A DNA stretch of 55,422 nt. It comes from an uncultured Bacillota bacterium. GTDB lineage: Bacteria; Bacillota; Clostridia; Christensenellales; UBA1242. The notes below the pieces were generated by a model, which had not been told where the DNA came from, searched no databases, and saw only the letters and a program-made list of their open reading frames with translations. This document shows, in pieces, positions 1 through 55,422 of this stretch (position 1 is the stretch's first letter; every line of letters starts with the position of its first letter). Made by a program: the position numbers and the translations under genes. The stretch covers positions 1-55,422 of the forward strand of contig CAMRTM010000005.1 of assembly GCA_947053645.1 (NCBI GenBank), in the 5' to 3' direction.

Positions 1-530
1 AGGTCGCTGCCCATGGACACCCCTTGCGCAAGTCTTGTAACCTTAACGCCAAGTGGATTAAGAAGCCTTGCAATATACATCGCAGTGGCATCGCCCTCAA
101 CATCTGGATTTGTTGCCATGATGACCTCTGTCACCCCGTCAGTTTTAATTCTATCAAGAAGCTCCCTAATTCTTATATCATCTGGGCCTTTATTCTCAAG
201 TGGGCTGATTGTACCAAAAAGCACATGGTACACCCCTTCATAGTCTTTCACTTTTTCCATTGAAACAACATCTTTAGGCTCTTTTACAACACAAACTATC
301 TTTCTATTGCGTTTTTCGCAAATGTCGCAAACCTCTCTATCTGTGAAATTGCCACACACCTTGCAAAAACCTATTTTGTTTTTCGCTTCAATTATTGCAT
401 TAGAAAAATTCTCTGCCCGCGTTTTACTTCCCTCAATTATAGAGTAAGCGTAGCGCTGTGCGGTTTTGTACCCAACACTTGGCAGAGTTCTAAACTGTTC
501 AATAAGTTTTTCAATCGTCTCGTTTTGCAT
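1..530 (-). CDS. recR: Recombination protein RecR (3' end truncated by window edge)
   Basis: Reverse-strand translation from ATG at 530: MQNETIEKLIEQFRTLPSVGYKTAQRYAY...CKVCGNFTDREVCDIC...VVKEPKDVVSMEK...GTISPLENKGPDDI; zinc finger and Toprim as in RecR. Not in the ORF track because no stop codon lies in the window. Confidence 0.93.
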   Translation of the reverse strand, partial: MQNETIEKLIEQFRTLPSVGYKTAQRYAYSIIEGSKTRAENFSNAIIEAKNKIGFCKVCGNFTDREVCDICEKRNRKIVCVVKEPKDVVSMEKVKDYEGVYHVLFGTISPLENKGPDDIRIRELLDRIKTDGVTEVIMATNPDVEGDATAMYIARLLNPLGVKVTRLAQGVSMGSD

Positions 531-531
531 A

Positions 532-849
532 TTACATTCCTAGAGAAGGAAGTTTCTCTTTCTCCACCCTTTCTATTTGGCTGATTGCATCATTGAATGC
601 AGAAACAATAAGATCCTCAAGCATCTCCACATCATCAGGGTCTACAACCTCTTCTTTAATTTTAACTGTCTTTAAAGTTTTGTTGCCAAGCATCACGACT
701 TCTACCATGCCACCGCCACTGCGAGCAGTAAACTCAGTTTCATCTATTTCCCGTCTTGTTCTTTGCATATCCTCCTGCATTTTCTGTGCTTGACGCATGA
801 GTGACTGCATATTGCCTCCGCCAAAGCCTCCAAAATTTCCGTATGCCAT
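532..849 (-). CDS. ybaB: YbaB/EbfC family nucleoid-associated protein
   Basis: MQSLMRQAQKMQEDMQRTRREIDE...SGGGMVEVVMLGNKTLKTVKI; located directly upstream of recR as usual. Confidence 0.9.
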   Translation of the reverse strand: MAYGNFGGFGGGNMQSLMRQAQKMQEDMQRTRREIDETEFTARSGGGMVEVVMLGNKTLKTVKIKEEVVDPDDVEMLEDLIVSAFNDAISQIERVEKEKLPSLGM

Positions 850-862
850 AATTACCTCCATT

Positions 863-1192
863 TTATTTTATAATCAAGTAGTCACCAAATTGGTCGCTTA
901 ATTTTTCTATATCTTTTTCTTGTCCAGATTTTACAACAGGCAAATATTCAATCTTAAGTTGTAAATCGATACCCTGCCACCTGATTGCATTTTCAATTTC
1001 TCGTCTTCCTTCAGTCAAAAGATTGTAAATAGTAGAATCTTTTAATCTTACTATTAAACGCCCTTCTTCAATAGACACATCTGTAATATCTCCACATGCA
1101 ACATGGAGTGCAACCTGACGATGTTCTTTAAGGAAAAGGACAACCTTCCCCCACACCGTTTTGGGAGTAATATTACCCCGCACCGCCATCAA
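863..1192 (-). CDS. DnaX tau-like C-terminal domain in -1 frame relative to dnaX; probably expressed as an extension of dnaX
   Basis: TVWGKVVLFLKEHRQVALHVACGDITDVSIEEGRLIVRL resembles the DnaX C-terminal domain; it begins at the A9 run that ends the dnaX ORF. Confidence 0.65.
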   Translation of the reverse strand: MMAVRGNITPKTVWGKVVLFLKEHRQVALHVACGDITDVSIEEGRLIVRLKDSTIYNLLTEGRREIENAIRWQGIDLQLKIEYLPVVKSGQEKDIEKLSDQFGDYLIIK

Positions 1193-1194
1193 TT

Positions 1195-2307
1195 TTAGTT
1201 TTTTTTTACATCCTCACTACTTAGTCCCATCATCGCAGATAGCGATAATGTTTCTAAAAGAAGCCTTGGTGACAAAGTATATCTTAGTTCATTCTCAGCA
1301 CCTGCAAAAATTTGCATAAAGGATATAAGTTTCTTTTCATCTACTCCTTTCGCCTGTGCCATATACTTTTCAAGTACTTCCTCTGGAAGATTTAAAAGTT
1401 TGTTAGGCTCATTACATGTCGCACAAACAAGCAAATTTCTTGCATGCTTTGACAAATCCTTAACAAATACTGACATGTTTTTACCAGTTTTATCAAGTTC
1501 ATCAATAAAACTTAGCAATAAGCCTATTTCTTTATTAAAAGCATAATCATAAAATTTCAATAAGTTGTCATAATCGGTTGTACCAAGCACCTTAAGTGCG
1601 TCTTCTTTAGTGACCTTACCACCGCTGTATGCACAAATGGAATCCGCGATAGATAATGTATCCCTTACACTTCCTTCGCCACTTGCTGCAATAAGTTTAA
1701 GTGCTTCATCGTCATAACTTATATTTTCACTGTCCAAGATGTTGCGAAGTAGTTTGGTAAGAAGTTCTACGCTGACAAGCCTAAAATCAAATCTCACACA
1801 TCTTGAAAGAATTGTCGCTGGAAGTTTATGCACCTCTGTAGTTGCTAAGATAAATATAACATGCTTTGGAGGTTCTTCCAAAGTTTTAAGTAAAGCATTA
1901 AAAGCACTATCTGTAAGCATATGTACTTCGTCAATGATATAAACTTTATACCTAGCATCAACGGGCAAAAATTTTACTTTCTCTCGTATCTCACGAATAT
2001 CGTCTACTCTGTTATTTGAAGCAGCGTCTATTTCAATTACATTTATATCATTCTCGCCTTCCAACCTTTTACAAGTTTCGCACTGTCCGCAAGGCGAGCC
2101 ATTTTGATTATTTTCACAATTTACCGCCTTTGCAAGTATTCTTGCAACACTTGTCTTACCTATTCCGCGGGACCCCGTAAAAAGATAGGCATGAGAAAGA
2201 TTTCCGCTTGCAATTTGATTTGCAAGGGCTTTTGTGATATGCTCCTGTCCAATAACCTCTTCAAAATTTTTTGGTCTATATTTTCTATATAATGCTAAAT
2301 GTTCCAT
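1195..2307 (-). CDS. dnaX: DNA polymerase III gamma/tau subunit, zero-frame (gamma-like) product
   Basis: LYRKYRPKNFEEVIGQEHITKAL...GSRGIGKTSVARILAKAVNC...CGQCETC...DEVHMLTDSAFNALLKTLEEPP. Confidence 0.97.
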   Translation of the reverse strand: MEHLALYRKYRPKNFEEVIGQEHITKALANQIASGNLSHAYLFTGSRGIGKTSVARILAKAVNCENNQNGSPCGQCETCKRLEGENDINVIEIDAASNNRVDDIREIREKVKFLPVDARYKVYIIDEVHMLTDSAFNALLKTLEEPPKHVIFILATTEVHKLPATILSRCVRFDFRLVSVELLTKLLRNILDSENISYDDEALKLIAASGEGSVRDTLSIADSICAYSGGKVTKEDALKVLGTTDYDNLLKFYDYAFNKEIGLLLSFIDELDKTGKNMSVFVKDLSKHARNLLVCATCNEPNKLLNLPEEVLEKYMAQAKGVDEKKLISFMQIFAGAENELRYTLSPRLLLETLSLSAMMGLSSEDVKKN

Positions 2308-2346
2308 ATCTTTATATTACACTTTTATTTTTTAAATTGCAACCAA

Positions 2347-3093
2347 TTAAACAAGGCTGATTAAATTTGAAAATCCACCTTCCTCTAAACTTGCTCCACC
2401 AATTAAGGCACCATTGACACCTTTCGCATGGGTTATAGCATGAATGTTTTTATTATTTACGCTTCCACCATAAAGCACACAAATCTCCTTCGCCGCCTTA
2501 AGTGAGAAATCATCTTCAATAACTTTCCGTATTGCTTTCACGCCATATTCAATTTCTCTGACCGTAGCATTTTTACCACTGCCAATTGCCCAAATAGGCT
2601 CATATGATATTGTTACTCGTTCAAGTTCATTTTCATACAAACCTTTTAACGCTTCTTCAATTTGGGTTTTTAAAGTTTCTAAAGTTTTTAAAGTGTTTTT
2701 CTCTGCAAGTGATTCTCCTACACATAGTATCACACCAAGCCCATTTTTCAGAGCAACTTTAATTTTTTTGTTAATCTGTTTGTTGTTCTCCTTAAACTTT
2801 ACCCGTCTTTCACTATGTCCGACAATTACTGTATCCACACCAGCACATTTAAGCATTCCTCCACTGATTTCACCCGTGTAACTTCCGCATTCTTCCTCGC
2901 TTAGATTTTGCGCTCCAAGTTTTATGCCAGTATCATCTAAAAGTAATCTGCCAATACTGAGAGAAGTATATGGTAGGCAAAGAGTAAGTTCTACATTTTT
3001 ACTGTTATCAAATCTTGAAATCATATTTATTAAATAATCTCGTGACTGAATTGGAGTTTGATTCATTTTAATATTTGCAATTATTTTTTTCAT
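2347..3093 (-). CDS. tpiA: Triosephosphate isomerase
   Basis: MKKIIANIKMN, VGHSERR, YEPIWAIGSGK, LYGGSVN; start overlaps pgk stop (ATGA). Confidence 0.96.
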   Translation of the reverse strand: MKKIIANIKMNQTPIQSRDYLINMISRFDNSKNVELTLCLPYTSLSIGRLLLDDTGIKLGAQNLSEEECGSYTGEISGGMLKCAGVDTVIVGHSERRVKFKENNKQINKKIKVALKNGLGVILCVGESLAEKNTLKTLETLKTQIEEALKGLYENELERVTISYEPIWAIGSGKNATVREIEYGVKAIRKVIEDDFSLKAAKEICVLYGGSVNNKNIHAITHAKGVNGALIGGASLEEGGFSNLISLV

Positions 3094-4271
3094 CTTATTT
3101 GCTCCTGAATTACCTCTAGACATGGCAGAGAGCCATCTTCAATAAACTTCAAGGTTGCCCCACCACCGGTGGAAAGAAAATTGACGCCACCTGCATTCTT
3201 GCTTGCTTTAACAGCACTTACACTGTCGCCGCCACCTACCACTGAATATGCTTTACTTAAACTGATTGCCTTTGCAATCTTATTAGTTCCCTCTCTATAA
3301 TCTTCATCTTCATATTTACCAAGAGGCCCGTTCCAAACAATTTGTCCTGCTTGCATAATTTCTTCACTAAACAGTTTTACTGTTTTAGGTCCGATATCCA
3401 TTCCAACCATATCTTCAATAAGTGAATCAGTAGCGAACTTTTTCTGTTTCTTATCTCCCTTCCTTACCGCAATATGGTCGATAGGAAGTAAAACTTTTTT
3501 ACCTTTTTCCTTAGCATAATTTAGAACATCGCGTGCAACATCCACTGAATCAAGATAGGTTATTGACTCTCCAACCGCAATTCCAGATGCAACAAGGAAG
3601 GTGTAAGCCATTGCTCCTCCTATGAGAATGGTGTCTGCTTGGTCAATAAATCTTCTAAGTATCTTAATCTTATATGGCACCTTTGCACCGCCAATTACTG
3701 CTACAAAAGGTCGTTTTGGTTCTTCCATCGCTTGCGTTAAAACATTAACCTCTTTTTCCATAAGAAGACCTATTGCGTTTGGCATAAGCCTAGCAATTCC
3801 ATATGTAGTTGCATGCTTACGATGAGAGCATCCAAAAGCGTCATTTATAAACACATCTCCAATAGATGCGAGTTCTCTTGCAAATTTCATGTCACACTTA
3901 GTTTCGCCTTCATAGAATCTTACATTTTCAAGTAATAGCACCTCTCCATTATTCATGGAATGCAATCTCTCTTTAACTTCGAACCCAGTAGCCTTATTAC
4001 TGAAATATACTTTTGTATTAAGTTTCTGCATAAGAATTAATGAAATAGGCCATAAAGACAATCTTATCTCATAACCCTCTGGTCTTCCCATATGCGACAT
4101 TAATACTATTTTTGCTTCCTGTTCAATCAAATATTTGATGGTAGGAAGGGAGGCATTGACTCTATTCAAATCCAATATTTTTCCATTTTTGTCTATAGGC
4201 ACATTGAAATCCACCCTTAAAAGCACTACTTTACCTTTAAGATTAACTAAATCCTTAACCGTTCTTTTCAT
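3090..4271 (-). CDS. pgk: Phosphoglycerate kinase
   Basis: VVLLRVDFNVPID, SHMGRPEG, VIGGAKVPYKI, VVGGGDSVSAV, FLSTGGGA. Confidence 0.97.
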   Translation of the reverse strand: MKRTVKDLVNLKGKVVLLRVDFNVPIDKNGKILDLNRVNASLPTIKYLIEQEAKIVLMSHMGRPEGYEIRLSLWPISLILMQKLNTKVYFSNKATGFEVKERLHSMNNGEVLLLENVRFYEGETKCDMKFARELASIGDVFINDAFGCSHRKHATTYGIARLMPNAIGLLMEKEVNVLTQAMEEPKRPFVAVIGGAKVPYKIKILRRFIDQADTILIGGAMAYTFLVASGIAVGESITYLDSVDVARDVLNYAKEKGKKVLLPIDHIAVRKGDKKQKKFATDSLIEDMVGMDIGPKTVKLFSEEIMQAGQIVWNGPLGKYEDEDYREGTNKIAKAISLSKAYSVVGGGDSVSAVKASKNAGGVNFLSTGGGATLKFIEDGSLPCLEVIQEQIR

Positions 4272-4318
4272 TATTTCTCCTTATCTAAAGAATACTATAT
4301 TTAACAAAAATCACAAAA

Positions 4319-5239
4319 CTATTTTAAGATATCTTTCAAGATTTTTAAACTATCGTCTATGCTTGGACTTGTGGCGATGCGAAGTCTGACCCCGCTGGCA
4401 TTTGGTATATCTAAGGTATACCATAAAAAGTGTTTCCGTAGGTATAAAACCAAAAACTCTTCGCTATAATGCTGACGCAAAATTTTAACATGCATTTCTA
4501 TTACTTTATATATATCCTTTGGTTTTTCACCACCTTTAAGGATGCTAAAAATCCAAGGTCTGCCTTGGGCACCACGGCCTATCATTACGCCATCTACACC
4601 GGTAGTTCTCATTCTATTGTAACTTTCGCAATCAACAACATCACCATTCCCTATTACTGGAATATTAACTGAGGCTTTAAGTCTTGCAATTGCATCTAGG
4701 TCTGCTTTCCCACTGTACCCCTGCATTGTAGTCCTAGCATGAAGAGTGATAAAACTCGCACCACTTTCTTCACACATCCTGCCGAAATCACGACTGACAT
4801 CTTTATCATAGCCCAGTCTAAATTTCACTGACACAGGTCTTGTAGACACCTTGACGCAGGATTTTATTATTTCACTTGCAAGTGAAAAATCTTTCATAAG
4901 AGCACTTCCCTCGCCATTTTTGACTATTTTTGGTGCGGGACAGCCCATATTTATATCTATCACATCATAGTGACTTAAAAGTGGATTGTTTATCGCCTTT
5001 GCCATAACATCAGGTTCATGTCCAAAAATCTGTCCAACTTTAATTTTTTCTGCATCGCTTGTTAGTGTCATAAACTCGGTTTTACGAGGGTTATGAAGCA
5101 TGGCACGGGCTGAAAGCATTTCGCTCCAGCAAGCATCCGCACCAAATTCACAGGCCAGTTGTCTTAATCCAACATCGCTTACCCCCGCCATAGGTGCAAG
5201 AAAAAGCGATTCATAAAAATCTAGTTCTCCTATTTTCAT
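4319..5239 (-). CDS. dusB: tRNA-dihydrouridine synthase
   Basis: FLAPMAGVSDVGLR, INMGCPAPKIVKNGEGSALM, VSVKFRLGYD, HARTTMQGYSGKAD. Confidence 0.92.
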   Translation of the reverse strand: MKIGELDFYESLFLAPMAGVSDVGLRQLACEFGADACWSEMLSARAMLHNPRKTEFMTLTSDAEKIKVGQIFGHEPDVMAKAINNPLLSHYDVIDINMGCPAPKIVKNGEGSALMKDFSLASEIIKSCVKVSTRPVSVKFRLGYDKDVSRDFGRMCEESGASFITLHARTTMQGYSGKADLDAIARLKASVNIPVIGNGDVVDCESYNRMRTTGVDGVMIGRGAQGRPWIFSILKGGEKPKDIYKVIEMHVKILRQHYSEEFLVLYLRKHFLWYTLDIPNASGVRLRIATSPSIDDSLKILKDILK

Positions 5240-5274
5240 GGAACTATTTTAACAAATTTTCATTAAAAAATAAA

Positions 5275-5547
5275 CTATTTTACTGCTAGTTTAAAACTAT
5301 TAAAACTTTTAAATATTGTCACTTTCTTAGGGCGCGACATATACACACGCTTTGTAATAGGATTTATGCATTTTCTGGCTTTGGTTTCAACTACCTTGAA
5401 TTTGCCAAAATTTCGCAAACTTACCTCTTCTCCCTTTTTTAGCACCTCTATTATTGTGTTTTTAAATTCACTTAAAACTTTTTCACATTTAACTTTTGAT
5501 AATTTTGTTTTTCTTGAAACAAGTTCAATTAATTCACTCTTATTCAT
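5275..5547 (-). CDS. HU-family DNA-binding protein
   Basis: MNKSELIELVSRKTKLSK...EVSLRNFGKFKVVETKARKCINPITK. Confidence 0.9.
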   Translation of the reverse strand: MNKSELIELVSRKTKLSKVKCEKVLSEFKNTIIEVLKKGEEVSLRNFGKFKVVETKARKCINPITKRVYMSRPKKVTIFKSFNSFKLAVK

Positions 5548-7066
5548 TATTCTCCTCCCTTCTTAAATGCTTGCCAAAATACCTAACTATTAAACTTTTA
5601 ATTATTGGAAGACAAAGAAGAAGGTATGTGATTCCGCCTAAAATTATTGAAAACACTATCATTACAAAATTTGAAAAACTTAGTGCTTTGATAAAAATCC
5701 ACACTACCATGAACATAACAAGAGAAGAAAGCAAGGGGGTAAAAAATTCAAATGCAGGTATTTTAACAAGCCCGCCAAGTTTAATAATTGCAAGGATGGA
5801 AATGATGAGTGCTAAAAAAATATTTGAAAGCGGAAGGGCAAAAATATTAACTGAAGGCAGGGCTGACATAAAGATGACAATAAGCACTTTTATTATTCCG
5901 CCTATTAAGGTTATTACAAAAGAATATGTGTAATAGCCCTTTGCCTGCAAAATAGAAAGTAAAAATTGCATGATTGCACTTAAAATTATACTTACTCCAC
6001 CCACCATAGTAAGACTTACTGCTTGGGATAGGAAACCTTTTATAGCGTTTGGATATATAAACGGATAAAGTACAGGCGACAAAGCCATAAGTCCAAATAC
6101 AAGTGGAAGCAAAAATAGCCACAAAAGTGAAAAAGAAGTGGAAATCGATTTTTTCTGTCCTTCCAAGTCACCCTTGCCAGACAAATATGAAATTTTAGGG
6201 AGAAGTGCCATTGCAACTGAAAGCGAAATAATAAGCGGAAAATTTAAAATTGCACCCACAACCCCTGTTTGTAACCCATATAAAGAGGTCGCCACCTCTG
6301 CCCCAATTCCAGCAATGGCAAGTCTGCCTACTATTACAAGCGAATCTACTGCATGAGTAAGAGGCAATACGCCACCCGCAAGTGAAAGCGGCACTACAGC
6401 TTTAAAGAATGGCTTTATCACAACTGAGGAGTCGTATTTTGGCAATTTCACTTTAGTGAGCATATAAAAAACTAGGTAAAATCCCGCAAGCACTTCGCTT
6501 AAAGTAATCCCTACAAAAGCGCCAAACACCCCCATTCCTTTTTTACCAAGCAACATGGCAAACAAAAGCCCAAAAGCAAATTTAATAATCTGCTCTATTA
6601 TCTGGCTAATCGCGGTTGGCGTCATATTTTCATAACCCTGAATAACACCTCTAATACAACCAATTAATGCACCCAAAAATAAAAGAGGAAGAATAAGTCT
6701 ATAAGAGATATAGTTTGCCCCTATGCCTTGTGCAGAGGCGATACTGCGTGCAAAAATAAAGAAAGCACCACCAATTATTAAACTTAACCCAACAGAAAAA
6801 TAAAGCGAGATTCTTAAATAACCAGCTATTTTACCTCTTTCTCCCCTTGCACGAGCCTGCGAAACAAGTTTTGAAAGAGAGGTTGTAACCCCTCCAGTGG
6901 TAAGAACAAGCATGAGAGAATATAGCGACATTATCATTTGAAAGGCACCAATTCCCTCTATTCCAATGATGTTTGTAAGTGGCAAACGAAACATTGCACC
7001 AAAAAGTTTGCAGATAAATCCGCTTACAATAAGTACTATCGCACCCCTACCAACACCGTTTTTCAT
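5540..7066 (-). CDS. SpoVB/MurJ-type polysaccharide or lipid flippase, multi-pass membrane protein
   Basis: GAIVLIVSGFICKLFGAMFRLPLTNIIGIEGIGAFQM; about 14 hydrophobic segments; MOP superfamily pattern. Confidence 0.85.
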   Translation of the reverse strand: MKNGVGRGAIVLIVSGFICKLFGAMFRLPLTNIIGIEGIGAFQMIMSLYSLMLVLTTGGVTTSLSKLVSQARARGERGKIAGYLRISLYFSVGLSLIIGGAFFIFARSIASAQGIGANYISYRLILPLLFLGALIGCIRGVIQGYENMTPTAISQIIEQIIKFAFGLLFAMLLGKKGMGVFGAFVGITLSEVLAGFYLVFYMLTKVKLPKYDSSVVIKPFFKAVVPLSLAGGVLPLTHAVDSLVIVGRLAIAGIGAEVATSLYGLQTGVVGAILNFPLIISLSVAMALLPKISYLSGKGDLEGQKKSISTSFSLLWLFLLPLVFGLMALSPVLYPFIYPNAIKGFLSQAVSLTMVGGVSIILSAIMQFLLSILQAKGYYTYSFVITLIGGIIKVLIVIFMSALPSVNIFALPLSNIFLALIISILAIIKLGGLVKIPAFEFFTPLLSSLVMFMVVWIFIKALSFSNFVMIVFSIILGGITYLLLCLPIIKSLIVRYFGKHLRREENNE

Positions 7067-7197
7067 ACAATATAGGGTGCAACTATAGCATTTTTTTATA
7101 CAAAATGGAAAAACTAGAAATATAAAAAATTTTTAAAAAAGGTATTTACATTTGCTTTTTTTTGTGTTATCATATAGCCAATAAGAGGAGTATACTA

Positions 7198-7680
7198 ATG
7201 GAAAAACGATATATTACCGAAACAAATCCTTATGAAGGACAGGGGGGAGAATTCTTCCAGCACATGAATGACATGCTTGCACTTGTTTATTTTTCTTCTT
7301 TCAAACTTAGAAAATCCCCAGAGGAATTTGACGATTTTTTCTCTGGCAAGCAAAAATTCAAAAGAGCAACAGCGAATAGCAACCAAATGCAACAGGACTT
7401 AATGAAAATTAAGGATATGAAAAGTATAAAAGAGCAACCTATACTACAAACAATTAGCGATTTCGTAACAAGGATGACTGAAGAAGATAAATATGCAGAT
7501 TTAGTTTCTTATTATGCAAGAAAGGCTGGTCATAAATATTTGCTTGTAGGAAAACTTTTAAATGATATTGCAAATAATAGAATAGACCAGAAACAAGCAG
7601 TTGCTGAATTTAACGAATTTTCAACAATTCTTGAAGAGAAATTTAATAAAAGAAAAGAAAATGATGATGAAAGCGTATAA
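7198..7680 (+). CDS. Hypothetical protein, acidic C-terminal tail
   Basis: ORF with SD AAGAGGAG before ATG at 7198; followed by a terminator hairpin. Confidence 0.7.
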   Translation: MEKRYITETNPYEGQGGEFFQHMNDMLALVYFSSFKLRKSPEEFDDFFSGKQKFKRATANSNQMQQDLMKIKDMKSIKEQPILQTISDFVTRMTEEDKYADLVSYYARKAGHKYLLVGKLLNDIANNRIDQKQAVAEFNEFSTILEEKFNKRKENDDESV

Positions 7681-7708
7681 AAAATCCCTATAAATTAGGG
7701 ATTTTTTA
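7681..7708. terminator. Bidirectional intrinsic terminator between convergent genes
   Basis: AAAAATCCCTATAAATTAGGGATTTTT. Confidence 0.8.
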
Positions 7709-9157
7709 TTAACTTTCTTGCTCTGCTTCAGATGTTGTAACTTTTTCTACTACGACACGCACTCCAAATCCATCTACAGCATCATTGACTGCTTCGGTAA
7801 CCACCTCTTTAACATGAGGATTGGTTACTTCTTCTACCTCATCATAAACAATAGCCTTTCGCAACACTTGAGTAGCACCACCTACGGCGTTTTCACCTTC
7901 TTCATCCTCTACACGATTTTTAAATACCTGTAATACCGAAGAAAATTCTTGCATATCTCCTTCATCTACTGAGACATCCTTCTCTTTTGGTTTTTCGGCT
8001 GGTGATTTTTGGGTGCTATCTTGTTTATCTTCTTTGTGTTTTACAGTTGTGACAACGGAAGCGCCGTATTGACCGGTAAGAGGTTTAACCTTATCCTTTC
8101 CTTCATCTTTTCCCTTATCCTTTTTTGCCCCACCGGCTTTTTCCGCTCCGCTTGCCTTCTTTCCACCCTTAGATTCTTTCGCTCCACCCGCCTTCTTTGT
8201 CGCAGGTTTTGCTGGCGCACTGGCTTTTTCAGTTTTCGCTTCTTCTTTTTTATTGCTTTTGACTTCTACGCCAGACTTTAGCATTTCAGCCTTTTGCATG
8301 GAGTCTACAAATTCTCTCATTGGTTTATGTGCTTCTTCCTTGTCTATAGGAAGTGCTTCAAAACCACCCTTTTCTTCAATAATGCGATCTAACACCTTTT
8401 GCAACTGAATATTTATCTTCTCTTGCTTGTCAGCAGGTGTTTCACTCTTTACTTTTTCTGCCTGCTTTTTATATTCATTTGCCATTTCATGCCCTAGTTT
8501 CCCAGATTTAGAAAGCACTTTTAGGGTACGCATTATATAAATTTGCGCACCGAGGTCTGTCACTTGGTCAAAAATAATCTCTTGGTCTATCATCGCTTGT
8601 AGTTTTGTGGCCAAGTTGGGAATAAGCAAATCATCATGCTTTTGAATGGAATCTACCAAATTAAAAGTCGTGTAGATATTTTCTTTAAGCCTATCATTAT
8701 ATGGAAAAACCGCCTTTGCAACAAAGGTGCGAAGGGACTGAATTGGCTCATAGCCTGAAACAGTTTCATTTAAATACAAACTCGCTTCCACATAATCATT
8801 ATTCTTGTAATCAACAACCACAGAAAAGTTAAAGGTTTTTCCCATGAAAATACTGAGTGCAAAATATATATCTAAGGTGCTGTCCGCCACCTCTTTTTTA
8901 ATTTTCACTAAATCGCGTTTTATTTCGTCTTCAAATGTATAGTTGCCTTCATCGGTAACAAATCCTACGAGTCTATTTTTTATTAAGACTTGATTTAGTT
9001 GAACTTTATAATAATCAATTTCATCTTTATTTGTAAGGATTCTATCCTTTCCCCACACCTTGCAAGATATTTCCTCTTTAGGCTGAGTTTCTTCTACAAC
9101 AAGATGATTTTTCTTTGATCCTCGTGACATAGGTTTCCTCTTGTGTATAGTATACAT
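7709..9157 (-). CDS. Hypothetical protein with Lys/Ala/Gly-rich low-complexity region
   Basis: Long ORF; start could be the internal ATG at 9130 (MSRGSKKNH). Low complexity KKAGGAKESKGGKKASGAEKAGGAKKDKGKDEGKDK. Confidence 0.7.
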   Translation of the reverse strand: MYTIHKRKPMSRGSKKNHLVVEETQPKEEISCKVWGKDRILTNKDEIDYYKVQLNQVLIKNRLVGFVTDEGNYTFEDEIKRDLVKIKKEVADSTLDIYFALSIFMGKTFNFSVVVDYKNNDYVEASLYLNETVSGYEPIQSLRTFVAKAVFPYNDRLKENIYTTFNLVDSIQKHDDLLIPNLATKLQAMIDQEIIFDQVTDLGAQIYIMRTLKVLSKSGKLGHEMANEYKKQAEKVKSETPADKQEKINIQLQKVLDRIIEEKGGFEALPIDKEEAHKPMREFVDSMQKAEMLKSGVEVKSNKKEEAKTEKASAPAKPATKKAGGAKESKGGKKASGAEKAGGAKKDKGKDEGKDKVKPLTGQYGASVVTTVKHKEDKQDSTQKSPAEKPKEKDVSVDEGDMQEFSSVLQVFKNRVEDEEGENAVGGATQVLRKAIVYDEVEEVTNPHVKEVVTEAVNDAVDGFGVRVVVEKVTTSEAEQES

Positions 9158-9191
9158 AATTTAAAAATACAAATCAAGTTATTTAAAGGTT

Positions 9192-9500
9192 TTATTTTTG
9201 AAGATAACTTACACAGTATGGCTTTTCGGCGATAGAATTCACGGTGATACCATTTGACACGCACTTGCCATCCTTATTAAACAGGCAATCTGCATGACAA
9301 AGTATTTCCAAAGTTTTACTATCCCTTTGAGGTGCATACTCTGGAGTTTTTTCAAATAAATGTTTTGTGGTATCTACTTCCGCCTTGTCACCTTTTTCAT
9401 AGGTACGACAGGTGACTTTATTTGTCACTTTAATTCCTTTTGCCCTGCATGTATACCTATCATTATACCTACATAATGTTTTTCTGCATCTTATATCCAT
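9192..9500 (-). CDS. Cys-rich protein with two DUF1540-like motifs
   Basis: Two Cys4 modules: CRKTLCRYNDRYTCRAKGIKVTNKVTC and CHADCLFNKDGKCVSNGITVNSIAEKPYC; SD AGAGGT upstream of ATG at 9500. Confidence 0.75.
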   Translation of the reverse strand: MDIRCRKTLCRYNDRYTCRAKGIKVTNKVTCRTYEKGDKAEVDTTKHLFEKTPEYAPQRDSKTLEILCHADCLFNKDGKCVSNGITVNSIAEKPYCVSYLQK

Positions 9501-9577
9501 AATTACCTCTAAAAGTATTATTGACATTCGTTTGACTTTTTAACCATTTATAAAGTAAACTTGTATAGAGGTGGAAA

Positions 9578-10021
9578 ATGAAAGTAGTTTTACTAAAAGA
9601 TGTGAAAGGAACAGGAAAAAAGGGAGATATCAAGGAGGTAAGTGACGGCTTTGCAAGAAACTTTCTTTTAAGACAGGGAATGGCAAAAGAGGCAAACAAA
9701 TCAGCCATTGCTGAAAATGAATTTAAGAAAAATGCAAACGCCTATCATAAAGAAGTAGAGCGTCAAGAAGCACTTGCTCTTGCCAAAAAAATTGAAGGAC
9801 AGGTTATAAATCTTGAAATCAAATGTGGTGATAATGGAAAGACATTTGGTTCAATTACCGCAAAGGAAATTGCTGAAGCACTTTCTGCACAGGGCTTTAA
9901 TCTTGATAAACGCAAAATTGAATTAAAGGAGCCACTTAAAACTATAGGCTCTTACACTATAGTTGCTCGTGTTTACCCCGAGATTTCTGCTAAATTTACA
10001 TTAAATATTATCTCAAAATAA
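9578..10021 (+). CDS. rplI: 50S ribosomal protein L9
   Basis: [36 protein letters not shown]. Confidence 0.97.
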
Positions 10022-10046
10022 AAAGACGATTCTCTCGTCTTTTTTT
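10021..10046. terminator. Bidirectional intrinsic terminator between rplI and prfA
   Basis: AAAAGACGATTCTCTCGTCTTTTTTT. Confidence 0.8.
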
Positions 10047-11130
10047 ATGCGTTGGCTAGTTTTTCTGCCCTATCTTTTACGATTAGTGCTTCTATAAACT
10101 GGTCAATATCGCCGTTAAGCACCCCGTCTATATTATAAGATGTCACATTTACGCGGTGGTCGGTAACACGCCCTTGTGGGTAATTATATGTACGCACGCG
10201 TTCACTTCGATCGCCAGTACCGACCTGACTTTTTCTATTCTCTTTATATTCATTGTCGCGCTGGGTTTTATATAGGTCATATAGTTTTGACCTTAAAATA
10301 GACATTGCTCTTTCCTTATTCTTTATCTGACTTCGCTCATCCTGACAATTTACTACGATTCCTGTTGGAAGATGTGTAATTCTTATCGCGGACTCTGTTT
10401 TATTAATATGCTGTCCACCTGCACCAGAAGCACGATAGGTGTCAATCTGTAAATCTTTATCATCAATATCAACATCTACATCTTCAATTTCAGGTAAGAC
10501 TGCTACCGTGGTGGTAGAGGTATGTATTCTGCCCTGCGATTCAGTTTCTGGCACCCGTTGCACTCTATGTACACCACTTTCAAACTTAAGTCTTGAATAT
10601 GCCCCCTTACCTTTTACCATAAAGGTAACTTCCTTGATACCACCAAGTTCAGTTTCATTCAAATCCATTATTTCCGTCTTCCAGCGTTTGCTTTCAGCAT
10701 AATATTGATACATTCTCATAAGCACGCTTGCAAACAAAGCGGACTCCTCTCCGCCCGCCGCCGACCTAATTTCAATAATAACATTGTTGTCATCATTTTC
10801 GTCTTTAGGAAGAAGGAGAATTTTTACTTCCTCCGCTTTTTCTTCTATTTTTTCTCTTAAAGAGCCAATTTCTTCATAAAACATATCGCGTAGTTCAGGA
10901 CTTGTTTCATTGTCATAATCCTTTTGGCAGGCTTCATGATCGAGAACCAATTTTTCAAGTTCATCATGCGCTGAGGCGATATCTTCCAGCATAGACCTCT
11001 CTTTGACAAGTTTCTTCCATTCCTTATTATCTGCAATCACTTCAGGTTTAGATATTTCTTCTGTCAAAAAGACAAACCTATCTTTTGCCTTTTGTGTTTT
11101 TATTAATAAATCATTAGCCAATCTTTCCAT
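10045..11130 (-). CDS. prfA: Peptide chain release factor 1
   Basis: RASGAGGQHINKTESAIRITHLPTGI (GGQ motif), RVQRVPETESQGRIHTSTTTVAVLPE. Confidence 0.96.
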   Translation of the reverse strand: MERLANDLLIKTQKAKDRFVFLTEEISKPEVIADNKEWKKLVKERSMLEDIASAHDELEKLVLDHEACQKDYDNETSPELRDMFYEEIGSLREKIEEKAEEVKILLLPKDENDDNNVIIEIRSAAGGEESALFASVLMRMYQYYAESKRWKTEIMDLNETELGGIKEVTFMVKGKGAYSRLKFESGVHRVQRVPETESQGRIHTSTTTVAVLPEIEDVDVDIDDKDLQIDTYRASGAGGQHINKTESAIRITHLPTGIVVNCQDERSQIKNKERAMSILRSKLYDLYKTQRDNEYKENRKSQVGTGDRSERVRTYNYPQGRVTDHRVNVTSYNIDGVLNGDIDQFIEALIVKDRAEKLANA

Positions 11131-12817
11131 AAACTATCCTTTCTATTCCATTATAATCTTTAATTACTTTTGTGTCAATAAATCCGCTCTCCTTCATAAG
11201 TTTGCGCACTCTTTCCGCCTGACCTTTACCTACTTCAAAATACAAATAACCATTTTTATTTATTCTTGTCACGCTTGCCAAAATAATCTTCCTATAAAAG
11301 TCAAGTCCGTCATCCCCACCATCAAGTGCAAGGCGAGGGTCAAATTTCCTCACTTCTACTGAAAGTTTTTCAATATCTTTTGAAGGTATATATGGCGGAT
11401 TTGAAACAATTATATCAAACTTTCGATTTCGCTTTAACTTTTCAAAAAGGTTTGATTCAATTAGTTCCACCCTTACCTCTTGTTTCTTAACATTACTCTC
11501 CGCCACTTGCAATGCAGATTTTGACACATCAATCGCACAAATCTTTCCATCAATGTTTTTTGCAAGTGCGATCGCTATCGCACCGCTGCCAGTACAAAGG
11601 TCGCATATCTCTGGCTTTTTAAAATTCTTTGCCTGCTTAATCACTTCATCGACGAGTATCTCTGTTTCCATACGCGGTGAAAGCACCTTTTTATTGATAT
11701 CAATCTTTATTCCATAAAAATCTACATAGCCAAAAATACTTGAAAGCGGTTCGCCCTTTGCACGCCTTTCCGTTGCACGCATTATTTCGCGATACTGCTT
11801 TTGACTTACCGAGCGGACAAGTTTAATTTCTGCCCTATTCATGTTAAGTACAGTGGCAATTATCCATTCCACATCACTTTTTTCATATCTATCTGCATAA
11901 ACAAGTTTTGTTTGCATTTCAGCAAGCAGTGCCGACATTGGCAAATTATCATCTTTCACTTCTTCCAACCCTTTAAATGAAGTATTTTCTATAAGTGTGG
12001 TGCGTACTATCTCTTCTTGCGAAATGCTTGGTCTTACACTTACCAAAAACGAAGTAAAAAGCACAAAATCCTTAAGCCACTTTTGTTTCGTGACAGAAAT
12101 CGCCCACAAAATTTCATAACTTATTGAAATACATCCTAGAAGTATCAAAAAGTTATAGATGGCGTTCATATAAAAATTCACACTTATATTACTTAAGTGT
12201 ATCACAAAAGTAGACAGCAATAAAGAAAAAATAAGGAAATTTAAATAATTTAACGCATAATGTGGACTAAATTTTGAAATTTGTGTGGATTTTTCGCCAC
12301 TATTTACTATTTGATTACATCCGCCGTTAAATTTATATAGCCCTTGCATAAAAGGTAGAAAACGCAGAAATAGAAAAATTATAAAGATAAAAGCTATTTT
12401 TATCAATGCTATAATAAGCCCCTGCACAACACCATTATCTTCAAAAATTAAATTTGAAAGATAGGAAGGAAGGAGGTCAAAGCCCAAAAAGCCAATTATA
12501 AGCCCCAACAGGCTTGCAGTTATTAACTGTACATATCTTGTTGCAATATTAAGTTTTTCTGCCACCTTATTAAGTAGTTTTTCTTCTCCAAGATCAGTAT
12601 GCAATTTATCTGTCAATACAAAAGCATTGATTTGCGCAACCATTCCACAAAAAAAGTATTGGAGTCCACGGAGGAGAAATATATTCCAAAAGATTATCTT
12701 GTTTTTAGTTTTCTCTATCCCCACCCTTTTCCTGCCATTATTATCTATTATAGCAGTGGTAATCTGCCCATCATTATAGACACTGGCACCACTAGAACTA
12801 GGGAAATAATATTTCAT
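11114..12817 (-). CDS. prmC: Fusion: N-terminal degenerate DUF1385 membrane domain + C-terminal PrmC (release factor glutamine N5-methyltransferase)
   Basis: C-terminus: GEPLSSIFGYVDFYGIKI...LSPRMETEILVDEV...DLCTGSGAIAIALAK...DIIVSNPPYIPS (NPPY). N-terminus: several TM segments with DUF1385-like LLRG, KFSPHYALNYLNFLIFSLLL and ISYEI motifs. Confidence 0.9.
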   Translation of the reverse strand: MKYYFPSSSGASVYNDGQITTAIIDNNGRKRVGIEKTKNKIIFWNIFLLRGLQYFFCGMVAQINAFVLTDKLHTDLGEEKLLNKVAEKLNIATRYVQLITASLLGLIIGFLGFDLLPSYLSNLIFEDNGVVQGLIIALIKIAFIFIIFLFLRFLPFMQGLYKFNGGCNQIVNSGEKSTQISKFSPHYALNYLNFLIFSLLLSTFVIHLSNISVNFYMNAIYNFLILLGCISISYEILWAISVTKQKWLKDFVLFTSFLVSVRPSISQEEIVRTTLIENTSFKGLEEVKDDNLPMSALLAEMQTKLVYADRYEKSDVEWIIATVLNMNRAEIKLVRSVSQKQYREIMRATERRAKGEPLSSIFGYVDFYGIKIDINKKVLSPRMETEILVDEVIKQAKNFKKPEICDLCTGSGAIAIALAKNIDGKICAIDVSKSALQVAESNVKKQEVRVELIESNLFEKLKRNRKFDIIVSNPPYIPSKDIEKLSVEVRKFDPRLALDGGDDGLDFYRKIILASVTRINKNGYLYFEVGKGQAERVRKLMKESGFIDTKVIKDYNGIERIVYGKIG

Positions 12818-12834
12818 GCTTAGATTATTGCCAC

Positions 12835-12863
12835 AAAAAAACACGGATATTCCGTGCTTTTTT
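12835..12863 (-). terminator. Intrinsic terminator downstream of rpmE
   Basis: Reverse strand AAAAAAGCACGGAATATCCGTGTTTTTTT. Confidence 0.75.
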
Positions 12864-12869
12864 ATTACA

Positions 12870-13076
12870 TTAATTTAAACCATATTTGTTTTTGAATTTC
12901 TCAACATTACCGCTTGCGTCTACAACCTTCTTCTTTCCTGTAAAGAATGGGTGGCATTTGTTGCAAATATCAATGCTCATTGTGTCACCTTTAGCGTTTG
13001 TTCTTGTCTTAAAGGTGTTGCCACAGGCACATGTTACGGTAACTTCATGATAATCTGGATGTATTTCCTTTTTCAT
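12870..13076 (-). CDS. rpmE: 50S ribosomal protein L31 (zinc-binding type)
   Basis: [26 protein letters not shown]...[25 protein letters not shown]. Confidence 0.96.
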
Positions 13077-13097
13077 AATCTTTACCCCTTTTAATTA

Positions 13098-13358
13098 TTA
13101 ATCTCCTACATATGGAAGAAGTGCAACATTTCTTGCTCTCTTAATCGCAGTAGTAAGTTGTCTTTGATGATTTGCACAAACTCCTGTTTGGCGTCTAGGC
13201 AAAATTTTGCCTTTTTCTGTGATGTATTTTTTGATTTTTGCTACATCTTTATAGTCGATATCTTTTTCACCAGCTACGCAGAAAGCACATACTTTCTTCT
13301 TTGCAGGCTTACGGAATTTCTTAACTGGCTTTTCCTCAGTTTTAACTACTTCGCTCAT
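13098..13358 (-). CDS. rpsR: 30S ribosomal protein S18
   Basis: CAFC...[51 protein letters not shown]. Confidence 0.97.
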
Positions 13359-13373
13359 TTTTCTCTCCTTTTA

Positions 13374-13790
13374 TTAGAATGGTAAACTATCGTCATCAAT
13401 AGGTTCAAGTTCTGCTGTTTTTGGTGCAGATTCTTGCTTTGGTGCTAAAGTCGACTCTGAATTACTATCGCTGTTTCTTCCGCTTAAGAATTCTACCGTG
13501 TCTGCAATTACATCAGTAGTATATCTCTTAGTTCCATCACTTGCCTCATAAGAAGAATTTTGAAGTCTTCCTACAACCGCACATTTAGAACCCTTCTTTA
13601 AAAATCTATGACAGTTTTCGCCAAGTGCTCTCCATACCACGATATTGAAGAAATCTGCATCACGCTCTCCCTCGTTGTTTTGGAAGGTGCGTTGTACTGC
13701 GATTGAAAATCTGCATACACTTACTCCACTATTTGTTGTTGATAGTTCTGGATCTCTTGTCAAGTTTCCAATTAAAATTACTTTATTCAT
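13374..13790 (-). CDS. ssb: Single-stranded DNA-binding protein
   Basis: MNKVILIGNLTRDPEL...VCRFSIAVQR...DFFNIVVWRALGENC; acidic C-terminal tail DDDSLPF. Confidence 0.96.
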   Translation of the reverse strand: MNKVILIGNLTRDPELSTTNSGVSVCRFSIAVQRTFQNNEGERDADFFNIVVWRALGENCHRFLKKGSKCAVVGRLQNSSYEASDGTKRYTTDVIADTVEFLSGRNSDSNSESTLAPKQESAPKTAELEPIDDDSLPF

Positions 13791-13801
13791 ATCTTTTCTC
13801 C

Positions 13802-14083
13802 TTACTTTCTTACAAACATTTGTCTAATGATACCTTCAGTAATGTTCATAAGTTTTGCCATCGCATCTACTTCTTCTGCTGAGAATGTTAAGTTCATAAG
13901 AACATAATATCCTTCATTTTTGAAGTTGATTGGATAAGCAAGTTTTTTCATTCCCCATTTATCAATTCCGTCTACGACTCCGCCTTTAGACTCTACATAT
14001 GAAGAAAACTTTTTGATAAGTTCTTCACGCTTGTCTTCAGCAACATCGCTGGAAATGATATAAAGAAGTTCATACTTATTCAT
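13802..14083 (-). CDS. rpsF: 30S ribosomal protein S6
   Basis: MNKYELLYIISSDVAEDKREEL...KWGMKKLAYPINFKNEGYYVLMNL; SD GGAGGT before ATG at 14083. Confidence 0.95.
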   Translation of the reverse strand: MNKYELLYIISSDVAEDKREELIKKFSSYVESKGGVVDGIDKWGMKKLAYPINFKNEGYYVLMNLTFSAEEVDAMAKLMNITEGIIRQMFVRK

Positions 14084-14215
14084 ATCTTTTACCTCCTTTT
14101 GGACTAATTGGTCTTTCATTTCTCGTGAAAGACAAGGACAGTTTTCCACTGCTATTTGAAATTATATATTATAAATATCTCATTGTCAAGTAAAACTATC
14201 AATTTTAATTTTATC

Positions 14216-14244
14216 TTGACATGATTTCATAAATGTGCTAGAAT
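14216..14244 (+). promoter_or_regulatory. Sigma-A-type promoter for the small-ORF island
   Basis: TTGACA (14216-14221), 17-nt spacer, TAGAAT (14239-14244) with extended TGC. Confidence 0.75.
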
Positions 14245-14271
14245 GACAAGGCAATCAAAAAAGGAGCATAA

Positions 14272-14547
14272 ATGAAAGAACTTAAAGAAACATTTAGTTT
14301 TTTATGTAAAAAGTACATTGATTTATACAATAAAGTTGGAGATTTATCTGGAACTGCTAAGACCGAAGCGTCCAAACTACTTGAACATGTTTTAGACAGA
14401 TTACGCTCAGCAGACAAATTCATAGAAAACAGAAAAAGTTATAAGATTATAAAAATTATTTTGAAAGGTATCGAAAATGAACTTGAGCTGATTAGCACAA
14501 AAATTGAACAATTATCAAATATAAATGATTCACAAACAGAAGGTTAA
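14272..14547 (+). CDS. Small helical hypothetical protein
   Basis: ORF with SD AAAGGAG; strong upstream promoter; predominantly helical composition. Confidence 0.65.
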   Translation: MKELKETFSFLCKKYIDLYNKVGDLSGTAKTEASKLLEHVLDRLRSADKFIENRKSYKIIKIILKGIENELELISTKIEQLSNINDSQTEG

Positions 14548-14549
14548 AC

Positions 14550-14849
14550 ATGATTAAACGAGAATTATATGATAAATTACAATTTTTATTAAATCAATTT
14601 CGTCGCTTAGACTCGTATTTAAAGTTTTATGATATTTTTTATAGTATAGACATATCAAAAAAATTAAAAAATGTTCTAAGCCAAATTGTTATTTTAGACA
14701 CATTATATAAGTATACTGATAAGTTTGGCATAACCAGATTTGCTAGTGAACTTCATGAAATTGAATTATCTTTAAAATGGCTTTACCTATATTTTGACTT
14801 CGACTGGGAACCACAAAAATACAAAACTAAACAACAAGAAGAAAAATGA
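14550..14849 (+). CDS. Small hypothetical protein
   Basis: ORF directly after 14547 stop, same strand. Confidence 0.6.
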   Translation: MIKRELYDKLQFLLNQFRRLDSYLKFYDIFYSIDISKKLKNVLSQIVILDTLYKYTDKFGITRFASELHEIELSLKWLYLYFDFDWEPQKYKTKQQEEK

Positions 14850-14907
14850 GTAGGCTTATATACGCGAAGACTCATATAATATATTAAATATTATTGAGGA
14901 GAATGCG

Positions 14908-15456
14908 ATGAGAATTTACACTTGGCAGTCCGCCCCAAATGCACAGGGCTGGAAGAGAGCGAGAACTTGTGACAGCACTTATGTTTTACATAATGTTAAA
15001 ACAGGAAAAATAATTGATAAAGGCTTTACTCATGTTGATTTGCCAAACGAGGCGGGCTGGGTTTTTGTAGAATTTGGCGATGAAAATGATAGGCAACTTT
15101 TTAATGTCACTACCGAAAGATTTTTGGAAACTGATAATTACAGCGTTCTATCAAAGCCTAATAGTACTGGCTGGATGACCGTAAGAAAAAATGGTGTATA
15201 CACCTTCTATAACATATATCAAAAAGCATTTTCTGACATCAAATGCAAATCTGCACAAGCTATGAGTAAAGAAAATTGGACTGTAATAGAACTTAACGAC
15301 GGCTTTACTTATGCAAATCCACAGTTAAATGTGGTTTTACAGACAAGGGTTGAAAGAGATTATTATCTTTCTTGGCAGGCCATCTACACAGAATATCCAG
15401 AATCTTCCAAATATTTCCCAACTGCAATCAAAAAGAATGATGATGAAAGCGAATAA
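14908..15456 (+). CDS. Hypothetical protein of about four ~37-aa repeats with N-x-x-GW motifs
   Basis: APNAQGW..., LPNEAGW..., KPNSTGW..., KENWTVI...; SD TGAGGAG upstream; terminator downstream. Confidence 0.7.
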   Translation: MRIYTWQSAPNAQGWKRARTCDSTYVLHNVKTGKIIDKGFTHVDLPNEAGWVFVEFGDENDRQLFNVTTERFLETDNYSVLSKPNSTGWMTVRKNGVYTFYNIYQKAFSDIKCKSAQAMSKENWTVIELNDGFTYANPQLNVVLQTRVERDYYLSWQAIYTEYPESSKYFPTAIKKNDDESE

Positions 15457-15482
15457 AAGTGCAAAAAATTGCACTTTTATTA
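15454..15482 (+). terminator. Intrinsic terminator
   Basis: AAAAGTGCAAAAAATTGCACTTTTATT. Confidence 0.7.
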
Positions 15483-15500
15483 TTTTTTTTCAAAAAAACC

Positions 15501-15527
15501 TTGACAAATCCCCCCCCCGAGTATAAT
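15501..15527 (+). promoter_or_regulatory. Promoter with C9 homopolymer in the -35/-10 spacer
   Basis: TTGACA (15501-15506), AATCCCCCCCCCGAG (15 nt), TATAAT (15522-15527). Confidence 0.75.
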
Positions 15528-15560
15528 GAAGGTATCTACATAAGAAAGGAGGAGGAAAAG

Positions 15561-15965
15561 ATGGATTTAGAGGAAGAGTTCGAGGAAATGCTTAATTTAT
15601 TAAAAAAGCTAATAGATCTTCAAGAAAAAACTATAGCAATAAAAACTCGGACGGAAAAATTATACGAAGAGTTGCATTCATTTAGAGAAGAGGTCAAACT
15701 ACTAGACAATTTGAGAATCAATCCCTTAATAATGGCTACAATAGATTATATAAAAGATCTTTTTGACGAACTCAATGAAACAATGGTTGAAATAAAAAAT
15801 CTTGTAAAAAAAATGGTACCAATAGAGGATATGGATGAATTATTTGAGAAAATAGACATTCAATTCGCCAAGGCTGAGGAATCACTCTTAAAAATAAAAG
15901 TCTTTATCGAGGCTGGAAAAGAATTTATACAGCTCAAAATAGAACCAGAAGACGAAGACGAATAA
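15561..15965 (+). CDS. Hypothetical coiled-coil protein, acidic tail
   Basis: SD AGGAGGAGG before ATG at 15561; MDLEEEFEEMLNLLKKLIDLQEKT. Confidence 0.7.
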   Translation: MDLEEEFEEMLNLLKKLIDLQEKTIAIKTRTEKLYEELHSFREEVKLLDNLRINPLIMATIDYIKDLFDELNETMVEIKNLVKKMVPIEDMDELFEKIDIQFAKAEESLLKIKVFIEAGKEFIQLKIEPEDEDE

Positions 15966-15990
15966 AAAACGAGGCTATCCTCGTTTTTTT
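15964..15990. terminator. Bidirectional terminator (convergent with secA)
   Basis: AAAAAACGAGGCTATCCTCGTTTTTTT. Confidence 0.8.
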
Positions 15991-18700
15991 ATTTCCCACA
16001 ACAATTTTTGTATTTCTTTCCGCTTCCGCATGGGCAAGGGTCATTACGCCCTACTTTTTGCTCGCTGTTTACAACAGTTTTTTGGACTTGTGGTTTCTTG
16101 GCTTGTTTCGCACGCTCCTCGGGAGTGAGTTCTTTTCCAGTTATAACAACATTATAACGAGGCTGCTCAGGTACAGGCTCAGTACGCTGCAACCTATTAT
16201 TAAGAAGAACATAACAAGTCTTTTCCTTGATTTCATAAATCATTTTATCAAAAAGTTCAAAGCCATCTTGTTTATATGCAAGCACTGGGTCCTGATTACC
16301 AAATCCCCTTGCAAAGATTTCGTTTTTCATGATATGCATATCTTCAATATGACCCATCCAGTTTATATCTACCATTCTTAAAAGGACAAGTCTTTCAAGT
16401 TTTGCAAATTCAAAATCAAGTTCTTCAGCCTCTTTCTTTCTCTCTGCATATCTCTCTTTTACAATTTTAAGGACTTTTTCTTCTATATCTCTTACATCAC
16501 AGCCTTCCACAAACTTATCGTTTACAAGGCTGCTACCCTTTTCAAGTAACCCTCTTTCAAGTTCGGTTTGAAGTTTTTCAACATCCCATTCATAGTATGG
16601 CTTATCATCATCGATACATTTCCTTACAACCTTTGAAATAATCTCTGGGAACATATTAAGTATCTGGTCATGCACTGGCATTCCGTCAAGCACCGTATTT
16701 CTTTCATTATAAATAATTTCTCTTTGCTTATTAAGTACATCATCAAAGCGAAGCACCGTCTTTCTTTGAGCAAAGTTTTGAAGTTCTATCTTTCTTTGAG
16801 CGGACTCTATCTGTCTTGAAAGCATTTTAAGTTGGATTGGAGTAGAGTCGTCAAGTCTGAACATAGTGGCAATTCTCTTCATCTTGTCACCACCAAAGCG
16901 TCTTATAAGGTCATCTTCAAGCGAGAGGAAGAATACACTTGACCCAGGGTCACCCTGTCTTCCTGCACGACCACGAAGTTGATTGTCAATACGGCGAGAT
17001 TCATGCCTTTCCGTACCTATAATATGAAGACCACCTAAAGAAATAACTTCCGCTTTTTCTTTGTCTGTCACTTCTTTATATTCTTTATACAACTGATTAA
17101 ACCTATCCCTAGCCTCATTTAACCTTGGGTCATCCACCTTATTAAATGCTGTTGCATAAGATATCTCTTCATCAGTAAAATTTTCCTCTTTAAGTCGTTT
17201 CTTCGCCATAAATTCAGGGTTTCCGCCGAGGAGAATATCGGTACCACGACCAGCCATGTTTGTAGCGATTGTTACAGAGCCCTTTCTTCCTGCTTGGGCG
17301 ACAATTTCACTTTCCATTTCATTGTTCTTAGCATTAAGCACAGTATGCTTAATCTTCGCCTGTTTTAAGGCCTTAGAAAGTAGTTCACTCTTATCAATAT
17401 TTATAGTACCTACAAGAACGGGTTGTCCAGAATCATGACAAGATTTGATTTCTTCAATAATTGCTTCAATCTTACCTTTTTCAGTGACATATACAATGTC
17501 CGCCTCATCTCTCCTTTGATTTGGCCTGTTTGGTGGGATTGTCACAACATCGAGATTGTAAATTGTCCTAAATTCTCCCTCTTCGGTTTTAGCAGTACCT
17601 GTCATACCAGAAAGTTTCTTGTAAAGACGGAAATAATTTTGGAAGGTTATAGTAGCAAGGGTTTGATTTTCATCCTTAATCTGTACACCCTCTTTTGCTT
17701 CAATTGCTTGGTGAAGTCCTTGGTTGAATCTTCGCCCCGGCATTAAACGCCCAGTAAACTCATCTACAATTAAAATTTCGCCATTTTTAACAATGTAATT
17801 CTCGTCCGCATGCATAGTATAGTTTGCTCTAAGTGCATTGTTGATATAGTGACTTAGTTCCAAGTTTTCAATATCAGCAAGGTTTTCAATCTTAAAATAT
17901 CTCTCGGCTTTTTCAATTCCGCTTTCAGTAAGGTTTAATTGTTTTGTCTTTTCATCAATCTCGACATCATCCTCTTTTTTTAGCGTCTTAACAAACTTTT
18001 GTGCATTTACATAGCCTTCGCTTGACTTATTCCCTCGCCCACTTATGATAAGCGGAGTTCTTGCCTCATCGATAAGAATACTGTCCACTTCGTCTACGAT
18101 TGCAAAAGCATGACCGCGTTGCACTCTTGCACCAGCATCAGAAGCCATATTATCTCTAAGGTAATCAAAGCCTAATTCATTATTTGTACAGTAAGTAATG
18201 TCAGCGTCATATGCTATTTTTTTATCTTGTGGACTTTGTCCGCTTAAGGTTACCCCAACTTTAAGTCCTAAGAATTTGAAAACCTTACCCATCCATTCAG
18301 CATCACGCTTTGCAAGGTATTCATTGACAGTGACAATATGCACACCTTTCCCGTTCAGTGCATTTAAATAAGCAGGAAGAGTTTCAACAAAGGTCTTACC
18401 TTCACCTGTTTTCATTTCTGCAATACGGCCTTGATGAATTGCAATACCGCCCAATATTTGCACATAAAAGTGACGCATATTAAGTACTCTTGTCGCTGCC
18501 TCTCTTACTACAGCATATGCTTCTGGCAAGAGATCATTTAAAGTTTCTCCCACCTTCAATCTGTCTTTAAACTCTTGTGTGCAGGCTGTAAGTTGCTCAT
18601 TCGTATAATCCTTGTATTTATCTTCAAGTGCAATAACTTTATCTGCAATCTTACGAAGTTTTTTTACCTGCGTTGTATTTTCACTTACGAATATTCCCAT
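15989..18700 (-). CDS. secA: Preprotein translocase ATPase SecA
   Basis: MKTGEGKTFVETLPAYLNAL, VDEVDSILIDEARTPLIISG, GMTGTAKTEEGEF, ATNMAGRGTDILLGGNP, C-terminal SEC-C VGRNDPCPCGSGKKYKNCCGK. Confidence 0.98.
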   Translation of the reverse strand: MGIFVSENTTQVKKLRKIADKVIALEDKYKDYTNEQLTACTQEFKDRLKVGETLNDLLPEAYAVVREAATRVLNMRHFYVQILGGIAIHQGRIAEMKTGEGKTFVETLPAYLNALNGKGVHIVTVNEYLAKRDAEWMGKVFKFLGLKVGVTLSGQSPQDKKIAYDADITYCTNNELGFDYLRDNMASDAGARVQRGHAFAIVDEVDSILIDEARTPLIISGRGNKSSEGYVNAQKFVKTLKKEDDVEIDEKTKQLNLTESGIEKAERYFKIENLADIENLELSHYINNALRANYTMHADENYIVKNGEILIVDEFTGRLMPGRRFNQGLHQAIEAKEGVQIKDENQTLATITFQNYFRLYKKLSGMTGTAKTEEGEFRTIYNLDVVTIPPNRPNQRRDEADIVYVTEKGKIEAIIEEIKSCHDSGQPVLVGTINIDKSELLSKALKQAKIKHTVLNAKNNEMESEIVAQAGRKGSVTIATNMAGRGTDILLGGNPEFMAKKRLKEENFTDEEISYATAFNKVDDPRLNEARDRFNQLYKEYKEVTDKEKAEVISLGGLHIIGTERHESRRIDNQLRGRAGRQGDPGSSVFFLSLEDDLIRRFGGDKMKRIATMFRLDDSTPIQLKMLSRQIESAQRKIELQNFAQRKTVLRFDDVLNKQREIIYNERNTVLDGMPVHDQILNMFPEIISKVVRKCIDDDKPYYEWDVEKLQTELERGLLEKGSSLVNDKFVEGCDVRDIEEKVLKIVKERYAERKKEAEELDFEFAKLERLVLLRMVDINWMGHIEDMHIMKNEIFARGFGNQDPVLAYKQDGFELFDKMIYEIKEKTCYVLLNNRLQRTEPVPEQPRYNVVITGKELTPEERAKQAKKPQVQKTVVNSEQKVGRNDPCPCGSGKKYKNCCGK

Positions 18701-18841
18701 TTTGTCTCCTTATTTTATCTCATTTTATCAGAAAAATATTGAAATATCAACCTTTTTACGAACCAGTGTCGTCATTTTTGATTTTTGACAAAAGTTTATT
18801 ACAAAAAACAACATATTTCAATAAAAATAAAAATTTGGGTA

Positions 18842-18870
18842 TTGACTTATTGGGAAACTTGGACTATAAT
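18842..18870 (+). promoter_or_regulatory. Sigma-A-type promoter upstream of 18900 ORF
   Basis: TTGACT, 17-nt spacer, TATAAT. Confidence 0.75.
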
Positions 18871-18899
18871 AACTTTAACAAATAAAAAGGAGATTTACT

Positions 18900-20939
18900 A
18901 TGGGACTTTTTAAAGGTTTAATAAAAGAAGGAAATATTGTTATGGCCCCTGATGCTGCTTCTACTCCTCTTGCAAACAAAGCGTTTAGTGAGGCGAAAAC
19001 AAAACTTAACGAGGAAATCACTTCCCTTAAGGATTTCTTTGCCTTCATGCAAAATAATGAAGCCTTTTTCGGCGAAAAAGTTGTATCTAGCATTAAAGCA
19101 CGCATTGAAGAAGCAAGAAAACTTGGAAATCTTAGACAGTATAGAGTTGTAAACCCAGAAACTCTTGATATAGAAGGTTTTGGCTATAAAAATATTATGG
19201 ACAGAATTATAGATGACCAGCCTTTTGTTGCTAGTGCTAAAATCAACTATCTTCTTGCTAATTTAGATAGGGTTATTGAACTTTTAAGTTTAGAAGGTGT
19301 AACCTTTGATTCTTTTAATCAAGTTAATCCAAAAGGAAACTGTTTATATAACCTTAATCGCTATATAATGAATCTTGCAAAACACGCTGATAAACTACAA
19401 CTTGTGGAAGGTAATCTTGGCGAACTTAGCAATACAAAAGATTTTTTCATTGGTCCATTAGATGAAGCTATACAAAGATACCCTGCAATCGGTGCAGCAG
19501 AAATAGAAAGCTTTGTAGCAAGGGAAAAAGATATAAACGCACAAGTATCAGAAACCCTTAGCACTTTAGCAGTAATAGGTCAGGATTGGAATGATAACTT
19601 AGACGGACTGACTGAAACCTACAATATTCTTAACGAATTAAATCAAAAAAGTTTTAAACTTTTGACTGAAAAAGAAGACTATGAAAAACTTGAAGCTAAA
19701 TTTAATGAAGAAATAAAGTCGAGAGAAGAAGATGAGGCTCTTCAAAACTTAGAAAATTCTTCTTGGCTTACTCAGGAAGAATTCAAAGAGAAAAAACTTG
19801 CTTCTATGCTTCAAAAACATCAGACAAAATACCTTGCTCTTCTTCATGAACTCGCGTCAAAGCAAAATCTACTTAAAAAAGTTGGCGACGATTACGAATT
19901 GTATAATGGAATAAATTCCTTAACCCCTTATGCCCTAATGATTAAATTTAAAAAGGGTTTCGGTTTTGTTTTACACACTAATAATACAGTCTTTGATACA
20001 AACGAAGAAGACTATAGCAAATTAAGTGAAAATTTACTATTCTTAACTGAAGAGCAAAACACTATTCTTGAATACGAATATTACAGACTAAGCGAAGCAA
20101 TGCAAAAACGCAATTTTAAAGAAGAAAGTTTTCCTAACTTTAGCAAAGATTTTAAAAATAACAGAACTTTTGAAAATTCTTCTTTTGAAACCAAAAAAGA
20201 GATATTTAATTTCATCAATGAAAATAGAGCATCTCTTTATAAGATGTTAACTGAAAAAGAACAAAATAATTACGACTCATTCTATACTGACACACTTCTT
20301 ACTAAGCACATAATGGAAAACATTGACACAGTTCATACTATGTTGCAACTTCAAGGCTTCAGGAACACAAAAGACACATTACAAATTATAATGCAGGAAA
20401 ATACTGAAAGCAAACTTGAATTAAATGAACAAATAGATAAAAACTACGCTATTTACAACAAAACTGTTGAAACAATGAAGAGCCTACAAAAGCAATACAC
20501 TGACTTAGAACGCCGTATACAGAAATACAAAGCTGCTTATTATCAACCATATGAGGATTTAGCATTTGCAACCTTTGATTCATTTAATAGCGAAATGGCA
20601 GTGGCCTCCTTCCCTATGAGAAAAGAGGAATTAGACAAATCAGGTTACTTTGATAGTGAATTATCTATTCCAGTAATCGACATAGAAACATTCCAAGATA
20701 AACAATGCAAATACGGCGCTGAATGCACTGATGAAATATCTAAGATTGAAGAGTGCATGAATAGCGAAGAAAAAGATGACGCCAAAAAAGTTATGGATTC
20801 ACTTGACTTAATCACTAAAGATGATAGAGGCCAATCAAATATTCGTATGTCAATTGTAAATCACACCATTGCATTTACTGAATTTGTAAGCATTCTTAAT
20901 ACTGAATTATTCACAATCAATGAGGAAGAAAATAAATAG
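18900..20939 (+). CDS. Large hypothetical, mostly helical protein (679 aa)
   Basis: Intact ORF with promoter, SD (AAAGGAG) and terminator; no family recognised. Confidence 0.8.
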   Translation: MGLFKGLIKEGNIVMAPDAASTPLANKAFSEAKTKLNEEITSLKDFFAFMQNNEAFFGEKVVSSIKARIEEARKLGNLRQYRVVNPETLDIEGFGYKNIMDRIIDDQPFVASAKINYLLANLDRVIELLSLEGVTFDSFNQVNPKGNCLYNLNRYIMNLAKHADKLQLVEGNLGELSNTKDFFIGPLDEAIQRYPAIGAAEIESFVAREKDINAQVSETLSTLAVIGQDWNDNLDGLTETYNILNELNQKSFKLLTEKEDYEKLEAKFNEEIKSREEDEALQNLENSSWLTQEEFKEKKLASMLQKHQTKYLALLHELASKQNLLKKVGDDYELYNGINSLTPYALMIKFKKGFGFVLHTNNTVFDTNEEDYSKLSENLLFLTEEQNTILEYEYYRLSEAMQKRNFKEESFPNFSKDFKNNRTFENSSFETKKEIFNFINENRASLYKMLTEKEQNNYDSFYTDTLLTKHIMENIDTVHTMLQLQGFRNTKDTLQIIMQENTESKLELNEQIDKNYAIYNKTVETMKSLQKQYTDLERRIQKYKAAYYQPYEDLAFATFDSFNSEMAVASFPMRKEELDKSGYFDSELSIPVIDIETFQDKQCKYGAECTDEISKIEECMNSEEKDDAKKVMDSLDLITKDDRGQSNIRMSIVNHTIAFTEFVSILNTELFTINEEENK

Positions 20940-20941
20940 AT

Positions 20942-20971
20942 AAAACGACCGTTAATTCGGTCGTTTTTTTG
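20942..20971 (+). terminator. Intrinsic terminator
   Basis: AAAACGACCGTTAATTCGGTCGTTTTTTT. Confidence 0.8.
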
Positions 20972-21057
20972 TCGATAATTTAAGATATTTGGGCGGTCCT
21001 TTCTTGACAAGAAGTCCATTAAATGTTATTATTATAATATAAATACTGGAGGAAGAT

Positions 21058-24000
21058 ATGGCAACATCTCAGGTAACAAACAAAATCACCATTAAAGATG
21101 GAGAAATCCATGAAAAACTGGAGCAGAAATTTACTATGACTAGTGCAGCAACTGCGCCTTTAATGAGTTTTTCTGTCAATGGGAAGAAAATTGGAAGTAT
21201 TACCAACGGATTACTTTTAACTTTGAATGAAGAAATCGTAAAAGAATTACCAGCAGAAATTAAAGAAAAAATCGTTATGCTTGGCACCGCTTCAATGAAG
21301 ATTCAACAAATAGAAGATGGAATCCCCCCTATTGAAATTGACGCAAAGAACAATGAACTTAAAGTGCATATTAAAGCTAAAGATGGCAGCAAGATATACG
21401 AATGTCGCATCAATGCTACTGGTATATATTTAAAATATGACGGTAATGAAACAAATTATTCTCCAAAAACATTAGATGGCAACCTTCAAGCAATAGATGT
21501 AACAATGAGTACTAATTGTTTTGCAAAAATGCTGGACAAGAACAACACCGAAATCAAACTTTCTAACGCGTCTAAAACTGATAGCATTACTCCTAAGCAA
21601 ATTCCTAATTTTATGCTTGGTACATTCCTTGAAGCGTCCGCACCACAAGAGGAACTGGTAAAAGAAAATGAAATGACAGGCGTATTTAAATCTTTTACCC
21701 TTTCACTTCCTAGCGGTGAAGATAAGAGCGATTACCACTTTGTAAAAAATGATAAGGGACAAATATATGCATTCCATAATGGTACCTTGAACCCAGTGCA
21801 TAGTTTTGCGATTTTTACAACAAGAGAAAAAGGAAAGGTAAAAGAACCTTACCTTAAAATGAATATCGGCTCTAAAGCAGAACCTAAATACGCATATATA
21901 AATTTGCCAACTACAACCGATGAAGGCAAAAATATTGTAGCGCCACGATACCTTGATGCGGTGATGAGCTTACATGAATTTACTGGAATGACCATTCCTA
22001 AAGCAGAAAGTGGCTTAAGCGTAATAGGCTCCGATACAAAAGGAAATAAAATTAAAGCAGAATGGGCAAGTTCGGATGACGAGCGAAAATTTGATACTGG
22101 AGTCAAAGGAAAATCTTATACTTTTAATCTTTCTTCAGAAGAAACCTATCCTACCGACGAGATAGTGCCTACTACAATGGATGCTACGCCTATTGATACT
22201 CCTGTGGAAATAGATGAGAACACAGATAAAGATGCAGATCAAATTGAAACAACCCCTGTTGCAAATCCAACTGACAGCGACCTTTTGGCCCAAGAGACTC
22301 CTTTTGCAAGCACTCCTATGAAGGCTGTAGACATGTCTAAGGTTAAATCCAAAATTAGCCCAGACTGGGGTGTAAATATGATGCTTATTGGTATGGTATT
22401 AATGCTTGTTGGTCTTCTTTTTGCCCCTGCCCTTACAGCAGTTTTTGCATGCGTAGGTGTTGCTGTTACCGCAGGTGGTGCATGGCTTGCTGTAAATGCG
22501 GACAGGCTTGCCAACCCTTACCTGAAACTTGAGCAATATATAATTGACCCACTGAAAAAGAAAGAAAGGCAGCGTGAAAAAGAACAAGAAGCTGTATGGG
22601 AAGACGCTAAAGAACTTAACGGATTAATTTCACAAGCATACGAAACAAAAGAAAACCTACTTGATTTTGAAAACAATGAACAAGCAAAATTTTGGCAAGA
22701 AATATTTGGAGAAAATTACGAAGAGTTTATTAGTGATGACAATCTTCCTAAAAGACAAGACTTCTTAAGTGAATTAAAACAAATAACCACTAAGACTGGT
22801 GCTGAAAAAGATAAAATGATGGAAATCTTTAAATCACGCTATGGACTTTCCGACGAAGCAATTGATAGTCTTTTTAATGATGAAAGAATAGAACAGCGAG
22901 AAAAAGCACTTGCCGAGATGAGAACATTAAACCAGCAACAAGAATCAGCCCACAAAAAACAAGCTGAACTGGCAGACAACATAGTAAAATCTGACGAAAT
23001 TTTATTTAAACAACTTTTGGACAGCAAACTATCACCTGAGGCACAAAAAGAATTTATTAAACAAAATAAATATGCCATTGCAAGACACTTAGTATCCCAA
23101 AATCACACATCTCATGCAACAACAGAAAAACTTCTTTCTGTCCTGTCAGAAGATAGTGGGGAAATTATCAAAGAGGCTGTGACGGAACTTGCTGAAATTC
23201 CTAGCACAGTTTCTAAAATAGCATATGACGCTACATTAAGGGCTAAAGACCATCAAAAAACACGCGATTATGCAGACACACTTAATGATATAAAGGAAAA
23301 CAGGAAAAACGATGTCGCTTTTGGCTCCTCTGCCGAGGTAGGTAAAGCAGCTGTTTCCTATATAATAGTAAATTCTGTTAGCAACGCGAAAGATCTACAA
23401 GAAATAGAAAAACTATGTTTTGGCGATACAGACCTTGCTGACACAATAAAAAAATCAATTGTAATGCCAGACAATTTAAAAAAGCGACTTGAAGAACAGC
23501 AATCTCTATTGACAAACCTTGACTCCCAAGTAATTGGTGAAAAAGTAATGAAGGAAGGGTTAGGCGAAGAACTGAGCGGCGGTCTTGGCATGACTATGAC
23601 AATGAATCATTTGGACATTTCTAAAGTAGATGATTACACTACTCTTGATATAGAAATAGAAAAACAGATTGCAGAGAATTTAAACCTTACTGAATTAGAA
23701 AACTATATGCTAAACAAAACTTCAAAAGGCAAATCACTTACCGTGGACCAGAATTTAAGAAATGAATTTGCAACTGATGCAGAGTTGGCAGTATTTTCTA
23801 AAGAACAAAGACAACAACTGGCAACCCTTTCATTATCCGATGATCCAGCAATCGTTAAAATAGTTGACATGGCTAAATCAGGTACACTTCTACCCGCTTT
23901 AAAATCTCAGTATGTTATGAAGATAAACGGCTTAACCGAGCAAGATATCACTAATTCTGGTGTGCAAGGCATGGCAGTGATTGTAAATAAAAAGGTTGAA

Positions 24001-24927
24001 GAATGTAACCACACAAGAAAGTTAATTTCTCGCTTGAATCCAGCCGACCAGCAACAAATAATTGCACAAAACCCAAAAAATTATGAAGAATATGAAAAAG
24101 CAGTTAAATCTATTGTAGGCAAGCAAACTCGTGAAAATACAGATGGAAAAACTATTGACAGTGCTGTAAAAGAAGGTCTTGTTAAAAAACAAGAAGATAT
24201 TAAATTAGAAGACAAAATTGCACAGCAAGAACTTTACAAAGTAGAAAGAATATCTGGAAAGGCACAAACAAAATCATTCTTGAAAACAGCAATCGCAGAA
24301 ACTAAAAAACAGAATAACATAAAGGACGAAAAATCCCTTGGGCAAGTTAAAGAACTTAAGCAAGCAAACATTGTAAAAGAAGATAAACTTAAGACTAACG
24401 AGGGTGACGCTAGCAAGCAATACCACAAAAAAGAAGAAAAACACAATGATCGAACACAAACTAATAAGGAAGCAATTGAAAAACTTGTTGAAATACTTAA
24501 CATGCCAGACGACACTGGAAAAGAAAAGATTAACGCATTATCTAATTATGTTCATTCGTTTGATTCTGAAGAAGTCGGGTCAAAGTCTCCTTTCAGTATG
24601 CCTAAAGTAAACAAAAAAGGCTTTAATATTGATAAATGGCTTAAAGGAACTATTGACAAAGTAAAGAATAAAAAAGAAATCGATGAAAAGGATTTTAAAG
24701 CTATAAGTGATGCTATAATTTCTAGCCAAAAGAAAACAAAAGAAACAGTAAGTGCTACGAAATATGTTCAGAACGCAAAAATTGCTTTAAATGCAATGAA
24801 TAAAGATAATGAAGTTACCATTGAAAGAAATGAGGAAAAGAAAAAATCAGTTCTTCAATCAATCTTTGAACCTAAACTACCACAAGACAATAAAAATAAA
24901 AACGCTGATGAAGAAGCAGGAAAATAA
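21058..24927 (+). CDS. Very large hypothetical membrane protein (1289 aa) with one central TM hairpin and long helical C-terminal region
   Basis: Intact ORF, SD GGAGGA; hydrophobic pair NMMLIGMVLMLVGLLFAPALTAVFACVGVAVTAGGAWLAV; no N-terminal signal. Confidence 0.8.
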   Translation: MATSQVTNKITIKDGEIHEKLEQKFTMTSAATAPLMSFSVNGKKIGSITNGLLLTLNEEIVKELPAEIKEKIVMLGTASMKIQQIEDGIPPIEIDAKNNELKVHIKAKDGSKIYECRINATGIYLKYDGNETNYSPKTLDGNLQAIDVTMSTNCFAKMLDKNNTEIKLSNASKTDSITPKQIPNFMLGTFLEASAPQEELVKENEMTGVFKSFTLSLPSGEDKSDYHFVKNDKGQIYAFHNGTLNPVHSFAIFTTREKGKVKEPYLKMNIGSKAEPKYAYINLPTTTDEGKNIVAPRYLDAVMSLHEFTGMTIPKAESGLSVIGSDTKGNKIKAEWASSDDERKFDTGVKGKSYTFNLSSEETYPTDEIVPTTMDATPIDTPVEIDENTDKDADQIETTPVANPTDSDLLAQETPFASTPMKAVDMSKVKSKISPDWGVNMMLIGMVLMLVGLLFAPALTAVFACVGVAVTAGGAWLAVNADRLANPYLKLEQYIIDPLKKKERQREKEQEAVWEDAKELNGLISQAYETKENLLDFENNEQAKFWQEIFGENYEEFISDDNLPKRQDFLSELKQITTKTGAEKDKMMEIFKSRYGLSDEAIDSLFNDERIEQREKALAEMRTLNQQQESAHKKQAELADNIVKSDEILFKQLLDSKLSPEAQKEFIKQNKYAIARHLVSQNHTSHATTEKLLSVLSEDSGEIIKEAVTELAEIPSTVSKIAYDATLRAKDHQKTRDYADTLNDIKENRKNDVAFGSSAEVGKAAVSYIIVNSVSNAKDLQEIEKLCFGDTDLADTIKKSIVMPDNLKKRLEEQQSLLTNLDSQVIGEKVMKEGLGEELSGGLGMTMTMNHLDISKVDDYTTLDIEIEKQIAENLNLTELENYMLNKTSKGKSLTVDQNLRNEFATDAELAVFSKEQRQQLATLSLSDDPAIVKIVDMAKSGTLLPALKSQYVMKINGLTEQDITNSGVQGMAVIVNKKVEECNHTRKLISRLNPADQQQIIAQNPKNYEEYEKAVKSIVGKQTRENTDGKTIDSAVKEGLVKKQEDIKLEDKIAQQELYKVERISGKAQTKSFLKTAIAETKKQNNIKDEKSLGQVKELKQANIVKEDKLKTNEGDASKQYHKKEEKHNDRTQTNKEAIEKLVEILNMPDDTGKEKINALSNYVHSFDSEEVGSKSPFSMPKVNKKGFNIDKWLKGTIDKVKNKKEIDEKDFKAISDAIISSQKKTKETVSATKYVQNAKIALNAMNKDNEVTIERNEEKKKSVLQSIFEPKLPQDNKNKNADEEAGK

Positions 24928-24939
24928 AGGAAAGTTATT

Positions 24940-26028
24940 ATGAAAATAGGAGTAGTAGGACTGCCTAATGTTGGGAAAAGCACTCTCTTTAACGCAATTA
25001 CAGAAGCGGGAGCAGAGAGTGCAAATTACCCTTTTTGTACTATAGAGCCTAATGTGGGAATAGTGGATGTCCCAGATGCCCGCCTAGAAGTTTTAGGCAA
25101 ACTTTACAACACACAAAAAATAACACCCGCGTCCATTGAATTTGTGGATATCGCGGGACTGGTGGCTGGTGCAAGCCATGGAGAAGGCTTAGGAAATAAA
25201 TTCCTAAGCCATATTCGTGAAGTGGATGCTATCGTACATGTAGTGCGATGCTTTGACAATGACAATATTATACATGTTAGTGGAAATGTGGATCCACTTC
25301 GCGATATTGAAATTATAAATCTTGAACTTGTACTCGCAGACCTTGAAACCGTTACAAAAAAATATGAGAAAGACGGCAAACTTATTAAAACTGGTGATAA
25401 GAGTCTTATCGCTGGCGTTAATATTCTTGGTCGAATTAAAGAAACTCTAGAAAGTGAAAAACTTGTAAGAACCATGGACTTTGACGAAGAAGAATGGGAT
25501 TATGTAAAATCTTTACAACTTTTAACTGCAAAACCTGTCATCTATGTCGCAAATGTTGGAGAAAACGACCTTGATAATGAAAACGACTATGTAAAAAAGG
25601 TAAAATTACATGCAGAAAAGGAAGGCGCTAAAGTAATTACCCTGTGTGCAAAAATTGAAGAAGAACTTATTAGCCTTGATCAAGACGAAAGATTACTTTT
25701 TAAAGAGGAACTTGGAATTAAAGAAAGTGGACTTGAAAAACTTGTTTCTACAAGTTATGATATGCTTGGACTGATGAGTTATCTTACTGCTGGCGAAAAA
25801 GAGGTGCGTGCATGGACAATCAAAAAAGGGACGAAAGCACCACAGGCCGCAGGTAAAATACACAGCGATTTTGAAAAAGGTTTTATTAAAGCAGAAATAG
25901 TTTCTTACAATGACCTTATCGATGCCGGCAGTTTTATCAAAGCCAAAGAGAAAGGAAAGGTGCGTATTGAAGGCAAGGAATATGTTTTTCAAGACGGAGA
26001 TGTTGTACTTTTCCGATTTAATGTGTAG
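24940..26028 (+). CDS. ychF: Redox-regulated/ribosome-binding ATPase YchF (Obg-like)
   Basis: MKIGVVGLPNVGKSTLFNAIT...NYPFCTIEPNVGIVDVPD...VDIAGLVAGASHGEGLGNKFL. Confidence 0.97.
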   Translation: MKIGVVGLPNVGKSTLFNAITEAGAESANYPFCTIEPNVGIVDVPDARLEVLGKLYNTQKITPASIEFVDIAGLVAGASHGEGLGNKFLSHIREVDAIVHVVRCFDNDNIIHVSGNVDPLRDIEIINLELVLADLETVTKKYEKDGKLIKTGDKSLIAGVNILGRIKETLESEKLVRTMDFDEEEWDYVKSLQLLTAKPVIYVANVGENDLDNENDYVKKVKLHAEKEGAKVITLCAKIEEELISLDQDERLLFKEELGIKESGLEKLVSTSYDMLGLMSYLTAGEKEVRAWTIKKGTKAPQAAGKIHSDFEKGFIKAEIVSYNDLIDAGSFIKAKEKGKVRIEGKEYVFQDGDVVLFRFNV

Positions 26029-26034
26029 GTTGAA

Positions 26035-26424
26035 ATGAATAAACAAGAACTTTTAAACAAACTTTTGACATCAAACCTTCTTTCTCTTGCCTTTATAGGC
26101 GACAGTGTACATACACTATTTGTAAGAGAAGAGATTTTAAAAACTTGTGATGGCAAAATGAATAACTACCACACCCTATCTTCCAAATTTTGCAAGGCAG
26201 AACACCAAGCTAAGGTAATGGAGCTCGTTATGCCCCTACTTGAAGAAAAGGAACTTGACATTGTTAAAAGGGCAAGAAACGCTAAACCTAAACACCAAGC
26301 AAAAAATGCTAGCGGCGCAGACTACACTCACGCAACTATGTTTGAAGCACTGGTTGGCTATCTATACCTAAGCGATAATGATGAAAGACTTAAAGAAATT
26401 TTAAAACTATCAATAAAAGATTAG
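26035..26424 (+). CDS. mrnC: Mini-ribonuclease 3
   Basis: LSLAFIGDSVHTLFVREEIL...RARNAKPKHQAKNASGADYTHATMFEALVGYLYL; upstream of rlmB. Confidence 0.9.
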   Translation: MNKQELLNKLLTSNLLSLAFIGDSVHTLFVREEILKTCDGKMNNYHTLSSKFCKAEHQAKVMELVMPLLEEKELDIVKRARNAKPKHQAKNASGADYTHATMFEALVGYLYLSDNDERLKEILKLSIKD

Positions 26425-26435
26425 AGGAAAAGAAA

Positions 26436-27158
26436 ATGTTAATTGAAGGTAAAAATGCCGTAAGAGAGGCACTAAACAGCGATCTTACCGTAAATAAACT
26501 TATGGCAGATAAGAATTTAGAGCATAGAAAGGACGATATAATAAACCTCGCCTATCAAAAAAGAATTAAAGTAGAATTTTTGCCAAAACATATACTAGAC
26601 AAAAAAAGTCAATCACAACATCATCAGGGCTATATAGCCGAAGCAGTTGACTTTCAGTATTGTGAAGTAGAAGATATATTAAAGAAAGCACAGGACAAAA
26701 ATGAAATACCTTTCATTGTACTTCTTGACGGGATTGAAGATCCTCACAACTTTGGTGCAATCATTCGATCCTGCGAATGTGCGGGTGTACACGGAATTAT
26801 TATCCCGAAAAATCGTGCCTGTCAAGTTAATGACACAGTAATCAGAACAAGTACTGGTGCAATTTCAAATATGCTTATTGCAAAAGTCACAAATCTAAAG
26901 GACAGCATTGACTATCTCAAAGACAATGGCGTTTGGGTTTTTGTTGCAGAAACTGGTGGCGAAAATATTTATGATCAAAATTTAAATCAGCCTATCGCTG
27001 TGGTCATCGGAAGCGAGGGAAATGGCGTAAAGCAGTCTATAAGAAGTTATTGTGACGGAATTTTAACTCTACCACTTAAAGGTAGTGTAAACTCACTCAA
27101 TGCAAGTGTGGCTTGCGGTGTTGTTATTTTTGAAATTCTTAGGCAACGCTTAAAATAA
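26436..27158 (+). CDS. rlmB: 23S rRNA 2'-O-methyltransferase, RlmB/TrmH (SPOUT) family
   Basis: IEGKNAVREAL, LLDGIEDPHNFGAIIRSCECAGVHGIIIPK, VVIGSEGNGV, LPLKGSVNSLNASVA. Confidence 0.93.
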   Translation: MLIEGKNAVREALNSDLTVNKLMADKNLEHRKDDIINLAYQKRIKVEFLPKHILDKKSQSQHHQGYIAEAVDFQYCEVEDILKKAQDKNEIPFIVLLDGIEDPHNFGAIIRSCECAGVHGIIIPKNRACQVNDTVIRTSTGAISNMLIAKVTNLKDSIDYLKDNGVWVFVAETGGENIYDQNLNQPIAVVIGSEGNGVKQSIRSYCDGILTLPLKGSVNSLNASVACGVVIFEILRQRLK

Positions 27159-27177
27159 TAAACAGAAGGAGGCGCAA

Positions 27178-27768
27178 ATGACAGACGAACTTCTTGCACT
27201 CAAAGCCAAAAATGGCGAAGAAGAGGCAATGAATGAACTTTTAACTAAATATAAAAGCACAGTCAATATGCTGGCAAGAAGTTATTTCCTTATCGGTGGC
27301 GATATGGAAGATATCGTTCAGGAGGGCATGATTGGTTTGTATAAAGCAATTCGCAGTTTCAATAATGAAAAAAGCGTATCTTTTAAAACCTTTGCTAGCG
27401 TATGTATTAAACACCAAATTCAAAATGCTATTAGAAAAGCAAGTTCACAAAAAAACATGCTTCTTTCCTCCGCCCTGCCTATATATGAAGTTGAAGATAA
27501 TGAAGACGATATGGATAAAAATGAAATTATTTTGCCTTCACAGTTACCTTCACCAGATGATACCATTGTGGCAAATGAAAATATGAAAGAACTTAAGAAA
27601 AAAATAAATGAAAACCTTTCTTTAATGGAAATTAAAATACTATCACTTTATTTAAAGGGTTATAGTTACAATGAAATTTCCGAGATTGGTAGATACAGCA
27701 AAAAGAGTATAGACAATGCGCTTTCGCGTATAAAAAATAAGTTAAATTTCTTAAAGAAAGCAGAATAA
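27178..27768 (+). CDS. sigH: RNA polymerase sigma factor, SigH-like (sigma-70 family)
   Basis: DMEDIVQEGMIGLYKAIRSFNNEKSVSFKTFASVCIKHQIQNAIRKA; region 4 SYNEISEIGRYSKKSIDNALSRIKNKL; mrnC-rlmB-sigH order. Confidence 0.85.
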   Translation: MTDELLALKAKNGEEEAMNELLTKYKSTVNMLARSYFLIGGDMEDIVQEGMIGLYKAIRSFNNEKSVSFKTFASVCIKHQIQNAIRKASSQKNMLLSSALPIYEVEDNEDDMDKNEIILPSQLPSPDDTIVANENMKELKKKINENLSLMEIKILSLYLKGYSYNEISEIGRYSKKSIDNALSRIKNKLNFLKKAE

Positions 27769-27777
27769 GGAGATATT

Positions 27778-29766
27778 ATGAATTTTGAAAGACCAAGACC
27801 TAATTTCCCTAAAAAAGCAGTGATAACTGGTGGTATGCCTTACGGCAATAAATCTCTTCACTTTGGGCACCTTGCACTTATGGTAAGAGCGGACACTTTC
27901 GCTCGGTTTATGCGTGATCGCATCGGCAAAGAAAATGTTATATTTGTTTCTGGAACAGACTGCTATGGCTCTCCTGCTGTGGAATCTTTCCGCAAACTCA
28001 AAGCAAGCGGTGAGATTTCTGACAACACCATTTCAGATTTTGTCATGAGAAATCATAACGACCAAGATGAGACTTTTAAACTTTACAATGTGGGTTTCAA
28101 CTATTTTGGTGCTTCCGCCATTGGCGAAAGTAAAGAAATACATGAAAAATTAAGTTGTGAGTTTATCAACAATCTATACAAAGCGGGAAAACTATCAAAA
28201 CAATCTTCTTGGCAATTTTACGATGAAAAATATGGTCAGTTTTTGAATGGCAGACAGGTTGTTGGAAAATGCCCTATTGACGGCTGCCAAAGTGAAAAGG
28301 CCTATGCAGACGAATGTGACCTTGGTCACCAATACCTGCCTCAAGACCTTATCGACCCAGTCAGCACATTAAGCGGCGAAAAACCAGTACTTAAAAAGAT
28401 AGAAAACTGGTATTTCAATTTAGAGGACTGCCTTGACATTCTCAACGAGTGGATTGATGACCTTTCAAAGAAGAGCGACACAGCCCAATTCATGGTAAAA
28501 GAAATAAAAGAATTCTTTAAAAAGCCAGAAATATATGTAAAACGCGAGTATGAGAGCAAAATTAAAGCCCTTAGCCTACCAAATTATGAAATTACAGGAA
28601 AGGAAACCGCACCAAGTTTTACCATGGTGTTTGATAAACTTACCAACCGTGAAAAAGCCTGTGAAATACTCTCCGCAAACGGTATAAGATATCGTACCGG
28701 CAAAACTTTAACACCTTTCCGCCTAACTGGCGACCTGGAATGGGGTGTACCTTGTCCTATACTTGATAATCTCTCTGGGCGCACCTTCTATGTTTGGCCA
28801 GAAAGCCTTTGGGCACCTATTTCCTTCTGTAAAACCTATCTTCAAATGATAGGCGCAAACGAGGAAGAATGGAAAAAATACTGGTGCTCTCATAACGCCG
28901 AAGTATATCAATTTATCGGCGAAGATAATATGTATTTCTATGGCCCAGCACAGCAGGCAATCTGGTTATGCTGTCAAGGCAAGAATGCAATCTATCCTGC
29001 TCCAGAAGGCGCACTTCAAACGACTAAGATTGTGCCTATCAAATCGCTGCTTTATATGAACTCAAAAGCAAGTTCTTCTGGTAAAATGAAACCACCTACT
29101 GCAAGAGAATTATTAAATCACTACACTCCAGACCAATTCCGCATGCATGTGCTTGGTATGAATCTTGGAAACAACAACATCAGTTTCTCCCCTAAATGCT
29201 TTGACCTAGACGCTGATAATGACACTCTTGACCCAGTACTTAAAGAAGGCAACCTTCTTACAAATGTTTACAACAGAATTCTTAGAACCGTGTTCTATTC
29301 CCTACAAAAGGAATTTAACGGCATATTACCACAATGTGAAATAAACGAAGATATCAAAGCACAATGTAAGAAAACAATACTTGACTATGAACGCTTTATG
29401 TATGATAAAAAGTTCCACCAAGTAATCAATGTACTTGATGTGTTTGTAAGAAACATAAATAAATATTGGGTTAAGGAAATCAATAACGCAGATACCATTG
29501 AAAAGAAAGCAAGCCTGATTGCAAACACCTGCGAAATGATAAGGGTTGCAAATATTCTCCTCCATCCTATTTCCCCTATCGGTACCGAAAAGGTACGCGA
29601 GTATATGGGACTTGATGAAAAATCTTTCGACTGGAAATATATCTTTGAAGATATCTATTCCTTCCTTCCAAACAAAGAAAGCCATAAATTCAAAGAACTT
29701 AAAGAAAAGGAAGATTTCTTTAAAAAACATCAATCACAACTTGACGCACTGTCAATAAACAACTAA
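27778..29766 (+). CDS. metG: Methionyl-tRNA synthetase (variant signature motifs)
   Basis: PYGNKSLHFGHL (HIGH variant), CPIDGCQSEKAYADECDLGHQ zinc knuckle, LEWGVPCP, FIGEDNMYFYG, NSKASSSGKMKPPTA at the KMSKS position. Confidence 0.88.
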   Translation: MNFERPRPNFPKKAVITGGMPYGNKSLHFGHLALMVRADTFARFMRDRIGKENVIFVSGTDCYGSPAVESFRKLKASGEISDNTISDFVMRNHNDQDETFKLYNVGFNYFGASAIGESKEIHEKLSCEFINNLYKAGKLSKQSSWQFYDEKYGQFLNGRQVVGKCPIDGCQSEKAYADECDLGHQYLPQDLIDPVSTLSGEKPVLKKIENWYFNLEDCLDILNEWIDDLSKKSDTAQFMVKEIKEFFKKPEIYVKREYESKIKALSLPNYEITGKETAPSFTMVFDKLTNREKACEILSANGIRYRTGKTLTPFRLTGDLEWGVPCPILDNLSGRTFYVWPESLWAPISFCKTYLQMIGANEEEWKKYWCSHNAEVYQFIGEDNMYFYGPAQQAIWLCCQGKNAIYPAPEGALQTTKIVPIKSLLYMNSKASSSGKMKPPTARELLNHYTPDQFRMHVLGMNLGNNNISFSPKCFDLDADNDTLDPVLKEGNLLTNVYNRILRTVFYSLQKEFNGILPQCEINEDIKAQCKKTILDYERFMYDKKFHQVINVLDVFVRNINKYWVKEINNADTIEKKASLIANTCEMIRVANILLHPISPIGTEKVREYMGLDEKSFDWKYIFEDIYSFLPNKESHKFKELKEKEDFFKKHQSQLDALSINN

Positions 29767-29771
29767 TAATG

Positions 29772-29798
29772 AAAAGATAGGGAAATTCTATCTTTTTT
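29772..29798 (+). terminator. Intrinsic terminator after metG
   Basis: AAAAGATAGGGAAATTCTATCTTTTTT. Confidence 0.75.
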
Positions 29799-29835
29799 AT
29801 TTTGATATTTTATTAATTTAGGTTAAAATATAATT

Positions 29836-30504
29836 ATGTTATTACTAATAACCTTTTTCTGCACCCTTGGTGTAGCGTTGATGCTTGGCGGACTTTATGT
29901 GGCGTTTAATTATTCCACAAATCTTTTACATTTCCTTTTTAAAATTCTTGCACCTGTCGCCTGCCTTATGCTTGCCCTTATCAGTGCGAATCTTGCTTCC
30001 TCCTTTGGCGGTTACACTCTATTCATATCACTTGCACTTGCAATAATAATAGGTTTGGAAGCCTTTAAATGCGTAAAACAAGAAAACAGCAATTCAAACA
30101 CCCTTGTTTTAGGAATTGGCAATCTAATTTCTATTCTATTATTTGCTTTGGCTGGAATTGTAATTGTTTCTTTTAATGTTTTTGGACTTTTAATGGGACT
30201 ATTCCTTGGGATTGGTATTTCATGTGTTTGTCTTATTATTAAGAAGTTAAATTTAACACAATCAATAATGGTTATTTCAAATCTTGCACTTGGCGGTCTT
30301 CTATTAGGCCAAAGCATTGTGCTTTTAATTTCAAGCATTCCTCTTGGCGTCACAATAATATACTTTATCTCCGCCTTTCTAACGCTGTTTAACCTTGTAT
30401 TTAGCGTATTTATGAAACAAGATAAGGTAATGCCAATAATTGCCCGTCTAACGCGGATTTTAGCCCTTCTCGGCTTTGCAATGTCAATTTACTTTATGAT
30501 TTAA
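29836..30504 (+). CDS. Polytopic membrane protein (YhhN-like topology)
   Basis: 222 aa, about 7-8 hydrophobic segments; weak family impression only. Confidence 0.65.
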   Translation: MLLLITFFCTLGVALMLGGLYVAFNYSTNLLHFLFKILAPVACLMLALISANLASSFGGYTLFISLALAIIIGLEAFKCVKQENSNSNTLVLGIGNLISILLFALAGIVIVSFNVFGLLMGLFLGIGISCVCLIIKKLNLTQSIMVISNLALGGLLLGQSIVLLISSIPLGVTIIYFISAFLTLFNLVFSVFMKQDKVMPIIARLTRILALLGFAMSIYFMI

Positions 30505-30532
30505 AAAGTGGACAGCAAGTGTCCATTTTTTT
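30503..30532 (+). terminator. Intrinsic terminator
   Basis: AAAAAGTGGACAGCAAGTGTCCATTTTTTT. Confidence 0.75.
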
Positions 30533-30545
30533 ACGCTTTATATAT

Positions 30546-30920
30546 TCAATTTTCAAATATAAAATTTAATATATCAGTTACAATTTCATTAGAAGGATCA
30601 GCAGACATCTTATAGAGTCTTATACCATAACAATCTTTGTATCGGCCGCGTGTAACTTTCGTTATTTTTAAATCCTCACCCAAATGCTGCTTCAAACTTT
30701 GCCAATTTGTAAGATGAGAAAAATCCTTCTTTTGCATAAAAATAATACTCCATTGTTTACCATTAAACACTTTATGTCCGCCCGCTTTATTTGAGCTGTC
30801 TAAGCGTTTTACAGATATGTATTCATTTTCATAGGCATAATCTTTATCCATTCTCCAAAATTGAGATGTGCCTTTTCCTTTATACAAAGATATTTTTTTT
30901 ATTAATTCGTCAATTTTCAT
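30546..30920 (-). CDS. Hypothetical protein
   Basis: 124-aa ORF with SD GGAGAT just upstream of ATG. Confidence 0.6.
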   Translation of the reverse strand: MKIDELIKKISLYKGKGTSQFWRMDKDYAYENEYISVKRLDSSNKAGGHKVFNGKQWSIIFMQKKDFSHLTNWQSLKQHLGEDLKITKVTRGRYKDCYGIRLYKMSADPSNEIVTDILNFIFEN

Positions 30921-31121
30921 AATATCTCCATATTATATAATTACTTCCCAAATTCGATTTTTCCTCTAAAAAAATACCAAAAAATTTAGTAACAATAATA
31001 AATTGTCTGTTACAATTTAATACATTTTAAAAAGTCACGACCAGTTCGCCAACGAAGTGCGAATTGCGTTTGGTCGTGAATGGTGAGAAACAGGCGTGCA
31101 GGCCGTAGAATTTTTTGACAA

Positions 31122-31150
31122 AAAAATTCAGGCTTTAAAGCCTGAATTCT
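31122..31150 (-). terminator. Intrinsic terminator of the tRNA transcript
   Basis: Reverse strand GAATTCAGGCTTTAAAGCCTGAATTTTTTTG: perfect palindrome then U-run. Confidence 0.8.
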
Positions 31151-31155
31151 CGCCT

Positions 31156-31232
31156 TGGTTGCGGGGGTTGGATTTGAACCAACGACCTTCGGGTTATGAG
31201 CCCGACGAGCTTCCGAGCTGCTCTACCCCGCG
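31156..31232 (-). tRNA. Initiator tRNA-fMet (CAT), CCA encoded
   Basis: Reverse strand CGCGGGGTAGAGCAGCTCGGAAGCTCGTCGGGCTCATAACCCGAAGGTCGTTGGTTCAAATCCAACCCCCGCAACCA; C1:A72 mismatch and GGG/CCC anticodon stem are initiator hallmarks. Confidence 0.95.
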
Positions 31233-31344
31233 TCATCATGCTTTATTAGTATATGCTGTAACAAACAAAATGTCAAGACAAAATCATAAATTTTTTAGAA
31301 TTTTTGAAAGTTTATTTTTCCTATCAATTGTAAACAATCTAAAT

Positions 31345-31917
31345 ATGAGAACTATTAAAAATATATTACTATACTTAAGTGCCTTTGTGCCTATGTATTT
31401 CCTCATATTCGTTAAGGTGCTTATTGATATCATCAATGATAATATGTCTTGGAATGTGCTGAACACCTTAAATCTTGTCACCCTTGTTCTTTTAATTGCA
31501 CTTGGCCTGTTTGGGCTATACTGGAACATACATTTAAACAAGGAGCCGCCTCGGGAAATTGTGATACTGAAAAAACAAAATATAACCGACAAACACTTTT
31601 TAGGCTATTTCTCACTTTTTGTATTTTTCGCCATCCCACTCGACCTCAATTATATAAGCGGCTATGCAATGTATGCACTTATTATCATTATGATAGGCAT
31701 TGTATACATTAACAACTCGCTTTACTATATAAATCCCCTTCTTAACCTACTAGGTTATAACTTTTACGACATCACCTATCAAGAGCGAGGGTCAACCCAA
31801 GCAAAAAGTGCGAAATTTTTCTATAAAGGCACTCTTGAAATAGAGGACAAAACCTACTGGGTAAAACTTAAAAACACCAACTTTAGTTTTATAGATAAAA
31901 GAAAAAAGAGGGATTAA
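31345..31917 (+). CDS. Hypothetical membrane protein
   Basis: MRTIKNILLYLSAFVPMYFLIFVKVLID; several TM segments. The ORF track start at 31096 runs through the antisense tRNA and is not used. Confidence 0.65.
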   Translation: MRTIKNILLYLSAFVPMYFLIFVKVLIDIINDNMSWNVLNTLNLVTLVLLIALGLFGLYWNIHLNKEPPREIVILKKQNITDKHFLGYFSLFVFFAIPLDLNYISGYAMYALIIIMIGIVYINNSLYYINPLLNLLGYNFYDITYQERGSTQAKSAKFFYKGTLEIEDKTYWVKLKNTNFSFIDKRKKRD

Positions 31918-31935
31918 TCCTTCTTTTTGACTTCT

Positions 31936-32538
31936 TTAGCTTTTTTTTTCTTTCTTAACATTAGTGTCTTTACTTTTTCTAAACACAACAAAGGTTTGCC
32001 ACAAGAACTCTAATATGAAATTAATAATCATACAAGTTACAAGACCGATTATAAATGCAAAATCGGCACCTATACTAGCTGTTAAGGCATCCTCAATTGT
32101 AGGGACATACCAAATCTGGAATGGGTAGAAAGGAATGTAGAATACAAAGGCAAGCAGCATTGCTATTGGCACATTATTAGCGGACTTGAAAGTAAACTTA
32201 CGATTAAATGTAAAGTTCCAAATAACAGATAGTACAAGCCCTACGGTATCTGCAATAAAGGTGCTTGTGGCCTGCTCAGTGATAAAAAATATTGTAGAGT
32301 CTGCAGGGATGATATAATCAAGCAAAACAAGTTTTAAAAGGAGTGAAGAAACCAATTGTATCGCACCCGCTGACAGCGAGAATAATACAAATTTTACCGC
32401 CCTCCAAATTTCTTGTTTTTTCTTGCTACTCTCCTTATTTTCTGGGGCTTGTAGCGTTTGTGAATTAATGTTTTCATCCGCTTTTATTGAATGATCGTTA
32501 TTTTCTAGATTTTCTTGAATTTTAGGCTCTTTTTTCAT
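31936..32538 (-). CDS. GtrA-like membrane protein with charged N-terminal extension
   Basis: AVKFVLFSLSAGAIQLVSSLLL...IWNFTFNRKFTFKSANN: GtrA-family pattern. Confidence 0.8.
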   Translation of the reverse strand: MKKEPKIQENLENNDHSIKADENINSQTLQAPENKESSKKKQEIWRAVKFVLFSLSAGAIQLVSSLLLKLVLLDYIIPADSTIFFITEQATSTFIADTVGLVLSVIWNFTFNRKFTFKSANNVPIAMLLAFVFYIPFYPFQIWYVPTIEDALTASIGADFAFIIGLVTCMIINFILEFLWQTFVVFRKSKDTNVKKEKKS

Positions 32539-32659
32539 CTTTCTCCTCGTTTTCACGATTATACTAGCACATCGACAGTTTCTTGTCAACAAATTATAAA
32601 AGAAGGTTTAAAAACACTTGTTTTTTTCTATATTATATTATATAATATTATATATATAA

Positions 32660-34630
<1,971 letters not shown>

Positions 34631-34640
34631 GGGACTGAAT

Positions 34641-35210
34641 ATGGAAACTTTAGGAAATATATTACTAATCATTGTTTCAATTTGTACTTTTGTTTCATAC
34701 TTTCCACAAATTCTTAAATGCCTCATTACGAAACAGGGTGAAGATCTAAGTATTTGGTCATGGATTTTATGGGTTTTAAGTTCACTTGCTTATACTCTAT
34801 ACGCCGTGCTTTGCACAAACACTGTGATGCTAATTATAGAAACTTCTCTTGAATTGGCGTTCTGTTTAACAATATTAATTTGCGCAATAGTATTTAGAGA
34901 CAAAAGAAAGATTAAAACGATAACAATCTGCGGCAGTTTAAAGTTTGAAGAGGACATGATTAAAATCGCAGGCGAACTTGAAACAAAAGAAAATACTTGT
35001 GTCCTTCAGTGCATATATGGTTTAAAAAATTTAACCGACGATGAGAAAAAGAAACTTGCTGAATTGCATTATAAAAAAATTGATATTTCCGACGCAATTT
35101 ATGTAGTTAATATCGGTGGCTATATCGGCGAAAGCACTAAACTAGAAATTGAATACGCACAAAAGCATAAAAAAGAAATAATTTATCACGAAAGAGATAA
35201 AAGGAGATAA
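34641..35210 (+). CDS. Fusion: PQ-loop (SemiSWEET-like) membrane domain + nucleoside 2-deoxyribosyltransferase-like domain
   Basis: N-term [40 protein letters not shown]-term [21 protein letters not shown]...[35 protein letters not shown]. Confidence 0.8.
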
Positions 35211-35212
35211 AT

Positions 35213-37720
35213 ATGGAAAAATACGAAAACAAAAAGCCATTGGAAGAACTTTTTAAAGAAACCAAGGTGGAAAAACTTGACACGGTGAATGAACTTAAAC
35301 ATTCATTTATCTCCTATGCTATGGCGGTAAATGTTTCGCGTGCTATCCCTGATGTAAGAGACGGACTTAAACCAGTTCACAGAAGAATTCTTTTCAGTAT
35401 GGGAGAAATGAACAACTTCTACGACAAACCAACCAAAAAGAGTGCGAGAATTGTCGGCGAGGTTATGGGTAAGTATCACCCTCACGGAGATAGTTCCGTA
35501 TATGACGCTATGGTAAGACTTGCACAAGACTTTTCTATTCGTTACCCTCTTGTAGACGGTCAAGGAAACTTCGGCTCTGTCGATGGCGACCCACCTGCTG
35601 CTCAGCGTTATACTGAAGCACGCCTTTCTAAAATCGCAGCGCTTATGCTTGAAGATATAGACAAGGAAACAGTAGACTTCTACCCTAACTTTGATAATAC
35701 CCTTATGCAACCGGTAGTACTGCCTGCCAAAATACCAAACTTACTTATAAATGGCTCAGACGGCATTGCTGTTGGTATGGCGACTAATATTCCACCTCAT
35801 AACTTAAACGAGGTTTTAAATGGCTTACAAGCCCTTATAGACAATCCTGATATTGATATCGATGAACTTATCAAATTTATACCAGCACCTGACTTCCCTA
35901 CTGGTGGAATTATTATGGGAAGAAGTGCTGTAAAACACGCATACAAAACCGGTCGTGGCGGAATAGTGGTTCGTGGTCGTGCCGAAATTGAAGAAATGAA
36001 TAACGGCAGAACACGAATTGTAATTACTGAACTGCCATATATGGTAAACAAAGCACAATTCATTGTACAAATGGCAGACCTAGTTAAAAACAAGAAACTT
36101 GAAGGAATAAGCGATATTCGCGAAGAAAGTGACCGCGAAGGTATGCGAATAGTTGTAGACATTAAGAAAGATGCAAACGCACAGGTTGTATTAAACTCAC
36201 TTTACAAACACACACTTCTTCAAAAAGGAAGTGGAATTATCTTCCTTGCCCTCGTAAATAATCAGCCAAGAATTTTAAACCTGAAAGAAATGCTTTACTA
36301 CTACCTTGAACATCAAAAAGAAGTGCTTATACGCAAAACTCAGTTTGACCTTAAGAAAGCACAGGAGCGTGAACATATTGTAAAAGGACTTGTTATCGCA
36401 CTTGCAAACATTGATGAAGTAATCCGAATTATTAAAGCATCAGATGATAAACAAGATGCAGCAACAAAACTTATGGCAAGTTTTAAATTGGACGAGATTC
36501 AAGTAAACGCAATCTTAGAGATGAGATTGTCTAAACTTACAAGTTTGGAAGTAGAAAAACTTAATGAAGAATTACGCGAACTTGACGCATTAATCGCAGA
36601 TTATCAAGATATTCTTGCAAAGCCTGAACGCGTTCTTAAAATTCTTCGTGACAATTTTGAAGAAATTAAAAATGCATATGGCGATGCTCGTAAAACTGAA
36701 ATCAGTCTTGAAGCAGGTGGAATTGATATTGCTGATCTTATTGAAAAGGAAAATGTAGTTATCTCTATGACACATGAAGGCTATATCAAGCGTATGTCTA
36801 CAAGCGAATACAAATCACAACATCGTGGTGGCGTAGGCGTAACCGCCCATAAGACCAAAGACGAAGACTTTGTAGAACGCATGTTTATTACCTGCACTCA
36901 TAATGATTTATTGTTCTTTACTGATATGGGAAGAGTATACAGCATAAAAGCATATGAAGTGCCAGAAGCACAAAGAACTGCCAAGGGTCGTGCAATTATA
37001 AACTTGTTACAACTTTCACCTGGAGAAAAAGTAACAACAATAATTCCACTAGAAGAACATGCAAATGGCAACCTCATTATGGCAACAAAATACGGACTTA
37101 TTAAGAAAACTAAACTTAAAGAGTTTGCATCAATAAGAAAGGTTGGAAAAGTCGCAATAAAACTCATTGAAGGCGATGCCCTTATCAATGTTGAAGTATC
37201 AAGTGGCGAAGACGAAATCTTAGTTGCCAGCCACGAAGGCAAATGTATAAGATTTTCCGAAAAAGATGTACGCTCCGTGGGCAGAGATAGTCAAGGCGTA
37301 AGAAGTATGAAACTGACTGGCAGTGACTACATTGTAGATATGAGTATTGCAAAACCTAATAGTGAAATGGTTACTATCACTGAAAACGGATATGGTAAGC
37401 GTAGTAGCATAGATGACTACAGATTACAATCTCGTGGCGGAATGGGTGTTAAAGCTGGCGTATTCAACGATAAGACAGGTAAACTCGTTGCACTTAAACA
37501 AGTAGTGGAAGAGAGTTGCGATATAATGCTAATTGCAGATAATGGAATTATTATAAGAACACCAATTGACCAAATTAGTAAACTTTCCAGAGTGAGCCAA
37601 GGCGTTCGCATCATGAAACTAAGAGATGATGCAAAAATTGTTGCGGTTGCTCTCACCGAAAAAGAACCCGAAGAGCCAACTGAGGAAATCACTGAAGAAG
37701 GCACTCCAACCGAAGAATAA
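35213..37720 (+). CDS. gyrA: DNA gyrase subunit A
   Basis: [27 protein letters not shown]...[53 protein letters not shown]. Confidence 0.98.
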
Positions 37721-37723
37721 AAC

Positions 37724-37752
37724 AAAAAGGATGTAAATTTACATCCTTTTTT
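37724..37752 (+). terminator. Intrinsic terminator after gyrA
   Basis: AAAAAGGATGTAAATTTACATCCTTTTTT. Confidence 0.8.
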
Positions 37753-37760
37753 ATTTTTTA

Positions 37761-37789
37761 TTGCTTTTTTTGTTAAATTATGGTATAAT
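37761..37789 (+). promoter_or_regulatory. Candidate promoter for HelD-like gene
   Basis: TTGCTT (37761), 17-nt spacer, TATAAT (37784-37789); followed by a G9 run overlapping the SD. Confidence 0.55.
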
Positions 37790-37820
37790 ATGCCCGAAAA
37801 ATTAGAGGGGGGGGGATGCA

Positions 37821-39926
37821 ATGGACAAACAAGAACAAAAGTATTTTGATGACACAATAGCAATTTTAAAAAGTAATATCAATAGAACTAGAAACAGAAT
37901 TAATCAAGTGCAAGAAGAGTTTGTTATGACAAAAAAAGACCTTGCAGACAACTTCTATGAAGTGACAAAGGGACAAGCCGACAGTGCGACTACAAACGCA
38001 AATGATCTTGGAAATGTCTTTACATATCTAAACCAACTTGAAGAATTAAGCGTAGATCTACATAATAGACTTGCACAATATAGCAGCCAAATAAAAAACC
38101 CTTATTTTTCTAGAATAGATTTTAAAACTGACAACTCCTCTGATCCAAAAAAGATATACATTGGACTTTCCAACCTTATGGATGACAACAATATAATTGT
38201 ATATGACTGGCGTGCTCCGATCTCATCTATGTATTATGATTACGAATTAGGTCAAGCCTCATATAGTGTCGGCAAGGAGAAATATCAAGGAGAAATTATT
38301 TTAAAACGCCAATTCAAAATTGAAAATGAAACTCTCCTATCCTATTTTGACACCAGCCTAGCAATTGAAGATGATATATTACAAGAGGTATTAAGCAAAA
38401 ATTCATCTGCAAAAATGAAGCAAATAGTGTCTTCAATCCAAAAAGAACAGAATTATATTGTCCGTACCGAAGAATTTGACAATTTACTCGTTCAAGGTGT
38501 GGCGGGAAGCGGAAAAACCTCTATTGCACTCCATAGAGCCGCCTACCTTCTTTACAGCCATCGCGACACATTAAAAAGTAACGATATTCTTATTATGTCA
38601 CCAAATAATATTTTTTCAAGTTATATCAGCGAAGTTTTACCACAACTTGGCGAAGATAATCTTGTAGAAACTTCTTTTGAACAAATTTCTAGAATGGAAC
38701 TTAAAAAGCCTATAGAATCGCGTGAAAAAATGCTAGACCGCATCGCGTCCGCACCTTCACAGAAAGAACTTAATGATATCTCCTTCAAAAGCAGTTTTGA
38801 ATATTTAGGCGAACTTATTAAATTTCTTCGCGGAGATTTTCTAAATACTTTTACACCCCAAACGCTGTCCTTTGTAGTGGGTATCAAAAAGAATAAAGAC
38901 GAAAGCGAAGAAAAGATTGAAGAAACCTTCCCTGCTGAGATGACAAGAAAATTGTTCTTTGAAAACTTTAAAAACATGACTATTGCACAGCGAATCAATA
39001 AGATTGCATGGCAATACGCAATGTACTTCACAAAGAAACGACATTATAATAAAGAACAAAACCGTGGGCTTAGAGAACGATTCAAATCACTTTTATATAA
39101 TTTTCTTCCAATTAAAGATATTTTCAAAATTTTTGAGATTTTTATAACACGAATGGGCTTAACGCTTTTACATAAAGATGAGATTGGCTACATGGATAAA
39201 GGTGCCTTGCTTATTATAAAGAACTACATTTTTGGACTTGACCATGATTTTTCTGCAAAATATCTTATAATAGATGAAATGCAAGATTTTACTCCAGTAG
39301 ATTTATTTATATTTAAAAAAATGTGGAGCTGCCCTAGTATAGTGCTTGGAGATATAAATCAGTGTATAGAGAAAACCCTCTCACCTGACTACTTAAAAGA
39401 AATGTCCTCCCTTCTTGGAACAGAACTATTAGAACTTAAAAAGACTTATCGTTCCACCAAGGAAATTGCACAATTTGCCCATAACATGATTGGTATCAAA
39501 AATATAGAATATGTTAATCGAAGCGGGCAAGAGCCAAGATTATATATTACTGAAGATGTTGCAAACGCAATCAAAAAAATATTAGATAATGAATGTAAGA
39601 ATTTTGCACACATTGCAATTATCTGCAAATGCCAAAGTGAAGTGGACAAACTTTCAAGGACTTTAAAAGGAAAAGTTAATTTTAAAGAACTTAGAGATCC
39701 TGAAGACTACAACAATAGAGTACTTCTCACCACCTGTGCCACCGCAAAAGGCATTGAATTTGACTGCGTGATAATTCCATATGCAGACAAAGACAATTAT
39801 AAAAATAGCCTTGACAAAAATATTTTATATGTTTCTTCTACTAGGGCATTACATAAATTATTCTTTATCACAGAAAATACACCAACAACATTTTTAAAAG
39901 ATATAAAAGATATACAAAATTTGTAA
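37821..39926 (+). CDS. HelD-like superfamily 1 helicase (RNA polymerase-associated ATPase type)
   Basis: IVYDWRAPISSMYYDYELGQASY, LLVQGVAGSGKTSIALHRAAYLLY, ILIMSPNNIFSSYISEVLP, LIIDEMQDFTPVDL. Confidence 0.9.
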   Translation: MDKQEQKYFDDTIAILKSNINRTRNRINQVQEEFVMTKKDLADNFYEVTKGQADSATTNANDLGNVFTYLNQLEELSVDLHNRLAQYSSQIKNPYFSRIDFKTDNSSDPKKIYIGLSNLMDDNNIIVYDWRAPISSMYYDYELGQASYSVGKEKYQGEIILKRQFKIENETLLSYFDTSLAIEDDILQEVLSKNSSAKMKQIVSSIQKEQNYIVRTEEFDNLLVQGVAGSGKTSIALHRAAYLLYSHRDTLKSNDILIMSPNNIFSSYISEVLPQLGEDNLVETSFEQISRMELKKPIESREKMLDRIASAPSQKELNDISFKSSFEYLGELIKFLRGDFLNTFTPQTLSFVVGIKKNKDESEEKIEETFPAEMTRKLFFENFKNMTIAQRINKIAWQYAMYFTKKRHYNKEQNRGLRERFKSLLYNFLPIKDIFKIFEIFITRMGLTLLHKDEIGYMDKGALLIIKNYIFGLDHDFSAKYLIIDEMQDFTPVDLFIFKKMWSCPSIVLGDINQCIEKTLSPDYLKEMSSLLGTELLELKKTYRSTKEIAQFAHNMIGIKNIEYVNRSGQEPRLYITEDVANAIKKILDNECKNFAHIAIICKCQSEVDKLSRTLKGKVNFKELRDPEDYNNRVLLTTCATAKGIEFDCVIIPYADKDNYKNSLDKNILYVSSTRALHKLFFITENTPTTFLKDIKDIQNL

Positions 39927-40027
39927 ATGTAAATTTATTCATTTTCAATGAATGAATATGACGCTTTTGTTTAATAAATTGGAATACATAAATTAACTTT
40001 TTAAAAAAAGTTTAAAAGCAAATAAAT

Positions 40028-40222
40028 TAATCCACATTAAATAAAATATAAAAACCTCCAAAAACCCCAATTCTTGCTATTTTGCAAATTTTAGATGTGG
40101 AAATGTGGATAACTTCACTGTTTTTGTCCACATATACACCAATATTCAACATTTTGCATAAAAATAAACGCAAATGTATAAATATTTATTTGTGGAAATG
40201 TGGATAACTGAAATGTGGATAA
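40028..40222. promoter_or_regulatory. DnaA-box cluster (candidate oriC or DnaA-regulated site)
   Basis: Perfect TGTGGATAA at 40104-40112, 40199-40207 and 40214-40222; one-mismatch TTATCCACA-like 9-mers at 40028-40036 and 40124-40132. Confidence 0.7.
40096..40209 (+). repeat. 19-bp direct repeat TGTGGAAATGTGGATAACT, two exact copies
   Basis: Copies at 40096-40114 and 40191-40209; the core GAAATGTGGATAA recurs a third time at 40210-40222. Confidence 0.95.
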
Positions 40223-40248
40223 ACAAGCCATGTCAACCTTTCAATTAC

Positions 40249-40277
40249 TTGACATAGCGTGGTTTTTAATTTAAAAT
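40249..40277 (+). promoter_or_regulatory. Promoter of hisS
   Basis: TTGACA (40249-40254), 17-nt spacer, TAAAAT (40272-40277). Confidence 0.75.
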
Positions 40278-40303
40278 AAGATATTAAAATATAAGGAGAA
40301 ATT

Positions 40304-41617
40304 ATGCAAAACAGCGATAGAATAACGCCTCGAAAATTGTCGGGTTTTATGGAACTTATGCCAGAAAAGCAACTTATCTTTGATAATATGCGGGAGAGAA
40401 TCCAAAAAGTATTCGCTAAAAATTGTTTCTCCCCTCTTGATACGCCAGTGCTGGAACTTGCTAATGTTCTCCTTGCAAAATCAGGTGGAGAAATCGATAA
40501 AGAGATATACCATTTTTATAAAGGCGACACGCAACTTGCAATGAGATATGACTTAACAGTCCCTCTTGCACGCTTTGTTGCAATGAATTATGATAAACTC
40601 ACCTTCCCATTTAAGCGTTACCAAATTGGAAAGGTATATCGTGGAGAAAAAGCACAAAAAGGTAGATTTAGAGAATTCTATCAATGTGACGCAGATATAA
40701 TTGGCAATGAACAACTTCCTATTGTTGCAGATGCGGAGTGTATTAACCTTATAGCTGAAACATTTAAAGAACTAAATCTTGATGTAGAAATTAATATATC
40801 AAACAGAAACATTCTATTTGGGCTTATTGAAAATCTTGGCTACAAAAATAAAACTACTGAAATTTTGACTATTCTTGATAAATTACCTAAAATAGGAAAA
40901 GAGAAAGCAAGTGAATGGTTAAAAGAAATCCAACTGCATTATTCGGCAATAAATCTTTTAATAGAAGTTTGTAATTTTAATAATGACAGTGATGTTGTAC
41001 TAAGAAAAATTTGGAATTATGCAGAAAATGAAACCTTTAAAAAAGGTGTAAGTGAACTGAAAGAACTTTTTACCTATATTAAAGCCTATGGCATTCCAAA
41101 TGCAAAGTTAAACCTTGGGATTATTAGAGGTCAAAACTATTACACTGGCACCATTTTTGAAACATACATGGTTGGCCACCCTGACTTCGGTGCGGTATGT
41201 GCCGGCGGTCGATATGACAACCTTGCCGAATATTACACCGATAAAAAACTTCCTGGGGTTGGAATGAGTATAGGTCTTACCCGCCTTTTCGACCAACTTG
41301 ATAGCCATAATATGCTTGGTGGACGAGAATTAAACTTGACCGAACTTGAAATCATCCCTCTTGGCGACACTATAAAACACTGCCTTGAACTTAGCAACTA
41401 CTTCAAAAGTCAAAACATATCCTGCGAGGTAAACTATGATAGCCGTTCCTTCAAATCAAAACTGAGAGAGGCTGACAAAAAGAAAATTCCTTACATATTG
41501 GTTGTAGGAGAAAATGAAATGGCAACCAAGACATACTCTTTAAAAGATATGGTGAAAGGAACAAATTTCAATAAAAGCAAAGAAGATTGTGTAAATACTA
41601 TTAAAAACAAAGGTTAA
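40304..41617 (+). CDS. hisS: Histidyl-tRNA synthetase
   Basis: GFMELMPEKQLIFDNMRERIQ, MRYDLTVPLARFVAMNYDKLTFPFKRYQIGKVYRGEKAQKGRFREFYQCDADIIG, GGRYDNL. Confidence 0.95.
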   Translation: MQNSDRITPRKLSGFMELMPEKQLIFDNMRERIQKVFAKNCFSPLDTPVLELANVLLAKSGGEIDKEIYHFYKGDTQLAMRYDLTVPLARFVAMNYDKLTFPFKRYQIGKVYRGEKAQKGRFREFYQCDADIIGNEQLPIVADAECINLIAETFKELNLDVEINISNRNILFGLIENLGYKNKTTEILTILDKLPKIGKEKASEWLKEIQLHYSAINLLIEVCNFNNDSDVVLRKIWNYAENETFKKGVSELKELFTYIKAYGIPNAKLNLGIIRGQNYYTGTIFETYMVGHPDFGAVCAGGRYDNLAEYYTDKKLPGVGMSIGLTRLFDQLDSHNMLGGRELNLTELEIIPLGDTIKHCLELSNYFKSQNISCEVNYDSRSFKSKLREADKKKIPYILVVGENEMATKTYSLKDMVKGTNFNKSKEDCVNTIKNKG

Positions 41618-41639
41618 GGACTATTAGCCTTTGTTTTTT
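41603..41639 (+). terminator. Intrinsic terminator overlapping hisS 3' end
   Basis: AAAAACAAAGG...CCTTTGTTTTTT. Confidence 0.7.
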
Positions 41640-41674
41640 GTTAAAATTTTATATAAATATGGTATAATAAAATT

Positions 41675-43489
41675 GTGAATAATCGCATTACAGAAAAACT
41701 TAAACTGCTTCCAACCAAAAGTGGCGTATACATTATGAAAGATGAGAACGGCACTGTCATTTATGTTGGAAAAGCAAAGGTATTAAAAAATAGAGTAAGT
41801 CAGTATTTCCGCAACTCCCCTAAGCCAAGCAAAGTACAAGCAATGGTGGACAGCGTAGATGATTTTGAATATTTTATTACCATGAGTGAAATGGACGCCC
41901 TCGCACTTGAAAGCAACTTAATTAAAAAATATCAACCCTTCTATAATATATTGCTGAAAGACGGAAAGCAATTCCCCTACATTAAAATTAATATGAAAGA
42001 GCCTTACCCAAAACTAGAAATAGTACGGAAGGTTAAAAAAGACGGAGCAAAATACTTTGGGCCATATTTTGCCGGCCTTGATGTAAGAGAGATTGTTAAA
42101 ACCATCAATGCGGCATTCAAACTTCGCACCTGCAATCAAAAGATTACTTCCACATCAATTACTAAACGCGAATGCTTAAATTACAGTCTAGGACTTTGTA
42201 GCGGAGCCTGCACCAAACAAATTTCCCCTAGCGACTATGCAAAGGAAATTGACAAAGTAATCAACTTTTTAAATGGAAACGATGATGAAATTGAAGAAAT
42301 TCTTGAAAATAAAATGAAGTCGGCTTCCGCAAACGAAAATTATGAAAGTGCGCTTATATATCGCGACAGATTAAAAATGATTGCAAAACTTAAACAGAGA
42401 ATAGTAGCGAACCTGCCTAAGAATGTTAACAAAGACATTTTCGCTTATCAGACAAATGGTCTTTCTGGTGTAATAACAAGCATGATAGTAAGAGGTGGAA
42501 AAATACTAGGCGTGATGAACTATGCCTACAACGATGCGGAACTTGAAGAAAAGGAAACATTATTTAATTTTCTAATTCAATATTACCAAAATGTGCTTGT
42601 TCCAGACGAAATTATTTTAAGCCACGACATAGATAATCAAGAACTTCTATTAGAGTATATAGGCAAAAAAGCAAGCATTATTACAAACCCTCATGGCATA
42701 AACAAAAAACTTTTAGATATGGCGAAGGAAAATGCAAACGATTATCTTGAAAAACATATTGAAAAGGAAAAGATAAAGTACAACAACACTTTTGGCGCAT
42801 TGAAACAACTAAAAGAAAAATTAAACTTAACTAATTTCCCTAGGCGTATGGAATGTTATGATATTTCAAATATAAGTGGAACAAACAAGGTCTGCTCCAT
42901 GGTCGTATTTATTAACGGCGAACCTTCTAAGAAAAACTATCGAAAATTTAAAATTAAATATGTCAAAGGTTCAAACGATTTCGCGTCACTGCAAGAGGCA
43001 CTCACAAGACGCCTTGCCCGTTTAAAAAATCAAGATGGAGAAAGTTTTAGTGAAAAGCCAGATCTACTTATCATAGATGGTGGCAAGGGACAACTCTCTT
43101 CTTGCTATGAAATATTACAAAGCAGTGGACTTACAGGAATCGATATGATAAGTCTTGCCAAGCGCATAGAAGAAGTGTTTAAACCTGAAAGCAATTTACC
43201 CACCCTTTTAAAACCCGCAAGCGCAGAGTTACGATTATTACAGCGTATTCGAGATGAAGCACATCGCTTTGCCATTACCTTCCATCGTGAGATAAGAACA
43301 AAAAAACAAACCCATAGTGCACTTGACGAAATTAAAGGTCTTGGTGATATAAAAAAACAAGCACTTTTAGACGCCTTTGAAAATATTGATAATATAAAAA
43401 ACGCCTCTATAGATGAGCTTGTTATTGTAAAAGGAATTCATATGGCTCTTGCACAAACAATATATAATCATTTTCATAACAATTCCTAA
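41675..43489 (+). CDS. uvrC: Excinuclease ABC subunit C
   Basis: LPTKSGVYIMKDENGTVIYVGKAKVLKNRVSQYF, LALESNLIKKYQPFYNILLKDGKQFPYI, ECYDISNISGTNKVCSMVVF, C-terminal HhH. Confidence 0.97.
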   Translation: MNNRITEKLKLLPTKSGVYIMKDENGTVIYVGKAKVLKNRVSQYFRNSPKPSKVQAMVDSVDDFEYFITMSEMDALALESNLIKKYQPFYNILLKDGKQFPYIKINMKEPYPKLEIVRKVKKDGAKYFGPYFAGLDVREIVKTINAAFKLRTCNQKITSTSITKRECLNYSLGLCSGACTKQISPSDYAKEIDKVINFLNGNDDEIEEILENKMKSASANENYESALIYRDRLKMIAKLKQRIVANLPKNVNKDIFAYQTNGLSGVITSMIVRGGKILGVMNYAYNDAELEEKETLFNFLIQYYQNVLVPDEIILSHDIDNQELLLEYIGKKASIITNPHGINKKLLDMAKENANDYLEKHIEKEKIKYNNTFGALKQLKEKLNLTNFPRRMECYDISNISGTNKVCSMVVFINGEPSKKNYRKFKIKYVKGSNDFASLQEALTRRLARLKNQDGESFSEKPDLLIIDGGKGQLSSCYEILQSSGLTGIDMISLAKRIEEVFKPESNLPTLLKPASAELRLLQRIRDEAHRFAITFHREIRTKKQTHSALDEIKGLGDIKKQALLDAFENIDNIKNASIDELVIVKGIHMALAQTIYNHFHNNS

Positions 43490-43551
43490 TGTATTTTATT
43501 TTGAAAATTTGGAGAAAAAGTATATACTTATCTTGTAAAAGGAGATAAATT

Positions 43552-44673
43552 ATGAATAAAATCACAATGGTACAATACGGATGCGGAAAGATGAGCAAAT
43601 ACACTATGCGTTACGCACTTGAAAAAGGCGTAAAGATTGTAGGTGCGTTTGATATAGACGAAAGCAAAATTGGCAAGGACGCAGGGCTACTTTTTGGTGA
43701 CAAAAAATACAATGTAAAAGTACAGCACGCAAACGAATTTGAAGCCTTCCTTGAAAGTCATGAAGTAGATGTTGTTATCGTAACAACAACTAGTCTTATG
43801 AGTGAACTTGAAGATGTGCTTACTCTTTGTGCAGAATATGGCGTAAATGCTATCACCACCTGTGAAGAGGCATTTTATCCACAAAACAGCAATCCAAAGG
43901 TGTTTAAGAAGATAAATAAACTTGCCGAAGAAAGTGGTGCTACTATCTGCGGAAGTGGATATCAAGATGTATTTTGGGGCAACCTTATCAGCGTGCTTGC
44001 AGGTGCTACTCACAAAATTACAAAGATTGTTGGAAAATCAAGTTACAATGTAGAGGACTATGGTATTGCTCTTGCTAAAGTACATGGTGCGGGATTAACT
44101 AAAAAGAAATTCCAAGAAGAAATTGCGTCTGCCGACAATATTACTCCAGAAGAGAGAAAGAAAATAATTAACAAAGGCGAATTTGCACCAAGTTATATGT
44201 GGAATGTAAATGGATGGCTTGCAAGCAAGCTTGGTCTTCATGTTACAAGTCAGGTGCAAGAATGTGTACCACAAATTGCAAAGAATGACCTAAATAGCGA
44301 AACCCTTGGTATGGTAATTCCTAAAGGAAGATGTGCTGGTATGAGCGCCGTTGTCACAACAGAAACTAAGGAAGGAATCACAATCCAAAGCGAATGTATC
44401 GGAAAAGTTTATGACAAAGACGAATTCGATTGCAATGACTGGAAGATTATCGGCGAACCTGACACAGAGGTTATCATCAACCGCCCTTCTACGGTGGAAC
44501 TCACCTGTGCAAGCGTAATCAATAGAATTCCTGAAGTGCTTTGTGCCCCTGCCGGATTTTTTACAACCGACATGATGCCAGAAAACACCTACAAAGCACA
44601 AAACCTTGACAAGTATGTAGAACTTGCTTGCGACGGCGAAGACTGCTGCGGTTGTGACGGATGCCATCACTAA
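43552..44673 (+). CDS. NAD(P)-binding dehydrogenase of the dihydrodipicolinate reductase/diaminopentanoate dehydrogenase-like type, with Cys/His-rich C-terminal tail
   Basis: MVQYGCGKMSKYTMRYALEKGVKIVGAFDIDESKIGKDAG (Rossmann); tail CDGEDCCGCDGCHH. Confidence 0.7.
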   Translation: MNKITMVQYGCGKMSKYTMRYALEKGVKIVGAFDIDESKIGKDAGLLFGDKKYNVKVQHANEFEAFLESHEVDVVIVTTTSLMSELEDVLTLCAEYGVNAITTCEEAFYPQNSNPKVFKKINKLAEESGATICGSGYQDVFWGNLISVLAGATHKITKIVGKSSYNVEDYGIALAKVHGAGLTKKKFQEEIASADNITPEERKKIINKGEFAPSYMWNVNGWLASKLGLHVTSQVQECVPQIAKNDLNSETLGMVIPKGRCAGMSAVVTTETKEGITIQSECIGKVYDKDEFDCNDWKIIGEPDTEVIINRPSTVELTCASVINRIPEVLCAPAGFFTTDMMPENTYKAQNLDKYVELACDGEDCCGCDGCHH

Positions 44674-44707
44674 GATAGAATTATAAAATAAGAACTTTAA
44701 AACTAAC

Positions 44708-44739
44708 AAAAAGCATTCTAAATTTTAGAATGCTTTTTT
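44708..44739. terminator. Bidirectional intrinsic terminator
   Basis: AAAAAGCATTCTAAATTTTAGAATGCTTTTTT. Confidence 0.8.
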
Positions 44740-44755
44740 GTTAAACTTATATTAT

Positions 44756-45616
44756 CTAGTTGTTTTTTAAATTTACATCATTTAACTTATCAAAAAAATT
44801 AGTAATTGTTTTGTAATGATTGCTCCATACTAAAAATTTTACTTTTTTATTGTTTTTACAAAATTTAAATGAGTTTTGTTTTGTTAATTCTGGTTTGTCA
44901 ATTTCTTCAACAATATAATCATTTGAATTAATAACCATATCTATAGGTATTACATCATGCAGTGTAAATGATTTTCCATTACTTTTATAGTAATAAAAAT
45001 TTCTTAGGCAGTCTAACAAATAATTTTTAATAGACGATTTCTTTAACCTATTCTCTATTTCAGCTTCACTTAGCCTATTAGCTTTAGCCATTATTGTTGA
45101 AATTATTGTTAAATCAGCATTTCTTTCATAAACAAACCTGAAAGCACTTTTGTCTACTTTAAAGTTAGTGTCATTAAATGAGCGATTAAAAGGGTGCCCA
45201 GTCCCCAACCATAAAATTTTCATCTTATTGATTATATCAGGTGCATAGCACATTGCCAGTGCTATATTGGTTATTGCCCCAACTCCAAATATTATTGTTT
45301 CGTCATTTTTTCTACAAATATCTATTATCGCTTGAACCGCAGGAGTTATTTCTTTATACCCATTATCCATTACATCGCAAGACCCTTTATATAGAGGATA
45401 ACATTTATTAAAAATATTGAATATTTTTAAACATTCATTATAACTTAACTCTTGCCCTTCGCCAATCGATATGTTTTGGTAATCAACTTTATAAGGGGCA
45501 ATTGTAATTGCTTCAATATTAAGTTTATCATCATTAGCCAAAAGATAGGCAATTGCATACCTATCGTCAATTTCATTGCAAATATCCGTATCTAAAATAA
45601 CATTAATCTTTTTCAT
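44756..45616 (-). CDS. Inosine/uridine-preferring nucleoside hydrolase family protein
   Basis: MKKINVILDTDICNEIDDRYAIAYLLANDDKLNIEAITIAP; IFGVGAITNIALA. Confidence 0.85.
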   Translation of the reverse strand: MKKINVILDTDICNEIDDRYAIAYLLANDDKLNIEAITIAPYKVDYQNISIGEGQELSYNECLKIFNIFNKCYPLYKGSCDVMDNGYKEITPAVQAIIDICRKNDETIIFGVGAITNIALAMCYAPDIINKMKILWLGTGHPFNRSFNDTNFKVDKSAFRFVYERNADLTIISTIMAKANRLSEAEIENRLKKSSIKNYLLDCLRNFYYYKSNGKSFTLHDVIPIDMVINSNDYIVEEIDKPELTKQNSFKFCKNNKKVKFLVWSNHYKTITNFFDKLNDVNLKNN

Positions 45617-45763
45617 ATCAATCATTATAGCATACTTCTATAGTAATATCTATTATTTAACTATAAAAATCACTTTTGTATTAAAAATAAAAAGTGGATA
45701 GATTTATCCGCTTTTTATTTTGTTTTCAACCTCTTTTGTACTAAACTTGAAGTGGAGGGACTT

Positions 45764-46396
45764 ATGAAAAGAAAAGGAATTTTTATTACATTTGAAGGTG
45801 GAGAAGCTGTTGGAAAGACAACACAGATTGCACTTTTACAAGAATATTTAAACAGCAAAATGAAAGACCAAGTGGTGTTTGTTCATGAACCTGGTGGCAC
45901 CACCCTCGGAGAAAAGATACGAAATCTCTTGTTAAATGACAACGATGTGAGAATGTGCGGCAAGGCGGAACTATTGCTTTTTATGGCCTCACGCGTTGAA
46001 CTTTACGAAAAAGTAATAAAAAAAGCGTTAAATGAAGGCAAAATTGTAATTGCGGACAGATATTACGACTCCACGGTTGCCTATCAGGGAAATGCAAGAA
46101 AGATTATGGACAACGAGAAAATTCTTTCAATAAACAAATTTTTTCTTGACGGACTGACACCAGATTTAACAATTTACCTTAAAATGCCAGCAGAAAAAGC
46201 ATTTTTAAGAAAAGGTAATTCCACCCTTGACAAGATAGAACTAGAGGGAATGAATTTCCACCATGCAGTAACAGAGGGCTATGATTTTATGAGCAAAAAA
46301 GAGCCAGAAAGATTCTTTACAATAGATGCATCCAAAACGATAGAAGAAATACATAAACAAATTATTAATAAAGTAAATAGTCTAATCAAAAACTAG
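45764..46396 (+). CDS. tmk: Thymidylate kinase
   Basis: GIFITFEGGEAVGKTTQIALLQEYL, EPGGTTLGEKIRNLLL, DRYYDSTVAYQGNAR. Confidence 0.95.
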   Translation: MKRKGIFITFEGGEAVGKTTQIALLQEYLNSKMKDQVVFVHEPGGTTLGEKIRNLLLNDNDVRMCGKAELLLFMASRVELYEKVIKKALNEGKIVIADRYYDSTVAYQGNARKIMDNEKILSINKFFLDGLTPDLTIYLKMPAEKAFLRKGNSTLDKIELEGMNFHHAVTEGYDFMSKKEPERFFTIDASKTIEEIHKQIINKVNSLIKN

Positions 46397-46418
46397 TCAC
46401 AAACTTTGACTAGTTTTT
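46388..46418 (+). terminator. Intrinsic terminator after tmk
   Basis: AAAACTAGTCACAAACTTTGACTAGTTTTTA. Confidence 0.75.
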
Positions 46419-46430
46419 ATTTAATTTTTC

Positions 46431-46467
46431 TTGACAAATTCCCCCCCCCGCATCGTATACTTATAAT
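46431..46467 (+). promoter_or_regulatory. Promoter region with C9 homopolymer upstream of lipoprotein gene
   Basis: TTGACA (46431-46436), AATT, C9 (46441-46449), then TATACT at 46456 (19-nt spacer) or TATAAT at 46462. Confidence 0.65.
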
Positions 46468-46493
46468 GACTTAAAAAACAAAGGGAGGGTTTT

Positions 46494-47249
46494 ATGAAAA
46501 AAGTTTTTAAAAGTTTAGCAGTTGGCGCACTTGCCATTCCATGTGCATTACTTTGCACAGCATGTGGAGGAGATAATTCAGTTAAGGTGGACACTAACGG
46601 AGATTGGAAGCCTATTGACGCAACAAGTGCATACAGCGAAGTTTCTACTTTACCTACAGAGGATTTAAATTTTGACGGACTTAGATTTACTATTAAAGAA
46701 GAAATGGAGGGTCAGGGTCAAAAAGCCACAATTACTATGAATGGAATGGCTTTATATAACGGTCAAGATATTGTTTTTAAGATAGATATGTCTGTATCAG
46801 CCGCAGGGAAAAGCGAATCTGCAAATATGTACCTCACTGATAACACATTATATGTAAATGCAGGACAATTTAAATATAAAATCAGCATGGATTCACAGAA
46901 TAATCCATATGACCAATATATTACATTAATTCCAGACTCAGAATTTATAACAGGCGCAATTGAAAATATGCAAAACGCTATATTAGACAGCCAAAAATCA
47001 GTAGTAGGAAATGTGACTAAATATTATTTTAAATTAGACGGCAGCGAAATAGCTGAATCTGCAAATGTTACATTCGAAGAATGGTTTGTTTTAAAAGATG
47101 GTAAATTTGATAGTTTCAAAACAATTGCCACTGGCAATATTCAAGGTGTAGCTACAACTATAACAATGGATATGGAACTCTACAATGGAACAATTAAATT
47201 CCCTTCCTTTGACGGTTATGTAGATTTTAATTCAATGTTGGATGTGTAA
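46494..47249 (+). CDS. Putative secreted lipoprotein
   Basis: Signal peptide with lipobox: MKKVFKSLAVGALAIPCALLCTACGGDNS; SD GGGAGGG. Confidence 0.8.
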   Translation: MKKVFKSLAVGALAIPCALLCTACGGDNSVKVDTNGDWKPIDATSAYSEVSTLPTEDLNFDGLRFTIKEEMEGQGQKATITMNGMALYNGQDIVFKIDMSVSAAGKSESANMYLTDNTLYVNAGQFKYKISMDSQNNPYDQYITLIPDSEFITGAIENMQNAILDSQKSVVGNVTKYYFKLDGSEIAESANVTFEEWFVLKDGKFDSFKTIATGNIQGVATTITMDMELYNGTIKFPSFDGYVDFNSMLDV

Positions 47250-47260
47250 TATAAACAATA

Positions 47261-47289
47261 AAAAACATGCTAAATTGCATGTTTTTTTT
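47261..47289 (+). terminator. Intrinsic terminator after lipoprotein gene
   Basis: AAAAACATGCTAAATTGCATGTTTTTTTT. Confidence 0.8.
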
Positions 47290-47291
47290 AG

Positions 47292-47319
47292 AAAAAGCAT
47301 ATCGAATTGATATGCTTTT
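47292..47319 (-). terminator. Intrinsic terminator after ppdK
   Basis: Reverse strand AAAAGCATATCAATTCGATATGCTTTTT. Confidence 0.75.
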
Positions 47320-47329
47320 ATATTTTTAG

Positions 47330-49957
47330 TTATTTTCTAGGGTTTTTAATGTTTGCCTGTGCCGCTGCAAGGCGTGCAATTGGAACGCGGTATGGTGAGC
47401 AAGAAACATAGGTAAGCCCTACATTGTGGCAGAATTCCACAGAAGATGGATCTCCACCATGTTCTCCGCAGATACCAAGTTTGATATCAGGTCTTGTCGC
47501 TCTTCCAAGTTCGCAAGCCATTTTTACAAGTTTGCCAACACCATTTTGGTCAAGACGAGCAAATGGGTCGCTTTCAAAGAGTTTCTTAGCATAGTAAACA
47601 TCAAGGAATTTCCCAGCATCGTCACGGCTGAAACCGAAGGTCATTTGTGTAAGGTCGTTTGTACCAAATGAGAAGAACTCTGCATGCTGTGCAATTTGGT
47701 CAGCAGTAACAGCGGCACGAGGTATTTCTATCATTGTACCTATCTTATAATGCATGTCAACGCCCTTCTTTGCGATGATTTCATCTGCTTTATTAGCAAC
47801 AATATCACGAACATACTTAAACTCTTTGCTATCGCAGGAAAGTGGAATCATAATTTCAGGAACGATTTCGTAGCCTTCACTCTTACTTACTTCAATAGCA
47901 GCCTCGATAACTGCTTGTGTTTGCATTTCAGCAATTTCTGGATAGGTAACAGCAAGTCTAAGTCCACGGTGTCCCATCATTGGGTTAAACTCGTGAAGAT
48001 CAGCCACTGTTTGTTTAAGTCTATCAAATGTGATGCCCATTTCTTTTGCAAGAACCTTAATTTCAGCATCATCATGAGGAAGGAATTCGTGAAGTGGTGG
48101 ATCAAGGAAACGAATTGTTACCGCTTTTCCCTTCATTGCTTTGTAGATACCCTTAAAGTCTTTCTTTTGCATTGGAAGAATTTTAGCAAGTGCTTTCTTT
48201 CTCTCTTCAACAGAAGAAGAAACAATCATTTCTCTCACAGCCATAATTCTGTCAGCCTCGAAAAACATATGCTCTGTTCTGCAAAGTCCAACACCTTCTG
48301 CACCAAAGTCAAATGCAGTTTTTGCATCTTTTGGATTATCAGCGTTTGTACGCACTTGAAGTTTACGATATTTATCAGCCCATTCCATGATAGTAGCAAA
48401 TTCACCAGAGATTTTTGCAGGCTCGGTTGCAATTTCGCCATCATAGATTTTACCTGTAGAGCCATCAAAGGAGATTAGATCGCCCTCTTTATATTTCTTT
48501 CCGTTAAGTGTGAAGGATTTTTCGTCCTCTGCAAATTTGATTGCACTGCATCCTGCAACACAAGCAGTACCCATACCACGAGCAACAACGGCAGCGTGAG
48601 AAGTCATACCACCTCTTGCAGTTAAGATACCTTGGCTTGCAGCCATACCTTCAATATCTTCAGGAGAAGTTTCAAGACGAACAAGGACTACCTTACCGTT
48701 CTTTCCACCCTGTTCTTTTGCCTTTTCAGCAGTGAATACAATCTTACCACAAGCAGCCCCAGGAGATGCTGGAAGCGCTTCAGCGATTACTTTTGCTTTC
48801 TTAAGTGCAGTAGCGTCGAATTGTGGATGAAGAAGTGCATCAAGTTGTTTAGGATCAAGCATCATAAGCGCTTCTTTCTCTGTGATAAGTTTTTCTTTAA
48901 CAAGGTCTACAGCAATCTTAAGAGCGGCTTTCGCTGTTCTTTTACCATTTCTAGTTTGAAGCATATATAATTTACCATTTTCAATAGTAAATTCCATATC
49001 CTGCATATCTTTATTGTGACGCTCAAGTTTCTTTGCTATAGCAACAAACTCTTTATATACCGCTGGATTTTGCTCTTCCAAAGTGGAGATTGCAAGTGGA
49101 GTTCTTATACCCGCAACAACATCTTCCCCTTGTGCATTCATAAGGTACTCTCCATAGAGTTTGTTTTCGCCAGTAGATGGATTTCTTGTGAAGGCAACGC
49201 CTGTACCACTTTCCTCACCCATATTGCCGAATACCATGGATTGAATATTTACAGCAGTTCCCCAGTCATATGGAATATCATGCATTCTTCTATATACATT
49301 TGCCCTGTCATTATCCCAAGAACGGAATACGGCTTTAACAGCTTCAACAAGTTGTACCTCTGGCTCTTGTGGAAAATCCTCGCCTTGTGACTTCTTGTAA
49401 AGGTCTTTGAAAAGTTTTACGATTTCTTTAAGGTCAGCGGCCGTAAGGTCTTTATCGAATTGAACCTTTTTCTTTGTTTTGATTTGGTCTAAGATTTTTT
49501 CATACTTAGATTTTTCTTGTTGCATAACAACATCACTAAACATTTGAATAAAGCGTCTATATGAGTCATATGCAAATCTCTCATTGCCAGTAAGACGAGC
49601 AAGGCCTTCAACAACCTCGTCGTTAAGACCAAGGTTAAGGATAGTATCCATCATACCCGGCATAGATACTCTAGCACCAGAACGAACAGAAACAAGAAGT
49701 GGGTTTTCTACACTACCGAATTGTTTGCCTGTTTGCTTTTCAAGCATTTCCATACTCTTTTTAATTTGTGCAAGGATAGTATCATTGATTTTTCTTCCGT
49801 CTTTGTAGTACTGTGAGCAAGCCTCAGTGGAGATGATAAAACCTTGTGGCACAGGAAGACCAAGTTTAGTCATCTCGGCAAGGTTTGCACCTTTTCCACC
49901 AAAAAGTGCTTTGTTTTTTCCGTCAGCCTCTTTGAATAAGTAGACAAATTTTTTCAT
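47330..49957 (-). CDS. ppdK: Pyruvate phosphate dikinase
   Basis: KALFGGKGANLAEMTKLGLPVPQGFIISTEAC, TARGGMTSHAAVVARGMGTACVAGC, GTNDLTQMTFGFSRDDAGKFL. Confidence 0.98.
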   Translation of the reverse strand: MKKFVYLFKEADGKNKALFGGKGANLAEMTKLGLPVPQGFIISTEACSQYYKDGRKINDTILAQIKKSMEMLEKQTGKQFGSVENPLLVSVRSGARVSMPGMMDTILNLGLNDEVVEGLARLTGNERFAYDSYRRFIQMFSDVVMQQEKSKYEKILDQIKTKKKVQFDKDLTAADLKEIVKLFKDLYKKSQGEDFPQEPEVQLVEAVKAVFRSWDNDRANVYRRMHDIPYDWGTAVNIQSMVFGNMGEESGTGVAFTRNPSTGENKLYGEYLMNAQGEDVVAGIRTPLAISTLEEQNPAVYKEFVAIAKKLERHNKDMQDMEFTIENGKLYMLQTRNGKRTAKAALKIAVDLVKEKLITEKEALMMLDPKQLDALLHPQFDATALKKAKVIAEALPASPGAACGKIVFTAEKAKEQGGKNGKVVLVRLETSPEDIEGMAASQGILTARGGMTSHAAVVARGMGTACVAGCSAIKFAEDEKSFTLNGKKYKEGDLISFDGSTGKIYDGEIATEPAKISGEFATIMEWADKYRKLQVRTNADNPKDAKTAFDFGAEGVGLCRTEHMFFEADRIMAVREMIVSSSVEERKKALAKILPMQKKDFKGIYKAMKGKAVTIRFLDPPLHEFLPHDDAEIKVLAKEMGITFDRLKQTVADLHEFNPMMGHRGLRLAVTYPEIAEMQTQAVIEAAIEVSKSEGYEIVPEIMIPLSCDSKEFKYVRDIVANKADEIIAKKGVDMHYKIGTMIEIPRAAVTADQIAQHAEFFSFGTNDLTQMTFGFSRDDAGKFLDVYYAKKLFESDPFARLDQNGVGKLVKMACELGRATRPDIKLGICGEHGGDPSSVEFCHNVGLTYVSCSPYRVPIARLAAAQANIKNPRK

Positions 49958-50361
49958 ATTATTTCTCCTTTTTTTAATACAATGATAGTATAGATAAAAT
50001 AAAAAAAATACGCAAATGAATTGCGTATAAGTTTGTTAATTTTAAAAAATTTTGGCCACTTTTTGTCTGTTTAAGAATGTGAAACATTTTTTGCCAAAAA
50101 TTTTAATTTTGTTTCACATTTATATTATAGCTACTGTTTAGCGTAGGTATATTCAATTGTACCTATTTTTATATTTATGAAATGTTAAAATGGTGCATCA
50201 GAACAGTGGACATCAATGTCACCCATTTTTGATGTTTATATATGCTACTTTCTAATTATGCAATTATGAGTGACCAAGCATAATAGTGCAATTAAAACTG
50301 CATTATTGTAGTTAATTGTATTGAAAAAATAAAAATTTATAATATTTTAAAAGGTTTTAGT

Positions 50362-50607
50362 ATGAATTTAATAGAGGCAGTATCAAAAAAGTTAGGAAGA
50401 TTATTAAGTGAACGCGGCTGGAGCATTTATAAACTCTCTAGGGTTTCTGGCATCACACCAAACGGCATACAGGTGATATTACAAAAGGAATATAAAGATA
50501 TTAAACTATCTACTATTATCATCCTTGCACATTGTTTTGATATGACAGTTTCGGAATTTTTAAGTGATGATGATTTTCTTTTTGACAATTTAAATATTTA
50601 TAAATAG
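50362..50607 (+). CDS. XRE-family HTH transcriptional regulator
   Basis: LGRLLSERGWSIYKLSRVSGITPNGIQVILQKEYKDIKLSTIIILAHCFDMTVSEFL. Confidence 0.85.
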   Translation: MNLIEAVSKKLGRLLSERGWSIYKLSRVSGITPNGIQVILQKEYKDIKLSTIIILAHCFDMTVSEFLSDDDFLFDNLNIYK

Positions 50608-50611
50608 CCTT

Positions 50612-51175
50612 ATGAAAGTATGTTTTATTGGTTCGCATTTAGGTTTGCCAGAAGAGGAATTATCTAAACTTGAAATTGTGTTACGCTCTCTTATCAAAAT
50701 GGGGTGCTGTATTTTCTACTGCGGTTGTTATGGAAAATTCGACTGGCAGGTTGTGGAATGTCTTTTTAAGTTAAAAAAAGACTACCCTAAGTTGCGGATA
50801 GTCAAAATAAAACCCTATTATCAATTTAATAGATTTTTAGATAAACATAGTGAAAAGTTATACAAATGGGGAATGGAAGAATTGCGAGCAGAGTATAGCA
50901 AGGACAAGGAAGGCTATGATAGAAACAAAAGTATACTGGAACGAGAAGTTTACTATAAAAAATGGTTTGAAGATGAGAAAAAGTATTTTGATGAAACTAT
51001 GCTGTGCGACCTCGACAACAAACCTTATAAAACAAGAATAATAGAATGCAACAAATGGAAGATAGATGAATGCGACATACTTGTTTCTTACTGCCCTTTA
51101 AAACAAGGTAATTCGGTTAAAATTAAAAATTACGCCTTAAAGAAAAACAAAAAGGTTATTGAACTTAATCAATAA
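50612..51175 (+). CDS. SLOG/DUF1273-like protein
   Basis: CFIGSHLGLPEEE...FYCGCYGKFDWQVVECLFKLKKDYPKLRIVKIKPY...IIECNKWKIDECDILVSY. Confidence 0.65.
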   Translation: MKVCFIGSHLGLPEEELSKLEIVLRSLIKMGCCIFYCGCYGKFDWQVVECLFKLKKDYPKLRIVKIKPYYQFNRFLDKHSEKLYKWGMEELRAEYSKDKEGYDRNKSILEREVYYKKWFEDEKKYFDETMLCDLDNKPYKTRIIECNKWKIDECDILVSYCPLKQGNSVKIKNYALKKNKKVIELNQ

Positions 51176-51738
51176 CCTGTTCTTATTTCTGTTATCACAA
51201 TATTTTCTTTGTTTACCCCAAGTTTGCATGAGTAGACACCAAACTCGACTATTACATCATAAAGTTCATGGTCGGAAATGTATCGAGCAATCTTGTCAAA
51301 CCCCCTTATCTTCCACACCCTATCTTCATCAAGTGATGCGTGCAAGTTATACTCTGGCTCTTCATAAATATTACGCTGTGTTGCCTCGCTATCGCTGCGT
51401 GCCGTTAAGTCCACCGTGCCAGCACCATAGTTTCGGCTTATCTTAATATCGCCCATAAGTACAATATCTTCCTTGTAAGGCCGATAAGAAACAACAATCG
51501 TAACCTCATCTTTGAATTTAGAAAGCAGTTTTTCAGCCTCTTCATAGTTTTTCACAAAATAGAATTTCGCTTTTGCACGATTTGGATTTCTAAGCACATA
51601 TTCTTCCGCTTTGTATTTATCTAAAAACTGCTTAATCCCATCTTTATCAGTCACAGAAAAAACATCAATGGGAAAATGATTAAGTCCCAGTTCCTTAATC
51701 TTTACGATAGCGTCCTTTTTGTCTTTAATTGTTATCAT
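51169..51738 (-). CDS. Hypothetical protein
   Basis: 189-aa ORF in a same-strand cluster; 2 nt from the upstream ORF. Confidence 0.6.
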   Translation of the reverse strand: MITIKDKKDAIVKIKELGLNHFPIDVFSVTDKDGIKQFLDKYKAEEYVLRNPNRAKAKFYFVKNYEEAEKLLSKFKDEVTIVVSYRPYKEDIVLMGDIKISRNYGAGTVDLTARSDSEATQRNIYEEPEYNLHASLDEDRVWKIRGFDKIARYISDHELYDVIVEFGVYSCKLGVNKENIVITEIRTGY

Positions 51739-51740
51739 AC

Positions 51741-52004
51741 CTATCCTTGCAAGCCATTTGCTTGACGCACCATGTCTTCTACAACAATGTCATAGATTTC
51801 GCCGAGTGATGCACAATATTCAAGCACTTCCCAAGGTTTATTTGTGTGGAAATGAATTTTAATAAGTTCCTCATCCCCAACAGCCAAAAGGCAATCGCCT
51901 TCAAAGTGGGTGTTAAAATATTCACGAATAGCATCTTCGCTTAAATTTTTACCCTCTATTAAAAGTTGTGTGTCATACCTGAAATCAATTACTTCGTCTT
52001 CCAT
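51741..52004 (-). CDS. Stand-alone domain resembling the C-terminal part of DAK2/FakA (YloV)-type proteins
   Basis: FRYDTQLLIEGKNLSEDAIREYFNTHFEGDCLLAVGDEELIKIHFHTNKPWEVLEYCASLGEIYDIVVEDM. Confidence 0.75.
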   Translation of the reverse strand: MEDEVIDFRYDTQLLIEGKNLSEDAIREYFNTHFEGDCLLAVGDEELIKIHFHTNKPWEVLEYCASLGEIYDIVVEDMVRQANGLQG

Positions 52005-52097
52005 TTCTTTCTCCTTATACTATTAGTATATCATTTCAAAGGAAAAAATAAAAATAATTTGAATAAATTTAAATAAAAAAGACCTTAAAAAAGGTCT

Positions 52098-52760
52098 TTA
52101 TCCTTGATCGTCTTCCGCCAGTTTTTGTTCCCGTCTTGCTTTTTCTTCTCGTATTCTCTTCTTTGCTTCTTTAAGTTTTATTTTTGCATCTTCTTCAGAA
52201 AGAATATTATCTTCACTTATAACATGGTCAGTGTCAATAAACATATACTTGTCGCTATTATACATTTTCACTGTTTCTGGTTCACCACTATAAAACTTTG
52301 GTGCAGTGGCAAATTCGTATGGAAGATAACTTAAATCTTCCCGCATAAGTTTCCAGCCTTCATTAATGCTTAGTCGAGTAGCAGCGATGTTCCCATTAAA
52401 TGGCTTTGCATCTACAAAGTCCAAATCTATTAAGTCTTTTTTATTAATGTCAAAGTAACTTTTTCCTTCCCGCAACATGACAAGCCTTAACGAGCAGTCG
52501 CTGTTAATGGTGGTGGCAACCATGCTATATGGACATCGAGAACTCCCTCCATTACAACTAATGTAAAGCAAATCGCCACCTCTTAATATACCACGACCAA
52601 AGCCACGAGAAAAATCAAAGTTCAACTCAAAGCGATATGGTAAGATTTCGCCGTCAGTCATATTTTCCCCTCTTTTTTGATAGGCATACCCCGAGCCATC
52701 AAGCATTCGCACCCTTCTCATACCATATAAATATTCGCCTAAAATTTCATATTCCTGCAT
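52098..52760 (-). CDS. Hypothetical protein
   Basis: 220-aa ORF, SD AAGGAGA before ATG, charged helical C-terminus. Confidence 0.6.
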   Translation of the reverse strand: MQEYEILGEYLYGMRRVRMLDGSGYAYQKRGENMTDGEILPYRFELNFDFSRGFGRGILRGGDLLYISCNGGSSRCPYSMVATTINSDCSLRLVMLREGKSYFDINKKDLIDLDFVDAKPFNGNIAATRLSINEGWKLMREDLSYLPYEFATAPKFYSGEPETVKMYNSDKYMFIDTDHVISEDNILSEEDAKIKLKEAKKRIREEKARREQKLAEDDQG

Positions 52761-52798
52761 AAGTTCTCCTTAATGAAATTATTTTAACATATTCTTTA

Positions 52799-53383
52799 TT
52801 ATTTGTAAAGATCGTACTTTTTAATTTCCTCATATAATTTTGCCCAACTACTTGCAAATAACAAGCCTTCTTTTTGACTTCTATTGTATTTTGTAAGCAT
52901 TAGAATGCAGTTTACTCCATTTAATTTCATCTCTTTGCACTTATCCTCACGGTCATCCACCATTATGTCGATATTATATTTCTTACACTCCGGCGTCTTA
53001 TCTGGAGATTGTGACAATACAAGCCTATCATATGGTATTTTGCGTTTCTTTAGCCAGTCAAGAGTAGTTTTTTCTGGGTTTTTATAATCTGGAATAATGC
53101 GATTTGAAATCAAAATAATATCATGCCCATCATCTTTAAGTTTTTGCAAATATTTTCGAGCGCCTTTCCTTGTTTTTAAATCATGAGCCATTCGCTCCAT
53201 GTTCTCTGCAAAAAATTCTTCCTTTTCTTGGTACGACCAGTCAAACATACCGCTCACAATATGCTTTGCTTTTTTATTTATAATTCCAGCGTTTCTTTTG
53301 TCCTTGTCAAGTTTGATTATCTCTCTTAATATTGCCTCATCAAACGCAGATACTACATTATCTATATCAAGTCCTATTCTCAT
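52799..53383 (-). CDS. HAD-superfamily 5'(3')-deoxyribonucleotidase-like protein
   Basis: MRIGLDIDNVVSAFDEAI; IILISNRIIP; DIMVDDREDKC. Confidence 0.7.
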   Translation of the reverse strand: MRIGLDIDNVVSAFDEAILREIIKLDKDKRNAGIINKKAKHIVSGMFDWSYQEKEEFFAENMERMAHDLKTRKGARKYLQKLKDDGHDIILISNRIIPDYKNPEKTTLDWLKKRKIPYDRLVLSQSPDKTPECKKYNIDIMVDDREDKCKEMKLNGVNCILMLTKYNRSQKEGLLFASSWAKLYEEIKKYDLYK

Positions 53384-53438
53384 AATCTCAGTTTAACACA
53401 AATAAAAAAATTTGCAAACTATTTGCAAATTTTTATTT

Positions 53439-53999
53439 TTATAACTTCTCTCCGCAGTTAGGGCAGAATTTATCGTCACCCTTAATTTCTTCGCCACAGT
53501 TTGGACAATGCCTTTGCTTAACCAAGTTCTCGCCACAGTTTCCACAAAATTTTGCACCCTTCTTTACACTCTCCCCACAGTTGGGGCAAGTATTGTCTTC
53601 GCCAGTAATCCCCTCTTTCACAGACTTAACTATTGTCTTAATCGCCTTTCCAGCAGTTGGAGTCACATCCTCGACAACTTCTTTAACAACTGGTACCGTA
53701 GATGTTGCAGCAAATGATGCTATGTCTCTTGCATGTGCAAAGGTCGCAAGTTTTATTGAAACGCCTAGAATAGCCATGCCAAAAGTAAGCAAGAAACCGC
53801 CGCCTACAAAAAAGCCCATGCCAGACATTGCCGAATCAAAATCCATACTCATTTGTTTGCTGATACCAATAATTAATAGAACTATTGCCAGAATTAACAT
53901 TGGGACGCTAATAACAAAACCAACCTTGTATATGGTTTTAATCTTCGCCTTATTCTTTTGATAATTTTCTTCGCTTAAAAATTTTTTCTTCTCTTCCAT
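53439..53999 (-). CDS. Membrane protein with two C-terminal double-zinc-ribbon modules
   Basis: CPNCGESVKKGAKFCGNCG and CPNCGEEIKGDDKFCPNCG; two N-terminal TM segments. Confidence 0.8.
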   Translation of the reverse strand: MEEKKKFLSEENYQKNKAKIKTIYKVGFVISVPMLILAIVLLIIGISKQMSMDFDSAMSGMGFFVGGGFLLTFGMAILGVSIKLATFAHARDIASFAATSTVPVVKEVVEDVTPTAGKAIKTIVKSVKEGITGEDNTCPNCGESVKKGAKFCGNCGENLVKQRHCPNCGEEIKGDDKFCPNCGEKL

Positions 54000-54062
54000 T
54001 GCTCTTCTCCTATATTATTGTTTATAACACATAAAAATTGATTTGTCAAATATAGGTTTATA

Positions 54063-54581
54063 TTATTTCTCATTGCCTGAATCTATACGAAATCCCTCTT
54101 TAAAAACATAAAGCAGGTTTTCATAGTCTTTCATCTCCGCTTTTTTATAAATTACATTTTCAAGAAGACATTTTTTAAACTGGGGGTTATAACTATTTTT
54201 TAATTTCATCCAAACATCATGAAACAACAGACGATTACATTTCACCTCCGCCATAATTTCGTTTATATTTTCATTTCTGGCAGACTGAAAATATATGGCG
54301 CCTTTGCGATCCAAGTCTTGTAAATCTTGTCTTGCTTCATTTTGATATTTTTTATAACATTTATGAGAAGGAAAATATGCGAAGTTATTGAACCCCTCTT
54401 TTACAATATTCGAGTGGACTATGTAATACTCACCTTCAGCCTTCTTTTCGACTTTCATATCATATGCAGAGCTTATCGTTCTATAAAAATTAAGTACAAT
54501 ATCCTCTACTTTATTAATATGATTAAATCTTACAATTGAAATAATTGCAAAAATTTGGAATGAAGAGCAACAGTGATTCAA
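54063..54581 (-). CDS. Hypothetical protein, possibly truncated
   Basis: 172-aa ORF; C-terminal VIYKKAEMKDYENLLYVFKEGF looks like the start of a GNAT-type domain that ends abruptly. Confidence 0.45.
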   Translation of the reverse strand: MNHCCSSFQIFAIISIVRFNHINKVEDIVLNFYRTISSAYDMKVEKKAEGEYYIVHSNIVKEGFNNFAYFPSHKCYKKYQNEARQDLQDLDRKGAIYFQSARNENINEIMAEVKCNRLLFHDVWMKLKNSYNPQFKKCLLENVIYKKAEMKDYENLLYVFKEGFRIDSGNEK

Positions 54582-54698
54582 CTTTTCCTTTATTTAAAGT
54601 TATGAAATTATATTTAAAAAGTATCACAAAATTGTTTGACTATTTGACCGAAATGTAGTAATTTAATAAAAAAATAAAACAATAGGAAGAAACAACTT

Positions 54699-55058
54699 AT
54701 GAAAAAACATTTGTTAATCATATCTTTAATTTTATGCTTTGCAATTCTTTCACTAGGTTGCGGCGACAATAAGCCCTTGCCTCCAAATAACAATGTGGAA
54801 AATGAAATTATAGATTTTAGCAATGTGATTACTGAAATTAAGAATTATTTGCTCGACAATGGCCTTGTATTTGAAAACAATTTTGTAGTTGAACAAAAGC
54901 CGACAACTGCAAAAATCTTAATTTCCGAAGAATATGTAATTGATGTTGACTATCTTATTGAAATATTTGAATTAGAATTTTCTTATGAAGACTTTATTGC
55001 TAAAGTTAAGTATGAAGCGCCTTTTGTAATTTTTGATATAAGTAAAGAAAAAGAATAG
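54699..55058 (+). CDS. Small putative lipoprotein
   Basis: MKKHLLIISLILCFAILSLGCGDNKPLPPNNN lipobox; SD AGGAAG. Confidence 0.7.
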   Translation: MKKHLLIISLILCFAILSLGCGDNKPLPPNNNVENEIIDFSNVITEIKNYLLDNGLVFENNFVVEQKPTTAKILISEEYVIDVDYLIEIFELEFSYEDFIAKVKYEAPFVIFDISKEKE

Positions 55059-55079
55059 TTTATAACTATTCTTTTTTTT
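55048..55079 (+). terminator. Intrinsic terminator
   Basis: AAAAGAATAGTTTATAACTATTCTTTTTTTT. Confidence 0.75.
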
Positions 55080-55166
55080 CGTAATATTTATTTATCCAAC
55101 AGACAACACGATTTTTAGATTTTCTCTTGCCCCTGTTTCCAGTACTAAAATCAATTAAACATCACT

Positions 55167-55246
55167 GCATACAGTATGCGAGCGTCTTTCTCAAAAAAGA
55201 CTTTTTATTGCATATATTTGCGTCAACATTACAGAAAGTCTTTTTT
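55167..55246 (+). other. Non-coding segment with overlapping terminator-like hairpins (candidate small RNA 3' region)
   Basis: GCATACAGTATGC; GTCTTTCTCAAAAAAGACTTTTT; AAAAAAGACTTT/AAAGTCTTTTTT inverted repeat. Confidence 0.4.
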
Positions 55247-55422
55247 TAATTTCCGCATTTGATTTTTCGAAAATTCTTTTGTTTATAGAAACATATATTT
55301 ATCCAATAAATCACAAACTTCACTTACAATTCTTGCACATTTTTCTGAATGCATAATATATGTTTTTTCTTGTTCTTCTGTTAGTATGTCAGCACAATTT
55401 ATCCCTTTACTATGATTTTGTT

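Follow-up and report, generated by a model that had tools for sequence, protein, structure and literature searches.

A PQ-loop carrier domain and an NDT-like domain encoded in one frame by a gene between gyrB and gyrA of an uncultured Clostridia bacterium

Between gyrB and gyrA of an uncultured Bacillota bacterium (Clostridia; Christensenellales; UBA1242) lies a single open reading frame whose product combines a small membrane carrier with a domain resembling nucleoside 2-deoxyribosyltransferases (NDTs), which raises the question of what such a protein does and why it is placed beside the gyrase genes. The window, i.e., the whole stretch of DNA analysed here (55,422 nt of contig CAMRTM010000005.1, assembly GCA_947053645.1), belongs to a draft genome of approximately 874 kb (19 contigs, 95% complete). 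The following features of the gyrase region were distinguished:

32678..34630, + strand: gyrB, the upstream operon gene (Pfam DNA_gyraseB, DNA_gyraseB_C, Toprim and HATPase_c)
34629..34634, + strand: AAGGGA, Shine-Dalgarno-like sequence of the fusion gene, overlapping the gyrB stop codon (from the sequence)
34641..35210, + strand: PQ-loop + NDT-like fusion gene, 189 aa, TAA stop; same architecture in genomes G081 and G085
34641..34904, + strand: PQ-loop/SemiSWEET-fold domain, residues 1-88, three transmembrane (TM) helices (PF04193, SemiSWEET sequence and fold matches)
34704-34709, + strand: PQ motif, P22-Q23 of the fusion protein
34911..34913, + strand: ATT (I91) at the fusion point, where standalone C-domain relatives start with ATG (junction comparison)
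34911..35207, + strand: NDT-like domain, residues 91-189 (AF2 model, PDB NDT matches, invariant columns)
35145-35147, + strand: codon of E169, the presumed nucleophile
35201..35206, + strand: AAGGAG, Shine-Dalgarno sequence of gyrA, within the last two codons of the fusion gene
35213..37720, + strand: gyrA, the downstream operon gene (Pfam DNA_topoisoIV and DNA_gyraseA_C)

The open reading frame begins 10 nt after the gyrB stop codon and its own stop is followed, after 2 nt, by the gyrA ATG; coordinates and sequence thus bear out the placement described in the earlier note, including the gyrA Shine-Dalgarno sequence in the last codons. In 500 shuffles of the gyrB-gyrA interval, the longest stop-free run averaged 47 codons and reached at most 169, against the 189 codons present here. 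This result, together with the retention of a 190-192 aa frame in two other genomes, shows that the frame is more than a product of chance, and it is a real gene. Promoter and terminator signals inside it did not rise above chance level.

The N-terminal domain (residues 4-57) matches the PQ-loop family PF04193 with E=3e-9 and 36.9 bits (cut-off 22), and the corresponding domains of the other two fusions reach 40.2 and 44.1 bits. The match to MtN3_slv lies slightly under its cut-off, and the scores for the NCBIfam SemiSWEET models (22.7, 20.0 and 13.2 bits) stayed far under the respective cut-offs of 80, 100 and 200. SemiSWEET chains of the PDB match residues 6-80 by sequence (E~1e-5), and the predicted model of the fusion protein contains helices at residues 2-30, 38-59 and 62-86, its N-terminal half, of moderate confidence (pLDDT 55-73), superposing on 4qnc, 5uhs and 4rng with a TM-score of about 0.8 over the target and an rmsd of 1.9-2.3. 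The profile, sequence and fold matches support the three-TM, SemiSWEET-like PQ-loop N-terminus proposed earlier. Retained features are the PQ motif (residues 22-23, TM1), the gate Asp (D35) and the Tyr of TM2 (Y54). In alignment to the PDB SemiSWEETs, the pocket Trp of TM2 corresponds to Y51 and the Asn of TM3 to T68, and E67, T68 and E71 of TM3 are invariant in nine aligned PQ sequences. In SemiSWEETs, the sugar-pocket residues Trp48 and Asn64 are critical for substrate (PMC5972207). Identity as a sugar carrier was set aside as unsupported because these defining, sugar-contacting residues are missing; the domain is of the PQ-loop carrier type, and its substrate is probably not glucose.

The likeness of the C-terminus to the NDT fold, also claimed by the earlier note, held for the fold and in part for the active site. 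The AF2 model of residues 91-189 (pLDDT 92.3) retrieved 20 PDB matches at E <1e-3, all of them NDTs (E 3.5e-5 to 9.8e-4, TMq 0.67-0.81); fold comparison alone found these proteins, as the C-domain sequence profile retrieved no NDT from the PDB. Taken alone, residues 91-189 of the window protein gave no meaningful Pfam match, and PF05014 was not matched. Among 17 aligned C-domain sequences, (i) DUF4406 (PF14359) was matched by 10, the window domain not among them (best E 1.6e-5), (ii) phrog_355, annotated as NDT, by nine, with the window domain below the model, and (iii) PF05014 by four, weakly (best E 0.003). Judged by these alignments, the C-domains are a small separate family. Positions invariant among the 17 include CGS, His53, Asp61, Gly73 and Glu79 (C97-G-S, H143, D151, G163 and E169 of the fusion protein). 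In a weak hhalign alignment with Rcl-like sequences (probability 6%, E 0.006), E169 coincides with their nucleophile Glu, and H143 with their catalytic Asp, which is expected on the helix ahead of the strand leading to the Glu; the Asp-x7-Asp spacing of the Rcl-like sequences equals the His-x7-Asp spacing of the C-domain. DNPH1 uses its Asp to protonate the base and its Glu to form the covalent intermediate (PMC10603095). By the alignment, the presumed nucleophile is in its place in the predicted active site, and the Asp position is taken by a histidine. Identity as a true NDT was rejected on account of this invariant His, and the domain is best described as NDT-like by its modelled fold, with the putative nucleophile kept, rather than as a demonstrated NDT.

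The reading that we favour, tentatively, is that of a membrane-tethered device for nucleotide salvage or sanitation, in which a PQ-loop carrier and an NDT-fold domain are fused in one protein. Two genes that occur separately in the genus, one for the three-helix PQ-loop carrier and one for a small NDT-fold protein, have fused in frame to give a single membrane protein, whose gene, given its position, would probably be co-transcribed with the gyrase genes without its product being part of gyrase. The carrier is expected to form a membrane dimer whose basic C-terminal ends face inwards, as the SemiSWEET fold together with the positive-inside rule suggests, and the NDT-like domain would hang in the cytosol, as predicted from the basic segment after TM3 and from SemiSWEET topology. 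A nucleoside or nucleotide could then be attacked at its sugar carbon by Glu169 and lose its base, with His143 replacing the usual Asp, and the carrier could move the product or the substrate across the membrane. Most likely, the protein is an NDT-like hydrolase or a nucleotide sensor tethered to the membrane on a small dimeric carrier, for which we infer the catalysis, the substrate and the coupling.

The absence of the catalytic Asp of NDTs and DNPH1 means that the C-domain may bind without cleaving, and the protein could accordingly be a carrier gated by a sensor, the non-catalytic NDT-like domain binding a nucleotide or nucleoside and thereby opening or closing the PQ-loop part. Small ligand-binding domains are common on transporters, and a domain with His at the catalytic position, tethered to a carrier with a non-canonical pocket, would suit such a role. 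However, C-domain relatives retain E169, D151, N157 and the CGS loop with few or no exceptions, even where the protein is soluble and standalone and thus lacks a carrier to regulate, and one relative (G087; L196:448-1284) is fused to a Nudix domain, i.e., to another enzyme. We consider gating of this kind possible, although on the unlikely side.

A further question is whether the two halves need each other at all. Both domains occur in one frame in 3 of the 112 genomes of the genus, each time between gyrB and gyrA, so that the search for the architecture confirmed the fusion of PQ-loop and deoxyribosyltransferase-like domains in one frame and found it to recur, at 71-72% identity to the window protein, in two other genomes:

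L101:1696-2268: fusion gene of G081, 190 aa
L166:1252-1830, - strand: fusion gene of G085, 192 aa

Apart from the window's own, the 396 order genomes and 399 phylum genomes searched contained no such fusion, and literature searches on PQ-loop/NDT-like fusions or on genes located between gyrB and gyrA returned nothing. The architecture, a recombination of two known domain types, looks unreported within the genomes and literature searched. The codons at the junction (ATG AAA GTT typically at the start of standalone C-domains, ATT AAA ACG in the window, ATA AAG ACC in G085 and ATG AAA GTT in G081) show an in-frame joining at the former start codon of the C-domain gene. Substitution rates in the three fusions (dN 0.11-0.29, dS 2.3 or saturated) indicate that both halves are under strong purifying selection. 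In a tree built from the C-terminal 200 residues of GyrB, each of the three fusions falls on a branch of its own. G116, whose GyrB tail is identical to that of the window genome, has the C-domain in solo form alone (69% identity to that of the window); in the close relatives G116 and G094 the carrier part is missing. A single shared origin was considered and set aside, as neither domain tree resolved it; the present trees are compatible with fusion on several occasions, with species exchanging the insert, and with an old fusion followed by losses.

These data bear on a second alternative, namely that neighbouring cargo genes merged when a stop and a start codon disappeared in a streamlined genome of about 0.9 Mb, and that the halves work independently. 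Solo C-domain and solo PQ genes indeed exist in other species of the genus, the linkers are short and variable, the gyrB-gyrA slot gathers unrelated small genes, and G081 retains the internal ATG, preceded by purine-rich sequence, and could still make a solo domain from this start. Against this, the unfused neighbouring pair was seen in none of the 112 genomes while three fusions were, the internal start has been lost in two of the three, and the fusions fall on three separate GyrB-tail branches, although the domain trees leave their origins unsettled. Such an incidental merger has, in our judgement, a modest chance of being correct.

The position of the gene could also be taken to mean that the protein works together with DNA gyrase or in DNA metabolism and has stayed between the gyrase genes on that account. 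The interval houses all three fusions and several of the solo copies, and in G329, from another genus of the family, a PQ gene is found close upstream of gyrB. However, among 96 genomes of the genus the gyrB-gyrA gap is 70 bp or shorter in 33 and exceeds 250 bp in 57, and most of those without a short gap carry different genes there: the insert families comprise (i) a MazG-like family (32 genomes), (ii) a 128-aa family (16), (iii) a DUF488-like family (11) and (iv) the PQ/NDT group (8). In the order beyond the family, 4 of 24 genomes had a gap of more than 250 bp. Within this genus, the interval is a slot of changing content, which may be empty or hold one or several small genes from unrelated families, and the location of the fusion gene therefore says little about gyrase. 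Solo C-domains, moreover, often follow yigZ near recX, and solo PQ genes occupy unrelated places away from gyrase. The survey of the interval, as suggested by the earlier note, confirmed the placement of all fusions; a special tie to gyrase is improbable in view of the many unrelated genes accepted by the slot, and we regard a partnership with gyrase as very unlikely.

Other observations were made on the slot and on the solo genes. The gap inserts of relatives (e.g., L101, L104, L112, L120 and L131) also include GNAT and DUF2441 genes and may amount to several small genes, and at two loci the gyrB-gyrA gap encodes a 226-aa protein with a tandem duplication of the MazG-like domain (L158:1247-1927 and L159:420-1100). 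In several relatives, solo C-domain genes stand directly after yigZ and before recX (both identified by eye), overlapping or abutting them (L003:1483-2162, - strand; L004:1139-2460). In G514, a PfkB-like carbohydrate kinase (by eye) is joined to a C-terminal NDT domain (L220:1424-2681, - strand), and in G079 a solo PQ-loop gene is convergent to Ku-like and ATP-dependent DNA ligase-like genes (by eye; L172:138-2315).

An artefact of assembly or sequencing that joined two genes, which the draft state of the source genome (19 contigs) might suggest and which the earlier note had allowed for, was rejected as extremely improbable, since the same in-frame fusion is present in the assemblies of two other species. 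A role in defence was likewise rejected, as the PADLOC anti-phage profiles gave no match to the fusion protein at E 0.1.

The proposed salvage or sanitation device draws further on genomic links to nucleotide enzymes. Besides the Nudix fusion of G087, a solo PQ gene of G080 lies 4 nt ahead of a related Nudix gene (L173:2064-2925), and a MazG-like gene adjoins the fusion in both G081 and G085. The MazG-like family carries the motif EExxE...EE.AD and gives a weak profile match to the nucleotide pyrophosphohydrolase 5ie9 (E 8.5e-4) and weaker ones to other MazG-type chains, while remaining under Pfam's MazG cut-off. The Nudix and MazG-like links suggest nucleotide handling; they are few, and other small genes share the slot. 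In these gut Clostridia with genomes of about 1 Mb, the gyrB-gyrA interval takes up small accessory genes, some of them with nucleotide-enzyme signatures.

If the two halves cooperate, a SemiSWEET-fold carrier would be tied to nucleotide chemistry and would thus acquire a testable substrate; to our knowledge, the substrates of bacterial SemiSWEET-fold carriers are mostly unknown. It is conceivable, although we hold it to be doubtful, that the protein represents a minimal transporter, i.e., a PQ-loop carrier with an acidic, non-sugar pocket that is driven or gated by the attached nucleotide-cleaving or nucleotide-binding domain, and that NDT-fold domains with His in place of Asp are a separate class of enzymes.

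Among known systems, the C-terminal domain shares with NDTs (PF05014; 8pqt, 2a0k) the Rossmann-like fold and an E-[LI]-x-Y-A motif, invariant in the 17 aligned C-domains, that contains the nucleophile Glu, and differs from them in its length of just 99 residues, in lacking a PF05014 match and in the His at the catalytic Asp position. The 2'-deoxynucleoside 5'-phosphate N-hydrolase DNPH1/Rcl (8rpt, 4fyh) has the same fold (fold-search E 5.6e-3) and an aligned nucleophile Glu; its D80 position corresponds to His143 of the fusion, whose loop ahead of the Glu has two additional residues. DUF4406 (PF14359) and phrog_355 are matched by relatives of the window domain, whereas the window domain itself reaches neither model. 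With SemiSWEET/PQ-loop proteins (PF04193, PF03083; 4qnc, 4rng, 5uhs) the N-terminal domain has in common three TM helices, the TM1 PQ motif, the intracellular-gate Asp, the TM2 Tyr and the fold (TMt ~0.8), whereas Tyr51 and Thr68 replace Trp48 and Asn64, Glu67 and Glu71 are invariant in TM3, and an enzyme-like soluble domain is attached. The seven-TM bacterial SWEETs, made by the joining of two PQ-loop units (PMC5972207), likewise result from the fusion of a PQ-loop gene to a partner, which is a second PQ-loop unit in their case and a soluble NDT-like domain in the protein described here.
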